Positions 1 through 64,000 of a DNA stretch of 64,000 nucleotides are shown here, in pieces (the first letter of the stretch is position 1; each line of letters begins with the position of its first letter). Below the pieces are notes generated by a model that did no database searches, was not told where the DNA came from, and saw only the letters and a program-made list of their open reading frames with translations. Origin of the DNA: Thermofilum sp. (lineage in GTDB: Archaea; Thermoproteota; Thermoprotei; Thermofilales; Thermofilaceae); contig JAVYKX010000002.1 in NCBI GenBank assembly GCA_038741495.1, forward strand, positions 322,541 to 386,540. Direction: 5' to 3'. The translations under genes were made by a program, and so were the position numbers.

Positions 1-99
1 TACCTGAGCTACGATTTCGCGAGGTACGTGGGGCGAACTTTCCCACATGTGCACCGAACGGAGGGTTTCTTCATTGCTTTACTGCGCAAAGCCCGCTAA
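1..99 (+). CDS. C-terminal end of a Sun/NOL1/NOP2-family RNA cytosine-C5 methyltransferase (partial)
   Basis: The frame is open from base 1 to a TAA at 97-99, giving 32 residues that end in GFFIALLRKAR after a basic stretch with RTFPH. Members of the Sun/NOL1/NOP2 (RsmB-like) family of tRNA/rRNA m5C methyltransferases characteristically end with a T-x-GFF-I-A-L-x-R/K tail, because the last strand of the Rossmann-like domain packs there. The rest of the gene lies left of the window, so the catalytic cysteines cannot be checked. The gene is convergent with the minus-strand operon that ends at 103, with a gap of 3 nt. The identification rests on the tail motif only. Confidence 0.6.
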   Translation, partial: YLSYDFARYVGRTFPHVHRTEGFFIALLRKAR

Positions 100-102
100 G
101 AC

Positions 103-420
103 TCAGCCGCGCTCCACGAGCATGAAAGCTGGGGGGCTAATCCTCTCGCTCTTGCACCGGGGACACCTGCTGGGGATCCTGGCTTTTTCAAGATCCTTAA
201 ACACGTAACCGCAGCTGCGGCAGAACGGTGCTCTCATGAGCAGCTGGTACCTACCGGTGCTCTGCCTTTTCAGGGTCTTTGCCACGTGGCCCACATCCTC
301 TAGGAGCTTGCTCAAATAATCCCTCTTAAGCGAAAGAGCCTGGAGAAGCTCGTAGAGGGAGATCTCCCTTCCCGGGTTCTGGAGAAAATAGGAGAGTATT
401 TTCTCTCGAGTTGTCTCCAT
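103..420 (-). CDS. HTH plus zinc-ribbon predicted transcriptional regulator
   Basis: A 105-residue protein with an N-terminal winged-helix-like half (about residues 1-60: REKILSYFLQ, then LYELLQAL and YLSKLLEDV) followed by a zinc ribbon with CRSCG near residue 67 and CPRC near residue 86. This architecture matches the archaeal COG3357-type proteins, predicted DNA-binding regulators with an HTH domain fused to a Zn ribbon. It is the last gene of the minus-strand run after HMG-CoA synthase, thiolase and the DUF35 protein, starting 2 nt beyond the DUF35 stop codon, so it is probably cotranscribed. A role in regulating the mevalonate genes is only inferred from position. Confidence 0.7.
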   Translation of the reverse strand: METTREKILSYFLQNPGREISLYELLQALSLKRDYLSKLLEDVGHVAKTLKRQSTGRYQLLMRAPFCRSCGYVFKDLEKARIPSRCPRCKSERISPPAFMLVERG

Positions 421-422
421 CC

Positions 423-830
423 TTAATCTATCACAGGCCTGAACTTAATGCCGTACTCTATTATACCCTTCTCTCCCTGCTCGCGGTACTTTCTCAAAGT
501 AGCTTCAACACGCATGCCTTCGTAGACTTCCTCTGGTGCCACGTCTGTTATCTGGGCTGGCACTAGCGTGCCGTCGTCGAGCCTAACGAGCGCTACGACG
601 TAAGGTGCTTTATCCGCGAATTCCGCTGGGGGGTTCCGGACAACTGAGAATACTTCCACGAACCCTCTTTCGGGGAGCTTCACGCTCTCCACCTCATCAG
701 ATCCGCACGCCGGGCAGGATTCACGATAGGGATAGAAGCTCTTCCCGCACTTCCTGCACTGTCCTTTAATCAGCCGGTACTTCTTGAGGCGCTCGCGCCA
801 AACCCTCGGGACACTTCTCATGAAAGCCAT
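423..830 (-). CDS. DUF35 OB-fold/zinc-ribbon protein, partner of thiolase and HMG-CoA synthase
   Basis: A 135-residue protein with a rubredoxin-like zinc ribbon (CRKCG and CPACG, about residues 25-42) followed by an OB-fold region rich in beta strands (VEVFSVV, APYVVALVRLDDG, VEATLRKY). This is the DUF35/COG1545 architecture. In archaea a DUF35 protein bridges acetoacetyl-CoA thiolase and HMG-CoA synthase in one complex that channels acetoacetyl-CoA, and here the three genes are adjacent in the order HMGS, thiolase, DUF35. The start ATG at 830 is 1 nt past the thiolase stop; an alternative ATG is at 821. Structural partner role is established for the family; the enzyme complex here is inferred. 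Confidence 0.85.
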   Translation of the reverse strand: MAFMRSVPRVWRERLKKYRLIKGQCRKCGKSFYPYRESCPACGSDEVESVKLPERGFVEVFSVVRNPPAEFADKAPYVVALVRLDDGTLVPAQITDVAPEEVYEGMRVEATLRKYREQGEKGIIEYGIKFRPVID

Positions 831-831
831 T

Positions 832-2007
832 CTACCTCACCCGCTTAATCACACTCACGGCAACAGTGCCTCCAACACCTCCAACGTTCTGCGCAAGACC
901 CACCTCGGGGTTCGGGACCTGGTTCGGGCCCGCCTCGCCTCTCAGCTGCACCACGATGTCGTAAACCTGGTATATGCCCGTGGCGCCGACAGGGTGGCCG
1001 CGGGCTTTCAGGCCCCCCATAGTGTTTGTGGGTATGTCTCCATCCTTCTCGAGCTGGCCCTCTTTCAAGAGGCGCCATCCCTCGCCTTTCTTCGCGAAAC
1101 CAAGATCCTCTAGGTGTATCACCCCCAGCACCGTGAAAGCATCGTGCACTTCCAAGAGGTCTACATCCTTTATCTCGAGGGAAGCCATGCCGAGCGCCTT
1201 GCGAACGGCCTTAACGGTTGCAGTGATAGTTGTGGGGTCTTCGCGATCGTGGATGCTGAACACATCCGTGGAGACAGCGCTTCCCGCCAGCTCGAGGAGA
1301 ACATCCCTGTTTTCTAGCTTGGCAGCCTTCTCCTCGGAGCACAGCACAAGCGCAGCGCTCCCATCGCCGATAGGGGCGCTCTCCAGCAGGTGGATGGGGT
1401 CAGCGACTATCGGTGACCTGAGCACCTCATCTAGGGTTATGGGCCGCTGGTGTTGCGCGAGGGGGTTGTTCGCAGCGTACTTGTGATCATGCACGGCGAA
1501 GAGAGCTATATCCTCCTGCCTGGCCCCGTACTTCTTCATGTAGTACCGGTATACCAGGGCGTTGAGAGCCACGAAGGAGAAGCCGGCGAAAGCCACGTAC
1601 TCCTGGTCCTCAGCCATCACGAGCGCGCTCGTCACATCGCTAGTTACCGCGTCGGTCATCTTCTCGACACCTGTCACCAAAACGCAGTCGTAGACTCCTG
1701 ACTTTACCGCTAGGTACGCCTGGTGAAGTGCTGCTCCTCCGCTACCGCAAGCCGCCTCCACCTTCACTGCAGCCACCCCCGGTATCCCGAGCCAGGTGGC
1801 CAGGAGAGAGCCGAGGTGCTCCTGACCTTGAAGGTAGCCCGAAGACATGTTGCTGACGTAGATTGCCTGAATTTCCTTTTTTTCGATCCCAGCGTCGTTG
1901 ATGGCCTGAAGCGAAGCTTCTCTCATAAGGTCTCTCAGCGACTTGTGCCAGTGCTCGTCTACGCTCGTAGCGCCTGCTCCCGCGATGAAAACCCTCCCCA
2001 CTCTCAT
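832..2007 (-). CDS. Acetyl-CoA C-acetyltransferase (archaeal thiolase)
   Basis: A 391-residue archaeal thiolase of the SCP2-thiolase-like group, expected to condense two acetyl-CoA to acetoacetyl-CoA for the mevalonate pathway. The nucleophilic cysteine is in EAACGSGG (Cys87) and the C-terminal active-site histidine in RGHPVGATG; the second cysteine of bacterial thiolases is absent from the terminal GGVGGTVAV segment, as usual in this subgroup. An upstream in-frame ATG would extend it 37 residues into the HMGS gene, but the extension is basic, unlike thiolases. The chosen ATG at 2007 gives a TGATG overlap with the HMGS stop, implying translational coupling. The DUF35 gene follows immediately. 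Confidence 0.9.
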   Translation of the reverse strand: MRVGRVFIAGAGATSVDEHWHKSLRDLMREASLQAINDAGIEKKEIQAIYVSNMSSGYLQGQEHLGSLLATWLGIPGVAAVKVEAACGSGGAALHQAYLAVKSGVYDCVLVTGVEKMTDAVTSDVTSALVMAEDQEYVAFAGFSFVALNALVYRYYMKKYGARQEDIALFAVHDHKYAANNPLAQHQRPITLDEVLRSPIVADPIHLLESAPIGDGSAALVLCSEEKAAKLENRDVLLELAGSAVSTDVFSIHDREDPTTITATVKAVRKALGMASLEIKDVDLLEVHDAFTVLGVIHLEDLGFAKKGEGWRLLKEGQLEKDGDIPTNTMGGLKARGHPVGATGIYQVYDIVVQLRGEAGPNQVPNPEVGLAQNVGGVGGTVAVSVIKRVR

Positions 2008-3047
2008 CACCTCTCGATCATGCCGCGATACTTTAGGTAAATCGCGTAGTCCACGATTTTTGCTCTCGCCACCAGCTTTGCGACCGTGGGGGCCCTGCTG
2101 CGCACTTCTTCGATACAATTGCCGACGACTAGAGAAATCGCATCGCTCCCAGCCCCGCTCCCAAAGGAGACCACCAGGATCCTGTCGCCAGGAGCCGCCA
2201 CGTCGAGCGTGCTTGCCAGTCCTATGAGCGAAGCGGCAGCGTAAGTATTGCCGATATCTCCCGAAAGCAAGCCGGGCTTCAGCTGCTCCTGGGAGAAACC
2301 GAGCATCTCAGCTACTCTCTGCGGGAACTTTACGTTAGGCTGGTGGAAAACTACGTACTTGAAGTCTTTCGGGCTGAGCCCTGTCTCCTCCATAAGACCC
2401 TTTGCGGCACTGACGATGTGGTGGAAGTACGCTGGTTCGCCTGTGAACCTGAATGTGTGTACCGGGTATTTTTGCCCTTCCCTCCTCCAGAAGTCCGGGG
2501 TGTCAGTAACGTAGGAGTACACGTGTTCGATGTACGCTGCTGCTTTCTCGGTCGCCGGCCCCAGGAGGTATGCTGCCGCACCAGCAGCGGCGGTGTACTC
2601 TAGTTCGTCGCCCGGGCTGCCTTGAGCGGTGTCCGTACCGATGGCCATCCCGTACTTGATTACTCCAGCTCCAATCAGCCCTGCGACGCTGATTAAAGCT
2701 GTCGTACCTGCCTTGCAGGCAAACTCCATGTCAATACCGTACAGCTTTCTCGAGAAGCCCAGAGCCTCGGCTATTACTGTCGCGGAAGGTTTAACAGCGT
2801 AAGGCGGGCTCTCGGAGCCCACGTAAAGGGCTTCGACAAGCGAGGGATCGATGCCAGCTCTCCGTAGCGCGTAGCGGGCAGCTTCGTAAGCAATCGTCAA
2901 AGAGTCCTCGTCGGGCCCGGGCACGCTCTTCTGCCTGACAGGTGCTCGCTCAGCACCTCCCGTGTGGACTCGCGAAATTTCCTTTGCCTCGATTCTGAAC
3001 CGGGGTATGTACGCACCATACCCTAGGATCGACGCTAAATACTTCAT
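2007..3047 (-). CDS. Hydroxymethylglutaryl-CoA synthase
   Basis: A 346-residue archaeal HMG-CoA synthase (COG3425 type), condensing acetoacetyl-CoA with acetyl-CoA. Visible family features are the N-terminal GYGAYIPRFRI strand, the nucleophile in EFACKAGT (Cys111), the histidine in VFHQPN (His235) and the C-terminal GSGAGSDA glycine loop. Length is normal for archaeal members. It is the first gene of the minus-strand mevalonate operon and overlaps the thiolase start by 1 nt. A TATA-like box sits about 25-33 nt upstream of the ATG. Together with the aconitase-X subunits at 20.3-21.9 kb this indicates the archaeal variant of the mevalonate pathway. Confidence 0.93.
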   Translation of the reverse strand: MKYLASILGYGAYIPRFRIEAKEISRVHTGGAERAPVRQKSVPGPDEDSLTIAYEAARYALRRAGIDPSLVEALYVGSESPPYAVKPSATVIAEALGFSRKLYGIDMEFACKAGTTALISVAGLIGAGVIKYGMAIGTDTAQGSPGDELEYTAAAGAAAYLLGPATEKAAAYIEHVYSYVTDTPDFWRREGQKYPVHTFRFTGEPAYFHHIVSAAKGLMEETGLSPKDFKYVVFHQPNVKFPQRVAEMLGFSQEQLKPGLLSGDIGNTYAAASLIGLASTLDVAAPGDRILVVSFGSGAGSDAISLVVGNCIEEVRSRAPTVAKLVARAKIVDYAIYLKYRGMIER

Positions 3048-3071
3048 GCGAGATCGGGAAAATAGTGATCA

Positions 3072-3080
3072 GATATAAAA
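3072..3080 (-). promoter_or_regulatory. TATA box of the mevalonate operon
   Basis: On the minus strand the sequence TTTTATATC lies 25-33 nt upstream of the HMG-CoA synthase ATG in a 49-nt gap between deoC and HMGS. Its spacing implies a transcript start at or very near the start codon, so the mRNA may be leaderless. No BRE could be assigned with certainty. Confidence 0.6.
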
Positions 3081-3096
3081 CCCTTTCTACAATCAG

Positions 3097-3837
3097 CTAT
3101 CCTTTTTTAGACAGTAGTCGAATTGCCTCGTTTACTACCTTCACGCCACTGCTCGTCCCTATCCTGTCAGCCCCCATTGCGTAGAAGAGCAGAGCCTGGA
3201 GCCCCGTTCTGATACCTCCTGCTGCCTTAATTCTTGTCGAACTGCCTTCGATACCCTTCCTCATCGCGAGCATATCCTCAAAGGAGGCTCCTCGGGGCCC
3301 AAAGCCGGTGGAAGTTTTAACGAAGTCGACACCGGCTCTTGCCAACTCCTTAGTCAGTTCCACTATTTCAGCATCCGCGAGGTAGCCCGTTTCCTCGATA
3401 ACTTTCAGTACGCCACCGTAGGCGTGAACCAATTCCAACACTTGCTTAACCTCTTCCAGAGCCTCGTTCAATCTACCTGACTTGACGAGCGAGATGTTAA
3501 CGACCATGTCAACTTCGTCGGCACCGGACTCCATAGCGTACCTCGCCTCCTCCACTTTCAGCCGCGTAGGCGCATTGCCGTGGGGGAATCCGACAACTGT
3601 CACTACTTTCACTTTATCGCGGGTTATCTCTCTAGCCTTGCTGACGAAGAAGAGGGGGATGCAGCACCCGAATAGCTCATTCTTAACAGCCTCCTCACAG
3701 GTTCTCGCGAGTTCCTCATAAGTGGCGTCTGGGCGCAGATTCGTGTGATCGATTAAGCTCTTTACGATCTCGGGCTGTTCCTCTAACCTCCTCAGCCGAT
3801 CAGGGATGAGCATCGCTTGCATCAAAAATGATTTCAA
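3097..3837 (-). CDS. deoC: Deoxyribose-phosphate aldolase
   Basis: A 246-residue class I aldolase that reversibly cleaves 2-deoxyribose 5-phosphate to glyceraldehyde 3-phosphate and acetaldehyde. The Schiff-base lysine is in DFVKTSTGFG (Lys174), the catalytic aspartate in GADEVDMVV (Asp110), and the second lysine in RIKAAGGIRT (Lys201); the phosphate loop GGIRT is present. The start may be ATG 3837 or the internal ATGs at 3822/3813, since family members usually begin close to the first helix. The start region lies back to back with uppS with only 12 nt between, so promoters overlap. A 70-bp piece of this gene, coding residues 105-128 including Asp110, is duplicated at 4666-4735. Confidence 0.93.
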   Translation of the reverse strand: MKSFLMQAMLIPDRLRRLEEQPEIVKSLIDHTNLRPDATYEELARTCEEAVKNELFGCCIPLFFVSKAREITRDKVKVVTVVGFPHGNAPTRLKVEEARYAMESGADEVDMVVNISLVKSGRLNEALEEVKQVLELVHAYGGVLKVIEETGYLADAEIVELTKELARAGVDFVKTSTGFGPRGASFEDMLAMRKGIEGSSTRIKAAGGIRTGLQALLFYAMGADRIGTSSGVKVVNEAIRLLSKKG

Positions 3838-3849
3838 AGACTTCTTGAA

Positions 3850-4665
3850 ATGCTTGGCGAGTGTTACGTGTCGAAGCCCCTTTGGAGAAGGGCTGCTCGG
3901 CTGCTAGGGTTGTACAAGCTCTACGAGCGCCTACTAGAGTCTGAAGTAAAGAAGGGTCTCGTACCTGCCCACGTAGCGATAATTATGGATGGGAACAGGC
4001 GCTGGGCTAGGGAGCGTGGCCTGCCGCCTATTCTCGGCCACAGGTATGGAGCCATGGTAGTGGAGGACGTGCTCAAGTGGTGCTACGATCTCGGAGTCAG
4101 GACAGTGACGCTCTACGTTCTCTCGACGGAGAACCTCGCGAGAAGGAGCAGGGAGGAGCTGGAGAACATCTTCAACCTACTCTCGGAGAAGCTCGATAGC
4201 CTTCTCGATTCAGAGGACGTAGCTAGGTGGAAAGCGAGGGTGAGATTCATCGGCGACAGGTCTCTGCTCCCTCCGAGCATCGTCGCAAAGATAGAGAAGC
4301 TGGAGGAGAAGACGAAGCTGTATAGCGAGCGTTTCCTGAACATAGCTCTGGCTTACGGGGGCCGTCGGGAGATCGTGGATGCTGTGAGAAGAGTGGCGAG
4401 CGATGTGAAGGAAGGCAGGCTTGAGGTGAGCGATATCACCGAAGAGGTTTTCGAGCGGTACCTCTACACGGGTGATCAGCCGTATCCCGAGCCGGATCTG
4501 GTGATAAGGACAAGCGGGGAGATGAGGATCAGCAATTTCCTACTCTGGCAGATAGCCTACTCGGAGCTGATATTCCTAGATGTCTACTGGCCCGACTTCC
4601 GGAAGATTGATCTTCTCAGGGCCGTCAGGCTCTACCAGCAGCGCCAGAGGCGTCGCGGCGCCTGA
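3850..4665 (+). CDS. uppS: cis-Prenyltransferase (undecaprenyl/dolichyl-type polyprenyl diphosphate synthase)
   Basis: A 271-residue cis-prenyltransferase that extends allylic diphosphates with isopentenyl diphosphate to make long polyprenyl carriers for glycosylation. Diagnostic motifs are HVAIIMDGNRRWA (catalytic Asp47), LYVLSTEN, RFIGDR, and the C-terminal RTSGEMRISNFLLWQ followed by AYSELIF. The first 38 residues form a basic amphipathic extension common in archaeal and eukaryotic members; a GTG at 3868 is an alternative start. The gene is divergent from deoC. Its stop codon is followed without any spacer by the duplicated deoC fragment, so the native 3' flank has been replaced. Confidence 0.92.
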   Translation: MLGECYVSKPLWRRAARLLGLYKLYERLLESEVKKGLVPAHVAIIMDGNRRWARERGLPPILGHRYGAMVVEDVLKWCYDLGVRTVTLYVLSTENLARRSREELENIFNLLSEKLDSLLDSEDVARWKARVRFIGDRSLLPPSIVAKIEKLEEKTKLYSERFLNIALAYGGRREIVDAVRRVASDVKEGRLEVSDITEEVFERYLYTGDQPYPEPDLVIRTSGEMRISNFLLWQIAYSELIFLDVYWPDFRKIDLLRAVRLYQQRQRRRGA

Positions 4666-4735
4666 CCAGAGCCTCGTTCAATCTACCTGACTTAACGAGC
4701 GAGATGTTAACGACCATGTCAACTTCGTCAGCACC
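4666..4735 (+). repeat. 70-bp duplicated fragment of deoC directly after the uppS stop
   Basis: Bases 4666-4735 match 3456-3525 inside deoC in the same orientation with 68 of 70 identities; the two differences are both G to A (3484/4694 and 3520/4730). The match begins on the first base after the uppS TGA and ends at 4735, where similarity stops abruptly. The arrangement is what one expects at the junction of a tandem duplication of the segment 3456-4665 with almost all of the second copy lost later. It has no start or stop context and is not a gene. Confidence 0.95.
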
Positions 4736-4766
4736 TCAGCTCAGTGCCTCACGCACCTGCCTCAGC

Positions 4767-4950
4767 AAAAATATATAGCAGGGTAAAAAGTCGGGTTTAG
4801 TTCGAGCGCGCTCCTCGGTGCAACCTCTCGAGGTTCATGGCCCCCCACCTTGAATGGGAAGCTCCAGCTTCCACCTTCAACCGTCTAGCAGCAACACTCA
4901 AGCACTCCTGCTAGCGGTCACAGTGAATTCCTTCCCTATAGGGAAACGTG
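4767..4950 (+). other. Non-coding tract with a TATA-like box and four consecutive hairpins
   Basis: An AT-rich TATA-like stretch (AAAAATATATAGC, about 4767-4779) is followed by four inverted repeats: AACCTC/GAGGTT at 4822-4835; a long one at 4850-4880 with GGAAGCT/AGCTTCC (4857-4872) inside TTGAA/TTCAA; CTAGCAG/CTGCTAG at 4885-4914; and the palindrome TTCCCTATAGGGAA at 4932-4945. No convincing reading frame spans the tract. It may be the left end of the TnpB element, whose ends form hairpins in the IS200/IS605 superfamily, or a structured RNA transcribed from the TATA box. Neither can be decided by reading alone. Confidence 0.5.
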
Positions 4951-5280
4951 GAGGGGTGGGTATGCGGCGGGGAACAGGCAGCTGCAACCCGGAGAGCGTG
5001 GAGTGAAAACCTCCGCGCGGAGTGGGCAGCATCTAGGGGGTGAGCGCTTCCTCGAGGGCCTTGTTGAGCTCCTCGTCGAAGCTCAACCCCTTCCGCCTCG
5101 CCCCCAGCTCCCTCATGCTCCCCGCCGCTCGCCAGCTCCTCCACACCACTCACCCCGTGGCGAAAGCCATGTAGAGGGCGAGCCAGCCTTCCCTCAAGCG
5201 CCGGCACCATTCTCCCGGGGCGTTGCCCCCGCATCCCTTGCGGCCATAAATAGGGTTTGGGCAAGTGAAGCTGGGGGTGG
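4951..5280. other. Region upstream of tnpB with no supported gene; possible gene remnant on the minus strand
   Basis: About 330 nt without a convincing gene. On the minus strand 5116-5033 encodes a 27-residue peptide starting MRELGARRKG and ending ALEEALTP, which has a coding-like helical look; in the same frame, before an in-frame TGA, there is another coding-like piece ending LALYMAFATG. Together these could be the decayed end of a small gene interrupted by a stop. I do not recognise the family. Long frames here read through the tnpB start on the opposite strand and are GC-rich artefacts. A purine-rich GGGGGTGG precedes the tnpB ATG. Confidence 0.25.
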
Positions 5281-6492
5281 ATGGAGGTCAGCGTGAGCAA
5301 GCAGAGCAAGGCCCCTGCTGGCCTCCGGGTGCTTGTGAGGGCGTACAGGGTTCCAGTGCCGGAAGGGGCTCGGCGGCCGGTGGGGGAGCTGCTGACCTGG
5401 TACCAGCGCAGCCTGGATAAGGCTCTCGAGGCTATCTGGGAGAGCGTCGAGTGGAGGGGCGACCCGAGGCACCTGGAGAAGTATGGCCGTTTCAAGGTCC
5501 CGGTGCTGCCCGAGTCGGCGGAGTTTCAGCGGCAGCTGAGGAGGAGGCTGGTGGAGAGCTGCCCCTACGCCGCGCACTGGGTGGATAGCGTGATCCGCTC
5601 CGCTTCCGCTATCATGCGGGCTTGGCGGAAGAGGTACCTCGCGGGCAGGGCAAGGAAGAAGAGGCCGAGGGTTGCAAAGCGCTTCGCCAGGGTGAAGGGC
5701 ACGCTGGTGAGGGTGGACTACGAGCGCAAAGCCATCCGGGTCACGCTCCGGCCGGGCGAGTACGTGGCGGTGAGCTGGGCTGGGGCGTGGTTCGAGGAGC
5801 GGGTCGAGGGATGGGAGCTGGGGGAGCCTGTGCTTAAGGACGATAGCGTCATCTTAGTCTTCGAGAAGGCTGTCGACGCTGCGGCAGCCTCTGTGGTCGT
5901 GGGCTGGGACTGCAACGAGTTCAGTCTTAACGGCTTCGACGGGCAGCGCTTCTACACCGTTAACATAGAGCCGCTGGTCAAGATGAAGGAGCGGTACGAG
6001 GAGATTATCTCGAGGCTGCAGAGCGCCGGGAAAGAAGGGCTCGCGGAGAAGTACTGGAGGAGGCTCCGCGACAGGGAGCGCGACTTCGTGAAAAAGCTGG
6101 CGAAGCAGCTGGCAGAGCGGTTCCCCGGCGCGATCTTCGCCTTCGAGGACTTAGACAAGGAGAAGCTGGTCAGCAAAGAAATGCCGAAAGCCGCGAGGAA
6201 GAGGAACGGGAGGGCGCCCTGGCTCACAATACAGCGGAAGGTGGCGGAGAAAGCTCCCACCGTCCGCGTCTCAGCCCGCAACACGTCAAGGACGTGCCCG
6301 AGGTGCGGCTGGGTCTCGAGGGAGGACCCCGGCAAAACCTTCCACTGCAAGAGATGCGGGCTGACCATGGACCGGCAGCGCTTAGCCGCCGTCAACGTGT
6401 GGCTGCGGGCGGTGAAGAAGCTCGGCCTCAAGGCAGAGCTGCCGCCGCGCTTCTGGGGGCTCCCAGAGCTGAAGATAGAGGTCAAGCTGTGA
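5281..6492 (+). CDS. tnpB: TnpB, RNA-guided nuclease of an IS200/IS605-type element
   Basis: A 403-residue TnpB (OrfB) protein. The RuvC-like nuclease triad looks intact: Asp210 in VVGWDCNEFSL, Glu289 in IFAFEDLDKE, and Asp364 in GLTMDRQRLAAVNV. The inserted zinc ribbon has CPRCG (Cys339/342) and CKRCG (Cys356/359) behind TSRTC. TnpB proteins are omega-RNA-guided DNA nucleases that cut the donor-joint site and help retain the element. No tnpA Y1 transposase gene is visible nearby, so this is an IS1341-like solo copy that would need TnpA in trans, or a domesticated copy. The start ATG follows GGGGGTGG; GTG 5293 is an alternative. GC content is higher than in neighbouring genes. Confidence 0.9.
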   Translation: MEVSVSKQSKAPAGLRVLVRAYRVPVPEGARRPVGELLTWYQRSLDKALEAIWESVEWRGDPRHLEKYGRFKVPVLPESAEFQRQLRRRLVESCPYAAHWVDSVIRSASAIMRAWRKRYLAGRARKKRPRVAKRFARVKGTLVRVDYERKAIRVTLRPGEYVAVSWAGAWFEERVEGWELGEPVLKDDSVILVFEKAVDAAAASVVVGWDCNEFSLNGFDGQRFYTVNIEPLVKMKERYEEIISRLQSAGKEGLAEKYWRRLRDRERDFVKKLAKQLAERFPGAIFAFEDLDKEKLVSKEMPKAARKRNGRAPWLTIQRKVAEKAPTVRVSARNTSRTCPRCGWVSREDPGKTFHCKRCGLTMDRQRLAAVNVWLRAVKKLGLKAELPPRFWGLPELKIEVKL

Positions 6493-6720
6493 GGAAGCAC
6501 AGCTTCGGCGCGGAACCGCCAGAGACCCAGCTCCAGCCTCCAGCCGCCCCCGGGGCCAACCGGGCCGCGGAAAGCGGCCCTCGGGGGTTTCCCCCGCGGT
6601 TCCGCCGCGGGGAGGGGTTACCCCCAGCGGGGCCTCATGGCCGGTGACATGGGCCCCGATGAAGAGGGGCCCGAGTCGGGAAGGCCCAAGGGCCACAGGC
6701 CCGAGAACCCCTGAGTGCGC
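6493..6720 (+). ncRNA. Candidate omega-RNA / right end of the TnpB element
   Basis: Immediately after tnpB comes a very GC-rich tract with several strong hairpins: GGGCCGC/GCGGCCC (6562-6580), GGGGG/CCCCC (6583-6595), CCCCGCGG/CCGCGGGG (6592-6612) and GGGCCCC/GGGGCCC with loop GATGAAGA (6651-6672). The tract then changes sharply into AT-rich DNA around 6728. In IS200/IS605-type elements the omega-RNA scaffold overlaps the tnpB 3' end and runs to the right end of the element, with the guide taken from the flank just beyond. The position and structure fit that role, but the exact right end, probably near 6700-6720, cannot be set from one copy. Confidence 0.55.
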
Positions 6721-6770
6721 GTATGCGTTACTTTTTTTATTAAACAGTGCGCAGGGTTTCCAGGGTTGGA

Positions 6771-7202
6771 ATGTCCTACAACTTGCTGCAGTTCAATAGC
6801 TTCGAAGAGCTCCTGAAGTACTTAGACTCGCAGATTGCTTCGTTGAGCGAGTCCTTGTCAGCTCTTCAGCGAAGATACGAGAGTGTGCACGCGAGAGCCG
6901 AGAGGATGCGTGCGCTCGAGCGCGTGCTGGAGGATCTCTTGGGTGAGAAGCTTCCGACGTTAAACGAGGTTGATTACATGGGGCTTAAAGTGGTGATCAA
7001 CGCGAGGGCGGTAGACGAGCTCGCGGTCCTTGAGGAGACGCTTGAGTCACAGAGGGAGACTTTGGAGGCTTTGGGGAGGATCAGGGAGGTTCTTCAGCGC
7101 CTCAGCAGCTCTGTTGATCTCACGGGCGCGGAGGGCATCACGATACTGGTCCAGACCCTGAACGGCATTCCGATGAGGATACTGCTGAAGGAGATAGAAT
7201 GA
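6771..7202 (+). CDS. Small coiled-coil protein of unknown function
   Basis: I do not recognise a family. The 143-residue product is acidic and largely helical: two heptad-rich stretches (about residues 15-65 and 80-110: LDSQIASLSESLSALQRR and LAVLEETLESQRETLEAL) flank a short strand region GLKVVINARAVDEL. The ATG at 6771 was preferred over GTG 6747 because GGGTTGG precedes it; an AT-rich promoter-like stretch lies at 6730-6745, immediately after the TnpB element. Its stop overlaps the next start as ATGA, so it is translationally coupled to the secreted thioredoxin-like protein. It may be a cytoplasmic partner of that protein, which is inference. Confidence 0.65.
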   Translation: MSYNLLQFNSFEELLKYLDSQIASLSESLSALQRRYESVHARAERMRALERVLEDLLGEKLPTLNEVDYMGLKVVINARAVDELAVLEETLESQRETLEALGRIREVLQRLSSSVDLTGAEGITILVQTLNGIPMRILLKEIE

Positions 7203-9760
7203 GGGCTTCTTGGTTCCTCCTAGTTTCCTTCATCCTGATAGCTGTAGCTGAGGTAGCGGTATCTTCGCCCTACGTGCCTGTTGTTTACCAGCGGGATCTG
7301 CCTGCTGACGTTCAGGTGCTAGCTTACTCGGGCGCAGGTTACGTAGCATGTCTTTCAACCGGAGAGTGCTTGCTCGTAAATGCTTCCGGCGGTGAGATCA
7401 CGGCTAGGGGGAACTTCCTCGGCATGAGCTTCTCGCAGATTCTCCGCGCAGGTAGCTCTCTCCTCTTCGTGGGGTCTTTTGGGAATCTTCTCACGGTAAA
7501 CCCAACCAACCTCTCACAAGTAGCGTCGTTCAACCTTCTTTTGCAGGGCGAGATAGAGGTAACGAGGGCTGTACTCTCCAGCGATGGTAGGTACCTTGCG
7601 CTAACCGTGAGGCACCGGGTGCAGGGCTATACCCAAGATAAGCTGGTGGTCGTGGATCTCGCTCGGCGTGTAAGAGTCTTCGAGAGGGATTACAGCTCCT
7701 CTGACCCCCTCGTGTACGCCTTCTCACTAGACCGCTGGGAGGAGTTCTTCATCGTAGAGGACATCAACACCTCATGCCACATATGCCAGCTAACAGACAA
7801 CATGATCGAGGTCTACAGGTTTGGACCGCAGGTTCAGAAAGTTGCCAGGAGGCAGACGGGGCTTACCAGGTTTAAGGTTATCGTCGGGAACTATCTGCTT
7901 CTCCAGAGAGCGGAGGATAACACGCTGCTAGCCCTCTCCCTCCCGAGCTTAGAGGTCTCCTCATCGGCGAAGTTCCAGCCAGTCAGGCAGGCTGTGTCCG
8001 ACGGGAACCAGGTTTTCCTGGTGACCGAGAGGGACGAGCTCTTTGCTTGTTCACCTAACCTGGATTGCCGATCGCTGGGTACGGTTCCCCCGCGGTCCCT
8101 CGTAGCTGCTCTAAGCGGCTACGTCGTGGTTTTCTCCATCCCCCAGGTGCAGGTGTACATGCTGCGCGCCAAGCTAGAGCCTGTGCTAACTTACGAGATC
8201 AGCTGGAGTTTCCCTCCCTCGCCTCCGAGCATGGTGCTTGGCGATGCCAACTCAGCTGTAGCTCTGTACCCGGGCAGGAGGATCCTTGGCGTCTTCCTCG
8301 CGTCCACCGCTAAGCTGCTTGTGCGAACAGTAGAGGAGAGCGGGAAACCCATTGCTAATGCAACCGTCACCGTGCTGTGCCGGAGGGTATCTGCGACAAA
8401 GGTCACCGGCCCGGACGGCTACGCCGTCTTCGAGGTGCCTCTGGGAGGCTGTGCCGTGAAGGTAGAAGCGCAGTACTTCAGCGAGTGGAGCACTGAGCTG
8501 GATGTGAACGGTCTTTATGTTAACGTTACAGCTGTGCTGAAGAAGAAAGAAGTCCCAACAGCTACCCTGCTGATTGTTGTCGAAGAGGACGGAGACTCGG
8601 CAGTTCGTATACCAGGTGCCGCTCTAGACATCAAGGGACCTGTCAATCTGAATGCTGCGACAAATGCTTCAGGCGCAGTCCGCCTACGCGTCCCGCTGGG
8701 CAGCTACACCATCGAAGCTACGGCGCCTGGCTACTTGACTTTGCGGCAAAATCTTACGGTTACGGGTGGTAACCAGAGTTTCGTCATCCGTCTTAAGCCC
8801 AAGCTCTCTACCCTTACATTGACCGTTGCTGGAGGAGGAAGCGCGGTTGTGAGGATCGGGGAAAGAGAGTACAGGGTCAACCAGAGCGAGGTTCTGCACT
8901 TGAGGCCCGGCGAGTACACGCTGCGAGTCTTGCCTCCCTGCAGAGCCAACGTCACGCCTACGCTGGTGCTCGATGGTGAAAGAAACTTCTCGCTCATCAT
9001 TGAGTGCGGAAGCCTAGCGAGCGAGAAAGCTGTGAGCATCGGCTCGCTGACCAGGTTCCTGCGCGAGAGCACGATAAGCAGTGAGAGCTTGAACACGAGT
9101 GTGGAAGGCTTGATCGTAGACCTGCTTAATGGCAGCAGGGTGGACCTCGTGTCTCTCAGCTACGGGAGAGCTGTAGTTGTCGAGCTATTCTACACGCAGT
9201 GCAGCGGCTGTAAGTATCTCCTCCCGGCCTTGAGGCAGATTGCCGCATGGGGTAACGTGAGCGTTTTCTCCCTGACAGTTTCGAGGATCGACGACGCCAG
9301 GGCCCTCAGCTACTATGTAAGGGAGAATAACGTTACCTGGCCTGTTGGCTGGGCCCCCTCAAGTATCAGGGACTTTATCGGCGTGGCGAGCTACCCGACG
9401 GTGCTTGTTCTGAGCGAGGGACGAGTAGTGTTTAAGGGGGTCGGGGCTAGAGGAGAGCTCAACGCGACTCTGGGGCTAGCGAACAACAGCTACAGCAGCA
9501 TCCTCATCGAGCTATTATCTCGCGTGATGCCGGCCGAGAGCTACCCAGCAATGCTTTTTATTGTGGGGCTGGCTCTTACTGTAGTCTCACTGGCTCTCGG
9601 TGGTCGAGGTGGCGCGGAGGAGCAGGAAGAAAGCTATCTCTCTGCTTATACTGCTGCTCTTCATAGCATCGAGCCTAGCTTACGTAGTGCTGCTCTTGAC
9701 CCCTTAACGTGGCCGCTGGAGGCCGCCAAGGAGCATGATGAGAACGAGGTTGTCTTTTAA
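7199..9760 (+). CDS. Exported beta-propeller protein with thioredoxin-like domain
   Basis: An 853-residue modular exported protein. Residues 1-23 are a signal peptide; about 30-370 look like a beta-propeller of repeated strands; about 375-600 contain two carboxypeptidase-regulatory/PEGA-like sandwich repeats (with PDGYAVFEVPLGGC and ASGAVRLRVPLGSY) and a third glycine-rich one; about 640-760 is a thioredoxin/TlpA-like domain with FYTQCSGCKYL (Cys668, Cys671) and a cis-proline-type ASYPTVLVL. A membrane anchor follows (LFIVGLALTVVSLAL) and then an acidic tail. A CHIC motif (Cys193, Cys196) lies in the propeller and recurs in the protein at 17.4-20.2 kb. Likely an extracytoplasmic thiol-disulfide protein; the substrate is unknown. 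Confidence 0.8.
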   Translation: MRASWFLLVSFILIAVAEVAVSSPYVPVVYQRDLPADVQVLAYSGAGYVACLSTGECLLVNASGGEITARGNFLGMSFSQILRAGSSLLFVGSFGNLLTVNPTNLSQVASFNLLLQGEIEVTRAVLSSDGRYLALTVRHRVQGYTQDKLVVVDLARRVRVFERDYSSSDPLVYAFSLDRWEEFFIVEDINTSCHICQLTDNMIEVYRFGPQVQKVARRQTGLTRFKVIVGNYLLLQRAEDNTLLALSLPSLEVSSSAKFQPVRQAVSDGNQVFLVTERDELFACSPNLDCRSLGTVPPRSLVAALSGYVVVFSIPQVQVYMLRAKLEPVLTYEISWSFPPSPPSMVLGDANSAVALYPGRRILGVFLASTAKLLVRTVEESGKPIANATVTVLCRRVSATKVTGPDGYAVFEVPLGGCAVKVEAQYFSEWSTELDVNGLYVNVTAVLKKKEVPTATLLIVVEEDGDSAVRIPGAALDIKGPVNLNAATNASGAVRLRVPLGSYTIEATAPGYLTLRQNLTVTGGNQSFVIRLKPKLSTLTLTVAGGGSAVVRIGEREYRVNQSEVLHLRPGEYTLRVLPPCRANVTPTLVLDGERNFSLIIECGSLASEKAVSIGSLTRFLRESTISSESLNTSVEGLIVDLLNGSRVDLVSLSYGRAVVVELFYTQCSGCKYLLPALRQIAAWGNVSVFSLTVSRIDDARALSYYVRENNVTWPVGWAPSSIRDFIGVASYPTVLVLSEGRVVFKGVGARGELNATLGLANNSYSSILIELLSRVMPAESYPAMLFIVGLALTVVSLALGGRGGAEEQEESYLSAYTAALHSIEPSLRSAALDPLTWPLEAAKEHDENEVVF
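9609..9707 (+). CDS. Possible small single-span membrane protein overlapping the preceding gene
   Basis: Inside the 3' end of the preceding gene, in the +1 frame, a GTG at 9609 opens a 32-residue frame with a basic N terminus (ARRSRKKA) followed by a continuous hydrophobic helix (ISLLILLLFIASSLAYVVLLL) and TAA at 9705-9707. A charged start followed by a clean membrane helix in a shadow frame is uncommon by chance, but leucine-rich frames occur in GC-rich DNA. It could be a real overlapping small gene, or a trace of a frameshift in the host gene. No homologue is recognised. Confidence 0.3.
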   Translation: MARRSRKKAISLLILLLFIASSLAYVVLLLTP

Positions 9761-9812
9761 CACGCCGCGCGGGTGAGGTAGCTAGAGCTCCCAACTTTTG
9801 CGCGAAAACTCT

Positions 9813-9945
9813 TGGAGCCCCGGCCGGGATTTGAACCCGGGACCTCCGCGCCCCAGATGCTTCCCCTGAGGCTCTTCGGCTTTCTCGAACCCTTACGCGG
9901 CTAGCCCTTACAAGGCCGACGCTCCACCCGCTGAGCTACCGGGGC
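9813..9945 (-). tRNA. tRNA-Thr (UGU) with two introns
   Basis: On the minus strand acceptor GCCCCGG (9945-9939) pairs with CCGGGGC (9823-9817), followed by discriminator U and an encoded CCA (9815-9813). D arm GCTC/GAGC, T arm CCGGG-TTCAAAT-CCCGG. The anticodon stem TCGGC/GCCGA closes loop CTTGTAA, anticodon UGU. To form it, two segments must be removed: about 27 nt (9907-9881, compatible with the canonical 37/38 position) and 30 nt (9875-9846) between positions 43 and 44. Removing both leaves exactly 76 nt. A TATA-like AT-rich stretch (about 9969-9982) lies 25 nt upstream. Intron edges may shift by a base or two. Confidence 0.8.
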
Positions 9946-10043
9946 CGGCAGAGGTACACTCTCTACAACCTTATTTGTTTTACCCCTGCACTGCCGGCGG
10001 CCGCTAGGAGTGGAGGATGGCTTACAAAAACCGTATCGAGCAG

Positions 10044-10169
10044 TGGTGCCCCGGCCGGGATTTGAACCCGGGATGTCCACGCCCCCGCCGCAGGCTGGAG
10101 GCTCTTCGGCTCGAGAGGCCGATATCCTGGCGGCCCTCGCGCAGGCTGACCGGGCTAGACGACCGGGGC
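10044..10169 (-). tRNA. tRNA-Glu (CUC) with two non-canonical introns
   Basis: Acceptor GCCCCGG (10169-10163) pairs with CCGGGGC (10054-10048), discriminator A, CCA encoded at 10046-10044. The anticodon stem TCGGC/GCCGA closes loop CTCTCGA, anticodon CUC. The D arm GTCT...GGAT is interrupted in its loop by about 19 nt (10146-10128), and a 29-nt insert (10105-10077) separates position 43 from the variable loop. Excising both leaves 78 nt with all helices paired. The second intron begins with the same AGAGCCTC as the one in the neighbouring tRNA-Thr. A TATA-like GCTAAATATTGC (minus strand, about 10190-10201) is correctly spaced upstream. Confidence 0.8.
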
Positions 10170-10222
10170 TCGGGTGCTTCTAGAATCCAGCAATATTTAG
10201 CTTTCGCTGCTCGGTAACCGCT

Positions 10223-10232
10223 CGCCTTATAA
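10223..10232 (+). promoter_or_regulatory. TATA box upstream of the phosphoesterase operon
   Basis: CCTTATAAGA precedes the TTG start at 10283 by about 50 nt, giving a predicted transcript start near 10255 and a short leader that carries GGTAGAGG just before the TTG. The stretch 9761-10282 otherwise holds the two minus-strand tRNAs, their TATA-like boxes, and a small GCTGA/TCAGC hairpin at about 10246-10262. Confidence 0.5.
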
Positions 10233-10282
10233 GACGTGGTGGTTGCTGAAGTCTGTCAGCACGTGGCGAGCGGTGGTAGAGG

Positions 10283-11542
10283 TTGGGTCGCCTGAGAATA
10301 CTGGCTCTCTCGGACGTTCACGGCAAGGAGGATATCGTTCAAAGCTTTCTCAACTGGGTTAAGAAGGACAACGTTAGCTACGACATCATAGTTGCTGCTG
10401 GTGACATAGGTAATCCTCAGCGCCCCGGCAGCATGTGCAGAGTTCTCAGGGCACTAGCTGAAGGTCTCGGGAAGAATGTTTACTACGTAAAGGGCAACTG
10501 GGACGTAGAGGGCGAGTGCGGGTGCCAGAGGGTTTACGACCTTGACCAGACGGGGCCCGTGATCTTCGGGGATGTGCTGCTCGTAGGGCATGGAAGACGC
10601 GCGGAACCCCACGACTTCCCGGCGGGAGCGAGGAGCTCTGTTCTCGTCACCCACTACCCTCCTTTCAGCATCCTGGATAAGGGGAAGCTGATCGACAGCT
10701 ATAAGCACTCTCTTCACGCGGGAATCCCCGAAATCAACTACCTGGTTGACAAGTACAAGCCTCTTGTCCACATATTCGGACATAGCCATAGCTTTGGCGG
10801 CTTAGAAATTGAGCTAAACGGTGTTAAGTATGTTAACGTCGCCAGGCTCGACAGGCTAGCCAAGAACGGGGAGCCTATGGGAAACTACGCGATAATTGAT
10901 GTAAGCAGCGCGGGAGTCCGAGTAGAGTGGAGATTCATCAACGGTGTTTGGAAGAAGTGTGCTGGGTGCGGCAGGATAGTGCACATTCCTGAAAAGTGGT
11001 CTATGTGCAGAAAGTGCGCGAACAAGGCTGAGGTTAAGGTTGTAAAGCTTCAAGGTGCGCGGAGCAGGTACGTGCTTAAGCTCACGGATTCCTCGAGTGG
11101 TAATCTTCTGCTTCAAAAAGACCTCTACATACCTGTTCACACGATCGGCGATAAAGCAGCTTTTGAGGACTTTCTAGACCTTATGATTCTCCGAAATGTT
11201 AAGAACCTTCTCCAGGCCGATGGTGCCAGAGTGATGGAGATACCTAAAGATAAAGTGCTCGAGTACTACAGAGCCGGAAGGGGCGGCTCCTTGACTCCTT
11301 TCAGCGAGTACTTGTTTGCCTGCAATCCGGCAGAAGGGGGCGAGAGGTTGTGCGCACTGATGAAAGTTTTCTCCTCCGATAAGAGAGCGCACGTGCTCTG
11401 GAAGGTTCGAGAGGGTAGTAGCATGACAGTCGACGAGTACATTCTCTTCAGCGAGGATGCTCTCCTAGCCAACCCGGAACTGCCTCAGATACTGCTGAGA
11501 GCGGGCTTCACCCCATTAACTTACTCCCTAGGGGCGCTTTGA
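10283..11542 (+). CDS. Calcineurin-like metallophosphoesterase with zinc ribbon and unknown C-terminal domain
   Basis: A 419-residue protein. The N-terminal ~210 residues are a calcineurin-like phosphoesterase of the YfcE/MJ0936-like group with DVHG, GDIG, GNWD, THYPP and GHSH metal-binding motifs. A zinc ribbon follows (CAGC and CRKC, about residues 228-250), then about 165 residues of no family I can name (PIPVHTIGDKAAFEDFLDL, SEYLFACNP). The start is a TTG preceded by GGTAGAGG. Its stop overlaps the ATG of the polyprenol-kinase-like gene as TGATG, suggesting that the two act together, possibly on a prenyl phosphate; that is inference. Confidence 0.8.
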   Translation: MGRLRILALSDVHGKEDIVQSFLNWVKKDNVSYDIIVAAGDIGNPQRPGSMCRVLRALAEGLGKNVYYVKGNWDVEGECGCQRVYDLDQTGPVIFGDVLLVGHGRRAEPHDFPAGARSSVLVTHYPPFSILDKGKLIDSYKHSLHAGIPEINYLVDKYKPLVHIFGHSHSFGGLEIELNGVKYVNVARLDRLAKNGEPMGNYAIIDVSSAGVRVEWRFINGVWKKCAGCGRIVHIPEKWSMCRKCANKAEVKVVKLQGARSRYVLKLTDSSSGNLLLQKDLYIPVHTIGDKAAFEDFLDLMILRNVKNLLQADGARVMEIPKDKVLEYYRAGRGGSLTPFSEYLFACNPAEGGERLCALMKVFSSDKRAHVLWKVREGSSMTVDEYILFSEDALLANPELPQILLRAGFTPLTYSLGAL

Positions 11543-12243
11543 TGGTGGCGGAAGTCAAGCGCGAAGTCTACAGGAAGGCAGTGCACCTTCTTCTCTCGCT
11601 AATCCTAATGGCTCCCTTCTTCTTGCCGCTGCCGGCCCCCCTCGATATTTACTCGTACTATGCGCTGGGGTTGCTTGCAGCTGCTCTTCTGAGCTCAACC
11701 GCGGCGAAAAGATCTGTTTTCCTATCGAGGCTTTCAAGCTTCAGGGAGAGTCTCGAGCAGCGTATTTCCGGGATACAGGAGCTTCAGAAGAAGATGCCCC
11801 TGAAGGCGATTGAGGAGGCTTTCATCGGGCTAGTAGAGTTCATCGGGCAGCAGGTAGAGCTTCTGGAGAGAGATTACGAGAGGAGGGAAGGCTACGTGGG
11901 GCTCTTCTACGGGATGACTGGGGGAGTGATAAGCCTACTTCTCTCACCGTGCCATGCCCTCTACGGATTAGCTGCGTTAGCTGTCGTGGACCCGGCTGCA
12001 TCCTTGTCCAACCTACTGCTCAGACGCGGTAAATCCTTCACCGGCGACCTCGTAGCTTTTGGGATGTACTTTGCTGTGCTGCTCTCTCTCGGTGTACCGG
12101 CGGTAAAGTGCTTGCTTCTCTCTTTAGCGGCTGTCGTGGCGGAGTATTTCTCCGTCGAGGATAACTTGACCATTCCACCGGTAGTGACGCTGGCAGCATT
12201 TCTTCTGGGAGCACCACCCTTCTGCCCAGTGAGCTCACGCTGA
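11542..12243 (+). CDS. Dolichol/phytol kinase-like (SEC59/VTE5-type) membrane protein
   Basis: A 233-residue polytopic membrane protein with about five to six hydrophobic spans. The N-terminal REVYRKAVHLLLSLIL and the later DPAASLSNLLLRRGKSFTGDLVAF match the R-K-x-x-H and D-x-A-(S)...GK-S motifs of the CTP-dependent dolichol kinase / phytol kinase family (COG0170 and relatives). These enzymes phosphorylate polyprenols. A cytoplasmic helical insertion (about residues 58-115: SFRESLEQRISGIQELQKK...) is larger than usual. The ATG at 11542 is used since it overlaps the upstream stop as TGATG; TTG 11539 is possible. With uppS in the same window, a role in dolichyl phosphate recycling is plausible. 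Confidence 0.65.
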   Translation: MVAEVKREVYRKAVHLLLSLILMAPFFLPLPAPLDIYSYYALGLLAAALLSSTAAKRSVFLSRLSSFRESLEQRISGIQELQKKMPLKAIEEAFIGLVEFIGQQVELLERDYERREGYVGLFYGMTGGVISLLLSPCHALYGLAALAVVDPAASLSNLLLRRGKSFTGDLVAFGMYFAVLLSLGVPAVKCLLLSLAAVVAEYFSVEDNLTIPPVVTLAAFLLGAPPFCPVSSR

Positions 12244-12491
12244 CTTCCCCCGTTGTTCGCTTAAGGTGAACTTTTGCGCCTTCACTGGGTGAAATTTCTG
12301 ACCTACAGCCCCGCTCGGCGGCTCAGCTCTAGCTTTTGCTGCTCAACTGTTCCGAGGTAAATTAGCCGGGGAAGAGTCTGTACCGGTTGCTGTAAGCTGT
12401 GGCTCGCGCTGTCCAGGATTTGTACGGTACTCTTCGTCCACTCTGCGTAGGCTAGCGCAATATTTTTCACGGAAAGTTCCCACTTCTTTTC

Positions 12492-14417
12492 GTGAACCGT
12501 AAGAGTCTCTTCATCTTCATTCTTCATTTCCACCAGCCGACCGGGCAGTACCTTTCCGTGCTTGATCGGATACAGAGAAACTCGTACGAGATGCTCCTCA
12601 ACCTGCTGGAGAAGCAGAGGGATCAGAAGCTCACGCTACACTTCAGCGGCCCGCTTCTGATGTACTGGAAGAGGAAGTACCCGAGCTTTCTCGAGAGATT
12701 AAGAGAGCTCGTCAAGGCGAGCCGTTTTGAAGTCCTGGGTGGCACGTACTCGGAGAGCCCACTACCCCTCCTACCGCTGGAGGACAGGCTAGAGCAGCTG
12801 AAGCGTGGCAAGCAGCTTGTCGAAGAAGTTTTCGAGACGAGAGTTGAGGGGGCTTGGCTCCCTGAGAGGGTGTGGGATCCCACCCTCCCTCTTCAGCTCG
12901 CTGAAGCAGGCTACCGGTACGTCGTCCTGGACGATGAGGTTGGCTACAGGTCCGGCCTCTCGAAGGAAGAAGTGCACAGAGCTTTCCTCACCGAGTACAG
13001 CGGGAGGCGTGTAGGCGTGGTTTTTATCGACGCGACCATAAGGTACATTCTCCCCTGGCGGAGCCACCAGGAGGTGCTGAGCTACATCAGGAGCTACTCG
13101 TCCGCGAGAGGCGAGTACGTTCTCTGGGGCAGTGACGCGGAGAAGTTCGGCGAGTGGTGGGACAGGACGCAGGCGGAGCATTGGCTGTCCCTCTTCTTCT
13201 ATTACCTCAGGACGGCAGAGGACATAGAGGTCATCACTCCTTCAGAGTACCTGAGGAGGTTCGGCTACGCAGGTTTAGCGTACCTGGGCCCGTGGAGCTA
13301 CGATAAGATGATAGAGTGGAGCGGGGGCTACTTCCCCAACTTCCTCAAGAAGTACTCCGAGTCGAACAACATGCATAAGAGAATGCTTTATACTAGGTCA
13401 AAGCTCGAGCGGCTTAAAGCGCCAGCCGAAGCCTGGGAAGAGTACTACCTAGCTCAGTGCAACGACGCTTTCTGGCACGGCCTCTTCGGTGGCGTCTACA
13501 TTCCTATCCTCAGGCAAGCAGTGTACGAGCACCTTATACGCGCTGAGAGGATAGCTGAGGAGAAGGGGGAGCACTACTTGGCGGATCGCCTACAGGTGAG
13601 AGAGCTAGATATCGACATGGACGGTAGAGGAGAGTTGATCGTAGAGGCTCCCCTAGCTAGCGCGTTTATCAAACCGAGCGACGGGGGGACGCTCTTCGAG
13701 CTGGACATCAAGGAGGAGGGTATGGAGTTCAACCTAGTCAACACTATGAGCCGCTACCGTGAACCCTACCTCGGCGACAGAGGGCCTGCGCCCGACTGGT
13801 ATAGGAGAGTATCCTTCAGGGAGCACGTGTGGCGTCGAGGCACAAGGCTCGACGACTGGATCGACAACACTCCCTTCGTAGATATAAGCGACCTGGCGCT
13901 GGCCAGCTACGTGGTAGAACACGTAGGTGGTGAGGTCATTCTCTCCCGCGTAGGCAGGGTGTGGTTCGACCCGGCGAGCCCTCACAGACTCCACGTGGTG
14001 AAGTCGTTCTCAATGGAGGGTGATGGCCGTGTTCTCCGAGTAAAGTACCGGTGGAGAAACCTCGAGAAGAGGTTCGCCGAGTTCTCTCTTGCCGTGGAGC
14101 TTTCCCTCTCACCCAAGCTGCCTTACGACTACGAAGCTATCCCCTCCTACGAGATCGAGGGGGCGACCGAGAGGCCGGCTACCGAGAGGTTTGCTTCTCC
14201 GTGGGCTAGGACAGTCACCCTGAGGTCACCTGCTACACGTCCTATCACGGTCGAGAGTTCGAAGCACGGGGAAGTGTGGGCATCTCCTATATACACGTGG
14301 ACTAGAACCGAGAAAGGTCTCAGGTCACACTATCAAGGCATAGGAGTAGTGCTTAACTACCATGTGCCTCTTGATCCAGGCGAGAGCTTCGAAACCGAGG
14401 TGAAAGTACGCTGGTGA
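12492..14417 (+). CDS. GH57 glycoside hydrolase (4-alpha-glucanotransferase / alpha-amylase type)
   Basis: A 641-residue family 57 glycoside hydrolase. Motifs: HFHQP near residue 12, the nucleophile Glu125 in GAWLPERVWDP, and the acid/base Asp215 in LWGSDAEKFGEWW. The region after about residue 380 (ELDIDMDGRGEL, DGGTLFELDIK, FNLVNTMSRYREPY) matches the beta-sandwich domains (DUF1925/DUF1926) found in Thermococcus 4-alpha-glucanotransferase and Pyrococcus AmyA, and the length agrees. No signal peptide, so it is cytoplasmic. It starts at GTG 12492 and overlaps the glycogen synthase start (GTGA). The preceding 248-nt gap contains no convincing gene. It probably remodels alpha-glucan chains made by the next gene product. 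Confidence 0.88.
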   Translation: MNRKSLFIFILHFHQPTGQYLSVLDRIQRNSYEMLLNLLEKQRDQKLTLHFSGPLLMYWKRKYPSFLERLRELVKASRFEVLGGTYSESPLPLLPLEDRLEQLKRGKQLVEEVFETRVEGAWLPERVWDPTLPLQLAEAGYRYVVLDDEVGYRSGLSKEEVHRAFLTEYSGRRVGVVFIDATIRYILPWRSHQEVLSYIRSYSSARGEYVLWGSDAEKFGEWWDRTQAEHWLSLFFYYLRTAEDIEVITPSEYLRRFGYAGLAYLGPWSYDKMIEWSGGYFPNFLKKYSESNNMHKRMLYTRSKLERLKAPAEAWEEYYLAQCNDAFWHGLFGGVYIPILRQAVYEHLIRAERIAEEKGEHYLADRLQVRELDIDMDGRGELIVEAPLASAFIKPSDGGTLFELDIKEEGMEFNLVNTMSRYREPYLGDRGPAPDWYRRVSFREHVWRRGTRLDDWIDNTPFVDISDLALASYVVEHVGGEVILSRVGRVWFDPASPHRLHVVKSFSMEGDGRVLRVKYRWRNLEKRFAEFSLAVELSLSPKLPYDYEAIPSYEIEGATERPATERFASPWARTVTLRSPATRPITVESSKHGEVWASPIYTWTRTEKGLRSHYQGIGVVLNYHVPLDPGESFETEVKVRW

Positions 14418-16084
14418 ACCAGACGGTATGGATGGTTACCTTTGAGGCTGTTCCAGTTGTGAAAGTGGGAGGCTTGGCGGAAGTCCCGACGAACCTGGCA
14501 GTAGAGCTCGCCGCGAGAGGCTGGGATGCCGTTGTAATCGTGCCTGCTCACGGAGAGCTGCGCGAGCGCTCAGCGGAGAGCGTAGCCACCCTGAATGTCC
14601 CTGGCGCGCGCTTAGAGGTCGGTAAGCTTGAGTGGAGAGGCGTGAAGTTCTTCATTGTCTCTGGGGGTGCGTTGAGGGACGCAGGTGTTTACGCTGAAGA
14701 GGTTTTAGAGGCCAAAGTTGTGCAATTCGCGGCAGCAGTGGGCGAGCTAGTGAAGAACCCTGAGCTTCTCGGCGTGCGCGAGCCCAGCGTTGTTCACTTC
14801 CATGATTGGCACAGCGTCCCAGCTCTACTCGCCCTACGGCGCGCGCTCGAAGGGGGCGGAGAGCCGGCACTGTTTTTCCACATCCACCTGCTGGTCAGGA
14901 GGAGGCTGAGCGAGGAGCTTTTAAGCAAAGCCGGAATCCCGCCGGACTGGGAGCACGAAGTCACCTGGGGTGGCTCGAAGAGAAGGGTTTCAGTGAGGGA
15001 GGCTCTTCAGCTCTCGGGAGGCGCTGCCGAGAAGCTCGGCGCGCTCGAGGCTCACCGCGTAGTAACTGTCAGTCACGCGTACCTGAGTGAGGAGCTTGCG
15101 CCTTTCATGGGCAGCGAGCTTTCCGGGAAAGCCAGAGTTGTCTACAACGGGACTAGCTGGCGGTACAGCGACCTGCAGAAGGAAGTCTTTGAGGTTCATG
15201 GTCGGCAGCTAGAGGTCTTCGGCGCTGCGCAGCTGCCTAACAGGATGCTGCTGAGAAAATACTTCCTCTTATACGCGCTTGGAAGCCTTCCTGAGGGGGA
15301 GCCTAAGGTACCTGACGAGCGCACTGCTAGAAAGCTCAGAGAGGCTGCTGCCCCCCCGCTTAGGGAGGATCTCCGAACTGAAGCCTTTTCTTACGATGGT
15401 CCTCTTGTGATCACCACGGGCCGTGTGTCTAGGCAGAAGGGATTCGACCTTCTGTTGGAAGCTGTGCCCCACGTCGTCCAGGATCTGGGTATTACGCGTT
15501 TCGTTTTCTTCATCCTACCTGTGTGGGGTAGCGAGGATCTCTCGCTGCAGCTACTCGACTTGAGCCGCGAGTATCCGGATAACGTGAGGGTAGTCTTCGG
15601 ACAAGCGCCCTCCGTCTACAGGCTGGCGCACTTAGCGGCAGATGTTTTCGCTGCACCGTCGAGGCGTGAACCTTTCGGCATCATGGCTCTCGAAGCTATG
15701 GTGTCCGGCGTCCCTGTAGTTGCTTCACGGGTGGGCGGTTTAGCGGAGACGGTGCTCGATATTAGGGAGCACGGATACGCCGGGACTGGCTTCCTCGTGA
15801 GTCCCGGTGACCCATACGAACTGGCAGAGAAGATACGTGACCTCGCAGCCTTCATGGAAGCCTCCGCGACAGGTCGGCTAGACATGCTTGTCGAGAAGAT
15901 AGAAGACCGAAAGCTTAGAGAGCTCCTCGAAGAGTACCCGGACTCCGGGGAGATCATCAGGAAGAGCTGCATAGAGCGTGTGGAAACGCACTTCACGTGG
16001 CAAGCTTCCGCCAGGATGGCGGAGGCCGTGTACTTTGAAGCTCTACGAAGTCTGGGAAAACCACTGTCCACAGCCTCAACCTAA
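14414..16084 (+). CDS. glgA: Glycogen/starch synthase, GT5 family
   Basis: A 556-residue GT-B glycosyltransferase that extends alpha-1,4-glucan from ADP- or UDP-glucose. The N-terminal KVGGLAEVPTNLA is the KTGGL nucleotide-sugar loop, HFHDWHS follows near residue 130, and the C-terminal domain has TTGRVSRQKGFDLLLEA and the nucleotide-binding SRREPFGIMALEAMVSG / GGLAETV. An insertion between the two domains (about residues 250-310) is typical of archaeal GlgA. It is translationally coupled to the GH57 gene by a GTGA overlap and converges on the maltokinase-like gene with a 9-nt overlap. Confidence 0.9.
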   Translation: MNQTVWMVTFEAVPVVKVGGLAEVPTNLAVELAARGWDAVVIVPAHGELRERSAESVATLNVPGARLEVGKLEWRGVKFFIVSGGALRDAGVYAEEVLEAKVVQFAAAVGELVKNPELLGVREPSVVHFHDWHSVPALLALRRALEGGGEPALFFHIHLLVRRRLSEELLSKAGIPPDWEHEVTWGGSKRRVSVREALQLSGGAAEKLGALEAHRVVTVSHAYLSEELAPFMGSELSGKARVVYNGTSWRYSDLQKEVFEVHGRQLEVFGAAQLPNRMLLRKYFLLYALGSLPEGEPKVPDERTARKLREAAAPPLREDLRTEAFSYDGPLVITTGRVSRQKGFDLLLEAVPHVVQDLGITRFVFFILPVWGSEDLSLQLLDLSREYPDNVRVVFGQAPSVYRLAHLAADVFAAPSRREPFGIMALEAMVSGVPVVASRVGGLAETVLDIREHGYAGTGFLVSPGDPYELAEKIRDLAAFMEASATGRLDMLVEKIEDRKLRELLEEYPDSGEIIRKSCIERVETHFTWQASARMAEAVYFEALRSLGKPLSTAST

Positions 16085-17308
16085 GGTGTGCTCGGCAAGA
16101 AGGAGAAGGAGAGGTAACCCCTGCTCGAGAGTGTTTATGGCTACTTCTACCATCTCTCTTCTGTACTCCAACTCGTACATGGTTTCGTAAAGAGCTCTTT
16201 CCACGAACCACGGTAAAGTAAGCCGGAGAACCTCTTCGGTGCTATACGCAGGAAGTGCTCTCCTGGGAGCCCCAGCGACATAAGCCTTAGCCAAGAGTTC
16301 CGTCACTGCTGCGCTCCACTCGCTAACTCTCCTTGCGGCTGCTTCTCCCCTCTTTAACGCTTGAAGAGCCTTGCTAGTATCGCCTTCGAAGACCTCAGCT
16401 ATCGAGAGGAACGCTATGTAGGACAGCGCTCTCGTGAGCGTAGCCAGGTCGCGGACAGCGGGCTCTAGATCCTTGCTAGCCCACTCGGGCCTGGCGGGCT
16501 CCCCCTCAAAGTCGACTATAACCACCCTGTTCTCGCGCGTTACCAGCGTTTGGGAGAAGTGGAAATCCTGGTGTGTGCGCAGCACGGTAGAGCCCTCGAA
16601 GCTTTTCAGCTCTTTGAGGCTGCGATCGACCAGCTTCTCTAGGCTGGCCACGCTCACTCCGTGAGCAGCTATGATCCCTAAGTAGAAGCGAATCCTCTTA
16701 ATCCAGCTCTCAATGCTTTCCCTACCTGCACTCGAGGGGGCGCACCAGGGGTCTTTGCAGTCAAGCATTAGAGAATGGAATTCGCCGAGCGCCTTTGCCA
16801 CTGCCTCGGCACTGGAAGGAACGCTGTACTCTTCCCCCTTAGCGCGGGAGAGGGCGGCTGCGTAGATAGAAGCTCCTGGGTCGTAGCCCTCGACGAACTC
16901 GACGAAGATCCCCAGGGGTGTTTCGCCATAGCTGTAAGCCGCGTAAATTCTGGGCGCAGGGCCTCTCCCCGAAAGGTGCTTCAGGAATAGTGGCTCCGGA
17001 TTCCAGCTTTTCACCTCCCTGTAACCTTTCACGACTACCTTGTCGACGCCGATCCTGTACACCGCGTGAGGGTTCGTCGCCCCCTCAGCTAAAGTGCTGA
17101 TGAAATCGACCTGGTCGCCGAGATGGTGGAAAACCTCCGTCCTGATCCCTTCAAGCCTGCTCTTAATCACGTCCTCGATGAAGTCGCCGCAGATTTCCGC
17201 CTCGCAAAGAGCCTTACCTCCTGCCCGCACTACCCACCTCTCAGGGCAGTTTTCTCTTTCTCTCAGCGGAACCAGGTACCTGTGCTGCATTTGCGAGAAT
17301 ACAGCCAA
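16076..17308 (-). CDS. Maltokinase-like sugar kinase
   Basis: A 410-residue kinase of the aminoglycoside-phosphotransferase/protein-kinase-like fold. The catalytic loop is LRTHQDFHFSQTL (about residues 243-255) and the metal-binding segment is VVIVDFEGEPARP (Asp266), the DFEGEP form typical of maltokinases (Mak/Pep2), which phosphorylate maltose to maltose 1-phosphate. The N-lobe lysine is probably in KVVVKGYREV. Context next to GH57 and glycogen synthase genes supports a role in alpha-glucan metabolism. Substrate is inferred from the motif and neighbours; no GlgE-type maltosyltransferase is in the window. An ATG at codon 7 (17290) is an alternative start. Confidence 0.75.
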   Translation of the reverse strand: MAVFSQMQHRYLVPLRERENCPERWVVRAGGKALCEAEICGDFIEDVIKSRLEGIRTEVFHHLGDQVDFISTLAEGATNPHAVYRIGVDKVVVKGYREVKSWNPEPLFLKHLSGRGPAPRIYAAYSYGETPLGIFVEFVEGYDPGASIYAAALSRAKGEEYSVPSSAEAVAKALGEFHSLMLDCKDPWCAPSSAGRESIESWIKRIRFYLGIIAAHGVSVASLEKLVDRSLKELKSFEGSTVLRTHQDFHFSQTLVTRENRVVIVDFEGEPARPEWASKDLEPAVRDLATLTRALSYIAFLSIAEVFEGDTSKALQALKRGEAAARRVSEWSAAVTELLAKAYVAGAPRRALPAYSTEEVLRLTLPWFVERALYETMYELEYRREMVEVAINTLEQGLPLLLLLAEHTLG

Positions 17309-17421
17309 ATATGTGCCCCTGCCAAGGAAACGCAGCTCGACGGGGCCTCTAAAAAAGCCTCGGCGCAGCCACCTCTTGCTGCTGAGATCTGCTATAACCG
17401 TCGACGTAGGCCTCTCACCTG

Positions 17422-20220
17422 CTAGTGTAGAAGGATGTAAATCCCCGCTGCGATTAAGACTAGCCCGATCAGTAAGTCAATGTACCTCCTGTAAGGCGAC
17501 AGCCGAACGACTGCGATGTCTATCTCCGCGACGAACCTCTGCCCCACGACGACTGCGAAGGCTATCAGGATAAGAGGTAGCACGAAGACGGTGTTGTAGA
17601 GCAGAAGGTAGGCGAGAGCCACTGAGAGAGGTAGGCCGGAGAGCATGTAGGAAGCGACGAGGTAGGGACCGCTGCTGCATGGAAGCAGTGTGAAGCTGAC
17701 GAGCACGCCTGCGGCTGCCCCTGCCACGACGCTGCCTTTACGCGCTCTCTCCAGGAAGCTCTGGCCCACCGCGTTGATCCTGCTTCTGGCTCTCTGCAAG
17801 CTCACGTACACAACACCCAGCCTCGAAGCTGAGAGTTCCAGGCTGAGTGCGCGCCTCACGAATCTGGCTACACGATTAAAGGAGGTGGCGCGAGCAACAC
17901 CGCTGAGCGTGGTGTGCGTGGCTCTCATGCCTTTAAAGGCTTCGTACCCCCCTGCGAGCACTGCTGCTGCTCCAACCAGGTACCGCGCCCACGAAAAGTA
18001 GCCAACGAAGTTCACTAGCCCTAGGCCAAGGAGAAAGTAGCTGATAAAAACTGCAGCGACGAACGCAACAGCTACTTTAGCAGCAGCCCCTCTCCCCGAT
18101 ATTCCCGCTACAGATAGGAGCAGCGCCGCGAAAACCATGAAGGTACAGGGGTTTATCGAATCTGCGGCAGCGAGCGCTAAGACCGCTCCGAGAATAACTC
18201 CGCCCGCAGCTTGCAAGCCTTTTTCCCGACGTCCCCCGAAGACCATGTCGAATACTTCGGAAGCGTTAACCGGGACCCTCACCATGCTTCCATCGTCCCG
18301 GATCACCATAGCCGAATCACCGCACTGCGCGGAAAGCAGGTTCCGCCAGGCGGCAGGGTCTCTGGGGTCGCCCGCAGCTGCAGCTACCAGGCACTTTCCT
18401 TGGAAAATGAGCGTCAGGGGGATTACGTAAGAAGACCCTGCTTTCAGAGTCTCGTAGAGCTGGTAGTAAGTCTCCAGGTTGCTTCTGTTCGAGATTTCCC
18501 TGAAGATGGGCTGGAGCCCAGCTTGCTCAAGCCTCTCCTTCACCTCCCTGCATGAAGGGCAGGTCTCGGAGCCGTAAATCACTACTGTGAGGTTGCTGGC
18601 CTGTACGGCGTTTTCCCCGCCCTTACCGCTGGATTCGTTCTGCGCTACTTCGACAGGGTACGGAACCAGGTAGATGAAGACCTCGAGGTCTGCGCGTACG
18701 TCCAAGGTTCTAGTGGCATTAGCTCTTCTCCCGACAACCCTTACCTCGTAGGACCCGGGAGGGACTTGAACAACCAGCGCGCCAACACCCCTCGCAACTA
18801 CAGAGGAGTTCCTCACAAGCAGGATCTCGGGTTGAGGTGCATCGAACTCTTCAGCTTGAACAGAAACCTTGAACCTAACCCTCTTGAGAACAACGAGCAG
18901 GTTTGTCCTACCCGACACGTTAGCGTCAAGCACGGCTGGCTGAAAGCCAGGTGCTAACACCTGCAATCTGTGGGGACCAGAAGAGGTGTTGATAAGCAAG
19001 CTACCCGTGAAAACCCCGAGGGGCTGCCCGTCGAGGATAACCGTGTAGTTGCTCACCGGGGCTCCTTGCTCATCCAGAACGTTCAGAGCGATCTGAGGGG
19101 GTAGCGTCGGCTCGGCTTTCAAGTCGTATACCATTACCTCGCTCGTACCTGCTACGGTCAGCACCCGGTCGCGTACATCCACGCTGGTGACCGCGAAGCC
19201 GGGTTTCACCACCCTCAGCTTTACCTCCTCCGCAGCGTTTCCCACGACGACCGTGTCCCTAGACCATACTACAAACGAGCCATCGTCAAAGCCCCGCAGC
19301 CCCAGCTCGTCACCTTTCTCGTAAGGCAGGGGTAGAACGCTCGAGATCACCCTTCCCTTGGCAGCGTCCACCACGGTAAGCCGCACTGAAAGCTCCTCTG
19401 TCGTGAGCGAGTACAGTAACCGGTAGTTAGGCTCTGAGGCTGTTAGCCTACCGGCAGGCACTGAGAGAGCGTAGAGAGGGGAGAAGGAAATTTCGTTGCC
19501 TACGCTCAGCTGGAGAAGCGTTCCGTTATCCGAGAGAAGAGCAGCTTTCTCGCCTAGGTTAACCATTAGGAGAACGTGGTAAAGTGTACTCTTCCTCATG
19601 CCGTCAGGTTCTAAGACCACTAAAGCTCTCTCATTGTTCATCAAGCAGATGTGGCAGTTCGTATCTATCGATAGCACGATCAGCTTCTCGCCGCTGCGCA
19701 GCATCTGGAGCCCAGCGTTAGCGAAAGCGAGTACCACGCGTGGCTCTTGCGCCGTTGCTATGCTCAGGACTACCAGCTCCCTCTTTGTGAGAACATAAAG
19801 CGTGTCTCCCAGGAGAACAGCTTTTACGATCTCCGGGCTTCTAACCCCACCTCTAATTACGCCCACGTATTTCTCCCTCCCGGTTTTCGCGTCGAGCAGC
19901 GTGACTCTCGAGCTTGGAACACTACCGTAGAGCTGCTCGACAGCAACGAGAAGGCTATCGTCGACGAATCTGACGGAGGAGAAGAAGGCTAGCTGCCTGG
20001 TCCACAGCGGTTCGAGCCCACTACCGTACAAGCTGAGGAATGACCGGTAGTTATCGCCGTAGACAACCGCCAGGTAGTCTCCGCTAGGGCTGAGAACAGC
20101 GCTGAACACTGTGTAGTTGAAAGTAAGTTTTCCTCGAGGAACCCACTCATCAGGGATAGCATACGCCACCATTAGCAGAGCGAAAACGAGAGCAGTTGTT
20201 AAGGCGAGGGTAAGTCTCAT
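17422..20220 (-). CDS. Exported beta-propeller / glutaredoxin-like / CcdA-DsbD-like membrane redox protein
   Basis: A 932-residue protein. ATG 20220 starts a clear signal peptide (MRLTLALTTALVFALLMVAYA). About residues 25-370 form a propeller with a CHIC motif (Cys189, Cys192); about 380-530 hold carboxypeptidase-regulatory-like sandwich repeats; about 545-640 is a glutaredoxin-like domain with GSETCPSCREV (Cys554, Cys557). The C-terminal 260 residues have about six membrane helices and match CcdA/DsbD, including the paired cysteines in DSINPCTF and TLLPCSSGP. CcdA-type proteins carry electrons from cytoplasmic thioredoxin across the membrane, so this single chain probably delivers reductant to the outside. 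It is a paralogue of the protein at 7.2-9.8 kb in its propeller part. It is divergent from acnX. Confidence 0.85.
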   Translation of the reverse strand: MRLTLALTTALVFALLMVAYAIPDEWVPRGKLTFNYTVFSAVLSPSGDYLAVVYGDNYRSFLSLYGSGLEPLWTRQLAFFSSVRFVDDSLLVAVEQLYGSVPSSRVTLLDAKTGREKYVGVIRGGVRSPEIVKAVLLGDTLYVLTKRELVVLSIATAQEPRVVLAFANAGLQMLRSGEKLIVLSIDTNCHICLMNNERALVVLEPDGMRKSTLYHVLLMVNLGEKAALLSDNGTLLQLSVGNEISFSPLYALSVPAGRLTASEPNYRLLYSLTTEELSVRLTVVDAAKGRVISSVLPLPYEKGDELGLRGFDDGSFVVWSRDTVVVGNAAEEVKLRVVKPGFAVTSVDVRDRVLTVAGTSEVMVYDLKAEPTLPPQIALNVLDEQGAPVSNYTVILDGQPLGVFTGSLLINTSSGPHRLQVLAPGFQPAVLDANVSGRTNLLVVLKRVRFKVSVQAEEFDAPQPEILLVRNSSVVARGVGALVVQVPPGSYEVRVVGRRANATRTLDVRADLEVFIYLVPYPVEVAQNESSGKGGENAVQASNLTVVIYGSETCPSCREVKERLEQAGLQPIFREISNRSNLETYYQLYETLKAGSSYVIPLTLIFQGKCLVAAAAGDPRDPAAWRNLLSAQCGDSAMVIRDDGSMVRVPVNASEVFDMVFGGRREKGLQAAGGVILGAVLALAAADSINPCTFMVFAALLLSVAGISGRGAAAKVAVAFVAAVFISYFLLGLGLVNFVGYFSWARYLVGAAAVLAGGYEAFKGMRATHTTLSGVARATSFNRVARFVRRALSLELSASRLGVVYVSLQRARSRINAVGQSFLERARKGSVVAGAAAGVLVSFTLLPCSSGPYLVASYMLSGLPLSVALAYLLLYNTVFVLPLILIAFAVVVGQRFVAEIDIAVVRLSPYRRYIDLLIGLVLIAAGIYILLH

Positions 20221-20279
20221 CCAGAGCCCGAGGTGTAGCAAACCAAACCCCTATTAACCTTTGACTCCACGTATATGCC

Positions 20280-21476
20280 GTGTACTTGACCCGCGAAGAG
20301 GAGCGCGCGCTCGACGGCTTCGAGGGGGAGGCTAAAGCGCTAGCCATGAAAGTGGTCGTGAGGGTGGGAGAGGTTCTCGGCGCGGAGAAGCTTGTCCCGA
20401 TAAAGAACGCTCACATCTCGGGGATCTCCTACAAGAACATAGGCGAAGAAGGCTTGGCGTTCATCGAGAAGCTTGCCGGAGAGGGTGCCCGCTTCTCAGT
20501 GCCCACTACGCTGAACCCGGGAGCCTTCGACCTTGCGGGCTGGCAGAGAATGAACGTCGACGAGAAGATCTTGAGTGGTCAGCTGAGAATCATTGATGCC
20601 TTTAGACGGATGGGCGCAGCGATCACTCTCTCGTGCACCCCCTACCTCTACGCGAACATCTCTTACGGCGACCACTTAGCCTGGTCGGAGAGCAATGCCG
20701 TGCTCTACGCTAACAGCGTTGTGGGTGCTAGGACCAACAGGGACGGGGGCCCGCTAGCGCTTTTCGAAGCGATAGCTGGCCGGGCACCCCTGGCGGGGCT
20801 GCACCTCGAGGAGAACAGGAGGCCGATGCTACTTATAGACTTCTCAAGCGTAGGAGAGAAGGTGGTGGAGAAGGGTATTTTCTCCGCAGCTGGGCTCGCA
20901 GCTGGTAGGATAGCAGGTGCAACGGTTCCTCTGGTCAAGGGCCTGCGCTTTAGCGGGAGTGACGAGCTGAAGCTTTTCCTTGCGGCGGCTGGCGCTACAG
21001 GCGGCACGGGCCTTGTACTCGTTGACAGCATTTCTCCAGACCTGCGGTTTGCCAAGTGGAACCCGGTGGAGGGGATTGAAAGAGTAGGTGTCGAGTGGAG
21101 CACTCTGCAGGAGGAGCTGGAAAGGTACAGCGGTTCTGGAGAGGGGGTTGTCGTGCTGGGCTGCCCCCACCTGTCACCAAGCGAGCTGAAGGATATAATC
21201 AGCTGGTTGAGGAGGCATGGTAGACCTAAGCGCAGGCTCATACTGTTCACTAGCCGTGCTGCGGTGGGTGAGGCTGAGAAGAGGGCGGCGGAGGAGGCTG
21301 GCGCAGAGTTGTTCACAGACACTTGCATGGTGGTCTCGGAGCTGTCGAAGTACGCGGGGCGCGAGTTCGTCACCGACTCCGGGAAAGCAGCATTTTATCT
21401 AGCCTCGCAGGGTTACTTGGTGAAGTTACTCTCGAGAGGGGAGGCGCTCAAGTACGCTTTGGGTGACTCCGCATGA
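20280..21476 (+). CDS. Aconitase X catalytic (large) subunit, phosphomevalonate dehydratase
   Basis: A 398-residue AcnX large subunit (COG1679). Recognisable segments include IKNAHISGISYKNIG, FSVPTTLNPGAFDLAGW, AITLSCTPYLYAN, and GARTNRDGGPLALFEAI. In archaea this protein with its small subunit dehydrates 5-phosphomevalonate to trans-anhydromevalonate 5-phosphate, the step that defines the archaeal mevalonate pathway; it uses an iron-sulfur cluster. The GTG start has no clear ribosome-binding site and an AT-rich element (CTATTAACC, about 20251-20259) lies about 22-30 nt upstream, so the transcript is probably leaderless. The ATG of the small subunit overlaps its stop by 4 nt. The HMGS and thiolase genes are 18 kb away. 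Confidence 0.9.
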   Translation: MYLTREEERALDGFEGEAKALAMKVVVRVGEVLGAEKLVPIKNAHISGISYKNIGEEGLAFIEKLAGEGARFSVPTTLNPGAFDLAGWQRMNVDEKILSGQLRIIDAFRRMGAAITLSCTPYLYANISYGDHLAWSESNAVLYANSVVGARTNRDGGPLALFEAIAGRAPLAGLHLEENRRPMLLIDFSSVGEKVVEKGIFSAAGLAAGRIAGATVPLVKGLRFSGSDELKLFLAAAGATGGTGLVLVDSISPDLRFAKWNPVEGIERVGVEWSTLQEELERYSGSGEGVVVLGCPHLSPSELKDIISWLRRHGRPKRRLILFTSRAAVGEAEKRAAEEAGAELFTDTCMVVSELSKYAGREFVTDSGKAAFYLASQGYLVKLLSRGEALKYALGDSA

Positions 21477-21877
21477 GGTTCACGGGAAAGCCTGTCGTAG
21501 AGGGGGTTGCCGAAGGAGAGCTTCTAGTGTCTAGCGAGCCTATAGCCTTCTACGGGGGCGTAGACCCGGGGACGGGCACAGTCACAGAGAGCGGGCACAA
21601 GCTCCGTGGCCAGAGCATCGCGGGAAAAATTCTCGCTCTCCCACACACGAGGGGGAGCACCGTGGGGTCGTACACCCTTCTCAGGCTGGCTGGGAGAGGC
21701 TTAGCTCCCGCGGGGATCGTTTCGGAGCGAGGTGACGAAATCCTCATTGTAGGCTGCATTATTTCTCAAATCCCCCTCGCCGTGGGCATCCCGGTGAGCG
21801 AGCTCCTGAAGGTGGGCGAGGGAAGGCGGGCACTCCTCAGGGTGACGAGCAGTGCCGCAGAGCTATTCGTCGAATGA
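21473..21877 (+). CDS. Aconitase X swivel (small) subunit, phosphomevalonate dehydratase
   Basis: A 134-residue DUF126/COG1786 protein, the swivelling domain of aconitase X. Typical features are GKPVVEGVAEGELLVS, GGVDPGTGTV, the LRGQSIAGKILALPHTRGST segment with the conserved serine region, and IIVGCIISQIPLAVGIP. It pairs with the preceding large subunit to form phosphomevalonate dehydratase. ATGA overlap with the large subunit gene indicates translational coupling. Its 3' end overlaps the start of the uracil-DNA glycosylase frame by 26 nt if that gene starts at GTG 21852. Confidence 0.9.
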   Translation: MRFTGKPVVEGVAEGELLVSSEPIAFYGGVDPGTGTVTESGHKLRGQSIAGKILALPHTRGSTVGSYTLLRLAGRGLAPAGIVSERGDEILIVGCIISQIPLAVGIPVSELLKVGEGRRALLRVTSSAAELFVE

Positions 21878-22514
21878 GCTTTGTGAGGAGAGCAGGAGAA
21901 GCCTCTACGAAGTAGCGGGAAGAATCAGCGTCTGCACCCGCTGCGGGCTTCACAAGCACAGGAAGAACGCCGTACCGGGTGAAGGAAACCCCTGCGCTAG
22001 AGTAGTATTCGTGGGCGAGGCTCCAGGGTTCAACGAGGATCTTCAGGGTAGGCCCTTTGTCGGAGCCGCGGGCTCTCTCCTCACCCAGCTGATAGAGTCG
22101 GCGGGGCTCAACAGAAGCGCGGTCTTCATTACCAATGTAGTGAAGTGCAGGCCACCCCAGAACCGGGACCCCACAGATGAGGAGATTTCGTCCTGCCTTC
22201 CATACCTTCTCGAGCAGCTGCGATCCATCAAGCCCTCGCTACTTGTCACGCTAGGTAGGCACAGCACGAGAGCTGTCCACGCAATCTTCGGTATCCGGGT
22301 CGATTCCATAATGAGCGCTCGCGGAAGGATTTCTAGGGTGAAAGCTGAGTGGGGTGAAGTGGTGTTGCTTCCCACGCTACACCCGGCAGCTGCGCTGTAT
22401 AACCCGCGCTTAAGAGTCCTCCTTGAGGAAGACTTCAGGGAGCTGAGGAACCTGATCGAGGCCGAGAAAGGTAGAAGCCGCGGCGGGACGCTGGACGACT
22501 TCCTCAGGCTTTGA
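21852..22514 (+). CDS. Type-4 uracil-DNA glycosylase
   Basis: A 220-residue family 4 uracil-DNA glycosylase with an iron-sulfur cluster, removing uracil from DNA. Motif A is VVFVGEAPGFNEDLQGRPFVGAAG; the C-terminal LPTLHPAAALYNP supplies the catalytic histidine loop. Cluster cysteines are expected in CTRCGLH (about residues 28-31), VVKCRPPQNRDP and SSCLPYL, all present. The start GTG lies inside the preceding gene; no in-frame ATG exists before the conserved CTRCG, so this or a nearby alternative start is required. It belongs to the same plus-strand run as the AcnX genes. Confidence 0.92.
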   Translation: MPQSYSSNELCEESRRSLYEVAGRISVCTRCGLHKHRKNAVPGEGNPCARVVFVGEAPGFNEDLQGRPFVGAAGSLLTQLIESAGLNRSAVFITNVVKCRPPQNRDPTDEEISSCLPYLLEQLRSIKPSLLVTLGRHSTRAVHAIFGIRVDSIMSARGRISRVKAEWGEVVLLPTLHPAAALYNPRLRVLLEEDFRELRNLIEAEKGRSRGGTLDDFLRL

Positions 22515-22563
22515 CTTGCACTGCCTGCGTAATGCTTTTTCATCACATATTCTAATTCCCGGT

Positions 22564-23178
22564 GTGGCGTCATCACCGAGGGAGCGTGCCCTTAAGAGGG
22601 CCAAGCTTATGAAGAGGCTTGTCGAGCAGCTAGACGCCGTGAGAGCATTAAAGCTGTTCAACACAGCGGACGCGCTCAGGGCGATGAGCGAGCTAAGCTT
22701 ATCCGGCGACCCGTGGTCCGAGCTGAGGTCCGTGCTCACCGAGATCGCGAAGATACCTCAACGGGAGCCTTTCTTCGCGAAAATCAGGAGATTCGATAAA
22801 GTGTCTAACACGCTTCTCTGGATCTCTCTCGCCTTTTCAATAAGCTCGCTGCTGATGCTTTCCATACTCCACCTGGAGGGTTCCCTGGCGGTACTCCTCA
22901 TGATAGCAGCTTTAGTGCTTCTCAATATTGCCTACATGCTCAAGCTCTACGTGCTCACGAAGCTTAGGTGGATCTACGCTAGCCGTAGCAGCGAGATCCG
23001 GGGGAAGGACGACCTCTTTAGACGCTCGGCTGATCAGCTGCTTGCCAGGATGAGGGGCGAGCTCCGGAAAGCCGGAGTGGATCCTTCAACCGTTACTTTC
23101 AAGCTCTACTTCGACGATTACTCCCAGCTTCGCGTCGTCGGGAAAGGGAGGGGATTCTACCGCCTAACGTTTAGGTGA
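22564..23178 (+). CDS. Membrane protein of unknown function with two transmembrane helices
   Basis: No family recognised. Starting at GTG 22564 (VASSPRERALKRAK) the product has 204 residues: a basic helical N-terminal region (about 1-75), two adjacent membrane helices (about 80-135: NTLLWISLAFSISSLLML and LAVLLMIAALVLLNIAYML), and a cytoplasmic basic tail ending in a beta-rich segment (TFKLYFDDYSQLRVVGKGRGFYRLTF). A frame extension upstream to 22516 exists but crosses an AT-rich promoter-like stretch (about 22532-22555), so the later start is preferred. The 3' end overlaps the convergent zinc-finger gene by 22 nt. Confidence 0.65.
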   Translation: MASSPRERALKRAKLMKRLVEQLDAVRALKLFNTADALRAMSELSLSGDPWSELRSVLTEIAKIPQREPFFAKIRRFDKVSNTLLWISLAFSISSLLMLSILHLEGSLAVLLMIAALVLLNIAYMLKLYVLTKLRWIYASRSSEIRGKDDLFRRSADQLLARMRGELRKAGVDPSTVTFKLYFDDYSQLRVVGKGRGFYRLTFR

Positions 23179-23453
23179 TCTGGAGAGCTGCCTTTCTTAG
23201 CGGCGCACTCTAGGCAGAGTAGAGCTGGCCCATGCTCGATTGAGCATTCTCTGCAGGTAAGGCGCCCGCACTCCTCGCAGTATCCTACCGAGAGCCTCTC
23301 GCCGCAGATCTGGCATAGAGTTTCAGAGCAAGCCGCGCACACCCCTCTCGCTTCGTCAAAATCTCCCGGGCAAACCTCCCTCCCGCACAACCTGCACCTG
23401 ATGAGCACCTCAGACTTCTCGAGGCAGATCTCGCAGATGTGCAAGTCCCCCAT
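23157..23453 (-). CDS. Cysteine-rich zinc-binding protein
   Basis: A 98-residue protein with about fourteen cysteines in regular pairs (CEIC, CRLCGREVC, CAAC, CQIC, CEECGRLTCREC, CLEC), consistent with three or more zinc fingers of the treble-clef/ribbon type, resembling small archaeal zinc proteins of unknown role. It may bind nucleic acid or protein. ATG at 23453; the 52-nt gap to the divergent HTH gene includes AT-rich sequence (TTTTTTAAACATTAG) likely holding promoters for both. Its last codons overlap the end of the convergent membrane-protein gene. Confidence 0.65.
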   Translation of the reverse strand: MGDLHICEICLEKSEVLIRCRLCGREVCPGDFDEARGVCAACSETLCQICGERLSVGYCEECGRLTCRECSIEHGPALLCLECAAKKGSSPDHLNVRR

Positions 23454-23505
23454 TCCGAAGACTCCTTAAGGCAACTTTTTTAAACATTAGACATAGAGGT
23501 GCAAG

Positions 23506-23916
23506 GTGCTTACCTTGTCCTCACGCTTAGACGCGGTGGATAAAAAATTACTGTACCTGCTTTACGCGTACGGGCGGGCTGTTTCGAAGAGGAGGATACA
23601 TCAGCTAGTGTACGAGCTTCAAACGAAGCATGGCGTCAATCTCGGCTTCAAGTTTCTCGGTTCTCCACCTTACTCCCAGGATCTTGAGGAAAGGTTGGAG
23701 AGTTTAGTCTCGAAAGGGTTTTTGAAGAAGTTTTACATCGTCGGTAGTGCCTACACGACGCTGTATAAGCCCTTCTACGCGGTAGCAGATAAGGGTGTTA
23801 AAGCTATTGAGAAGAGAGACTTCTCTAAAGGTGACCAGGAGGCTATCGAGAAGCTGGTTGCAGAGTACAGGAGAGATTCTTCCGCGACGAGGAAGGAGAG
23901 TCGAGGCGCGGGTTGA
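23506..23916 (+). CDS. Winged-helix protein (YwgA-like)
   Basis: A 136-residue probable DNA-binding protein. The pattern LLYLLYAYGR-x-VSKRRIHQLVYELQ, then LGFKFLGSPPYSQDLEERLESLVSKGFL and YAVADKGVKAIE, is that of winged-helix proteins similar to YwgA, with a recognition helix and a wing. The start is GTG 23506 (TTG 23515 is an alternative), with an AT-rich promoter just upstream. The C-terminal 20 residues are charged and probably disordered. It precedes two coiled-coil protein genes and may regulate them or be unrelated. Confidence 0.55.
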   Translation: MLTLSSRLDAVDKKLLYLLYAYGRAVSKRRIHQLVYELQTKHGVNLGFKFLGSPPYSQDLEERLESLVSKGFLKKFYIVGSAYTTLYKPFYAVADKGVKAIEKRDFSKGDQEAIEKLVAEYRRDSSATRKESRGAG

Positions 23917-23998
23917 CTCTTCTCGCGAATCTCGCTTCGAGACTTAGACAACAATACCGTAATATTCAGCAGCGTTGTAGGAGGTTTTCGGGCTAGCG

Positions 23999-24649
23999 AT
24001 GGAGAGGGGGGTTGGAGAGGACGAGGTAGAGGTTATAGAAATAGGCGAGGGTGATATAGCGCTTCTTCTTGCTGCGCTGAAAAGGCTTAACAACGGGATT
24101 TACGCGCTAAAAGTTACGCTGGACTTTCTAAGCTCTCGTGTTGGGACGCTCCAAGACAGCATATCAAACCTTGAGAAAGCTCTGAAAGAGCACCTCTCCA
24201 GCTTTCAGGAGGAGACAAAGAAACACATGGAAGAGGAGAGAACCTTCTTCGAGAAGTTCCGCGGCGAGGTAGGAAGCTTACCTAAAGATATGAAACTATC
24301 TCTTGACCTGTTTCTGGAGAAGCTTTCTGGTGAGCTTGAGAAAAGCGCTGAGCTCGCGAAGACTTTCGAGGAGGATGTTGCTCTGCTAAGGTCACAGATG
24401 AAGGAAGTTCAGCTAGTCGTCTCTGATGTTTTAACGGGTGTGAGGGGGGACATTGGGGGGCTGAAAGCTAAAACCACTGAGTTGGAAGCGCTCACGACGG
24501 AGCTCGCTCAGCGAGTAATGAGGCTCGAGGAAACAATGCTGGCGTCCATAAAAGAGCTTAGGTTAGCGATCCAGGATATCTCTCTTCAGATATCAGCTCT
24601 TCGCGAGGAGTACCGGCGGTTAAAGCCTGAAGCCGGTGGGAGAGAGTGA
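23999..24649 (+). CDS. Coiled-coil protein of unknown function
   Basis: A 216-residue protein predicted to be almost entirely helical, with an acidic N terminus (GEDEVEVIEIGEGD) followed by heptad patterns from about residue 25 to 205. No catalytic motif, signal peptide or membrane helix is seen. The ATG follows GGAGGT with good spacing. The next gene is also a coiled-coil protein, which suggests the two could form a heteromeric rod or scaffold; this is inferred from adjacency only. Confidence 0.7.
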   Translation: MERGVGEDEVEVIEIGEGDIALLLAALKRLNNGIYALKVTLDFLSSRVGTLQDSISNLEKALKEHLSSFQEETKKHMEEERTFFEKFRGEVGSLPKDMKLSLDLFLEKLSGELEKSAELAKTFEEDVALLRSQMKEVQLVVSDVLTGVRGDIGGLKAKTTELEALTTELAQRVMRLEETMLASIKELRLAIQDISLQISALREEYRRLKPEAGGRE

Positions 24650-24708
24650 AAATGCTTTTCACCAGCGTTAGCAATTATTAGCCCAAGCTGCTGAAAAACT
24701 CGGAGAAC

Positions 24709-26184
24709 ATGTCGTTCCTAAGGGGAAGACGTGAAGAGAAAGAAGATGTTACTCGGGTTCTCGAATCGCTGCAGGTCTCATTGACATCTCTTGAGAAAAG
24801 GCTAGCGAGTTTACCTGATCTGCTGCAGGAACCCCTCAGGAGCGCTCTTCGCGTTCCTCTCTCTCAGCTTCAGGCATCGGTAGAAGAGATACGCGGCTCC
24901 CTGGCTGACGTTGTTGAGATTCTGCAGCGGCAGGGCGCTGTGCTGGACGGCTTGGATAAGAGGCTGGAGAGCCTCTCGGGCGTCGTTGAGATTCTGCAGC
25001 AGCAGGGCGCTGCTTTAAGCGATCTTCAATCTGCAGTTAGGGAGGAGGGAAGCGTTCTTGAGAAGCTTCACAGGAGGCTGGAGGGCCTCAATGTGGATGC
25101 TCTGCAGAAGACGATCAGCGAGCTTAGCGGTATTAGTGAGGCTTACTCGATCCTGCGCGACTCTCTGGAGAACATCGCGAAGCTTCTAGAAAGCTTAGGC
25201 TCGGTGCTCGCCGCAGCGGAAGAAGAAGCTAAGCGCCTGAGAGACGAGGCGGAGAAGTACACCAAGCTGGTGGAAGAGTACTCGAGACTCTCGGCGAAGG
25301 CGGAAAGCCTCTCTCAGCAGATAAGGGAGGTGGAGGAGGCCAAGAGGAACGTTGAGGCTCTGAGAAGCCAACTGCTCTCTAAAGAGGAGGAGCTGAACAA
25401 GAGGGAGGCTGCTTTACGCGAGATGTACGAGAAGCTGAGCGCTGCCGTAGCGCGAATCCCCGAGGTGGGCGATCTCATTAAATACATCGAGTTTCTTAGG
25501 CAGAAGGAGTCAGAGCTCATCTCCAGGCAGGTGGAGATCGAGAGGAGAGAGTCGGAGCTGAAGCTTCTGTCCTCGAAGATAAGCACGGAGGCCGAGGAGC
25601 AGCGGAAGCTGAGACTGGAGCTTGCTGAGAAGGAGAAGAAGCTTAAGGACTGGGAAGCCGACTTGATGATGCGCGAGAAGGCCTACGCTGAGAAGATGGC
25701 GGCTCTCTCCAGCTTGGAGAGAGAGTTGTCGGAGAAGGAGAGGCGTGTTTCCGCTCTGCTGTCTAGATACGAGGTTCTACAGAAAGAGGTATCCGAGAAG
25801 GAGGCTCAGCTGAAAAAGCTTCAAGAGGAGATCGCGGCAAAGGAGCGCTTATTAAAAGAGGAGCTTGAGCCTCTCAGGGGGAGACTGCTCAAGGAGCAGG
25901 AGAGGCTTGTAGAGTGGGAGCGTAGGTTGCTGGAGAGGGAGAGAGAGCTGGTGGGGTATCAGCGCATGCTAGCTTCGAAAGAGAGCACTCTAATCGAGCT
26001 CAGGGAGAGGTTAGAGGCGCGGCAGTCCGAGCTCGAATCGAGGGAGAAGGCTCTTGAGGAGAAACTAAAGAAGCTGAGCGAGCTCGAGTCGAGAGTCCGC
26101 GAGCTTGAGCGCGAGAACGCTGCCTTAAGGGAGGAGCTGAAGAGAAAAGAGAGCGAGCTTGCACTGATAAGAGGGTCTCACTAG
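24709..26184 (+). CDS. Long coiled-coil protein (SMC-like rod without ATPase)
   Basis: A 491-residue protein made of long heptad repeats; residues about 150-485 form an uninterrupted charged coiled coil rich in Glu, Lys, Arg and Leu. No Walker motif is present, so it is not an SMC or Rad50 ATPase. The N-terminal part has a direct 24-residue duplication (VVEILQRQGAVLDGLDKRLESLSG then VVEILQQQGAALSD). It has no signal peptide or membrane helix. It probably has a structural role together with the preceding coiled-coil protein. The gap between them (24650-24708) is AT-rich and could hold a promoter. Confidence 0.7.
   Translation: MSFLRGRREEKEDVTRVLESLQVSLTSLEKRLASLPDLLQEPLRSALRVPLSQLQASVEEIRGSLADVVEILQRQGAVLDGLDKRLESLSGVVEILQQQGAALSDLQSAVREEGSVLEKLHRRLEGLNVDALQKTISELSGISEAYSILRDSLENIAKLLESLGSVLAAAEEEAKRLRDEAEKYTKLVEEYSRLSAKAESLSQQIREVEEAKRNVEALRSQLLSKEEELNKREAALREMYEKLSAAVARIPEVGDLIKYIEFLRQKESELISRQVEIERRESELKLLSSKISTEAEEQRKLRLELAEKEKKLKDWEADLMMREKAYAEKMAALSSLERELSEKERRVSALLSRYEVLQKEVSEKEAQLKKLQEEIAAKERLLKEELEPLRGRLLKEQERLVEWERRLLERERELVGYQRMLASKESTLIELRERLEARQSELESREKALEEKLKKLSELESRVRELERENAALREELKRKESELALIRGSH
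24913..25056 (+). repeat. Two 72-bp direct repeat units inside the coiled-coil gene
   Basis: The sequence GTTGAGATTCTGCAGC occurs at 24913 and again at 24985, exactly 72 nt apart, and the following bases (CAGGGCGCTG) are shared. The units encode VEILQ(R/Q)QGA... in frame. A weaker third copy of the end of the unit (KLHRRLEGL) follows. Nucleotide conservation over the first 28 bases is high, which suggests a recent in-frame duplication in the rod. Confidence 0.75.
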
Positions 26185-26189
26185 CCAGG

Positions 26190-26528
26190 CTAGCGCAAGT
26201 AGTAGGTCACCGCGATAATTACGAGTACTAAGACCGCTGAGAGGATAGAAGCCAGCTCTGCAGCCTGTATTGCTTTAAACGCGATTCTCGAACCCCATTC
26301 AGGCTCTTCATCTTTCGCGAGCAGGTACCCCATCACCGCTACTACTATCGCTAAGACCGCGAGGGCTGGGCTTGCGAAGAGGTAGAGGTAGGGGGGTGTG
26401 GTCGGTCTGACGTTAAAACCTTCAGTGATGAAGTAGGTTGCCGCAAGAAAGATCCACGGCATGATCGCTAGCAGTTTGAGGGCATTGCTCGGCCTCGCCG
26501 CCTCCCCCAAGTAATCGGTTCTTCCCAC
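26190..26528 (-). CDS. Small membrane protein of unknown function
   Basis: A 112-residue protein with three hydrophobic helices (about 18-36, 47-68 and 90-111). The GTG start at 26528 abuts the lysS stop codon with no gap, so it is probably cotranslated with lysS. No family recognised. It may belong to the group of short multi-span proteins common in thermophilic archaea. Confidence 0.6.
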   Translation of the reverse strand: MGRTDYLGEAARPSNALKLLAIMPWIFLAATYFITEGFNVRPTTPPYLYLFASPALAVLAIVVAVMGYLLAKDEEPEWGSRIAFKAIQAAELASILSAVLVLVIIAVTYYLR

Positions 26529-28154
26529 TTAACTCCCCTCTAAGTGCTTTAGCACTTTTCTTAGCCTCTCAAGAACGTAGTCCTTATTAAGCATAGCTAG
26601 GTAGGGCGCGATGCGCGGCCCGGAGGGCTTCCCGAAGAAAGAAAGGTAGAGAAGCTGGAAGAACCTCTGCTCGGCTTCTCTCTCCCTCTTTAGCTTCATC
26701 ATCGCTTCCTTAATGCTTCCTTCATTCCATTCGCCGAGCTCTTCAAGATTTGAAATTAGCCTTCTGACAAGCCCGATCACTGTTTCGTCGGTAACCGCTG
26801 ATATCTTCTCGTAGGGTGGCTCGGCGACGAGAGCTATCCTGTAGTGCGCCGGTGCGTAAAGCTCTAGCCACTTCTTGGCTAGAGCGATGCGCCTCCTGAG
26901 AGACTCCAGCTCATGCTGACTCAGCTCCCTCGTAAGCTGCTTTGTCTCCTTCAACCGAGAGATAACATCGCTTAGGTTCTCTCCCCTGCTGGGCAACACC
27001 TGCGAGAGAATCATTGCGTTGATGTACCTGACCCTGAACGGAAGTGCATCCGGAGGATCTTTCGTGAAAGCGTAGCGGTAGCTTGCCTTAAGCTCCTCTT
27101 CGCCTTCTTCTACTCCGAAGTATACTCGCTCTGCTTTATCGAAAAGATCGTAGTAGCTCGGCACCTCCTCTAAGCTGAGCACTACACGCCTCATGGGCGG
27201 CGATAGTAAGTAAAGGAACCTCAAAACCTCCGGTTCCGCAACCTCCATCCACTCGCGAGGCGAGAAACCTATGAAATCGCTTGACCCCATGTCGCCCACA
27301 TCTTTGCCCCCGACTCTGTAGCCTACCCACTCGTAAGCTAAGCCTGTAGGCGGGTTAAAGCCGAAAACGCTCGAAGCTAGCTCGTTGCAGCTGTCGCGAG
27401 ACCCGCCTGGTGTTGCGTGATCTTTGCCGTAGGGCTCGAAATCCACACCAAGCGCGTACCAGACACCGACCCACTCCACTCTCCAGTTCAACTTACCTTC
27501 TGCGAGGCTCTGCCAACCCTCATGCCCGCAGCTCCTGCACACGTACCTGGCTCTGAAGCTCTTCACGTCAACTTCCAGAGTCTCCGTAGTATCGACCCTA
27601 CCGCACTTCTCGCAAATGGGCTGGAAAGGTATTGTTTCGGGACGCAGCTTCTTCTCACCCCTGAACTTGTTCAAAACTTCAACTACGGGGCGCCTGAGCT
27701 CGGTAACCGCGCGGAGAACAAACTGCCTCATCCTATAGCTCTCGGTGTAGAGATCTCTAGTCGTGACTACCCTCACCTCCCTCGCAAACTCCCCGAGATA
27801 GCTCCCAAAATCCTCCCAGTAGTGGTCCACCCAGCTCTCGTGACACCCGTGAGGGTCGGGCACCCTGAAAAGAGGCCACCCAACGTACTGCTCCGCTTCC
27901 TCGCGCTTGGGGAACTGCTTGAGCTGCGCCTCCTTCCCCTTCCACGCGTCAACCGTGTAGAGTGTGAGGAAATGCTCTGCCTCAACTCCCCAACTCTCGA
28001 GGAGCCTCGCCACAGTGTCCACGATGGTGATCTCTCCTCTAAGCCTACCCACATGCTGGAGGCCGGACACCGAGAGGCCGCCATTACACACGGCGCTGCC
28101 TTTTTCAGAAACTCTTGCTAGCACGCTCTTCGCAACTTCCTCAACCCAGTGCAT
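26529..28154 (-). CDS. lysS: Class I lysyl-tRNA synthetase
   Basis: A 541-residue class I LysRS, the type found in most archaea. The ATG at 28154 (MHWVEEVAKSVL) matches the usual N terminus; frame extension to GTG 28217 is less likely. The HIGH-like motif is SGLQHVGRLRG (His34). A zinc ribbon (CEKCG, CRSCG) and the family signature YGKDHATPGGSRD follow. In the KMSKS position, where orthologues read KMSxSK, the sequence is DMGSSD (residues 288-293): both lysines are replaced by aspartate. That should be checked, since the lysines stabilise the adenylate transition state. The C-terminal alpha-helix cage is complete. It is followed directly by a small membrane-protein gene. Confidence 0.9.
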   Translation of the reverse strand: MHWVEEVAKSVLARVSEKGSAVCNGGLSVSGLQHVGRLRGEITIVDTVARLLESWGVEAEHFLTLYTVDAWKGKEAQLKQFPKREEAEQYVGWPLFRVPDPHGCHESWVDHYWEDFGSYLGEFAREVRVVTTRDLYTESYRMRQFVLRAVTELRRPVVEVLNKFRGEKKLRPETIPFQPICEKCGRVDTTETLEVDVKSFRARYVCRSCGHEGWQSLAEGKLNWRVEWVGVWYALGVDFEPYGKDHATPGGSRDSCNELASSVFGFNPPTGLAYEWVGYRVGGKDVGDMGSSDFIGFSPREWMEVAEPEVLRFLYLLSPPMRRVVLSLEEVPSYYDLFDKAERVYFGVEEGEEELKASYRYAFTKDPPDALPFRVRYINAMILSQVLPSRGENLSDVISRLKETKQLTRELSQHELESLRRRIALAKKWLELYAPAHYRIALVAEPPYEKISAVTDETVIGLVRRLISNLEELGEWNEGSIKEAMMKLKREREAEQRFFQLLYLSFFGKPSGPRIAPYLAMLNKDYVLERLRKVLKHLEGS

Positions 28155-28233
28155 CGCATGCGCAGCAAACCGCGAACGTAATAGCCTTTCGCCCTCAAAA
28201 CTACATATTAACGCCACCGCCGATTAGCTGCTT

Positions 28234-30105
28234 GTGCGACTCTTACTCGCTGCCGCTGCAGCACTTGCGATCGCGCTGCTACTCACCCCCGTGACAGCGG
28301 AGGTAGCCCCCACTCTCAGAGTCGACTACGTAGAAGTGTTGGAGCTCAAGGAGGGCACCTGGAGCAGTAGGTACCTGCAGCTAACTTCCCCCACGATCCG
28401 CCTGCAGACATCGGCAGAAGTGCTTATCGTGAGGACCGATCCCTCCTCGGGGATAGCGCCGGTGAGAGTTCTAGTCGATGGGGGTACACCACCGTTCAAG
28501 GTGGGCTCAGGCTTCCTTTGGAATTCCCTTATCCTGCAGCTCGACGGAAGATTCCACGATGTGCTCGTCACGTTTGGTGATGCCCCTCAGGCTCAACCGT
28601 CAGCTCACGTTGTCGCCGTGTACAAGGGTGAGGCACGGCCCGGCGAGAACCTTACCGTACCCGGGATGCCGGGGCTGACGCCAGCGGGCTTCAGCTTGAC
28701 AGTCTTGGTCTCGGATCTCAAGAGCTTACCGGCGATCGTGGAGTCGGGGTTTCTCCTGAACCTATCCGAGGTTAGCTTAATGGGCGAGAAGATATTCGCG
28801 GCAGTGCTCCTGGTGCCGCGCACCACTCTCTCCCTGGGAGGCGGCTTTCTCAAGTGCTCATACAGCTACCTCTACTTCGCGCCTAAAACCTACGCTACCG
28901 CAGCCCTGCTGAGTGGAGCGCTAACCCTCACTTTCGCTAACCATCCGTCCCTTAAGGCCCTTAACTCCAGCCTCCTGCCTGGCAAGCCCCCCCATCTAGC
29001 CTTGCTCGCAGGCATCGAGGATGTGTCGGTGGCTGAGTACAACGTTACGCTCGACGTTAAGCTACCCGAGGATCTGTGCGGCTCTCGCGTGACTTACAGG
29101 CTGATCTCCCCTGGAGAAGCTGGAGCTGCCGGCTACAGAGTGGGCCTCCGCGATAACACAACGATCGTGTTGAGGTTCTATAAGAGCGGGCTGGCGGCGG
29201 CAGATGTGGTGGTGACGACACCGCCACCGAGCCTCCGGCTTGCCGCACCTCTCTACTCTCTAGATGTGGAATTCCGCGACCAGATGGGAAACTTGATTCC
29301 GAGCGGCTCCCTGGTTCTAACGCGGCAGGGTAAGGTTGTGGGCACAGCGCAGGTGGTGAACGGGTCTTCGAACATCTGCGGGCTGCCGCCAGGAGAGTAC
29401 ATTGCGCTCGTATACCGCTGGGGGGCGCTCATCGCTAAGCATAACCTCCAGATCGCGGGCGATACATTCATCGCCCTTGCCACCAATACGACTACTCTGG
29501 AGGTGCAGGTATTCAGGCAGGGTGTGGGTGAGCTTCTCACGAACTACACGGTTCTTCTCCGCGGTGCCGGGTTCGCAGAGCATGCGCAAGCAGCTGAGAA
29601 GGCGAGAATAGCGGGTGTACCTCCAGGAAACTACACCCTGGAGATTTCGAAGAGTGGTGTACCCCTCGCGGCGGTCAACTTGAGCGTATCCTGGGGGGCG
29701 AGCAGCTTCTCCCTAACCCTGCCCGTGTATAGGCTTAGAGTAAAGATCCTGGACGCGCTCGACCGGCCGCTGGAAGATGCCGCTGTGGTGCTCAAGGGAG
29801 TGGGCTTTACAGTAAACTCTTCTGTGAGCCAGGCTGGAGTGATTGACTTCGGCTACCTGCCTAGTGGAGAGTACACGCTGCTAGTAGAGTACAGGCGCTA
29901 CGTCCACGTGGAGAGATTAGTGCTTGCGGGAGATAGCGTCAAGACCGTTCGCACAGCGGTTGTGACCGTTCTAGGCGGCTTCGTGGTGACTCTGGAGCAT
30001 GTGCAGCTCTTAGGGCTAGCTTTGCTGCTCCTCTTTTCTGCTGCCCTCTTGAGAAGTGTTATAAAGCGGGTCGTAGAGAAGAGGAAGAAGATCGTAGAGG
30101 TGTGA
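28234..30105 (+). CDS. Exported surface protein with carboxypeptidase-regulatory-like repeats and C-terminal anchor
   Basis: A 623-residue exported protein without a recognised catalytic domain. A signal peptide is at residues 1-22; the central part is beta-rich; from about residue 345 three sandwich-like repeats of carboxypeptidase-regulatory/PEGA type are seen (GSLVLTRQGKV...LPPGEYIALV; VPPGNYTLEI; YLPSGEYTLLVE). A C-terminal membrane helix (VQLLGLALLLLFSAALL) ends in a basic tail (KRVVEKRKK). Many N-x-S/T sites suggest it is glycosylated. It shares repeat style with the two exported redox proteins of this window but has no CxxC domain. The next gene, a winged-helix protein, overlaps its stop. 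Confidence 0.7.
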   Translation: MRLLLAAAAALAIALLLTPVTAEVAPTLRVDYVEVLELKEGTWSSRYLQLTSPTIRLQTSAEVLIVRTDPSSGIAPVRVLVDGGTPPFKVGSGFLWNSLILQLDGRFHDVLVTFGDAPQAQPSAHVVAVYKGEARPGENLTVPGMPGLTPAGFSLTVLVSDLKSLPAIVESGFLLNLSEVSLMGEKIFAAVLLVPRTTLSLGGGFLKCSYSYLYFAPKTYATAALLSGALTLTFANHPSLKALNSSLLPGKPPHLALLAGIEDVSVAEYNVTLDVKLPEDLCGSRVTYRLISPGEAGAAGYRVGLRDNTTIVLRFYKSGLAAADVVVTTPPPSLRLAAPLYSLDVEFRDQMGNLIPSGSLVLTRQGKVVGTAQVVNGSSNICGLPPGEYIALVYRWGALIAKHNLQIAGDTFIALATNTTTLEVQVFRQGVGELLTNYTVLLRGAGFAEHAQAAEKARIAGVPPGNYTLEISKSGVPLAAVNLSVSWGASSFSLTLPVYRLRVKILDALDRPLEDAAVVLKGVGFTVNSSVSQAGVIDFGYLPSGEYTLLVEYRRYVHVERLVLAGDSVKTVRTAVVTVLGGFVVTLEHVQLLGLALLLLFSAALLRSVIKRVVEKRKKIVEV

Positions 30106-30722
30106 GAATGGACGAGTGGAAAGCTGAGGTGCTCAAGCGGCTTAACCTCGATCCTTTTCACGAAATTGGGCCCCGCGAGCTAGTGCTCCTTTTTCTCCTT
30201 TCAGATGGCCGCAGCCCCGTCGTTGGAGAGGAGGTAATACACCTCTGCTTTTTCCTTTACCCTTACGTCGATACGCCCCTCTCCCCCTCCATCATTCTTC
30301 CCCGCTTATCGGAGATCGATAGAACTCTGGAAGCGCTCGAAGCCGAAGGGTTGGTAGAGAGGAGAACGGAGTTCGTTAGAGGGAGGTACGCTTCGGTGAT
30401 CCGCCTCACAGAGCGTGGCACCGCAGAGGCGAAGAAGCTACAGGGGCAGGTGCAGAGCTCTTGGATTATCCTCAGGGGGATGGCGGTGCGCAGGGGCGTC
30501 GAAATATTGGGGGAGCTCGAAGCGCTGAAGAAGACGTACAACGGGCGCAGCCCCCTAGAGCTCCTCGGGCTCCTTGTGTCTAAGCTCGAAGCGGAGGGAG
30601 ACAGCATCCTGTGGCATGTCCGCGGCGTCGACGAGAACGTGAAGCAGAGCATCATGTCTCTGGTGAAGCAGCTATCGAAGGAAATGAAAAGCTTGGTAAG
30701 GGAGTCTTACAGCTGGGTTTAG
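30102..30722 (+). CDS. Winged-helix regulator-like protein
   Basis: A 206-residue protein with an N-terminal winged-helix-like half (about residues 22-110: LVLLFLLSDGRSPVVGEEVIHL, LPRLSEIDRTLEALEAEGLVERR, YASVIRLTERGTAEAKKLQ) resembling PadR/MarR-type regulators, and a helical C-terminal half that could dimerise. The start is GTG 30102 with a 4-nt GTGA overlap, or ATG 30108; GAGGT precedes both. Coupling with the surface-protein gene suggests a common function, perhaps sensing or controlling it. No ligand or target can be read from the sequence. Confidence 0.6.
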   Translation: MRMDEWKAEVLKRLNLDPFHEIGPRELVLLFLLSDGRSPVVGEEVIHLCFFLYPYVDTPLSPSIILPRLSEIDRTLEALEAEGLVERRTEFVRGRYASVIRLTERGTAEAKKLQGQVQSSWIILRGMAVRRGVEILGELEALKKTYNGRSPLELLGLLVSKLEAEGDSILWHVRGVDENVKQSIMSLVKQLSKEMKSLVRESYSWV

Positions 30723-30724
30723 GC

Positions 30725-31855
30725 GTGCCGGAAGCCCGAGTGACGATAGTTGGAGGTGGGCCCGCAGGTCTCCAGGCAGCTCGCTTCCTGGGTAGGCGCG
30801 GCATCTCGGTAGTGCTCCTGGAGGAGCATAGCAGGGTGGGTTTACCGCAGCACTGCACGAGCCTCGTGAGCCTCGAGGGCCTCCGCGACATCATAAAAGT
30901 CAGCGAGCGCAGGGTTGTAGCCAACAGGCTGAGAGGTGCCTGGATCGTAGCACCGGACGGGACGCGGCTTCTCGTCGAGCGGAGCCAGCCCGTAGCAGCG
31001 GTTCTGAAGAGGCCCGCGCTGGAGGAGGTTCTTCTGGAGGAAGCAGCTTCCCGTGCTGAAATTCTGCTGGGACGCAGAGCTGAGCTCGAGAAGCTAGGTG
31101 GGCAAGGGCTTGTGGTGAACGCAACTGGAGTTACCTCGCTGCTCAGAGAAAGTCACGGTGCAGGGCGATACGTTCTCCCAGCGCTGCAATACGATTTAGC
31201 ACTGCCAGGAGACTGCGGCGGTGAGCACGTCTTTATATTCCTCGGCGAGAGGTTCTCAAGAGGTTTATTCGCCTGGGCGGTCCCCCTCTCCGAGAAAGTA
31301 TACAGAGTGGGCCTCGCTTCGAAAGGAGATGTGATGAGTAGGCTCGAGCTTCTCCTGAAGAGTTTTCACCGGTTGACAGGCTGCCCTGAGCCGGTGAGGC
31401 GGCTGGCGGTCTACGGGGGAGCAGTCTACACGGGAGGAATGCTGAAGCATTTGCTCCGCGGCTCAACGATCCTTATAGGTGACGCAGCTGGCCAAACGAA
31501 GCCGACAACGGGGGGTGGCTTAGTCTACCTCTCTCTAGCAGCGCAGAAGCTGGCCGAGGCAGTGCGAAGCGGGAACCTGGCCATCTACGAGCGTGCTGTG
31601 GTAAGAGAGCTGGGCGCCGAGATGAAAGCTCAGCTGCTTGTCAGGCGGCTACTTAACTCGCTAAGCGACCGCGAACTCTCCACCTTAGTCGCAAGGCTAA
31701 AGCGAGAGGGGGCCGAGGAGCTTATCTCCAGAGAGGGCTCCATGGACAGGCAGGCTAGTGTAGCTCTAAAAATAGCTGGTTTAACCGCTGCCAGAGCTCC
31801 CACGCTTGCCCTAAGCCTTCTCGCGAAGCTGTTTCTGGGCCTCCTCGAACCCTAG
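30725..31855 (+). CDS. Geranylgeranyl reductase-family flavoprotein
   Basis: A 376-residue FAD-dependent oxidoreductase of COG0644. The Rossmann motif VTIVGGGPAGLQAARFLGRRG is at the N terminus when GTG 30725 is used, which is 2 nt after the preceding stop; longer frames upstream lie inside that gene. The family motif appears as GLPQHCTSLVS, and GDAAGQTKPTTGGGLVYL is the second FAD-binding segment. Archaeal members saturate the double bonds of geranylgeranyl chains in membrane ether lipids. Other family members act on different substrates, so the specific reaction is inferred. Its 3' end overlaps the convergent iorB gene by 45 nt. Confidence 0.8.
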   Translation: MPEARVTIVGGGPAGLQAARFLGRRGISVVLLEEHSRVGLPQHCTSLVSLEGLRDIIKVSERRVVANRLRGAWIVAPDGTRLLVERSQPVAAVLKRPALEEVLLEEAASRAEILLGRRAELEKLGGQGLVVNATGVTSLLRESHGAGRYVLPALQYDLALPGDCGGEHVFIFLGERFSRGLFAWAVPLSEKVYRVGLASKGDVMSRLELLLKSFHRLTGCPEPVRRLAVYGGAVYTGGMLKHLLRGSTILIGDAAGQTKPTTGGGLVYLSLAAQKLAEAVRSGNLAIYERAVVRELGAEMKAQLLVRRLLNSLSDRELSTLVARLKREGAEELISREGSMDRQASVALKIAGLTAARAPTLALSLLAKLFLGLLEP

Positions 31856-32416
31856 GATTAAGGCTCGCGCGTTAACTTCACCTGTCCTCCCGGTGAACTT
31901 CTTCTCCACTACGCCCTTCAGGTCGGCTAGGCCGAGGTCTACAGCGCCGCTCGCCGCGAGAGCTCCCAGCATCACCATGTTCACCGCTACCGATGAGCCG
32001 GCCTTCCTCGCCAGCTCTACAGCATTAATGAGGATAACGTTCCTCGCAGCACGGCGAATCGCCTCGATGAGCTCCTCTCTTCCTGGGATCTTCTGTGAAG
32101 CTGGGGGCGGGAGCAGGTAGTTGTTCGCCAGCACTATGCCCGTGGGGGCGAGCAGTTGCACTCTGCGGGCAGTCTCTATCAGCTCGAGACCCACTAGAGC
32201 GTTCGCCTCTCCCTCGACAACTATTGGCGACGGCTGCACATCGCCGTACTTCACGAACACTACGACGCTGCCCCCTCTTTGGGATAAGCCGTGTATCTCC
32301 CCCACAGACACCTTGAATCCGCGCTCAATCAGCGCCTCGCCGAGCAGCTCCCCCATCGTGAGAAGTCCCTGCCCGCCTACACCCGAGATAACTACGCTCC
32401 TGATCACCGCGCTCAC
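31811..32416 (-). CDS. iorB: Indolepyruvate:ferredoxin oxidoreductase, beta subunit
   Basis: A 201-residue gamma-type domain of 2-oxoacid:ferredoxin oxidoreductases. VVISGVGGQGLLTMGELLGEAL and the later GEIHGLSQRGGSVVVFVKYG are diagnostic of IorB. With IorA it oxidatively decarboxylates aryl pyruvates from aromatic amino acids, producing aryl-acetyl-CoA and reduced ferredoxin. GTG 32416 overlaps the iorA stop by 4 nt, so the subunits are translationally coupled. The last 45 nt are antisense to the end of the geranylgeranyl reductase gene. Confidence 0.93.
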   Translation of the reverse strand: MSAVIRSVVISGVGGQGLLTMGELLGEALIERGFKVSVGEIHGLSQRGGSVVVFVKYGDVQPSPIVVEGEANALVGLELIETARRVQLLAPTGIVLANNYLLPPPASQKIPGREELIEAIRRAARNVILINAVELARKAGSSVAVNMVMLGALAASGAVDLGLADLKGVVEKKFTGRTGEVNARALILGFEEAQKQLREKA

Positions 32417-34275
32417 CCGCTCAGAGGACCTATCGCCTTAGCGGGGCATATCGAGGCGCAGACGCCGCACCCAGCGCAGAGCTCCGTGAGGATCTTGATG
32501 GAGCCGTTCTCGCGCACAATAGCGGGGCAAGAGAACTGGTCGACGCATATACCGCACTTCACGCACTTCGCCTGGTCGATAACATACGGTACAACAGCCT
32601 CTCCACGCATCCTCTTCATCCTCAGCTCTTCCAGAGCGCAGAACTGCCTAGCCACGACTACCGCGGGCGCGTTCTTCTCTCTAGCGTACTTTATGGCTCT
32701 CTCCACCGCGTCCCTGAGTCTCGCCACCTCGTAGGCGGGAACCACCTCGACGAACTCGACACCGCATGCTCTCGCCAAGTTCTCAACGGGGATCGCAGGC
32801 CTTTTCTCACCCGTCGGGCCGTAACCGCTTCCAGGGTGCGGCTGGTGCCCCGTCATTGCGGTGACTCCGTTATCCATCACGACCACAACTATAGGGTACT
32901 GGTTGTAGACAGCGTTGATGAGGCCAGGTATCCCTGCGTGGTAGAATGTAGAGTCCCCGATGAAAGCTACCACGGGATCCTTGCTGAAGCGGGCGATCCC
33001 CATGCCGATCCCTAGCGCGGAGCCCATGCTCCACGTAAAGTCAGCCATCCGGAAGGGCGGGAAAAAGCCGAGCGTGTAGCAGCCAATATCGTTAGCCCAG
33101 ACTGGCTTCACCCTCGCTCTAGCCGCCGCGAGCTTCACGGCGTAATAGGTCGACCTGTGCCCGCACCCGGGGCACAGCGTCGGAGGCCTTGGAGGCAGTT
33201 CTACTCCGGCCGCGTTTCCTCGAGGCGGGTCGAAGCTGACGCCGAGAGCTTTCGAGAGCCCGGAGGCTACGAGGGCTGTGTTCAGCTCGCCGACCCGCGG
33301 GAAGAGGTCCTTGCCGTGAATCTCGGCAGAGCTTCCCTCCCTCTGAGCAAAGGCCCTCAGCTGATCCTCCACGAAGGGCTCCAACTCCTCCACGACGACG
33401 ATCTTCCTGAACTCGAGAGCGCGCTTCGCTAGCGCTCTGGGGAGCGGGTAAGTGCTCGCGAGCTTGAGAAGCGGAGGGTTAACCTTCAACCAATCTAAAG
33501 CTTCCCTCACGTATGCGTGCGCGAAGCCTGCGGAAACGATGAGCGTGTCTCCGTCTCCCTCGACGAACCGGTTAAACGGCCACTCGCCGAGCTTCTCCTC
33601 AAGCGTCCTGATTCTCTCGAGAACCTCTCGGTGCTTTCTTAGGCTGTACGGCGGTAGCAGCGCCCACCTCTCCGGGTCGCGGTGGAATACGGGCTCGCGG
33701 TGCACTCTCTCCACCGCACCGAACATGACCTCGCCCCTGCTGTGCGACAGCCTAGTAGTCGTCCTCAGAATCACAGCCGTACGGTGCTCCTCCGACAGCT
33801 GGAAGAGCTCCCTCGTCATGTCCTTCGCTTCCTGAACCCCCGAAGGCTCGAAAACCGGGATGTACGAGTGCAGCCCGTAGTAGCGGTTATCTTGCTCGTT
33901 CTGGCTGCTGTGCGCGTTAGGATCATCCGCGGAAACCACCACTAGCCCGCCCACAACCCCCGTGTAGCCGAGGCTCATAAGAGGGTCTGAAGCCACGTTG
34001 AGTCCCACGTGCTTCATCGCGACGAGCGCTCTGAGCCCCATCATGCTCACTCCTATGCCGACCTCCAGGGCAACTTTCTCGTTAGTGCTCCACTCCACGT
34101 ACACCCCGTACTCCTCAGCCACCTCCGCCAGGGCCTCGAGAATCTCGGTGGACGGCGTGCCGGGGTACGCGGCAGCAGCGGATATCCCGGCCTCCACAGC
34201 GCCTCGTGCGATAGCCTCATTCCCCAGGAGAAGCTTGCGGGTGCCGCTATCCCCGCTTATAGCCGCTCTTGCCAC
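32413..34275 (-). CDS. iorA: Indolepyruvate:ferredoxin oxidoreductase, alpha subunit
   Basis: A 620-residue IorA. The N-terminal pyrimidine domain has KLLLGNEAIARGAVEAG and AYPGTPSTEI; the thiamine diphosphate domain has CPGCGHRSTYYAV and GDSTFYHAGIPGLINAVYNQ; the C terminus carries two ferredoxin-type motifs (CVKCGICVDQFSCP and CAGCGVCASICP) for 4Fe-4S clusters. The first ferredoxin motif has a longer spacer before its last cysteine than the canonical CxxCxxCxxxCP, as in other IorA proteins. It starts with GTG 34275 and is divergent from the gene at 34310, with an AT-rich promoter between them. Confidence 0.94.
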   Translation of the reverse strand: MARAAISGDSGTRKLLLGNEAIARGAVEAGISAAAAYPGTPSTEILEALAEVAEEYGVYVEWSTNEKVALEVGIGVSMMGLRALVAMKHVGLNVASDPLMSLGYTGVVGGLVVVSADDPNAHSSQNEQDNRYYGLHSYIPVFEPSGVQEAKDMTRELFQLSEEHRTAVILRTTTRLSHSRGEVMFGAVERVHREPVFHRDPERWALLPPYSLRKHREVLERIRTLEEKLGEWPFNRFVEGDGDTLIVSAGFAHAYVREALDWLKVNPPLLKLASTYPLPRALAKRALEFRKIVVVEELEPFVEDQLRAFAQREGSSAEIHGKDLFPRVGELNTALVASGLSKALGVSFDPPRGNAAGVELPPRPPTLCPGCGHRSTYYAVKLAAARARVKPVWANDIGCYTLGFFPPFRMADFTWSMGSALGIGMGIARFSKDPVVAFIGDSTFYHAGIPGLINAVYNQYPIVVVVMDNGVTAMTGHQPHPGSGYGPTGEKRPAIPVENLARACGVEFVEVVPAYEVARLRDAVERAIKYAREKNAPAVVVARQFCALEELRMKRMRGEAVVPYVIDQAKCVKCGICVDQFSCPAIVRENGSIKILTELCAGCGVCASICPAKAIGPLSG

Positions 34276-34309
34276 AATAATTTAAGAGCGGGGAGGAATT
34301 AACATTTAT

Positions 34310-34714
34310 GTGCAGCTGAGCATAAGCTACACTTTCCTACAGGTTGAAAAAATTGCGGAGGGTTTTCAAGGACCCTTAAACGTAAACGTCCAGGTCACCT
34401 TCCCCCTCCTCACGGAGCGCATTAGCGAAACAGCAATCTCTGTAGGTTTCGCAGCCAACGTCTCCTCCTCTCCCCCATTCTTCTCCGTGATCATGAGGGG
34501 AAAAGTCCTCATCCAGGGCTCCAGAGAGGAGATCGAGAAAGTGGCGGAGAAGCTTAAAGCACAGCCGGGAGACCCCGAGCTGGTGCAGATGGTGACGAGC
34601 AACCTGATCTTCGAAGCCATGCTCCTCCTCAGGGAGATAGGGGTCCCGCCCGTCCTACCCCTGATACCCGCAGCTCCGCAGAAGCCCTCCGGTACCGAGT
34701 TCCACCCGGTGTAA
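34310..34714 (+). CDS. Small conserved-looking protein, possibly SecB-like
   Basis: A 134-residue protein, mostly beta, with alternating pattern (VQVTFPLLTER, ISVGFAANVSS, PFFSVIMRGKVLIQGS), a helix, and a C-terminal helix LIFEAMLLLREIGVPPVLPLIP. The last element resembles the FPxxREVI...GFPPLxLPPI end of the SecB-like chaperone family, but the resemblance is weak. The GTG start at 34310 lies 22-30 nt after an AATTTAAGA TATA-like box, so the mRNA may be leaderless. It is followed after 2 nt by another unknown gene. Function not assigned. Confidence 0.5.
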   Translation: MQLSISYTFLQVEKIAEGFQGPLNVNVQVTFPLLTERISETAISVGFAANVSSSPPFFSVIMRGKVLIQGSREEIEKVAEKLKAQPGDPELVQMVTSNLIFEAMLLLREIGVPPVLPLIPAAPQKPSGTEFHPV

Positions 34715-34716
34715 CC

Positions 34717-35580
34717 ATGCACGTAGAGTTCCTCTACGGCGGCAGCTGCCCCGAAGGCTTCTTCAGAGTCGCCCCTGACTGCGGCTGCCCTCCCTCAACT
34801 CTCTCGCCTGAGTGGCTTCTGGCGCAGGCCCTCGAGGAGGACGGCGTTATAAGGAACAGGGGACGGCTCGCGCTCCTCCTCCGGGAAGCCCCGGGGCCTC
34901 ACACAGTAGCGAAGGCGGCTGCAGTCGAGCCAGACATGTGGGAGGGGGTTCTCCACGTAGCTCTTTACGCGGATGCTCAGCCCTGCAGCGAGGAGTGCGC
35001 CTGCCTGCTGCCCTTCGCGCCCGCGACATCGATGCTTGCGGCTCTAGGCAGAAAGCAGGCCTGCGCTTACGCCGAGGCGGTAACCCCGGCCTTCATATCG
35101 AGCTTCATACAGGCGGCCGGCTTCTCAGGTGTGGAGAAGCTTACCCTCGTGAACCCTTCCTACGTGCCATCGAGGTGGACTAAGCTCGTCTTCGACGGCT
35201 TCGAGGGGTACCGGGCTGCCGCGGCGATCCCTGCCCCTCGGGCTCTCCGCTATGCCGCGATGTCCAGCATCGACGCTGAGGCGAGCGCCGGGGAGGTTAG
35301 AGGCGTGCCAATCACAACTCAGGCTCTGCCGCAGCCGAGAGCAGCGCCAAAGCTGGTGCCACTTGCCTTCGGGGAGTCATGGCGAGAGGCTCTAGCTCTG
35401 CTGGAGGAAGTGGAGGCTTCGGGGCACCTAATCACCGCGAGAGCCCTTTACGAGATAGCCTCGGCGATGGGGGCCGGAAAGCCTCTCGTGCGCAAGCTTC
35501 TGGCGTACGGCTACCTGCGCGTCAGGTCTGGGCAGGTAGAGCTATCGGGCAAAGGAATCTACGCTCTCGGCCAAGGGTGA
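34717..35580 (+). CDS. Protein of unknown function with C-terminal winged-helix-like segment
   Basis: A 287-residue protein. It is rich in cysteine in its first 130 residues (GGSCPEG, CGCPP, CSEECACLLPF), then has a mixed alpha/beta centre and a C-terminal segment that looks like a winged helix (WREALALLEEVEASGHLITARALYEIASAMGAGKPLVRKLLAYGYL). No family is recognised. The gene begins 2 nt after the stop of the SecB-like gene, so they are probably in one transcript. The tRNA-Ala gene lies just downstream on the other strand. Confidence 0.55.
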   Translation: MHVEFLYGGSCPEGFFRVAPDCGCPPSTLSPEWLLAQALEEDGVIRNRGRLALLLREAPGPHTVAKAAAVEPDMWEGVLHVALYADAQPCSEECACLLPFAPATSMLAALGRKQACAYAEAVTPAFISSFIQAAGFSGVEKLTLVNPSYVPSRWTKLVFDGFEGYRAAAAIPAPRALRYAAMSSIDAEASAGEVRGVPITTQALPQPRAAPKLVPLAFGESWREALALLEEVEASGHLITARALYEIASAMGAGKPLVRKLLAYGYLRVRSGQVELSGKGIYALGQG

Positions 35581-35597
35581 GAAGCGGGCAAAGAACC

Positions 35598-35690
35598 TGG
35601 TGGACCGGCCGGGATTCGAACCCGGGACCACCGCCGCTCTCGGGAGTGGAACCTTGCAAGGGCGGCATCCTCCCACTAGACGACCGGCCC
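35598..35690 (-). tRNA. tRNA-Ala (UGC) with one intron
   Basis: On the minus strand acceptor GGGCCGG (35690-35684) pairs with CCGGTCC (35608-35602), discriminator A (35601) and encoded CCA (35600-35598). D arm GTCT/GGAT; T arm CCGGG-TTCGAAT-CCCGG. The anticodon stem CCGCC/GGCGG forms if 18 nt are removed; splicing at the canonical 37/38 position gives loop CTTGCAC and anticodon UGC. The mature molecule has 75 nt. An A-rich TATA-like stretch (about 35713-35724, minus strand) is upstream. Confidence 0.85.
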
Positions 35691-35718
35691 CCGGCAGCCA
35701 CCTCCCGCGCTGGTTTTT

Positions 35719-37227
35719 CTACTTTTCGCGGCAGAGCTCCGTCAACGTCCCGATTTCTTCTAACTGCACCCCTTTAGCGAAGACTTTCACGGCTCTAACT
35801 CTCGCGTACTCTTCTCTCGAGCAAGGTTCGCTTGTCGTGTTCAGCACAACCAGGTACTCGCGCGGTGTCTTCTCTAGCGCGTAGATGCTTAAAGCCTCCT
35901 TGAATGAGATCCTCTCGGAAGCAGTGTAAGAGTGTATCGGGAGGCCTTCGGGCCCACCTCTATTCACAGCAGCGTAAATCCCCAGCCAAGGGTTCAGCGG
36001 CTCGACGGGCGAGTCCGAGGAGCCCATAAGCGTGGCGCCTGTGCTCAGGAGAGACCTGTACGCGTAAACCCACCTCGCTCTGTAGCCGAGCCTATCCACT
36101 ATCCACGTGTCGCTGAGAATGAAGTGAGGCTGGACGGACACCCTCAGCTTGAGCTCTGAGATTCTCTCAAGGAGGTCGGGCGGGGTAAGCGAAGCGTGCT
36201 CTATCCTCAGTTCAGTCTTAGCGAGCCGCGCGCCCTCCAGCACCTGCTCAACGGCTAGATCCCCGATAGCGTGAACAGCCGTATCCAGCCCTCTCGCAGC
36301 AGCTCGCCTAGCGAGCTCGGCGATTTGCTCGGCCTTCATCAAGAGGGTTCCGGCGCTCTCCGCGTCGGAGTACGGTTCGCGGAGCGCAGCGGTGCGTGCT
36401 CCGAAGCTCCCGTCGGCGAACGCCTTTACCCCTCTAACCAGGTGTGCTGCGCCCGGAGGTATTTCGCCCACTTGCTCGTGAGCGACATAGGCCTCGTACT
36501 TGACGTTGAGGAGGCCTTCGCGCTCGAGAGTGCTTATGATCGAAAGCTCATCCGGGCCTGCGGACATAGAGTGCAGCGATACCACGCCGTAGGAGAGGTA
36601 CTCGCCCAGCACCCTGCAGATGAGTGGTTTGACTACGCGGAGGCTTGGCTTCGGGACTTTCCCGAGAGCCCACGCGACAGCGTCCTCCAGAAGGAGCCCT
36701 GTGAGCCTGCCGTCCTCTTTCACGACGAAACGCTCGAGCCCCTCCGGCGCTTTCCCGGCTAAGCCTAGAGCTTCTGCAGCTTTAGTGTTTATGACCGCGG
36801 CGTGACCGCAAACCCTCACGAGAATCACCGGGTTTCTCGGCGCCGCCTCGTCTAGGTCTTCACGGCTCGGTACTCTCTTCTCTTCAAGCTTCTCTTGATC
36901 CCACCCCCTGCCGACCACCCATTCTCCCGGCCCGAGCTCCGCGGCCTTGCGCCGGACAATCTCCTTCACTTCCTCGATGGATCTGGCGCTCTTCAGGTCT
37001 ACTCCAGAGTAGCTGAGCGCTGTGGAGAAAAGGTGGGTGTGCGCGTCTCTTAAGCCCGGCACTACAAGCCTCCCCTCCAGGTCGAGGGTTAGGGGTGCCT
37101 GGAACCTGAGGGAAGAGCTCTCAGAGCCGGCGAAGATGACCCCCTCGCCAGCGGACAAAACCACTGCTTCTACATCGTCGTCGAGCGGGTAGGTGAAGTT
37201 TACCAGCCTGAGCAGGCGAGGCACCAC
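35719..37227 (-). CDS. YtcJ-like amidohydrolase
   Basis: A 502-residue metal-dependent amidohydrolase of COG1574. The metal-binding HxH is in VVPGLRDAHTHLFS near residue 60, followed by GEWVVGRGWDQEKL, the GVKAFADGSFGARTAALREPY signature, AVHAIGDLAVEQ, RIEHASL and LMGSSDSPVEPLNP with the terminal aspartate. Members hydrolyse a wide range of amide substrates and the specific substrate cannot be told. There is no signal peptide, so it is cytoplasmic. It lies between a tRNA-Ala gene and the divergent trm5-like gene. Confidence 0.85.
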   Translation of the reverse strand: MVPRLLRLVNFTYPLDDDVEAVVLSAGEGVIFAGSESSSLRFQAPLTLDLEGRLVVPGLRDAHTHLFSTALSYSGVDLKSARSIEEVKEIVRRKAAELGPGEWVVGRGWDQEKLEEKRVPSREDLDEAAPRNPVILVRVCGHAAVINTKAAEALGLAGKAPEGLERFVVKEDGRLTGLLLEDAVAWALGKVPKPSLRVVKPLICRVLGEYLSYGVVSLHSMSAGPDELSIISTLEREGLLNVKYEAYVAHEQVGEIPPGAAHLVRGVKAFADGSFGARTAALREPYSDAESAGTLLMKAEQIAELARRAAARGLDTAVHAIGDLAVEQVLEGARLAKTELRIEHASLTPPDLLERISELKLRVSVQPHFILSDTWIVDRLGYRARWVYAYRSLLSTGATLMGSSDSPVEPLNPWLGIYAAVNRGGPEGLPIHSYTASERISFKEALSIYALEKTPREYLVVLNTTSEPCSREEYARVRAVKVFAKGVQLEEIGTLTELCREK

Positions 37228-37320
37228 CTCTCCCTACCACGCTGCCTAATACGCTTTTCAGTCCAAGCGGAGAAATTTATCCCAGGGAGACCGGGCTTAC
37301 CGGAAGCCTGGTGATGGCTG

Positions 37321-38181
37321 TTGCGGCTTAAAGAAGTGCTGAGAGGTAAAGTCCCACCGGACCTCTTAGACCTAGTGCCTGCGAGCTTTGATATCGTGGG
37401 CTCTAGGGGGAGGGCGGTCGCAATACTCGAGCTCGACGACAGGCTGGTCCCCTACGGTGAGCTCATCGCAGAGGAGCTCATGCGAATGCACAAGAGTGTC
37501 AGGGCAGTTTACCGAAAAGCTAGCGAGCGGAAGGGGGACTACAGGGTCAGGGAGCTGGAGCTGCTCGCAGGAGAGCCTGTAACGGAGGTTCTCCACAAAG
37601 AGCACGGTTACTTGCTGAAGCTCGATATCTCGAAAGTTTACTTTTCCCCAAGGGAGGCCACTGAGAGGCAGAGGGTGGCTTCCAAGGTTAGGCCAGGCGA
37701 GACAGTGATGGTGATGTTCGCCGGCGTAGGCCCCTACGCAGTCGCCATCGCTAAAGCCCAGCCGCTCGTCGCCCAGATAATCGCCATTGAGATAAACCCC
37801 GAGGCGTACCGCTACCTCGTCGAGAACGTTCACCTGAACAAGCTCGAGGGTAAAATTACCCCTGTGCTGGGAGATGTGAGGGAGAAGGCTCCCGCTTTTC
37901 GCCGCTGCTGCGATCGGGTCGTCATGCCCCTCCCTAAGGGGGCTTACATGTTCCTCGACGAGGCTATCGACTGCCTGGCGGGACGCGGGGTCATTCACTT
38001 CTACTACTGGGGTGCTGAGGGTAGGGCGTTCGAGGAGGGCTACGAGCTTGTGCGGAGAGCAGCGGAAAAGCACGGCTGTCTATCGGAGCTGCTCGAGACT
38101 AGGGTGGTTTCACCGTATGCTCCGAGAGTCTACAAGGTTGCTATCGACGTTCTGGTGAACTGTGGAGAAGCGGCAAGATAA
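37321..38181 (+). CDS. Trm5-family tRNA (guanine37-N1) methyltransferase
   Basis: A 286-residue class I methyltransferase. The D2 domain has ISKVYFSPREATERQRVASKV; the SAM site is VMFAGVGPYAVAIAK, then AIEINPEAYRYLVENV; the catalytic-loop position reads DRVVMPLPKGAYMFLDEAI. These are features of archaeal Trm5, which methylates G37 next to the anticodon; related Taw22 enzymes act on imG2 precursors and cannot be fully excluded. The start is TTG 37321, with GGTGATGG upstream and a TATA-like AAATTTATCC at about 37271-37280. It is followed 27 nt later by the phosphohexomutase gene. Confidence 0.82.
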   Translation: MRLKEVLRGKVPPDLLDLVPASFDIVGSRGRAVAILELDDRLVPYGELIAEELMRMHKSVRAVYRKASERKGDYRVRELELLAGEPVTEVLHKEHGYLLKLDISKVYFSPREATERQRVASKVRPGETVMVMFAGVGPYAVAIAKAQPLVAQIIAIEINPEAYRYLVENVHLNKLEGKITPVLGDVREKAPAFRRCCDRVVMPLPKGAYMFLDEAIDCLAGRGVIHFYYWGAEGRAFEEGYELVRRAAEKHGCLSELLETRVVSPYAPRVYKVAIDVLVNCGEAAR

Positions 38182-38208
38182 ATTAGCCGGAGGATACGAA
38201 GAGTTTCG

Positions 38209-39537
38209 ATGAACCTGCCGAAGCACATCTTCAGAGCTTACGACGTTCGGGGCATTTACGGCCAGGATCTCACCCCCGAGATCTTTCTCCTGCTCGGAGC
38301 CGCCCTCTCGGAGCAGTTCAGCGAGTTCTGCACCTGCTCCGACACTAGGATAAGCTCACCGGCTCTCCGGCTCTCCCTGATAGCGGGGCTTCTGGGAGGG
38401 GGGGCCAAGGTCGTGGACGCCGGCTTAGGGCCGATAGGTTTAGCGATCTACGCGGCGAAGCACCGGAGGTACGCTGTAGGCTACGTGACTGCCTCCCACC
38501 TGCCTCCCGAGTGGAACGGGCTCAAGCTGTACGAGCCTGGGGGGAGGCCTATTTCCCTCGAGGACCTCGATAGGCTTCGCGAAAGAGTTGAGAGAGGTGT
38601 TTCGTGGCGCGCGAAAAGAGAGGCGAAAGTCGTTATTGAGGAGAGCCTTCTCAACAGCTACTCGGAGTACTTGAGGAGCCTCCCCCGAGCTGCTGGCAAC
38701 CTTAGGGTCGTTTTAGACTGCGGGAACGGTGCGACATCGCTGGTCGTCCCGAACCTGCTTAGGGAGTTGGGTTATGAGGTTATTACCGTTAACTGCGATG
38801 TCGATCCGCTGTTTTCCGCAAGGGGGTCCGAGCCCACGGCGGAGGCCACGAGCTACCTGGGAGACCTCGTCAGGAGGTTTCAGGCCGATGTGGGGGTGGC
38901 TTTCGACGGTGATGGAGACCGCGTGATCTTCTACGATGAGAAGGGTAGACCGCTCACCCCCGAGCAGGCTGCTGTAGTTATGATCAAGGGGCACAAGGTG
39001 AGGAAAGTAATCGCTAACGTCGAATGCTCGTGGCTCTTGGACAGGTTCGTGAAAGAGACGGGCGGCACGGTCGAAAGAGTTCCTGTAGGCCGCATCTATA
39101 TAATCTACAAGTCGATTGAAGGCTACGGGGGGCTGGGGGTTGAGAGCAGCGGCCATTACGTTACATACGAGGGAGCTAACCTCGACGATGGCGTAGCATC
39201 TCTCCTATACTTTCTCGAGGCGGTATCCGCGCTTGGCGGGCCGGTTTCAAGTCATGTGCCTCCGACACCCCTGGCGAGAAGGTTAAAGCTACATGTGGGT
39301 GACGAGATGAAGTTCGTTATCGTTGAGCGAATGAAGGAAAGGCTCTCCTCCAAGTACCGGGATACGACGACGATCGACGGCGTGCGCGTCGACCTAGAAG
39401 AGGGCTGGTTCCTGGTAAGGCCTTCGAACACTGAGCCCGTAGTTCGCGTAACGATAGAGGCAGGAGACGAGGCTTCCCTCAAGCGTCTCGAGGAGCTGGT
39501 GCGGGAGGAGTTAAGGGAGGCCGGCGCACCTCTCTAA
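38209..39537 (+). CDS. Phosphomannomutase / phosphoglucomutase
   Basis: A 442-residue alpha-D-phosphohexomutase that interconverts hexose 6- and 1-phosphates. All four family motifs are intact: the phosphoserine loop TASHLPPEWNG (Ser96), the metal site DGDGDR (233-238), the sugar loop GVESSGHY, and the phosphate-binding RPSNTEPVVR near the C terminus. It supplies sugar 1-phosphates for nucleotide sugars and glycogen. This intact enzyme contrasts with the degenerate homologue at 58957-60312. It probably shares a transcript with the trm5-like gene. Confidence 0.93.
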   Translation: MNLPKHIFRAYDVRGIYGQDLTPEIFLLLGAALSEQFSEFCTCSDTRISSPALRLSLIAGLLGGGAKVVDAGLGPIGLAIYAAKHRRYAVGYVTASHLPPEWNGLKLYEPGGRPISLEDLDRLRERVERGVSWRAKREAKVVIEESLLNSYSEYLRSLPRAAGNLRVVLDCGNGATSLVVPNLLRELGYEVITVNCDVDPLFSARGSEPTAEATSYLGDLVRRFQADVGVAFDGDGDRVIFYDEKGRPLTPEQAAVVMIKGHKVRKVIANVECSWLLDRFVKETGGTVERVPVGRIYIIYKSIEGYGGLGVESSGHYVTYEGANLDDGVASLLYFLEAVSALGGPVSSHVPPTPLARRLKLHVGDEMKFVIVERMKERLSSKYRDTTTIDGVRVDLEEGWFLVRPSNTEPVVRVTIEAGDEASLKRLEELVREELREAGAPL

Positions 39538-39558
39538 CCGAAAACAGTTTAATAGGTG

Positions 39559-39915
39559 ATGGATGAGGTAGAGGGGGTTCCCTTGAGCGTAGTGGCCATC
39601 GGGTCTACACCTACCATCGACTCAATGAGGTTGCTGGGCTTCGAAGTAGTCATGGTGCCTGAGAAACTGTCGGAAAGTGTGGAGGAGGAAGTGATCTCCA
39701 AGGTCGTGGAGAGCAGGGTTGTCATAATCGAGGAACCGGTTTACTCTCAGGTTAGTGGAAAGCTCCGCAGGCTTTTCACTTTCCTCAGAGAGCCCCCTCT
39801 GCTCGTTGTCGTTCCATCCATGAAGCAGCCATCTACACGTAGGCTTGAAGAGCTTTACCAGCTGCTCTCTTACGCTGTCGGGGTGAGGTTGAGATGGGCG
39901 AAGAAGGAGGAGTAA
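39559..39915 (+). CDS. A/V-type ATP synthase subunit F-like
   Basis: A 118-residue protein with the alpha/beta fold pattern of subunit F: LSVVAIGSTPTIDSMRLLGFEVV, then RVVIIEEPVYSQV, PPLLVVVPSM, and a C-terminal ELYQLLSYAVGVRL helix like the one that contacts the rotor shaft in subunit F. It is directly followed by the subunit H and E genes, which supports the assignment. ATG 39559 is preferred over GTG 39556. A TATA-like GTTTAATAGG lies just upstream. A second F-like gene is present on the other strand at 40864-41139, so which one serves the rotor is open. Confidence 0.6.
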   Translation: MDEVEGVPLSVVAIGSTPTIDSMRLLGFEVVMVPEKLSESVEEEVISKVVESRVVIIEEPVYSQVSGKLRRLFTFLREPPLLVVVPSMKQPSTRRLEELYQLLSYAVGVRLRWAKKEE

Positions 39916-40244
39916 GAAAGGCTTACTGGACCGAGGAGATCGATGTCAGAGTAATACTCGAGGAGCAGAAGAAGGCGGACGAGCTCGTGGCTCAGGCAAA
40001 GAAGAAGGCTGATGAAGTGCTTGAAGAAGCTAGGAGAAAAGCTAAGGAGATTTTAGCTCAAGCAGAAGCCGTAGATGTAGGCGCAGAGGAGATTATCGGC
40101 AAGGAGCGGAGAAGAATCGAGGAACAGCTCAGTGCCCTCTTGAAGGATCATGAAAGAAAGCTTGCCGAGCTAAAGCTAAGGCTCGAGGAAATGCGGGGAG
40201 AGATTAAGAAGCGGGTGCTCGAGGAGCTCACGAGGTGGGCTTAA
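39894..40244 (+). CDS. A/V-type ATP synthase subunit H (peripheral stalk coiled coil)
   Basis: A 116-residue, almost wholly helical protein with right-handed-type charged repeats (QKKADELVAQAKKKADEVLEEARRKAKEILAQAE), as in subunit H/G of A/V-ATPases, which forms the peripheral stalk dimer with subunit E. The start ATG overlaps the F-like gene by 22 nt, and its stop overlaps the subunit E ATG as TAATG, so stoichiometric translation is likely. The other subunits (A, B, C, D, a, c) are not in the window. Confidence 0.75.
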   Translation: MGEEGGVRKAYWTEEIDVRVILEEQKKADELVAQAKKKADEVLEEARRKAKEILAQAEAVDVGAEEIIGKERRRIEEQLSALLKDHERKLAELKLRLEEMRGEIKKRVLEELTRWA

Positions 40245-40867
40245 TGAGCGCACCGAGTCTTTTGGACGCAGTTATACAGGAGATAAGGGCCGCCGCACAG
40301 GAGGAGGCTGAAGCCGTTATCCGGAGAGCGGAAGAGGAGGCGAAGCGCATTGTCGAGGAAGCTCAAGAGAGAGCTCGCAAGCTTAGAGAGGAGAGGAGGC
40401 AGAGGCTACTTGAGGAGGCCCGACGCACTGTAGAGGCGGAGTTCGCGCCGAAAAGGCTCGAGCTCAAGCGGAGGATCTACACAGAGCGGTACAACCTCAT
40501 CGCAGAGGAGCTTAAAAAACTCGTTGCTGAAACTCTTGAAGAGTTGAGGCGTGACCCTGCGAGGTACCGAGCGTACTTAGAGAGAGCTTTGGATGCTGCT
40601 GCGAGAAAGCTTGGAGGCGGCTTAGTAGTGCATCCATGCAAAGGTGAGCGTGCCATCATAGAGGAAGTAGCTAAGAGCTTCGCGGAGCCCGGCAATTCCA
40701 GCTCGCGCATCTCTATAGGTGAGGAGATCAACTGCGATGGAGGTTTCCTTGCGAGAACTCCTGACGAGCGTGTATACTTCAACGCGACACTAAGCGCCAA
40801 AGTGTCTGAAGTATTCGAGAGGTTGATGCCAGAGGTCTTCGAGCGAGTCCTTTCGGCGAGGCGCTAA
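40244..40867 (+). CDS. atpE: A/V-type ATP synthase subunit E
   Basis: A 207-residue subunit E. The N-terminal half is a long helix (LDAVIQEIRAAAQEEAEAVIRRAEEEAKRIVEEAQERARKL), paired with subunit H in the stalk; the C-terminal half is an alpha/beta domain with LVVHPCKGERAIIEEVAK and CDGGFLARTPDERVYFNATL, which matches the GGxxxxxxDGxxxxxNTxxxR-like end of subunit E and binds catalytic subunit B. Start ATG 40244 is coupled to the H stop; GTG 40235 is an alternative. The stop overlaps the convergent F-like gene by 4 nt. Confidence 0.88.
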   Translation: MSAPSLLDAVIQEIRAAAQEEAEAVIRRAEEEAKRIVEEAQERARKLREERRQRLLEEARRTVEAEFAPKRLELKRRIYTERYNLIAEELKKLVAETLEELRRDPARYRAYLERALDAAARKLGGGLVVHPCKGERAIIEEVAKSFAEPGNSSSRISIGEEINCDGGFLARTPDERVYFNATLSAKVSEVFERLMPEVFERVLSARR

Positions 40868-41139
40868 GACAGCTTCACCCGCTTTAATCTCGAGGTTTTC
40901 ATTTCGATGATCGCCGGGAAGGGGTTCTCGTGCTTCAGTCTGGCCAGCGTACCTCTTCCGAGCTCCGCGGCCAGCGTGTCATCGAGAAGCACGAGGTCGA
41001 AGCTCTTCTCTCGCGTGATCCTCTCTAGGATAGCCAGCGCCTCGGACTTTTCCTTGACTACGAATACTTCGCTAAAACCACCCTTCGAAACAGCGCCGGC
41101 GAGGTCTTCCCTCACGATGGCGGCGATACGCAGCTTCAT
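40864..41139 (-). CDS. Second subunit F-like protein
   Basis: A 91-residue alpha/beta protein: KLRIAAIVREDLAGAVSKGGFSEVFVV, EKSEALAILERITREKSFDLVLLDDTLAAEL, then PFPAIIEMKTS. This order and the terminal PAIIE element look like V-type ATPase subunit F. It is convergent with subunit E (4-nt overlap) and divergent from the Trm112-like gene. Having two F-like genes that flank the stalk genes is unusual. It might be the real subunit F, a paralogue with another role, or a small unrelated alpha/beta protein. Confidence 0.5.
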   Translation of the reverse strand: MKLRIAAIVREDLAGAVSKGGFSEVFVVKEKSEALAILERITREKSFDLVLLDDTLAAELGRGTLARLKHENPFPAIIEMKTSRLKRVKLS

Positions 41140-41167
41140 TAACTTCGCTCGGAAATGAGCAGCTGGC

Positions 41168-41176
41168 TTTATAAGG
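41168..41176 (+). promoter_or_regulatory. TATA box of the Trm112-like gene
   Basis: CTTTATAAG lies 24-32 nt before ATG 41200, the distance at which archaeal transcripts begin at the start codon, and no ribosome-binding site precedes that ATG. This favours a leaderless mRNA and decides the start against the upstream in-frame ATG at 41155. Confidence 0.6.
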
Positions 41177-41199
41177 ATCTCACCGGGGAAGTTGCGAGT

Positions 41200-41601
41200 A
41201 TGAAGTACAGGCTAATGGACTTGCTGGCGTGCCCTTACGACAAGCACTTCCCCCTTGAGCTACACGTTATCGATACCGTCAAGTATGAGGGAAGAGTAGC
41301 GTCTTTCAAAACGAAACCTGCCTGTGAGCTGTACTGCGCGTACAGGGGGGTGAAAGTCAGCGAGCTGGAAGGCAGGGATCCTGGCTGCGACGACTGCATA
41401 AAGTTCGAAGTTAAGACCGGTGTCCTCTTTTGCCCAGAGTGCGGCCGCTGGTGGCCTATCAAGGAGGAGATCCCGGTGATTCTCCCCGATAACTTGAGGA
41501 AGAAGGATAGCGACCTCAAGTTCCTCGAGCCTCTGAAGGACAAGCTCCCAGAGAAGATAACTAGAAGCGGAAAGCCCTGGGCGCTTGAAGCTCAGTCGTG
41601 A
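41200..41601 (+). CDS. Trm112-like zinc-binding protein
   Basis: A 133-residue protein beginning MKYRLMDLLACPYDKHFPLEL, with CELYC, CDDCI and CPECGRWWPIKEEIPVILPDNLR. The N- and C-terminal pieces match the Trm112/YbaR family, small zinc proteins that activate SAM-dependent methyltransferases acting on tRNA, rRNA and release factor; the middle insertion with two extra cysteine pairs is typical of archaeal members. The start follows the TATA box spacing. Its 3' end overlaps the convergent gltX gene by 10 nt. It may act with the Trm-type enzymes of this organism; the partner is not known. Confidence 0.75.
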   Translation: MKYRLMDLLACPYDKHFPLELHVIDTVKYEGRVASFKTKPACELYCAYRGVKVSELEGRDPGCDDCIKFEVKTGVLFCPECGRWWPIKEEIPVILPDNLRKKDSDLKFLEPLKDKLPEKITRSGKPWALEAQS

Positions 41602-43310
41602 GTATAGATGAAGACTACCCCCTCCTCCCCTTTCTTCTCCACTTTCGCGAAACCTACGCGAACGAGCTGAACCTGCTCCCCTACGGGCAGCCCGGCTATC
41701 TCCGGCTCACCGTACCCCTTCACTTCCTCGACTTTCGTGCCAGCAGCTTTGAGAACCTCTCCCGGGACAGCTCCCTCAACTGGTGCCCACTGCACGATCT
41801 GGAGATTCTTCTCCTTCGCGTAGCTGACGTCGTTGTTGAGGAAGATTAGCGCGTCGCCTCGAACCGAGAAGTTGCCCAGCCCCATCAACCTAACCTCGCC
41901 CATTCTTTTCACCTCTTCCCCGACGAACACGCGATGCTCTTTTAGCTCAATTCTTCTCCTTCCTCTTTCGGGGAAAGACGGGTGCACGATTATCTCGGCT
42001 ACTGCGGGCATGCTCAGGCCCTCGAGTTTCACCACAGTTAGCGGCTCGGTCACGAACATGTACCTGTTTGCGCGGGGCTCTAGCAGCTTCCTGTTGACTG
42101 CGTGAAGCTTCTCGACGCTGATTCTCGCGCTAGACGGCCTCAACCCCACCTCGAGGATAAGCTCCCAGATTGTCTCGGGGAGGATCCCCCTCCTCCTAAG
42201 CGCCTTCAGAGTTCCGAGCCTAATGTCATCCCATCCCTCGAAGAGACCCTTCTCGATTCCCTTTCGCATTACCGACTTGCTGAGAATCATTCCACCCAAG
42301 TTGAGGCGGCCGAAGTGTATCCCCACCGGGGGCTTCCAGCCCATGTGCCGGTAAATGTACTCCTGCTTCAGAGTGTTAACAGCGTGCTCCTCTCCTCTCA
42401 ATATGTGCGTTACTCCCATCAGGTGGTCGTCAAGCGCGCACGCGTAGTTGTACGTGGGCCAGACTACGTATTTGTCGCCGACCAACGGGTGGGGGTACTT
42501 CGACGTGTCGATGATCCTCATCGCGATCCAGTCTCTAACCGAAGGGTTGGGGTGGGCAGGGTCGGTCTTGATCCTCACCACCGCTTCCTCCTCCCCGTAC
42601 TCGCCCGAAAGCATCCTGTCCCAACGCTCTAGCTGCACCTCGACGGGTAGATCCCTGCACGGATCCGGTATCCCTAAGCTTCGCATCCTGCTGATCTCCT
42701 CCCTCGAGTGCAGGCAGACGTAAGCTCCTCCTCGCTCGATCAGCATCTTCGCGTGCTCGTAGTAGATCTCCATTCTGAGGCTCTGGATGTACTCCTCGTC
42801 CCAGCTGACCCCCAACCACTTGAGATCTTCTCTTATCGCGTCGTAAGCCTCCGGCATCGGCCTCTTTGTCTTAGGATCCGTGTCCTCGAACCTGAGGATG
42901 AACTTACCCCTATACATCCGCTTGGCGTAGTAGAAACTCAGAACCGCTGGCCTTGCGCTTCCCAAATGCAGCGCGAAGTCAGGGTTTGGCGCAAACCTCG
43001 TCACCACGAAACCGCCCAGCTCCTCCACCCTAGGAAGCGGCGGTAACCGCTTCTCCTCCCTCTTCTTCTCGACCTTAAACGCATCGGGCCATATCTCCGC
43101 GAGAAGCCTCTCCTGATCCTCCCGGCTCATGGCATTTACCTCTTCCACAACCTCCTGCACTACCTTGACAACATCCCGCGCCTGCTTCCGCAGCTCAGGC
43201 ACCTCGGCGAACACCTTGCTCACGACCGCATCAACCCTCGCTACCCCGCCAAACTTCACAGCGTTAGCTAACGCGTGCTTCCGCGCAATCTGCCTCACAT
43301 CCAACTCCAT
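41592..43310 (-). CDS. gltX: Glutamyl-tRNA synthetase (archaeal type)
   Basis: A 572-residue non-bacterial-type GluRS. The N-terminal ~100 residues are the helical domain found in archaeal enzymes; the catalytic domain has FAPNPDFALHLGSARPAVLSFYYAK (HIGH motif as HLGS) and RFEDTDPKTKRP; the KMSKS loop reads GGMILSKSVM; the C-terminal half is the all-beta anticodon-binding region shared with GlnRS. It is expected to glutamylate tRNA-Glu, and tRNA-Gln for transamidation in archaea. A minus-strand TATA-like GTTTAAGTT lies about 25 nt upstream of the ATG. It is divergent from the tRNA-Ala (GGC) gene. Confidence 0.94.
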   Translation of the reverse strand: MELDVRQIARKHALANAVKFGGVARVDAVVSKVFAEVPELRKQARDVVKVVQEVVEEVNAMSREDQERLLAEIWPDAFKVEKKREEKRLPPLPRVEELGGFVVTRFAPNPDFALHLGSARPAVLSFYYAKRMYRGKFILRFEDTDPKTKRPMPEAYDAIREDLKWLGVSWDEEYIQSLRMEIYYEHAKMLIERGGAYVCLHSREEISRMRSLGIPDPCRDLPVEVQLERWDRMLSGEYGEEEAVVRIKTDPAHPNPSVRDWIAMRIIDTSKYPHPLVGDKYVVWPTYNYACALDDHLMGVTHILRGEEHAVNTLKQEYIYRHMGWKPPVGIHFGRLNLGGMILSKSVMRKGIEKGLFEGWDDIRLGTLKALRRRGILPETIWELILEVGLRPSSARISVEKLHAVNRKLLEPRANRYMFVTEPLTVVKLEGLSMPAVAEIIVHPSFPERGRRRIELKEHRVFVGEEVKRMGEVRLMGLGNFSVRGDALIFLNNDVSYAKEKNLQIVQWAPVEGAVPGEVLKAAGTKVEEVKGYGEPEIAGLPVGEQVQLVRVGFAKVEKKGEEGVVFIYTHD

Positions 43311-43366
43311 GGCGACCCCACCGAACGTCTCAAGTCTTACAACTTAAACCCGCCGATCCCTCAAGA

Positions 43367-43377
43367 AAAATTTATAG
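43367..43377 (+). promoter_or_regulatory. TATA box of tRNA-Ala (GGC)
   Basis: AAAAATTTATAGAG is centred about 32 nt before the first base of the tRNA, matching the usual archaeal spacing for a start a few bases upstream of the mature 5' end. No other element is seen in this gap of 94 nt, which also carries the gltX promoter on the other strand. Confidence 0.5.
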
Positions 43378-43404
43378 AGAGCCCGTTTTCTAGCCAGCAG
43401 TGGA

Positions 43405-43523
43405 GGGCCGGTCGTCTAGTGGGAGAGGCTCCCCCCGAAGATGTCCGCTTGGCATGCGGGTGGAGCCCGAGCTCCCCGGAGCTCGGCGCCAAGTCCCGGG
43501 TTCGAATCCCGGCCGGTCCACCA
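43405..43523 (+). tRNA. tRNA-Ala (GGC) with two non-canonical introns
   Basis: Acceptor GGGCCGG (43405-43411) pairs with CCGGTCC (43513-43519), discriminator A and encoded CCA (43521-43523). T arm CCGGG-TTCGAAT-CCCGG. Anticodon stem TCCGC/GCGGG closes loop TTGGCAT, anticodon GGC. The D arm GTCT...AGAT is interrupted by 14 nt (43425-43438), and 30 nt (43461-43490) separate position 43 from the variable loop. Removing both leaves 75 nt with every helix paired. The second intron holds a perfect hairpin, CCGAGCTCC/GGAGCTCGG. Its acceptor and T arms are the same as those of the tRNA-Ala (UGC) gene at 35.6 kb. Confidence 0.85.
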
Positions 43524-43552
43524 GCTATTCCTTCTCCCCCCATCACCCGCCT

Positions 43553-45163
43553 TTACGACTCCAGCTTGAAAAGCAGATGCGTGAGGTTCTCGATGTCCCA
43601 GGGGGGCTGGGCTACAGGAGGTTCGGAGATCTCAGAAATCTCCTTGAAGAGGTTCTCTACGGAAGTGTAAAGTTTCTCGTAGATAGCGTAGTACTTCTCG
43701 TAGATCTTTACGAGCTCGGGGTCAGGCTTCAGCCTAACTCTCTCCCGGAAGAATCTTGAGACTGCCTCCTCAAAGCTCTTGCACGCTCCGGCGCTGTAGG
43801 CTACGAGCACGGCATCTCCCCCCAGCGCGGCGTCGAGCAGCTCCGGAATGATGACTTCCCTGTTCGTCACGTTCGCCTTGATTCTTGCCCAGGTGGGGGT
43901 CTTAGCGCCGCCACCCATTAGGACGAGCTCTCTGGGCTTGATGCCTATCTCCTCGAAGCTTTCTAGAATCTTCCTCAGCTCGTACGCCACGCCCTCCATC
44001 ATAGCTCTGAAGAGGTGCGCGCGGGTGTGGAAGACTGTGAGCCCGAAGATCACGCCTCTCGCGTAGGGATTCCACCTCGGCGACCGGGCGCCGGAGAAGA
44101 AGGGGAGCACGAGCACCCCACCTGATCCCGGAGGCACGTACTCGGCTTCTAAGTCGAAGAACTCGTAGGCCCTTCTCCTGGTTCTCGAAGCAAGGTAATC
44201 CACCCCTTCAGTAGCGTGGTCGCGGAACCACCTGAGGATAGCGCCTGCAGTCGAGATACCTGCCTCAACCACCCACCTGCTGGGAATGGGGGCCACTCCC
44301 ACCGAGAAGCGCATCCTCGGATCTAAGAGCGGCTGGGGGACCATGGTCGCCGTGGTAGAGCCGGTTCCGGTGGACTCCTCGGCTTTCTCGGGACCGAGAA
44401 TCCCCGCGCCCAGCACTTCCGCAGTCCTGTCGCCAGTTCCCGCAAGAACAGGGGTGCCAGGGGCGATTCCAATAAGCCTAGCCGAGTCTTCCTTCACGCC
44501 GCCTACTACCTCCCAGCTGCGTTTCACCTCTGGGAGTATGTACGCGTAGTCGGAGAGCCCCAGCTCCGAGATAAGCTTCTCGTCCCACCGGCGCTCTCTG
44601 ATGTTGAAGAGCATGGTTCTCGATGCGACAGTCTCGTCAGTTACAGCTACACCTGTCAGCTTGTAGACGATGTAGTCTTTTGGCTGCAAGCCGATCCAGG
44701 CTCTCTCCAAGAGCTCCCTACAGTTCTCCTTGAACCACAAAAGCTTCGTGGCGGTGAACGTCGCATCCACGATCAGCCCGGTCCTCTCGTACACCTCTTT
44801 GACACCGAGCCTCCGCTTAATCTCCTCTGCTTGGGGCAAGCTCCTGCGGTCCATCCACGTCGGTACTCGGCCGAGGCTCCTACCCTCCCTGTCGATAAAC
44901 GCCAGCGTCTCCCGCTGGCTGCTAACAGCTACCCCTATGAAGGCGTCGGGCGTCGCTCTCGCTCGCTTGATCGCGTCTCGAGCGGCGAGAACTGCGTAGC
45001 TCCACCAATCTTCAGGGTCCTGCTCAGCCCAGCCCGGTCTCGGGAAGTGAGTAGGGTACTCGTACCCCTCGACAGCGAGGAGCCGACCGCTCTCGTGGAA
45101 GACGGCCGCCTTCGCGTTAGTCGTTCCTACATCGATCGTCAGGATAAGCTCTTTACTGTGCAC
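43553..45163 (-). CDS. FGGY-family carbohydrate kinase
   Basis: A 536-residue sugar kinase of the xylulokinase/glycerol kinase superfamily. The N-terminal phosphate loop LTIDVGTTNAKAAVFHESG, HFPRPGWAEQDPEDWW, the PVLAGTGDRTAEVLGAGI segment and the C-terminal LVLMGGGAKTPTWARI / NREVIIPELLDAALGGDAVLVAYSAG are typical. The sugar cannot be told from motifs; xylulose, ribulose, or another polyol are possible. It starts with GTG 45163; CTTATACTC (about 45184-45192, minus strand) gives a leaderless-type promoter. It is alone on its transcript, following the acyltransferase gene. Confidence 0.88.
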   Translation of the reverse strand: MHSKELILTIDVGTTNAKAAVFHESGRLLAVEGYEYPTHFPRPGWAEQDPEDWWSYAVLAARDAIKRARATPDAFIGVAVSSQRETLAFIDREGRSLGRVPTWMDRRSLPQAEEIKRRLGVKEVYERTGLIVDATFTATKLLWFKENCRELLERAWIGLQPKDYIVYKLTGVAVTDETVASRTMLFNIRERRWDEKLISELGLSDYAYILPEVKRSWEVVGGVKEDSARLIGIAPGTPVLAGTGDRTAEVLGAGILGPEKAEESTGTGSTTATMVPQPLLDPRMRFSVGVAPIPSRWVVEAGISTAGAILRWFRDHATEGVDYLASRTRRRAYEFFDLEAEYVPPGSGGVLVLPFFSGARSPRWNPYARGVIFGLTVFHTRAHLFRAMMEGVAYELRKILESFEEIGIKPRELVLMGGGAKTPTWARIKANVTNREVIIPELLDAALGGDAVLVAYSAGACKSFEEAVSRFFRERVRLKPDPELVKIYEKYYAIYEKLYTSVENLFKEISEISEPPVAQPPWDIENLTHLLFKLES

Positions 45164-45199
45164 GTTGAGATAGTTGCTCGAGCGGAGTATAAGGGAGGC

Positions 45200-45814
45200 T
45201 TAATACTCTCCCTTAATCTTCTTCCTGTTTCTCTCGGCTTCCTCGTAGAGCTTCCTTCCCACAGCAACCTTCTTGCTGCATTGGTCGCACTCGAGCACTA
45301 CGCTCTCGTCGTTTAGCTCAACTACGCGCTTCAAGGGCCTCCCGCAGTAGCAGACAAAGCCTACGAGCCTCGCAGGGTTCCCCATCACGAGCCCGTGGTC
45401 GGGGACATCCTTAGTGACAACGCTGCCCGCAGCAACCATCGCGTACCTTCCTATAGTGACTCCGCAGACGATAGTCGCGTTAGCACCGATAGAAGCCCCC
45501 TCCTTCACCAGCGTCGGGACAACCACCCAATCCGTCGAGAAGGCTCGGGGGTACTTGTCGTTAGTGAAGACCGCGTAGGGCCCTACGAAAACGTTGTTTT
45601 CCAATGTCACACCCCTGTAAACGGACACGCCGTTCTGAATCTTCACGCCGTTGCCTATCACAACGTTCTCATCTATGTACACGTCCTTGCCTATGTTGCA
45701 CCTGGAGCCGATCCTAGCCCCCCTCCTCACGTGGGCGAAGTGCCAGATCCTCGTTCCTTCGCCGATCACCGCCCCCTCCTCTACTACTGCCGTTGGGTGG
45801 ATGAAGTAGCTCAT
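45200..45814 (-). CDS. Left-handed beta-helix acyltransferase with C-terminal zinc ribbon
   Basis: A 204-residue protein with about nine hexapeptide turns ([34 protein letters not shown]...) ending in [34 protein letters not shown]. It matches the WlbB/WbpD-type sugar N-acetyltransferases that modify UDP- or dTDP-amino sugars for surface glycans. After the helix come CYCG and CDQC, a small zinc ribbon, which is a common tail in this subgroup. The start ATG overlaps the rnhB stop by 4 nt, so the two are coupled. The sugar substrate is not known. Confidence 0.85.
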
Positions 45815-46470
45815 ACCAGGAACCTCTCTAGGGACTCTTTTTTACGTAGCGACGACCACGTGCTCCAAGATTTCCTAGCGAAGGGGGGCGGCTCGCCGTG
45901 CTCCCTAAGCCACTTCTCTGCAAACTCCCTGGTTCTGGGGTCTGAAGGGTAGCCGGAGCCGAAGTCGCCGTACAGCCTCTTGAGCTGCTCCACGAGCCTA
46001 TCCCGCTCGGTTTTCGCCAGTATGGAGGCTGCCGCTACTATCGCGAAGTCTCTGTCAGCCCCGTTCCGGGCAACCACGCGGACGGAGCCTCCCAGCATCT
46101 GGGAGAGCAGGCTGCCAAACCTCTCAGGCTTCGGGTCAGGGCTGTCCACGTACACCACGCCCAAGGGGGTCTTCTCGAGCGCTCTCCGCACCAGCTCGCA
46201 GATCACTTTCACTTCAAGCAAGTTCAAGCCCCCTCTGCTCACGGCTTCGTCTATCTCGCGCGGCTCCACCACTCGAAGTGAGTAAAAGTCCAGTAACTTC
46301 TCCATCTGGGCTCTAACAACCTCCCTTCTAGATGGTGTCAGCAGCTTTGAGTCCCTGACCCCCAGCTCTGCGAGAAGGTGCTCTTTCTCCTCGCCGATCA
46401 CGGCGATCGCGATGACCATTGGGCCGAAGAGCGGCCCTCGACCAGCCTCGTCCACGCCGGCTAAGTACAC
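45811..46470 (-). CDS. rnhB: Ribonuclease HII
   Basis: A 219-residue RNase HII, cleaving the RNA strand of RNA/DNA hybrids and single ribonucleotides in [21 protein letters not shown] (Asp7, Glu8) gives the first acidic residues, [13 protein letters not shown] the third aspartate region, and [23 protein letters not shown] the fourth. [14 protein letters not shown] is the usual archaeal C-terminal motif. ATG 46470; it follows the coiled-coil gene by 8 nt and overlaps the acyltransferase gene by 4 nt. Confidence 0.95.
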
Positions 46471-46478
46471 CCTGCTCT

Positions 46479-47447
46479 TCAGGCCAGCTTAGCGAACAGC
46501 TTTATCAAACCTTTTCTTGAGAGCTCATAGAGCGCTGAGAGCGTCTCAGGGAGGGAAGTTTCAGCCCTGCGGCTCACTAGCTCCACCACCTCGTGAAGCA
46601 TGAAGAGCCTCGCTTCAGCGGAAGAAGCAAGCCTAGAGTAGGCTTCGAGAACACGCGCCTCTAGAGGGCTGAGCGCCCCCGCTAGCTTCTCGCTGGCCAG
46701 CTTCTTTACTCGACCCAGCTCGGCGTAAACCTGCGGCGGGTTCAGCGGTACAGGGGTCAGCTTCGCAGAGCTCAGCTCTCTCGCTATCTCGAGAAGCTTC
46801 TTCTCGCTCTCCTCCAGCTCCAGCCTCTCGTGCGGCATCACTACGTGTAACGCCTTGTGAATCAGCTCCTGCACCGCTTCAAGCTCGCTCAGCATAAGCC
46901 TTACAGCTTTGCTGTACTCAGCGCGGGCTCTAGCCTCTAGCTGCTCCCCCTCCTTCACTAAACTGGAAAGAACATCGGCTGCTTTATCCAAGTTGAGCGC
47001 GCTCAACCCGCTCAGCACTCGAGATGACCTCGAAGCGAACCTGCTCAACTCCGAGTACAAGGGAGGGTTAACATCCCTGAGAGCTGCAGCCCACGAGCTC
47101 AACCTGCTCTCGAGCTCCCTCACGCGGGGAGCTAGCTTCCCAACGTGCTCCACCGCCTCTAAAATCGCCCGCAGCTTAACGATCAAGCCGTCCAGCTGCT
47201 TCTCGTAGTCCTCCAGCCTCCTTCCCACCTCTTCTGCGCTGCTGGGCAGAGGGGGGTCCGGCACCCATAGCGTTTCAGCCACGTTGCCCAAGAGCTCCTT
47301 AAGCACCGGCTCGCTCTCTACCTTACCCTTTATCGCGCTCAGCAGCCTCTCTGCTTCGGCTAGCTTCTCCCGAGTTCTCGAGCCAGACGCGAGAATGTAG
47401 TCGAGGAGCTCTCTCCTGCTTTTCTGCTCGAGCAGAGCCGCTTCCAT
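46479..47447 (-). CDS. Helical protein of unknown function
   Basis: A 322-residue, almost entirely helical protein with leucine- and charge-rich heptads; no known motif is present. The C-terminal piece (LPETLSALYELSRKGLIKLFAKLA) resembles the end of a winged helix domain. No signal peptide or membrane helix. It lies in a minus-strand run with rnhB and the acyltransferase, so it may be transcribed with them. An inverted repeat sits in its upstream region at 47471-47490. Confidence 0.6.
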   Translation of the reverse strand: MEAALLEQKSRRELLDYILASGSRTREKLAEAERLLSAIKGKVESEPVLKELLGNVAETLWVPDPPLPSSAEEVGRRLEDYEKQLDGLIVKLRAILEAVEHVGKLAPRVRELESRLSSWAAALRDVNPPLYSELSRFASRSSRVLSGLSALNLDKAADVLSSLVKEGEQLEARARAEYSKAVRLMLSELEAVQELIHKALHVVMPHERLELEESEKKLLEIARELSSAKLTPVPLNPPQVYAELGRVKKLASEKLAGALSPLEARVLEAYSRLASSAEARLFMLHEVVELVSRRAETSLPETLSALYELSRKGLIKLFAKLA

Positions 47448-47470
47448 ACCCTCCTAAAGAAGACGCTCCG

Positions 47471-47490
47471 TAGCCTACCAGATTAGGCTA
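47471..47490. other. Perfect 7-bp inverted repeat between tatA and the helical-protein gene
   Basis: TAGCCTA (47471-47477) and TAGGCTA (47484-47490) form a stem with a 6-nt loop CCAGAT, lying in the 84-nt gap between the tatA stop and the next minus-strand start. It could be an RNA hairpin in the tatA 3' region or a dimeric operator for the following gene. No T-run follows, so it does not look like a standard terminator. Confidence 0.35.
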
Positions 47491-47531
47491 TCTTTCAGAA
47501 AAACATCTAGAAGCCCGGCAGCCCTGCCCGT

Positions 47532-47861
47532 CTAAATGAGGCCCTTCTCTTTCGCTTTCGCGATAACCTCCTCAACCAACTGCTCTTTAGTCTTCCCCTC
47601 GCTCGCAATGCCGAGCTTTTCGGCAAGCTTCTTCAACTCCTCATCAGAGACTGACGGCTTCCTGCTTTCCTGCGGCTCCTCGGACGTGAGCTTCTGGCTT
47701 TCTTCCCTGAAGACACGGACAGCCTCACCTGCGGCTCTCGCAAGCTCGGGGAGCTTCTTCGGGCCGAAGAGAATCAGCGCTATTATGATCAGTAGGAGTA
47801 TCTCCGTGGGGCCCACCTGGAACTGCAGCGGCAGAACCTCCTGGCTGCCAACGGGGAGCAT
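47532..47861 (-). CDS. tatA: TatA, twin-arginine translocase pore subunit
   Basis: With ATG 47861 the product has 109 residues: a short lead, one membrane helix (VGPTEILLLIIIALILFGPKKLPELARAAGEAV) with the FGPKKLPE hinge diagnostic of TatA/Hcf106, an amphipathic helix, and an acidic tail. The tail (SDEELKKLAEKLGI...KTKEQLVEEVIAKAKEKGL) resembles a SAP/LEM-like helical domain and is seen in other archaeal TatA proteins. It helps export folded proteins with RR signal peptides. An upstream in-frame ATG (47948) would place the promoter inside the gene and is rejected. No tatC is visible in the window. Confidence 0.85.
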   Translation of the reverse strand: MLPVGSQEVLPLQFQVGPTEILLLIIIALILFGPKKLPELARAAGEAVRVFREESQKLTSEEPQESRKPSVSDEELKKLAEKLGIASEGKTKEQLVEEVIAKAKEKGLI

Positions 47862-47893
47862 CGAGCCTTCGCCAGAAGTAGCTGATGTTCTGC

Positions 47894-47904
47894 ATAAATA
47901 TAAG
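47894..47904. promoter_or_regulatory. Shared TATA region between tatA and the asparaginase gene
   Basis: ATAAATATAAG reads as a TATA-like box on both strands. On the plus strand its centre is about 23 nt before the asparaginase GTG (47922), giving a leaderless mRNA. On the minus strand it is about 35 nt before the tatA ATG (47861), giving a leader of about 10 nt. The region is 60 nt long and holds no other signal. Confidence 0.5.
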
Positions 47905-47921
47905 CGTTTAGTACGGGTGGC

Positions 47922-48869
47922 GTGAGCGGAGAGACAGTAGCCGTTCATGGGGGCGCTGGTAGGCTGCGCAGAAGCCTCCTCGATACGAGGCAGCAGCTCG
48001 AGAGAGGGCTCAGGGAAGCTTTGTCCGCGGGATTAGAGGAGCTGGGCTCGGGGAGCGCGCTCGACGCCGTGGAGGCAGCTGTTAAGAGCATGGAGGCCTC
48101 CGGCGTCTTCAACGCGGGTAAGGGTGCTGCTCTCAACGCGCTAGGCCAAGTCGAGCTCGACGCGAGCATCATGTTCGGGAGAGACCTCTCCCTAGGTTCT
48201 GTCGCCGCCCAGAGGTACACCTGGAACGCCGTCTCCCTAGCGAGGAAAGTGATGGAGCTCACAGACCATGTCCTCATCGTCGGCGCGGGAGCCGACGAGC
48301 TAGCGATGAAGCTGGGTTTCGAGAAGCACCCGGGTCCCAGCCAGCGAGCAAAGGAGATCTACGCCGAGATGCTGGAATCCGCTAGGAGAGGCGAGTACGC
48401 GCTCTGGCGTAAAAACGCTGAAGTACTCAGAATGCTTGCTGGCGACACTGTCGGAGCGGTGGCTCTAGACAAAGAAGGCAACCTGGCAGCTGCGACGAGC
48501 ACTGGCGGAATCTACCTGAAGCTCCCCGGCCGAGTGGGGGATACGCCTTTACCAGGAGCGGGAGTCTACGCGGAAAACGGAGTGGTCGCGGTCAGCGCCA
48601 CGGGGGTTGGCGAGTACATCGCCAGGTACCTCGCGGCAGCGAGGGTGGCGGAGCTTGTCAGGAGGGGCACCCCGCTGCGGGAAGCAGTAGTCACCGTTGT
48701 TAAGGGTATGACGGAGTTTTTCGGCCTAGTAAACACGGTTGGCTTGATCTCGCTGAGCTCGACAGGCGAGTACGGTGAAGCGACGAACTGCGAAGTCTTC
48801 CTCAGGGGGCTGGCTAGGCGAGGGGAGCCTCCGCGGGTGGCTGTGCTAGCCGAAGAGTCGGTCACCTGA
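47922..48869 (+). CDS. Isoaspartyl peptidase / plant-type L-asparaginase
   Basis: A 315-residue Ntn-hydrolase of the T2 family. VAVHGGAGRLRRS starts the fold; GSALDAVEAAVKSMEASGVFNAGKGAALNALGQVELDASIM is the family core; autocleavage is expected before Thr176 in MLAGDTVGAVALDKEGNLAAATSTGG, exposing the nucleophile. Such enzymes cleave asparagine and beta-aspartyl peptides, which arise by damage at high temperature. Short C-terminal end. Starts with GTG at a leaderless-type promoter. It overlaps the AEC carrier gene end by 8 nt, tail to tail. Confidence 0.9.
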   Translation: MSGETVAVHGGAGRLRRSLLDTRQQLERGLREALSAGLEELGSGSALDAVEAAVKSMEASGVFNAGKGAALNALGQVELDASIMFGRDLSLGSVAAQRYTWNAVSLARKVMELTDHVLIVGAGADELAMKLGFEKHPGPSQRAKEIYAEMLESARRGEYALWRKNAEVLRMLAGDTVGAVALDKEGNLAAATSTGGIYLKLPGRVGDTPLPGAGVYAENGVVAVSATGVGEYIARYLAAARVAELVRRGTPLREAVVTVVKGMTEFFGLVNTVGLISLSSTGEYGEATNCEVFLRGLARRGEPPRVAVLAEESVT

Positions 48870-49749
48870 CAAGCATTACCGCGAAGGGGAGCATCACTAG
48901 CGTAGAGAAGAGCGTTGATACGAGAACGATCCTCGCGGTTTTTGCCGCGTCGAGATTCAGTGCTCTAGCTACGGGAATGCAGCTCGCGGCGCTCGGCATA
49001 ACGCTCTCGATGAAAGCCACTCGTGCATCTATGCCCTGAACTAGCTGTGCAGCAGCGAAGAGCAGAGTCAGCGGAACGGCAAGCGAGACCCTTAACGCGT
49101 AGGGTTTCAGGTCTCCGGCCTCCACGCGCCCTAGGCTCCTGCCCATCTCGAGACCTACAGCCATCAGAGCCAGTGGTGGAGCGGTGGAGGCCAGCGTGCT
49201 TAGCGTACTTGCTATGAATTCCGGAAGCTGTGCGCGCGCGAGCGAAAGCGCTAGGCCTAAGAAGAGTCCGTAGAGCGGCGGGAAAGCTAGGAGCCTCCTG
49301 CTGCTTTCTCTAAGGCTCTTACCGCCCAGCACTAATGGAGCGGCGGTGTTGGAGAAAGCGTTATTCCCTATGATGTAGAAGCCGACGCTAGCTGCTCCCT
49401 GCTGGCCCCAGAAGCTTGTAGCGACACCAAGCGGTATGTAGCCGGCGTTCGCGTACATAGCTGTAAGAGCTTCCTCGGCGGAGAACCTGAGGAGGCGGGC
49501 AGCCGCTAGAGCTGCTGCTGAGCAGAGAGCGCTCAGGGCGATGAGGCGCAAGCCGAGAAAGTCGCCTGAGATGAGGCGAGAGTACGTTGACGTGAATATA
49601 ACTAAGGGCATGAGAACGTCCAGGATCAGCTTTTCGAAGAAGCTAAGCTGCTCCTCGCTGGGTTTTCTCAAGATCCCGTAAGCTGCGCCCGCGGCGAGCG
49701 GCACGTAAACCTTCGCTAGCTCTGCGAACACAGCTCGCTTAGTAAGCAA
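48862..49749 (-). CDS. Auxin efflux carrier (AEC)-family permease
   Basis: A 295-residue membrane protein with about ten hydrophobic spans. FEKLILDVLMPLVIFTSTYSRL, AYANAGYIPLGVATSFWGQQG, IIGNNAFSNTAAPLVLGG and SVMPSAASCIPVARALNLD with the split-helix character belong to the AEC family, which includes malate and other carboxylate permeases. The substrate is not identifiable from sequence. It is divergent from the sugar-isomerase operon at 49788, with 38 nt between the starts, and convergent with the asparaginase gene. Confidence 0.8.
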   Translation of the reverse strand: MLTKRAVFAELAKVYVPLAAGAAYGILRKPSEEQLSFFEKLILDVLMPLVIFTSTYSRLISGDFLGLRLIALSALCSAAALAAARLLRFSAEEALTAMYANAGYIPLGVATSFWGQQGAASVGFYIIGNNAFSNTAAPLVLGGKSLRESSRRLLAFPPLYGLFLGLALSLARAQLPEFIASTLSTLASTAPPLALMAVGLEMGRSLGRVEAGDLKPYALRVSLAVPLTLLFAAAQLVQGIDARVAFIESVMPSAASCIPVARALNLDAAKTARIVLVSTLFSTLVMLPFAVMLVR

Positions 49750-49787
49750 AGCTTTTTAGCGCTTTACTCGCCTTCTCAGCGATTGAA

Positions 49788-50723
49788 ATGTTCGCTGTTC
49801 TATCGAGGAAAGGCGAGGTTGAGGTTGTAGCCCGCTTCCCCTGGCGCGTCAGCATTGTCGGCTTCATGGCGAACCCGCAGGTTCTTCAGGCTGTCCCTCA
49901 GGCCGTCAAGGAGACTTTCGAGATGCTCAGCGAGGATCCGTTCTTCGATATCATTGAGGTGCAGCCCCTTCCAGAGGAGGCGTGGCAGGTAGCAGAGAAA
50001 GTAGCTTCCGCGAGGGGTGTTGAGATCGCGCTAGGCATGCAGCCTTTCGTGCTCACGAGGGGGGTTAACCCGAGCGCACTGGACGAGGACATTAGGAGAA
50101 AGTCTGTGGGAGTGATTCTCGAAGAGATGAAAAGAGCCTACGCGCACGGGGTGAGGAAACTGGCTTTCAGTAGCGGGCCTGACCCAGGGCCGGCGAACCG
50201 TGAGGCGGCGTTAGACGCGCTCGTGAGGAGCCTGAAGGAGGTTTGCGCTGAGGCGCAGAAGCTGGGAGTTACAGTGATCCTTGAGACGTTTGACCGAGAG
50301 TGGGACAGAAAGCAGCTGATCGGCCCTATAGGAGACGCCGTGAAAGTCGCTAGAGAAGTTCGAGAGAGCTACGGCAACTTCGGGCTCATGTGGGATCTAA
50401 GCCACGGACCCCTGCTCAACGAGAAGCCTTCCGACATCAAAGTGGCGAAAGAGTACCTGGCACACGTGCACATAGGATGCGCGAAGAGGCTTCCCGACGG
50501 GAGGATGGTGGACTGGCACCCCGGTTTCTACAGGCCGGGAGCCATCAACGGGGTTGAGGACGTGGCAGAGCTCCTGAAGGTTCTGCTAGAGATAGGCTAC
50601 AAGGGCGCTGTGGGTTTCGAGGTTAAGCCTGAGGAGGGCCAGGCCTGGCTAGAACCTGTTCAGGCAGCAAAAGGAGTCCTCTACACGGCGTTCGCGAGGC
50701 TGGTGAGCCAGCTCCATGGGTGA
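49788..50723 (+). CDS. Xylose isomerase-like TIM-barrel sugar epimerase/isomerase
   Basis: A 311-residue AP-endonuclease-2/xylose-isomerase-like TIM barrel. Metal-binding residues are expected in VTVILETFDREW (Glu), GLMWDLSHGPLL (Asp, His), HVHIGCAKRLPDGRMVDWHPGFY and VGFEVKPEEG (Glu), all present. These proteins interconvert keto and aldo sugars or epimerise them. It is the first of three coupled genes, followed by a cyclophilin-like gene (8-nt overlap) and a DhnA-type aldolase. Substrate unknown; a carbohydrate catabolic module is likely. Confidence 0.8.
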   Translation: MFAVLSRKGEVEVVARFPWRVSIVGFMANPQVLQAVPQAVKETFEMLSEDPFFDIIEVQPLPEEAWQVAEKVASARGVEIALGMQPFVLTRGVNPSALDEDIRRKSVGVILEEMKRAYAHGVRKLAFSSGPDPGPANREAALDALVRSLKEVCAEAQKLGVTVILETFDREWDRKQLIGPIGDAVKVAREVRESYGNFGLMWDLSHGPLLNEKPSDIKVAKEYLAHVHIGCAKRLPDGRMVDWHPGFYRPGAINGVEDVAELLKVLLEIGYKGAVGFEVKPEEGQAWLEPVQAAKGVLYTAFARLVSQLHG

Positions 50724-51096
50724 ACTTGTACTCATCTTCGAGAGCATAGGCGAGGTTCACGTGGAGCTCACGGGAAGGAATCGGAGGACCGCGGAAGCAC
50801 TGATCGGTGCGGCGCCTTTCGAGAGCCGCGTGAACCTCTGGGGCGACGAGATCTACTTCCGCACTCCCGTAAAGGTCGCGCAGGAGGTGGGCAGTGAGGT
50901 CGTCGAGCTGGGCGATGTGGCGTACTGGCCCCCAGGCGATGCGCTGTGCATTTTCTTCGGCCCCACTCCCGTAAGCAGGCCAGGCGAGATCAGGCCGGCC
51001 AGCCCAGTGAACGTGATCGGCAAGGTGAAGGGCGACCTCGAAAAGCTAAGGAAAGTTAAGCAGGGAGAGAAAGTCAGAGTAGAGTTCAGGCCATGA
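50716..51096 (+). CDS. Cyclophilin-like fold protein (DUF3830/COG2164-type)
   Basis: A 126-residue all-beta protein. The run LIFESIGEVHVELTGRNRRTAEALIGAAPFESRVNLWGDEIYFRTPV and later GDVAYWPPGDALCIFFGPTP has the form of the cyclophilin-like domain of COG2164, with no prolyl isomerase active site. Members are often next to sugar or amino-acid catabolic genes. It overlaps the upstream gene by 8 nt and its stop overlaps the aldolase ATG as ATGA. Function unknown; it may be a small-molecule-binding component of the three-gene unit. Confidence 0.7.
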   Translation: MGELVLIFESIGEVHVELTGRNRRTAEALIGAAPFESRVNLWGDEIYFRTPVKVAQEVGSEVVELGDVAYWPPGDALCIFFGPTPVSRPGEIRPASPVNVIGKVKGDLEKLRKVKQGEKVRVEFRP

Positions 51097-51866
51097 GCGG
51101 GAAAACTATCAGGTTGAGGAGGCTTTTCCGCGACGGGAGAGCGCTCATAGTTGCTCTTGACCATGGGCGGAGGCACGGCCCCATACAGGGTATAGAGGAT
51201 CTCGGGTCAACGCTGCGGGAAATACTCCCGGCTAGACCGGACGCTGTAATGCTGACGCCAGCGATGATCGAGCGCTACAGCGACCTGCTCGCTGACACCT
51301 TCATAGTTGCTCGGGTAGATGGCACGGGTGCTGTTAGGAGCACTTCGGAAACGGACGACAGGCTGATATCCTCTGTGGAGAGGGCTGTCGCCGCGGGAGC
51401 AGATGCGGTCAGCGTAATGGTGTACCCCGGCAGCCTTCACGAGCCACAACTGTGGGAGAAGCTGGCCACCGTCGCCGAGGAGGCCCGCTCTCTCGGGATT
51501 CCCGTCATGGCTGAAGTTGTGCCCAAGCCTCCTGTTTTCCAGACTTTCTCGGCCGATATTATCGCCTACGGGGCCAGGATCGCTGCCGAGCTTGGCGCCG
51601 ACATCGTGAAGACGCTCTACGTTGAGGGGTTCGAGAAGGTTACCAGGGGGGTGCCGGCTCCAGTGGTTATTCTCGGCGGTGCGAGGGCTTCGATCGAGGA
51701 AGTCCTTAAGTGGGTCGAGAGAGCTGTGAGAGCTGGTGCCGCGGGCGCAGCAATAGGTAGGAACATTTTCCAGCACGAGAAACCGAGAGCAGTCGTAGAG
51801 GCGCTGATGGCAATTATCCATAGAGGCGAGAGCGCGGAGGAGGCTGCAGGGAAGTACCTCACCTGA
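51093..51866 (+). CDS. DhnA-type class I aldolase (FbaB/DeoC/LacD family)
   Basis: A 257-residue class I aldolase related to archaeal fructose-bisphosphate aldolase and 2-amino-3,7-dideoxy-D-threo-hept-6-ulosonate synthase. The N-terminal LIVALDHGRRHGPIQGIED gives the substrate loop; the Schiff-base lysine is in GADIVKTLYVEGF, and the phosphate site in VVILGGARAS and GAAIGRNIFQH. The family has several reactions and the third gene of this operon probably cleaves the sugar phosphate made by the isomerase. Both are inference. Confidence 0.8.
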   Translation: MSGKTIRLRRLFRDGRALIVALDHGRRHGPIQGIEDLGSTLREILPARPDAVMLTPAMIERYSDLLADTFIVARVDGTGAVRSTSETDDRLISSVERAVAAGADAVSVMVYPGSLHEPQLWEKLATVAEEARSLGIPVMAEVVPKPPVFQTFSADIIAYGARIAAELGADIVKTLYVEGFEKVTRGVPAPVVILGGARASIEEVLKWVERAVRAGAAGAAIGRNIFQHEKPRAVVEALMAIIHRGESAEEAAGKYLT

Positions 51867-51908
51867 AAGGTTTTATCTAACTGAAGGGATTAATCACGAG
51901 ACTTCGAG

Positions 51909-52214
51909 ATGGAGATCACAGCCTCCAGCGTGATCGGCAAACCGGTGTACGATGCTTCAGCGGTCAAAGTCGGTGAGGTTAAAGACCTTGTCCTTAACCC
52001 GAGCACTGGGGAAGCTTTTCTCGTCATCCAGTCTCGAGAGTCCGAGAAGCGAGTACCTATCGCGCAAGCAGTTATCGGGGAGATCGTCCTTCTTTCAGAG
52101 CACAGCTCGCGGAGCTGCCCCAACTGCGGCTTCGGAAGAGTTCCTGCCGACGCAAACTACTGCCCAAGGTGCGGCCACCCTTTAACGCACCCTTTACAAG
52201 TAGGCCAGGGTTGA
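51909..52214 (+). CDS. PRC-barrel protein with zinc ribbon
   Basis: A 101-residue protein: an N-terminal PRC barrel (about residues 1-75: SVIGKPVYDASAVKVGEVKDLVLNPSTGEAFLVI), then a zinc ribbon CPNCG...CPRCG near the C terminus. PRC barrels bind RNA or protein, as in RimM. A TATA-like GGTTTTATC lies about 30 nt upstream of the ATG. It is coupled to the next gene because the TTG of the NYN gene overlaps its stop as TTGA, so the two may work together. Confidence 0.8.
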   Translation: MEITASSVIGKPVYDASAVKVGEVKDLVLNPSTGEAFLVIQSRESEKRVPIAQAVIGEIVLLSEHSSRSCPNCGFGRVPADANYCPRCGHPLTHPLQVGQG

Positions 52215-53854
52215 TTGGCGCAATACTCCGCATTTTCTCCCGCAGATCTGGCGGCTTCAGCGACGAGAGCGCTGGCGCGTGCGGCGAGTTCGTCGAGACC
52301 AGCCTTAGGAGCCTCGAGGCGGGAGGCTCGCTCCCTAAGAGCCTCCTGCTGGAAATCATCGAGACATGCGGTGCTAGCTTCCTTGACGCGATCTACGCGA
52401 AACCCAAGCTTTCACTGGCACTAGCACCACCCCTTGCGAGCATGGTGATCAGTGCTAAGCTGTCACCGAAAACCTTGTCGAGGGCGGCTGCCCTGCTAGA
52501 CGTCGCAGCTGGCGCCGGTTATGTCCCGCCTGCCGAGGTGGCTGTGCGCTTGATGGGAAGCCCTCTCACCAGGAACAGGGCTTGGCGCATAGGTTTAGCA
52601 ATCTTCGCCCGCAAGCCTTTTCAAGTGCTAGCTATACCGGAGCTTGCGGGCGACAAGAGCTTTGCACGCTACCTTAGATCTTCCCTTCGGGAGGTAGAGT
52701 TGGAGGAGGCTTTCCGCGAGGCTCTCAGCAAGAGGCTTGACTTCCAAGCACTTCTCGCGCTCCTCCTAGCTGCTGGCGAGCAAAAAGCTGTAGCTTTTCT
52801 CGCACCCAAGCTCCTCTCGAGGGGACGTGAAGCATCTCTCGCTTTAAGGCTTCTTCTCGCTATGGGAGCCGAGATGCGTATAGCAGCTCAAACGCCCCAG
52901 GCGGCAGTAATCTCCTTACTCTCAGGGGAGTTTTCCCGGGATCTCCGCCCGGAGGCGCTCGAGAGGGCTCTCGTGGAGGTGCTAGCAGCAGCGGTTTTTC
53001 TCGATGGTAGTCTACCCGAGGAAGCAGCTCGCGAAGCAGTGCGCAGAAGTGCAATAGCGTTCGCCAAGCTGGCGAGGAGCGGCGAGCCCTACACGGTAGC
53101 GCGGAAGCTGCTCTCTCGAGTAGACCTCTTCCTGTCGGCGGCTGAAGCATGGGAGAAGCACGGTGTGCTTGAGGAGCTCGCCGCCGACCTCAAGGAAGCG
53201 TTGGGGGTATACGCGCTCATGCTTTACGCAGCGCTTCTGCAGCATAGGGGTAAAGGGCGCCGCGCGTCAACTGCTGCAAAGCTGGCTAACTTGCTGTCTC
53301 CTGCGCCTGAGCCTAGCGCCGTCTCGAAACCACTGAAGGTGGGAGTGCCGCGCGCGAGCGGGCCGCTGGAGGCGGGCGAGCTTGACGGCTACTCTGTTTT
53401 CATCGACGTTAGCAACGTCATCGGCAAGAGGGGAGAGCTCTCGCTGGACGACTTGAGAGGGTTCATCGAAGAACTTGCGGAGAGAGGGGTTGAGGAGGTC
53501 GTGCTCTGCTACGACTCTAACCTTCCCTGGAAGCTCTTCGGTCACTATGCTAGGAACAAGAGGAAGCTTTACTCCGCGTTTCGGCAGCAGATCTTCAAGA
53601 TTGAGGAGTTCGCGAGGAGCTTGGGCTTGAACGTCAGAGTGCTCGACCCCGCACCGGGGCAGAGCGCCGACGAACTGATCATCGAGGGCGTGGAGCGATG
53701 CCTAGAAGCAGGGGGGAGGTGCGCTATTCTCTCCAACGACCGCTACGCTGAGTATGCCAGGAGATACAGCTGGCTGAAAGATGAGCGGCTGTTCATCAGG
53801 TACAGGTACGATGGGGATCGCCTGGCCCTCTACAGAGCTGGCAGAAAAATATAG
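52211..53854 (+). CDS. NYN/PIN-fold ribonuclease-like protein with helical N-terminal region
   Basis: A 547-residue protein. The last ~160 residues are an NYN/Zc3h12a-like PIN-type domain: VFIDVSNVIGKRGELSLDD, VVLCYDSNLPW, QSADELIIEGVERC and CAILSNDRYAEYARRY give the four acidic positions of a metal-dependent RNase. The preceding ~380 residues are helical and may form HEAT-like repeats (MAARSRE-type pattern with many AALL motifs). TTG 52211 with upstream CCAGGG overlaps the PRC stop as TTGA; an in-frame ATG at 52169 is inside the PRC gene. It probably degrades or processes RNA in a complex with the PRC protein. Confidence 0.75.
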   Translation: MIGAILRIFSRRSGGFSDESAGACGEFVETSLRSLEAGGSLPKSLLLEIIETCGASFLDAIYAKPKLSLALAPPLASMVISAKLSPKTLSRAAALLDVAAGAGYVPPAEVAVRLMGSPLTRNRAWRIGLAIFARKPFQVLAIPELAGDKSFARYLRSSLREVELEEAFREALSKRLDFQALLALLLAAGEQKAVAFLAPKLLSRGREASLALRLLLAMGAEMRIAAQTPQAAVISLLSGEFSRDLRPEALERALVEVLAAAVFLDGSLPEEAAREAVRRSAIAFAKLARSGEPYTVARKLLSRVDLFLSAAEAWEKHGVLEELAADLKEALGVYALMLYAALLQHRGKGRRASTAAKLANLLSPAPEPSAVSKPLKVGVPRASGPLEAGELDGYSVFIDVSNVIGKRGELSLDDLRGFIEELAERGVEEVVLCYDSNLPWKLFGHYARNKRKLYSAFRQQIFKIEEFARSLGLNVRVLDPAPGQSADELIIEGVERCLEAGGRCAILSNDRYAEYARRYSWLKDERLFIRYRYDGDRLALYRAGRKI

Positions 53855-53868
53855 CACGAGGGTCTTTC

Positions 53869-54777
53869 CTACCGCTTTTCACTCTCCTTGGAAAGCTTCT
53901 CGAGATGCTCCTCGAACGGCTTGAGCAGCTTGAAAACCTCTAGGGGCACGACTATCTTCGTGCTGGGAGCCGAAGCTATCGTCCCCAGAGTCTCGAAGTA
54001 CCGGAGGAGGAGCGTGGCTGAATCTAGAGTGCGTGCCGCCGCGTCAATTTCCTTCAACGCGATAGCCTCTCCCTCCGCTTTCAGAATCGCAGCCTGCCTC
54101 TCACCTTCAGCCCTCAGGATAGCTGCCTGCTTCTCTCCCTCGGCTTTGAGAATCAGCGACTCCCTCTCTCCCTGAGCGACGCGTATCGCAGCTTCACGCT
54201 TACCCTCAGCTTCAGTCACCATCGCGCGCCTGTTCCTCTCGGCTGCCATCTGCTTAATCATCGCCTCCTGCACGTCGCGGGGCGGGATAATCTCCCGGAT
54301 CTCCACAGCCGTGACCTTGACGCCCCACCTAGCTGTCACCTCGTCTAGCTTCTCGCGCAGAACCTCGTTGATGTACTCTCTCTTCGCGAGCACCTGGTCG
54401 AGGTCTATGTCGCCTACAACCGCTCTGAGCGTAGTGGTTGCTATGCCGACGGCCGCCCCTCGAAAGTCCAGGACCTCTACGACGCTCTTCTTCGGATCCA
54501 TCACGCGGAAGTAGATCAGGAAGTCTATGTCGACGGGCGCGTTATCCTTCGTGATGCACGTCTGCTTAGTTACCTCGATGTACTGTTCTCTCAAGTCGAC
54601 GACTATGCCCTTGTCGATCAGGGGGACGAGCACGACGAGCCCGGGGCCCGCGATTCTCCTCACACGGCCCAAGCGGAGGATGACGAGGCGCTGGTACTCG
54701 GGGATAACCCTAATGTGGTTGGCTATGATCGCTAGGACTATCAGTAGAACTAGCGCAAGGATTAAGAGGTCTATCAT
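53869..54777 (-). CDS. Slipin (SPFH/band-7 protein)
   Basis: A 302-residue stomatin-like SPFH protein. A membrane helix (IDLLILALVLLIVLAIIAN) is at residues 2-20, the SPFH domain follows (VRRIAGPGLVVLVPLIDKGIVVDLREQYIEV...ILREKLDEV), then a helical coiled-coil repeat (QGERESLILKAEGEKQAAILRAEGERQAAIL) and a helical end. It forms membrane rings or scaffolds; archaeal slipins are cut by the NfeD serine protease. The NfeD gene precedes it on the same strand with a 53-nt gap. Function here is inferred from that classical pairing. Confidence 0.92.
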   Translation of the reverse strand: MIDLLILALVLLIVLAIIANHIRVIPEYQRLVILRLGRVRRIAGPGLVVLVPLIDKGIVVDLREQYIEVTKQTCITKDNAPVDIDFLIYFRVMDPKKSVVEVLDFRGAAVGIATTTLRAVVGDIDLDQVLAKREYINEVLREKLDEVTARWGVKVTAVEIREIIPPRDVQEAMIKQMAAERNRRAMVTEAEGKREAAIRVAQGERESLILKAEGEKQAAILRAEGERQAAILKAEGEAIALKEIDAAARTLDSATLLLRYFETLGTIASAPSTKIVVPLEVFKLLKPFEEHLEKLSKESEKR

Positions 54778-54830
54778 TTTTCGGCTTTTGAGACTCGAGG
54801 AACAGAGCTATAAACTTGCTGCAGCTCCCC

Positions 54831-56039
54831 CTACTCTGCTTTCCTCACGCGCAGGGTTAGGCCATCCACTCCGACGACGATAACCCTGCTGCCAGCGGGT
54901 ATCTCCTCCTCGCTCACAGCGCTCCAGAGCTCACTCTCAACGAGCACAACTCCTCCCGCCTGAGAAACAGGGGTTCTTGCGATCCCAATCTTCCCTATAA
55001 GCACGCTTTCCCGAGAGGGAGCGGGTGTTCTGACGACCTCTGCTCCCTTTGCGACGATCACTGCTGCGAGACCCGCGAGTATAGCCAGACCCGCTAAAAC
55101 CGGTACAGCAGCACCGCTAAGCGCTGGTGGGTTGCTGAAGTACTCGAGGAGCGTGGCGAGGAGCAGCATAGCCGCCCCAGCTAAGCCGAAGATCTGGATC
55201 CCCGGCTGGAGAAGCTCGAGGAGAATGAGGGCAGACCCTAAGAGGGCTAGAAATAGAGTTACCAGCCCGAGACCCACTAAGTTGAACGTGTAGAGTGCTA
55301 GGAGAACTAAGGCCGCGCCTGCAACTCCCCAGCCTTGGAAGCCCGTCACGTGGAACTCGAGCGAGATTAGCAGTACTCCCAGAAGCAGGAAGAGAATCGC
55401 GAGCAGCGGGTTGAAGATGAGAGAGTATACCTCCCTAAGGGTATCTGAAGGTAGCCGCTCCGCGACAGCTCCCGAGAGCCCTTCTGCTCTGAGCAGCTCC
55501 TCAATGCTCCCAGCGCTCCCATCAGCCACTCTCAGCCTCAGCGCCTCCTCATAGGAGATAGCCTTAGCGTCGTACACCATACTTCTAGCGATCAAAGTGG
55601 AGTTCGGGACACCTTTTCTCTCAAGTAGGCTGAGCAGCCGGCTGTACACGTACTCCATCGTCTTCTCATCTGAAGGCGTCGGCTTAACAGCGCCGAGCAC
55701 GGCGCCTGGCGCGATGTAAAGTTTCTCCGCGGCAAGGGCGATGATTGTAGCTGCGCTGGTAGCTTTCCCCCCTGGCGGGACCCAAGCCACTACCCTGCAG
55801 TTGCAGGCGATAATCTCGGCTACAGCTCTATCCGCGGACTGTAGGTAGCCGCCGTAGCTGTCCAACTCGACAACTAATACTCCCCGCTCTGCCTCCGCGG
55901 CAGCTCTGCGGATCAGGTAGACCATTCCCTCGTCCACTGCGCCGTCTAGACGCACTACGACGACGCGCGGTGGCTGGGCTGCCGCCAGGATCGCTATCGC
56001 CGTGAGAAGAGCTACGAGCAACTTCCAGCGCTTTCTCAT
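54831..56039 (-). CDS. NfeD-type membrane serine protease (STOPP family)
   Basis: A 402-residue protein: signal/anchor at residues 3-20, a ClpP-like serine protease domain (VVVRLDGAVDEGMVYLIRRAA, VELDSYGGYLQSADRAV, CRVVAWVPPGGKATSAATIIALAA with the putative nucleophile serine in KATSAA, and a lysine downstream), four to five membrane helices, and a C-terminal OB-like NfeD beta domain (IGKIGIARTPVSQAGGVVLVESELW, GSRVIVVGVDGLTLRVRKAE). NfeD proteases cleave the hydrophobic end of stomatin. It is followed by the slipin gene, as in many archaea. Confidence 0.92.
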   Translation of the reverse strand: MRKRWKLLVALLTAIAILAAAQPPRVVVVRLDGAVDEGMVYLIRRAAAEAERGVLVVELDSYGGYLQSADRAVAEIIACNCRVVAWVPPGGKATSAATIIALAAEKLYIAPGAVLGAVKPTPSDEKTMEYVYSRLLSLLERKGVPNSTLIARSMVYDAKAISYEEALRLRVADGSAGSIEELLRAEGLSGAVAERLPSDTLREVYSLIFNPLLAILFLLLGVLLISLEFHVTGFQGWGVAGAALVLLALYTFNLVGLGLVTLFLALLGSALILLELLQPGIQIFGLAGAAMLLLATLLEYFSNPPALSGAAVPVLAGLAILAGLAAVIVAKGAEVVRTPAPSRESVLIGKIGIARTPVSQAGGVVLVESELWSAVSEEEIPAGSRVIVVGVDGLTLRVRKAE

Positions 56040-56077
56040 CGTTCCCTAAGCTAGAAGCGATTCCGAGCTATAAAGGT

Positions 56078-56896
56078 TCACGGAGCTGCCGCTAGGAAGC
56101 CGAGCAGGGAGACTGCACCTGTCGCGATGACGTTCGTTACTTCGTTCGTGACCTGGGTGAAGCCCCCAGCTAGCTTTGCCGGCGAGCCACAGCCGTGAAC
56201 CTCCTTATCTGTGAGCACTGAGCAGCGAGGACAGTAAAACTTCCTCTGCAGCGTTGCTCCAATGATGCTGTCTAGAAGCTCGCCGAGCCAGCCTAGGAGG
56301 AATACGAGCACCAGCTGGGCTGCAGAAGCGGGGCTGCCTAGAGCGGAGGTTGCGAGGAGGAACGTGAGAGCGATGAGGGCGGAGCCTGCAACTGAACCCA
56401 GCTCTCCGAGAAGCGTGACACCACCGGAAGTGCCAGGCTCCACAAAGACCCTTGGGCGCGTTATCAACCTGGGTCTCTCCCGCGAGAGAGACCCGATCTC
56501 GGCAGCCCATGTGTCGGCGTTCGAAGCAGATATCGCAGCCAGTGCTGCGGTGAGAACTTGCTTCTTCATAGCTTCCGGTGCTGCCACGAATAGAATGCTC
56601 AAGGCGGCAGCGACTCCTCCAGCGCCTACGACTTGAGCCGCGCTTCTTCCCGCTTCTTTCTCTGCAGACCCCTTAGCTTTCTTGGCCGAATAGCCAATCT
56701 TCGTGACTGCTGATGAAGAGAAGAAGAACGCAAGGGAGCACGCGAAGAAAGCTGGCCCCATCAGCATGTACAGTCCTGAGAAGAGAACGCTGAGCACAGC
56801 GGCGCCCCTGTCCAGTGATCTTCTGCTTCTCGCTAGGACGGCTAGCGGGATGCCGACGGCCACTCCCATGGCGAAGCTTTCCAGCACGCTCTGCAC
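56078..56896 (-). CDS. DUF92 (TMEM19/VTE6-like) membrane protein
   Basis: A 272-residue polytopic protein with about six to seven membrane helices. GYSAKKAKGSAEKEAGRSAAQVVGAGG, AISASNADTWAAEIGSL and GTSGGVTLLGELGSVAGSALIAL are DUF92/TIGR00297 signatures. In plants and algae the DUF92 member VTE6 is a phytyl-phosphate kinase, so archaeal members may phosphorylate prenyl phosphates; this remains inference for this protein. A minus-strand TATA (CATATTTTAGG, about 56922-56932) lies about 25-35 nt upstream of the ATG. It is far from the VTE5-like gene at 11.5 kb, although both families act in sequence in tocopherol-linked phytol salvage. The next ~260 nt (56897-57158) hold no convincing gene. Confidence 0.8.
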   Translation of the reverse strand: MQSVLESFAMGVAVGIPLAVLARSRRSLDRGAAVLSVLFSGLYMLMGPAFFACSLAFFFSSSAVTKIGYSAKKAKGSAEKEAGRSAAQVVGAGGVAAALSILFVAAPEAMKKQVLTAALAAISASNADTWAAEIGSLSRERPRLITRPRVFVEPGTSGGVTLLGELGSVAGSALIALTFLLATSALGSPASAAQLVLVFLLGWLGELLDSIIGATLQRKFYCPRCSVLTDKEVHGCGSPAKLAGGFTQVTNEVTNVIATGAVSLLGFLAAAP

Positions 56897-57158
56897 AGGG
56901 AAGGCTGTGGGAGGAGGATCCTAAAATATGTGCATTTTTCAAGCTCGGAGCTGCTTCTCGGCGCCGCACACCCCTCCTCTGGCCCTCCTAGCCATTCTGC
57001 AAGCCGAGTACCGCGGGAGGATCGCCCTGAACGGAGCCGAGGCCAGCAGTATGAACCCCTGTGAGGAGTGGCCCGAGAGCGCGAACCCCTTTGAGATTCA
57101 GGTTGTCTTCGGCGGAGCTTCACGAGTAAGGAGAAACACCGGTGCTGGCTGATGGGTG

Positions 57159-57677
57159 CTAGAGCGTGAATACTATTCGCTCGTAACCGTGAATCCTATC
57201 CCCTTCCTCGATCTTCACTGCTACGACGTTTGGGCCTAGCATTATCACCTCTCCTGACATCTCGACAGTCTTAACGCGGGAGCGGGGCGGGAAGAGCCAG
57301 TACGCGGCTATGGGGTATTCCGCTACCTCGTCTTCGTAAACATTCTCGTAGTAGTTCTCCCCCTTGACGGGCTTTCCTTTGAAGTGGATGAAAAACGCGA
57401 TGTAGATGTCCTCGGGAGATCCTCTGAACCCCACGTCGACGCTCACGACGCGAGGCCTCACTCTCATCCCGTTTATCACGACTTCCTCTCTATCCAGAAA
57501 ACTCTGCATGTTCGCCGTCAGCGTTCTCAGCTCCCGCTGCGCGCTCTCCTCGTCCTCCATCAACTTCGCGTACTCTCCGGAGGTATCTAAGTAGTCAAAT
57601 ACGACGATCTGGTGGACTTCGAGTCTTCGGCTCACCGCGAAGAAGCCGACAGCGCTTATTGGTTCGAGGTCAACCAT
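57159..57677 (-). CDS. Protein of unknown function, beta-rich
   Basis: A 172-residue cytoplasmic-looking protein with an N-terminal alpha/beta segment (AVGFFAVSRRLEVHQIVVFDYLDTSG), an acidic helix (YAKLMEDEESAQRELRTLTANMQSFLDREEV), and a beta-rich second half ending IHGYERIVFTL. The alternation suggests a compact new or diverged fold. No family recognised. It starts at ATG 57677 and is divergent from the nucleotidyltransferase gene, with a minus-strand AT-rich box (CAAAAGTTATGGG) about 35-45 nt upstream. Confidence 0.6.
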   Translation of the reverse strand: MVDLEPISAVGFFAVSRRLEVHQIVVFDYLDTSGEYAKLMEDEESAQRELRTLTANMQSFLDREEVVINGMRVRPRVVSVDVGFRGSPEDIYIAFFIHFKGKPVKGENYYENVYEDEVAEYPIAAYWLFPPRSRVKTVEMSGEVIMLGPNVVAVKIEEGDRIHGYERIVFTL

Positions 57678-57796
57678 CGCGACACCCAGCTACGCGCGGA
57701 GTGGGGAGCCCATAACTTTTGCTACGGTGCGCGGGCCGGAGGCGCGACATTAACAATTTAAGATGTTATGCAGTTTCTTTTGTGGCTGTCAAGAGA

Positions 57797-58960
57797 ATGA
57801 TAAAGAATGCTGTTGTTCTGGCGGGCGGTAGAGGGATGAGGCTTATACCTCTCACCTTACGCACGCCTAAACCTCTTTTGCCTGTCGGTAATACTCCCAT
57901 GATCGATCACATCATCAGCTCTCTAGCCAGGAGCGGCTTCGATAGGATTATCGTCGCGGTGAACTACCTCGGCTGGAAGATTCTCGCCCACCTGCTTCAG
58001 CGCTGGTCCGAGAGCGGGCTGGAGATCATCGCACCATCTATTCAACCCGAGGACACGGCGGACGCCGTGAGGAAGCTCCGCGACCATATCGACGGAGATT
58101 TCATCGTCGCGATGGGCGACGTCATAACCAACATGAAGCTTCGGGAATTCGCGAATGCGCACGAGAAGTGGGGAGGAATCGCATCGGTAGCGCTCGTCGA
58201 GGTCCCTAGCTTGAAGGACTTCGGCGCGGTGATAATCGACAAGGGTGGAAGGATCCTCCACTTCATAGAGAAGCCGAGGCACGAGGAAGTCTACGTGGTC
58301 TCGCTCGCCTACTGCGATCCCGCAAGGCTTCACATGCCTTACAGGAACTTGGCGAACAGCGGCTTCTACGCTTTCCGCTACGATATTCTCGACATTCTAG
58401 ACGATAACCCTCACCTCATGGACTTCGGGAAGCACGTTTTCCCCTGGTTGCTCGAGAGCGGTTACGAGGTGAGGGGGTGGGAGGCGGCGGATGCTTACTG
58501 GATCGACGTGGGAAGGCACTCGACCTACCTGCTGGCGAACTTCGACCTACTCTTGGGTAGTGCTAGCCCGCTGAAGCCTTACGGCGTCGAGCACGGCGGC
58601 GTCTGGCTCGGGGAGGATGTAGACATCTCGGAGGGTGCGAGAGTGCTCCCGCCTTCAGCCATCGGGGATAACGTGGAGATCGGCAGCGGTGCTACCGTAG
58701 GGCCTTTCGCCGTTCTCGGGCACGGAGCGAGGGTAGAGAAGGATTCCCGCATTAGCTACAGCGTCCTCTTAGACGGTTCCAGTGTCGGTGAATCCTCTGT
58801 AATCTACCAGAGTATTTTGGGGAAAAACGTTTATGTATCTCCCAGCTGCGCCCTCGAGAGAGCCGTGGTGGGCGATAACGAAGTAGTCAGCGGCAGGATC
58901 AGAGCTTCACTAGAACCTATTATATACGAGAAGATGAAGTTCGATGGGGTGAAAGCGTGA
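57797..58960 (+). CDS. Sugar-phosphate nucleotidyltransferase with left-handed beta-helix domain
   Basis: A 387-residue protein like mannose-1-phosphate guanylyltransferase/GlmU-type enzymes. The nucleotidyltransferase half has VVLAGGRGMRLIPLTLRTPKPLLPVGNTPMIDHI, then VAMGDVITNMKL and IEKPRHEEVY and AYWIDVGRHSTYLLA; the C-terminal ~120 residues are hexapeptide turns (GVWLGEDVDISEGARVLPPSAIGDNVEIGSGATVGPF). ATG 57797 is used; upstream in-frame codons cross promoter DNA. The GTG of the next gene overlaps its stop (GTGA), so it is coupled to a degenerate phosphohexomutase. It likely makes a nucleotide sugar. Confidence 0.85.
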   Translation: MIKNAVVLAGGRGMRLIPLTLRTPKPLLPVGNTPMIDHIISSLARSGFDRIIVAVNYLGWKILAHLLQRWSESGLEIIAPSIQPEDTADAVRKLRDHIDGDFIVAMGDVITNMKLREFANAHEKWGGIASVALVEVPSLKDFGAVIIDKGGRILHFIEKPRHEEVYVVSLAYCDPARLHMPYRNLANSGFYAFRYDILDILDDNPHLMDFGKHVFPWLLESGYEVRGWEAADAYWIDVGRHSTYLLANFDLLLGSASPLKPYGVEHGGVWLGEDVDISEGARVLPPSAIGDNVEIGSGATVGPFAVLGHGARVEKDSRISYSVLLDGSSVGESSVIYQSILGKNVYVSPSCALERAVVGDNEVVSGRIRASLEPIIYEKMKFDGVKA

Positions 58961-60312
58961 GGCGCCCGTTCCCCATCTACAATAGGAGAATTTACGGGCC
59001 AGCAAATACGTTCCTGACACCCGAGACATCTGCAGAGCTCGGAGCAGTGCTGGGCACGCTGCTCGGCGAAGGGTCTCTAGTTACGACGGCCAGGGACCTC
59101 TACCCCCCGTCCAGGATGCTGAAGAGAGCCTTCACCGCCGGATTAATGTCGACAGGAGTAACTGTGATCGACTTCCACGAGGCGACGCTGCCTGAGCTCG
59201 CCTTCTCGGTAAAGCGCTTCGGGGCGAAGGCGGGCGTGCACTTTTCAGCAGCACCTTTCAACGGGAACAGCATCCAGATCACCGTGCTCGACGCGACGGG
59301 TGCCGAGATCTCGGAGGATAGGCTCAGCGACTTAATCTCGATGTACGAGGCTCATAGAGCCGTACGCTCGCTGCCCACGCGGGTGGGCTGGGTTAGCTAC
59401 GCAGAGTACATACACGATATTTACACCGCGTCAGCGGCTGGCTTCGTGGACTCCTCACCCATCGCCGCTAAGGAGCCTATGGTCGTTATAGACATGAACC
59501 ACGGTCCAGCTCACCTGGTTCTCCCCAGCTTGCTTAGCACGCTGAACGTGCGCTACATCGCCGTTAACGCCGGGAGACCTGCCCCCAGGGCCCCCCTCGG
59601 GCTGTTCCCGCAGCCGAAGTTCCTGACCATGCTCTCCGACCTGAGCAGGGCGACCTCTTCCTACTTCGCAGCGGCCCTCTCCTCAGACGCCTCACAAGTG
59701 TTCATCGTGGACGACAAGGGGCGCTTTGTCGACCCCGACGTACTTATAGCTGCTGTGGCGTCTGTGCTGCCCCCAGGATCGCGGCTCGCCGTAGTTGACT
59801 CTACAAGCAGGATTGTTGACGAGGTAGCGGAGAGGAGCAAAATCACCCTCATCCGGGTTAAAGGGCTCTCGAGCGATATATCGAGAGGCATGAGGAGGTT
59901 GAAAGCGACGCTCGGCGGCTCAGACTCAGGCGAGTTCATTTTCCCCAACTTCTCTCTAGCACCCGACGGAATGCTCTTCATCGTGAAGCTTTTGGAGACC
60001 CTCTGCGCGAAGGAGATGCGCCTATCTACACTCGTGGAATCTCTCCCCGAGGTGCAGAGGTTCAGGCTCGAGATCGACGTCGAGGAGAGCAAAGCAATGA
60101 GCGTGTTAGAGCACCTTCTCGATACAAACTCGGAAGTCGCTCTCACACCCTTATCGGTAAAGTACAGGGTCGCAGACGTCTGGGTTAAAGCCGAGCTGGA
60201 TCCCATCCGGTCCAAGCTGTACGTGAGTGCTGACGCCGTTTCGAGAAACTCCATAGAGACCGTGAAGAGGGAGTACGAGAGGCTGATCGAGTTCCTGGAG
60301 GGCCTCCAGTGA
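58957..60312 (+). CDS. Degenerate phosphohexomutase-like protein (likely pseudoenzyme)
   Basis: A 451-residue homologue of phosphomannomutase/phosphoglucomutase by length, order of segments and flanking phrases (VIDMNHGPAHLVLPSLLSTL, VFIVDDKGRFVDPDVLIAAV). All active-site motifs are altered: the phosphoserine loop TASHNP reads FSAAPFNG (residues 96-103), so the serine may remain but the histidine is lost; the metal loop DGDGDR reads SSDASQ (242-247); the sugar loop reads GGSDSGEF; the C-terminal RPSxTEP loop is absent. The intact mutase at 38.2 kb retains all of them. It is translationally coupled to the nucleotidyltransferase, so a regulatory or scaffold role is likely, which is inference. 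Confidence 0.75.
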   Translation: MRRPFPIYNRRIYGPANTFLTPETSAELGAVLGTLLGEGSLVTTARDLYPPSRMLKRAFTAGLMSTGVTVIDFHEATLPELAFSVKRFGAKAGVHFSAAPFNGNSIQITVLDATGAEISEDRLSDLISMYEAHRAVRSLPTRVGWVSYAEYIHDIYTASAAGFVDSSPIAAKEPMVVIDMNHGPAHLVLPSLLSTLNVRYIAVNAGRPAPRAPLGLFPQPKFLTMLSDLSRATSSYFAAALSSDASQVFIVDDKGRFVDPDVLIAAVASVLPPGSRLAVVDSTSRIVDEVAERSKITLIRVKGLSSDISRGMRRLKATLGGSDSGEFIFPNFSLAPDGMLFIVKLLETLCAKEMRLSTLVESLPEVQRFRLEIDVEESKAMSVLEHLLDTNSEVALTPLSVKYRVADVWVKAELDPIRSKLYVSADAVSRNSIETVKREYERLIEFLEGLQ

Positions 60313-61172
60313 AGCTCTCGCTATTCGGAGACCCGGAGAGGGCGAGGAGGGTAGGCCGGGCTTTGGCGCGCAGCGGGCTAGTAGAGAAGCTTGTCTCCGC
60401 AGACCCTCAGATGGCAGCCGTGGAGGAGATTCTCCGAAAGCTGGGCTTCAAGGAGGGCGCTCTCTTCATCGTCGGAGTCGCTCTCGTGAGCTATATGCTA
60501 TCCAGGAAAGGTGAAGAGCATTGGGCGCTAGCCGCCTCCTCAGCCCGCGCGCCGTACTGGGAAGCGCTCACGAGTTTCGTGGAGAACAGCCCCTCTCTCG
60601 CTCGTCTGCGCAGACAACGCCTGGCTAGGCTCAGCACGTATCTCGAGCACGCCAAGCGCTTCGAGAGCCTTCTAGAGGCTCCGGAGGTGGACCTAGATGC
60701 TTTTCACAGCCTGCTTGTGAGAGCTATGGGGTCCAGCGCGGACAGCAAGACAGCTGCTTTCGCCGCCAAGATGCTACTCTACTCCTGCTTAGCTTCCGGC
60801 CGCAGGTTTACGGGAGGGTGGAGCATCCCGATGCCCGTAGACATCAGGGTTGCTCTCGTCTCGCTGACTTCAGGGATGGTTCGCGGGTGGAACTGCTCAA
60901 GCGACCTGCTCGCTCTAGCCTCCGAGCTCAGGAGCCGCTGGAGGCCAAAGCTGATAAGCCTCTGGAACCTGGCGTCGGAGGAGGCAGGCACCCCTCCCGT
61001 AGTGCTGGATGCCGCCGTTTGGGTGCCGGGCGGGTGCATTGAGGAGTATCTGCGCACCGGATCTCCGCTCAGAAGGTGCGTTGAACAACTTGTCGGCAGC
61101 GAGGAAGACTACGTAGCCCCGCTTGAAGAGCTCTGGGGCGCTCTCTCCGCCTGCGGGGAGCGAGCAGATTAA
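60309..61172 (+). CDS. Archaeal 8-oxoguanine DNA glycosylase (AGOG)
   Basis: A 287-residue helix-hairpin-helix DNA glycosylase/lyase that removes 8-oxoguanine. AGOG features: LVSYMLSRKGEEHWALAA, then FVENSPSLARLRRQRLARL, the Schiff-base lysine in SSADSKTAAFAAKML (Lys147), the catalytic aspartate in IPMPVDIRVA (Asp178), and the C-terminal GTPPVVLDAAVWVPGG loop. Spacing of about 31 residues between lysine and aspartate agrees with the family (Lys140/Asp172 in Pyrobaculum). It overlaps the upstream gene by 4 nt (ATGA), so it is in the same transcript, an odd mixture of sugar and repair genes. Confidence 0.85.
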   Translation: MKLSLFGDPERARRVGRALARSGLVEKLVSADPQMAAVEEILRKLGFKEGALFIVGVALVSYMLSRKGEEHWALAASSARAPYWEALTSFVENSPSLARLRRQRLARLSTYLEHAKRFESLLEAPEVDLDAFHSLLVRAMGSSADSKTAAFAAKMLLYSCLASGRRFTGGWSIPMPVDIRVALVSLTSGMVRGWNCSSDLLALASELRSRWRPKLISLWNLASEEAGTPPVVLDAAVWVPGGCIEEYLRTGSPLRRCVEQLVGSEEDYVAPLEELWGALSACGERAD

Positions 61173-61193
61173 AACGAGCTGTTGCGGTAACCA

Positions 61194-61256
61194 GGTGGCG
61201 ATGATTACAAACTCGGGTTCTGAGCGGTGAAGAACAGGGCTAGATGATGAGCCGCT
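61194..61256 (+). ncRNA. Candidate C/D box guide sRNA
   Basis: In the 117-nt gap between AGOG and tpiA a 63-nt segment has the layout of an archaeal C/D sRNA: terminal stem GGTGGC/GCCGCT (six pairs, two of them G-U), C box ATGATTA (6 of 7 matches), 12-nt guide CAAACTCGGGTT, D' box CTGA (61220-61223), 3-nt spacer, C' box GTGAAGA (6 of 7), 13-nt guide, and D box ATGA (3 of 4). An AT-rich ATTAAAAC element (about 61169-61176) lies 20-25 nt upstream of the predicted 5' end. The imperfect D box is the weak point. The methylation target is not identified. Confidence 0.5.
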
Positions 61257-61289
61257 CCGGTAAAACATTTCAAAAAGCGGAAGGCGAAG

Positions 61290-63198
<1,909 letters not shown>

Positions 63199-63203
63199 TT
63201 CCC

Positions 63204-64000
63204 ATGCTTCGTGCTGGCAGCTTTACCGTGAACGAGGAGCTAGCAGCCAGCTGGGCTCGCGGCAAGCGGTTGAGGAAGCTTCTCGTAGAGGCTCCCGACG
63301 GTATAAAACACGTAGCGGTGGAGCTCGCTCGGCGCCTCTCGGAAGCAGGCTTCGACGTGATCGTCTCCGGGCGGCACGCGTGGGGCGGCTGCGACGTGGG
63401 CGTTAGAGAAGCTTTAAGCTTAGGAGCAGAGGGGGTGATACACCTGGGACACCACGGGCACGTGGGCCCGCGGGTCACGGAGATCCCTGTTCTCTTCCTC
63501 CCAGTCCTCAGCGAGGCAGACCCTATGCCCGCTTTTCGCAGAGCTGTGCTCGAAGCCCTCTCGAGCGGCTACCGGAGGATAGCGATCGGGGTTACCGTGC
63601 AGCATATGCACTTCCTCGGCGATCTCGAGCGGGAGGCGCGCGAGCTGGGGGCCGACCCCGTTACAGGCTCGCTGGACGGGTTTAGGGGTTTAGTAGTCGG
63701 GTGCATGTACTCTTCCCTCAGCGGTGGAGAAGCCTCGGTGGTTGTCGCTGGCGGTGTTTTCCACGGGCTGGGCGCCGCTCTGTGGACGGGAAAACCCGTC
63801 TGGGTTGCAGACCCATTCACTGGTGAGGCGAAGAGGGTGGACGTCAAGACAGCAGTGGCCAGGAGGCTGGAAGCCATCAGCAGGGCGATAGATGCGAGGA
63901 GCTTCGCAGTAGTTGTTTCGTCGAAGCCGGGCCAGATGAGGCTGCGGGTGGCTGAGCTCGTCGTTGAAGCTCTCCGGAAGCGCGGCAGAGAGGCCTGGCT
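63204..64000 (+). CDS. dph2: Diphthamide biosynthesis protein Dph2 (partial, runs off the window)
   Basis: The frame is open from ATG 63204 (GTG 63195 also possible, overlapping the stop before it) to the window end. The partial product of 265 residues begins MLRAGSFTVN; cluster cysteines appear in GRHAWGGCDVGV (Cys63) and LVVGCMYSS (Cys167), as in archaeal Dph2, which uses a 4Fe-4S cluster held by three cysteines to transfer the 3-amino-3-carboxypropyl group of SAM to elongation factor 2 histidine. The third cysteine is beyond the window. It probably shares a transcript with the radical SAM gene. Confidence 0.88.
   Translation, partial: MLRAGSFTVNEELAASWARGKRLRKLLVEAPDGIKHVAVELARRLSEAGFDVIVSGRHAWGGCDVGVREALSLGAEGVIHLGHHGHVGPRVTEIPVLFLPVLSEADPMPAFRRAVLEALSSGYRRIAIGVTVQHMHFLGDLEREARELGADPVTGSLDGFRGLVVGCMYSSLSGGEASVVVAGGVFHGLGAALWTGKPVWVADPFTGEAKRVDVKTAVARRLEAISRAIDARSFAVVVSSKPGQMRLRVAELVVEALRKRGREAW

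Follow-up and report, generated by a model that had tools for sequence, protein, structure and literature searches.

A Thermofilum protein that joins a beta-propeller, a glutaredoxin-like domain and a CcdA-type membrane domain: a candidate for an outward thiol-disulfide relay

The window, by which we mean the whole stretch of 64,000 nucleotides analysed here (Thermofilum sp., contig JAVYKX010000002.1, positions 322,541 to 386,540), carries on its reverse strand a gene for a multidomain membrane protein. Its features are as follows, in window coordinates.

17422..20220 (-): coding sequence of the fusion protein, propeller-PEGA-Ig-glutaredoxin-CcdA, 932 aa, ATG at 20220, stop at 17422-17424; orthologues over the full length in five further species of the genus
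20155..20220 (-): N-terminal signal sequence or anchor helix, residues 1-22 (hydropathy; model helix 2-20)
19111..20148 (-): predicted beta-propeller, residues 25-370 (AlphaFold strands 26-367; Foldseek to 7-8-bladed WD40-type propellers)
19645..19662 (-): TxCxxC motif of the propeller, residues 187-192 (T-N-C-H-I-C), where a short helix begins (190-194 in the model)
18886..19095 (-): PEGA or carboxypeptidase-regulatory-like domain, residues 376-445 (PF08308, 23.0 bits, cut-off 20.8; model strands)
18667..18873 (-): second Ig-like beta domain, residues 450-518 (model strands; its counterpart in the fusion of genome G008 matches PF13620)
18238..18600 (-): glutaredoxin-like domain, residues 541-661, predicted extracytoplasmic (PF00462; glutaredoxins in a PDB profile search; A. 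fulgidus Grx-1 in Foldseek; sequons)
18550..18561 (-): glutaredoxin active-site motif CPSC, residues 554-557, both cysteines invariant in all aligned fusions and Grx-CcdA sequences
17425..18228 (-): CcdA-homologous domain of six transmembrane helices (TM), residues 665-932 (hhalign against a canonical CcdA set; helices)
18145..18153 (-): NPC motif (Cys692) at a break in TM1, invariant and aligned with canonical SPC
17677..17685 (-): LPC motif (Cys848) at a break in TM4, invariant and aligned with canonical APC
17734..17925 (-): basic TM3-TM4 loop, residues 766-829, with 13 Lys/Arg and 2 Asp/Glu, predicted cytoplasmic

An alternative start, TTG at 20241, lies upstream of the ATG and would give a protein of 939 residues. 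The neighbours of the gene in the window encode AcnX (aconitase X), a glycogen synthase and an APH-like kinase; this synteny is conserved, and a functional link through it was rejected because the AcnX and glycogen genes have no evident redox meaning. In four other genomes (G001, G005, G006 and G011) the genes adjoining the fusion gene were assigned by eye to a TadA-like secretion ATPase and to two membrane proteins that resemble TadC/GspF (locus L035, 9536-12837). Such genes are absent from this place in the window genome.

The full-length AlphaFold model, built from nine sequences, is of moderate quality and low global confidence (mean pLDDT 72.9, pTM 0.43). Between residues 26 and 367 it shows about 30 short strands, and WD40-type propellers of seven to eight blades are among its better matches to the PDB in Foldseek. 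By this model the N-terminal part of the protein is a propeller of approximately seven to eight blades. The glutaredoxin-membrane part was modelled separately from 19 sequences and reached a pLDDT of 84, better than the full-length model. Foldseek matched it to glutaredoxins of the PDB with modest E-values, Grx-1 of A. fulgidus first; the 50 matches listed fall on the glutaredoxin part, and no solved CcdA structure is among them. Scanned alone, the same part matches PF00462 of Pfam (E 3e-5, 24.5 bits, cut-off 22.9), and a profile search against the PDB relates the glutaredoxin-like domain to glutaredoxin and thioredoxin structures. A phmmer search of the PDB with the whole protein gave weak, chance-like matches only. 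The hallmarks of a glutaredoxin are found: the CPSC motif lies before and in helix 555-566, and a proline precedes strand 3 (IPLT or VPLT), P601 being nearly invariant. Two further cysteines of this region, Cys610 and Cys633 (window 18322-18393), occur together in the proteins of the window and of genome G003 and are both absent from the other fusions; this pairing suggests an extra local disulfide.

The membrane domain is recognised by neither Pfam nor NCBIfam. Up to an E-value of 1, the window protein shows no hit to the Pfam family DsbD_TM (PF02683), and the only PF02683 match of its genome is another protein. We therefore used profile-profile comparison, which is more sensitive than a Pfam match to PF02683. 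With hhalign, the domain aligned over its whole length (204 columns) with 13 canonical CcdA proteins of its own and related genomes, at 96.7% probability and an E-value of 3.2e-10, with NPC placed on SPC and LPC on APC. The six fusion members alone gave 96.2%, whereas the controls, a CcdA alignment in reverse and two multi-TM families without relation to CcdA, gave 0.1-0.2%. In the model of the glutaredoxin-membrane part, helices TM1 and TM4 break at the NPC and LPC cysteines. On sequence evidence we class the membrane domain as homologous to CcdA, TM1 and TM4 each carrying one redox-type cysteine. A second, canonical CcdA (SPC/APC) is encoded elsewhere in the same genome (contig C1; locus L001, 793-2043, reverse strand), beside a protein with NPCBM-associated NEW3 repeats.

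The first-pass annotation, made from the DNA letters alone, had read a propeller, a glutaredoxin-like domain and a CcdA/DsbD-like domain in one polypeptide, and this is borne out by the AlphaFold and PDB comparisons, by PF00462 and by hhalign. The six cysteines it had named are present at CHIC 189-192, CPSC 554-557, NPC 692 and LPC 848. Its length of 853 residues was wrong, and its list of domains was correct for those named and incomplete, since it had passed over the PEGA and second Ig-like domains between propeller and glutaredoxin.

The proposed topology is supported by two features of the sequences. Each ectodomain has 9-22 N-x-S/T sequons, compared with 2-7 in shuffled sequences (z 4.9-6.8), and each membrane domain 0-1. 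The predicted inner loops TM1-2, TM3-4 and TM5-6 carry positive charge; of these, the TM3-4 loop is longer in the window protein than in most relatives. Both observations support an external propeller-PEGA-glutaredoxin region and an N-out/C-out arrangement of the CcdA domain, and the glutaredoxin-like domain is thus presumably extracytoplasmic.

Of the other six genomes of the genus, five hold full-length relatives of 36-39% identity; the remaining one is 81% complete. This recurrence over the whole length indicates that the architecture is not a product of chance. Three more fusions belong to two further genera (G008, G013 and G011), which makes nine in all. In G013 the fusion falls on two contigs with almost identical overlapping ends, and we therefore treat it as one gene. 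None of the nine fusions, which had been found without selection for cysteines, lacks a cysteine of the glutaredoxin CxxC, of NPC or of LPC, and the propeller CxxC is present in all eight fusions that cover the propeller and in the N-terminal piece of G013. Glutaredoxin, NPC and LPC cysteines are likewise invariant in all 19 aligned Grx-CcdA sequences. The Grx-CcdA module is widespread in archaea, and found in some bacteria, as a separate protein of about 400 residues. The 80 loci collected in the alignment-based scan of genome contigs came up in part by their NPC or LPC patterns, so that their cysteine content is not independent evidence. Conservation of all six cysteines had been named earlier as a check on the reading, and it holds wherever the respective part is sequenced. 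Loss of the membrane cysteines in relatives and a cytoplasmic glutaredoxin-like domain had been named as outcomes that would speak against it: the former are conserved in the fusions and in the 19 Grx-CcdA sequences alike, and sequons and loop charge place the latter outside. In two Grx-CcdA relatives (loci L021 and L018, genomes G030 and G036) two tandem CxxC glutaredoxin-like stretches precede the membrane domain.

The propeller also exists on its own. With a propeller profile (alignment A2, then A4) we found standalone proteins of 658-729 residues in ten genomes (G009, G010, G012, G014-G017, G019, G023 and G025; a stretch of G016 is masked in its record). They consist of a signal, the propeller, PEGA or carboxypeptidase-regulatory-like domains, a C-terminal TM and a basic tail, without glutaredoxin or CcdA, and every one of them carries T-[FL]-C-x-x-C-[ILV]. 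Among 12 aligned propellers, fused or standalone, with 15-40% identity to that of the window, conservation is complete at three positions only, the T and both C of TxCxxC, and the motif was seen again in six more standalone propellers outside this alignment. These two results point to constraint on the motif and not on the scaffold. The motif often has the form CHxC with a nearby CH or YH (region of window residue 214), and the third cysteine and the histidine near it are not conserved. A heme-c site was considered for the propeller and rejected, since the motif is CHxC and not CxxCH. Among the 398 genomes of the phylum that were searched, the CxxC propeller is confined to the order Thermofilales, which agrees with the earlier impression that a propeller with CHIC was new; the one weak match outside the order (G331) is a reading frame without the motif. 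In three genomes (G017, G023 and G025; loci L131-L133) the standalone propeller gene adjoins a gene for an HtrA/DegP-like protease with a PDZ-like end, assigned by eye.

Nearly all of the ten genomes with a standalone propeller hold a separate Grx-CcdA of about 400 residues. Counted over the class, a Grx-CcdA match, whether fused or on its own, is present in 18 of the 19 genomes with a propeller (in G012 over the glutaredoxin part only); this co-occurrence is phylogenetically clustered and the genomes are not independent. The exception is G019 (84% complete), in which the propeller is present and no Grx-CcdA was detected. Conversely, G022, G024 and numerous outgroups have Grx-CcdA but no propeller, so that a propeller is not strictly required as a partner. 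A widespread Grx-CcdA reductase and an order-specific propeller, found both split and fused, make the window protein a Rosetta-stone fusion. Fused and standalone states require two changes on the propeller tree, the deep branches of which are unresolved, so that one or more fusion events are possible.

The genome also encodes possible partners in the cytosol. A PDO is found at C1:40333 (215 bits, above cut-off) and a TrxR-like protein at C1:348702 (294 bits, below the NCBI curated cut-off of 343). The separate Grx-CcdA gene of G017 and that of G025 are each directly preceded, at a distance of at most about 100 bp and on the same strand, by a TrxR-like gene (L013, 217-1299 and 1390-2577; L011, 258-1316). 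A Pacearchaeota record (L121) shows a CcdA-like gene followed about 40 bp on by a TrxR-like gene. The classical task of CcdA, cytochrome-c maturation, is unlikely and was rejected because none of the seven genomes of the genus yields a match to the assembly protein Cytochrom_C_asm (PF01578).

We propose that the window protein is an outward membrane thiol-disulfide relay of the DsbD kind, with the propeller in place of the alpha domain, and assign this reading a probability of roughly 60%, based on sequence comparison. Electrons of cytosolic NAD(P)H would reach PDO or thioredoxin through the TrxR-like enzyme and would then be passed to the CcdA-type membrane cysteine pair Cys692/Cys848, from there to the CPSC of the external glutaredoxin domain (554/557), and finally to the CxxC of the external propeller (189/192). 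The propeller would either hand the electrons on to substrates at the cell surface, as the terminal distributor, or itself be the main client that is kept reduced. The direction of electron flow, the step from glutaredoxin to propeller and the final substrate are what we infer here. In other lineages of the order the separate membrane-anchored propeller would presumably be served by a separate Grx-CcdA; in the genus of the window the two are joined. The route had been described as self-contained; this is true in part only, since the relay still needs a cytosolic reductant, for which the genome holds the PDO and TrxR-like genes.

Propellers are common scaffolds, and the main rival explanation lets the relay stop at the glutaredoxin: the TxCxxC motif would be a structural disulfide or a zinc or copper site, and the propeller-PEGA ectodomain a docking or surface scaffold near the reductase. 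A CHxC motif with a nearby CH or YH would also suit metal binding, and in many genomes Grx-CcdA does without a propeller. What the propeller of the DsbB homologue DsbI does is not known (PMC4460558). However, a propeller in which T, C and C are the sole invariants at such low identity would be unusual for a mere scaffold, the variation of the nearby third cysteine and histidine weakens the case for a fixed metal site, and the fusion partner resembles a thiol reductase. We consider this explanation rather unlikely. The same components could also work inward, taking electrons from surface thiols into the cell and thereby providing the missing disulfide-forming, i.e. oxidising, route for exported proteins. 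Matches to VKOR and DsbB (PF02600) are indeed absent from the genus, VKOR being present in two genomes of other families (G028 and G029). Inward flow is nevertheless improbable in view of the TrxR-like gene, an electron donor, that adjoins Grx-CcdA in relatives, of the outward movement of electrons in CcdA/DsbD relatives (PMC4460558), and of the fact that no quinone-linked component was seen.

Very improbable, finally, is a membrane domain that acts as an exporter of the LysE superfamily (SfLAP-like), with glutaredoxin and propeller acting on its cargo. SfLAP (PF11139) is the best Pfam match of several relatives and exceeds the cut-off in G008; SfLAP and DsbD_TM both belong to the LysE superfamily. 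Against the exporter reading, the invariant NPC and LPC cysteines align with the redox cysteines of canonical CcdA, and two bacterial Grx-CcdA members match DsbD_TM.

The first-pass annotation had the bacterial parts spread over DsbD or CcdA plus partner proteins; that bacteria always keep them on separate proteins would be incorrect, since DsbD is itself a fusion (in E. coli, of an alpha domain, a beta domain with eight TM and a gamma domain) and Grx-CcdA fusions occur in bacterial genomes too. Like DsbD, the window protein combines in a single polypeptide an external domain of thioredoxin fold, an electron carrier in the membrane with two cysteines in its TM, and an external all-beta domain with a further cysteine pair, and the predicted order of electron flow, from TM to thioredoxin or glutaredoxin fold to beta domain, is equivalent. 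In DsbD, electrons are transferred from thioredoxin via the beta, gamma and alpha domains (PMC4460558). By position in the cysteine chain, CcdA would correspond to beta, glutaredoxin to gamma and the propeller to alpha, with homology for the CcdA/beta pair only. The two proteins differ in the number of TM (six against eight), in the external fold (glutaredoxin-like against a thioredoxin-like gamma domain) and in domain order, which is propeller-Ig-glutaredoxin-TM, with glutaredoxin N-terminal to the TM, against alpha-TM-gamma. Plain membership of DsbD was rejected: an alpha domain is lacking, residues 25-518 are propeller and PEGA/Ig without a match to the alpha-domain family, and the DsbD families of Pfam and NCBIfam have no match in the window protein. 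ScsB, a DsbD-class protein, has a domain organisation close to, though not the same as, that of DsbD (PMC4460558).

With CcdA itself (H. pylori HP0265 and the canonical protein of the same genome) the window protein shares the homologous 6-TM domain with redox cysteines of TM1 and TM4 in register. It differs in its motifs (DSxNPC and LPC against SPC and APC), in bringing its own external redox domains and in the lack of a cytochrome-c assembly gene in the genus. The stand-alone Grx-CcdA proteins (Thermoproteota, Bathyarchaeota, Methanocalculus, Acetothermia/Bipolaricaulota and CPR) share the module of glutaredoxin CxxC and NPC/LPC at about 26-36% identity, but are without propeller and PEGA/Ig domains. 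DsbI of epsilonproteobacteria, a DsbB-like membrane domain with a C-terminal beta-propeller (PMC4460558, PMC5403849), likewise couples disulfide handling in the membrane with an external propeller in one protein. It is set apart, by description, through its DsbB-type membrane domain, the propeller at the opposite end and its oxidative pathway; membership of DsbI was rejected because the genome has no DsbB match. Grx-CcdA alone is thus already known and DsbI is a precedent for a propeller fused to a disulfide membrane enzyme, while our searches of open-access papers found no description of the propeller-PEGA-Grx-CcdA fusion or of the TxCxxC propeller.

Because a surface propeller with a conserved cysteine pair is joined to a glutaredoxin and a CcdA-type carrier, the window protein looks like a home-grown counterpart, in a hot-spring archaeon, of bacterial DsbD. 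If the propeller cysteines accept electrons from the glutaredoxin, it would be a convergent DsbD with equal relay logic and a different terminal domain. A further, more tentative proposal, which we hold to be somewhat below even odds, is that the TxCxxC propeller of Thermofilales may be an undescribed non-thioredoxin redox domain, the dedicated terminal electron acceptor or distributor of an archaeal cell-surface reduction pathway that would exist in fused and split forms and would have arisen independently of bacterial DsbD, where neither VKOR nor DsbB is found. To our knowledge, thiol management on the cell surface of archaea without a periplasm is poorly known; a defined protein, a defined partner in the TxCxxC propeller and the split and fused versions make the pathway testable. 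One more gene recurs in the vicinity of these systems: a radical-SAM protein, AmmeMemoRadiSam-like by eye, adjoins TrxR in Thermofilum G005 and also in G020, and a relative of it lies beside Grx-CcdA in other archaea, divergently in L051 and L056 (loci for these arrangements: L177, 281-1399; L051, 4694-5767; L056, 4716-5771; L057, 1321-2379). A functional link of this protein with the thiol pathway is possible.
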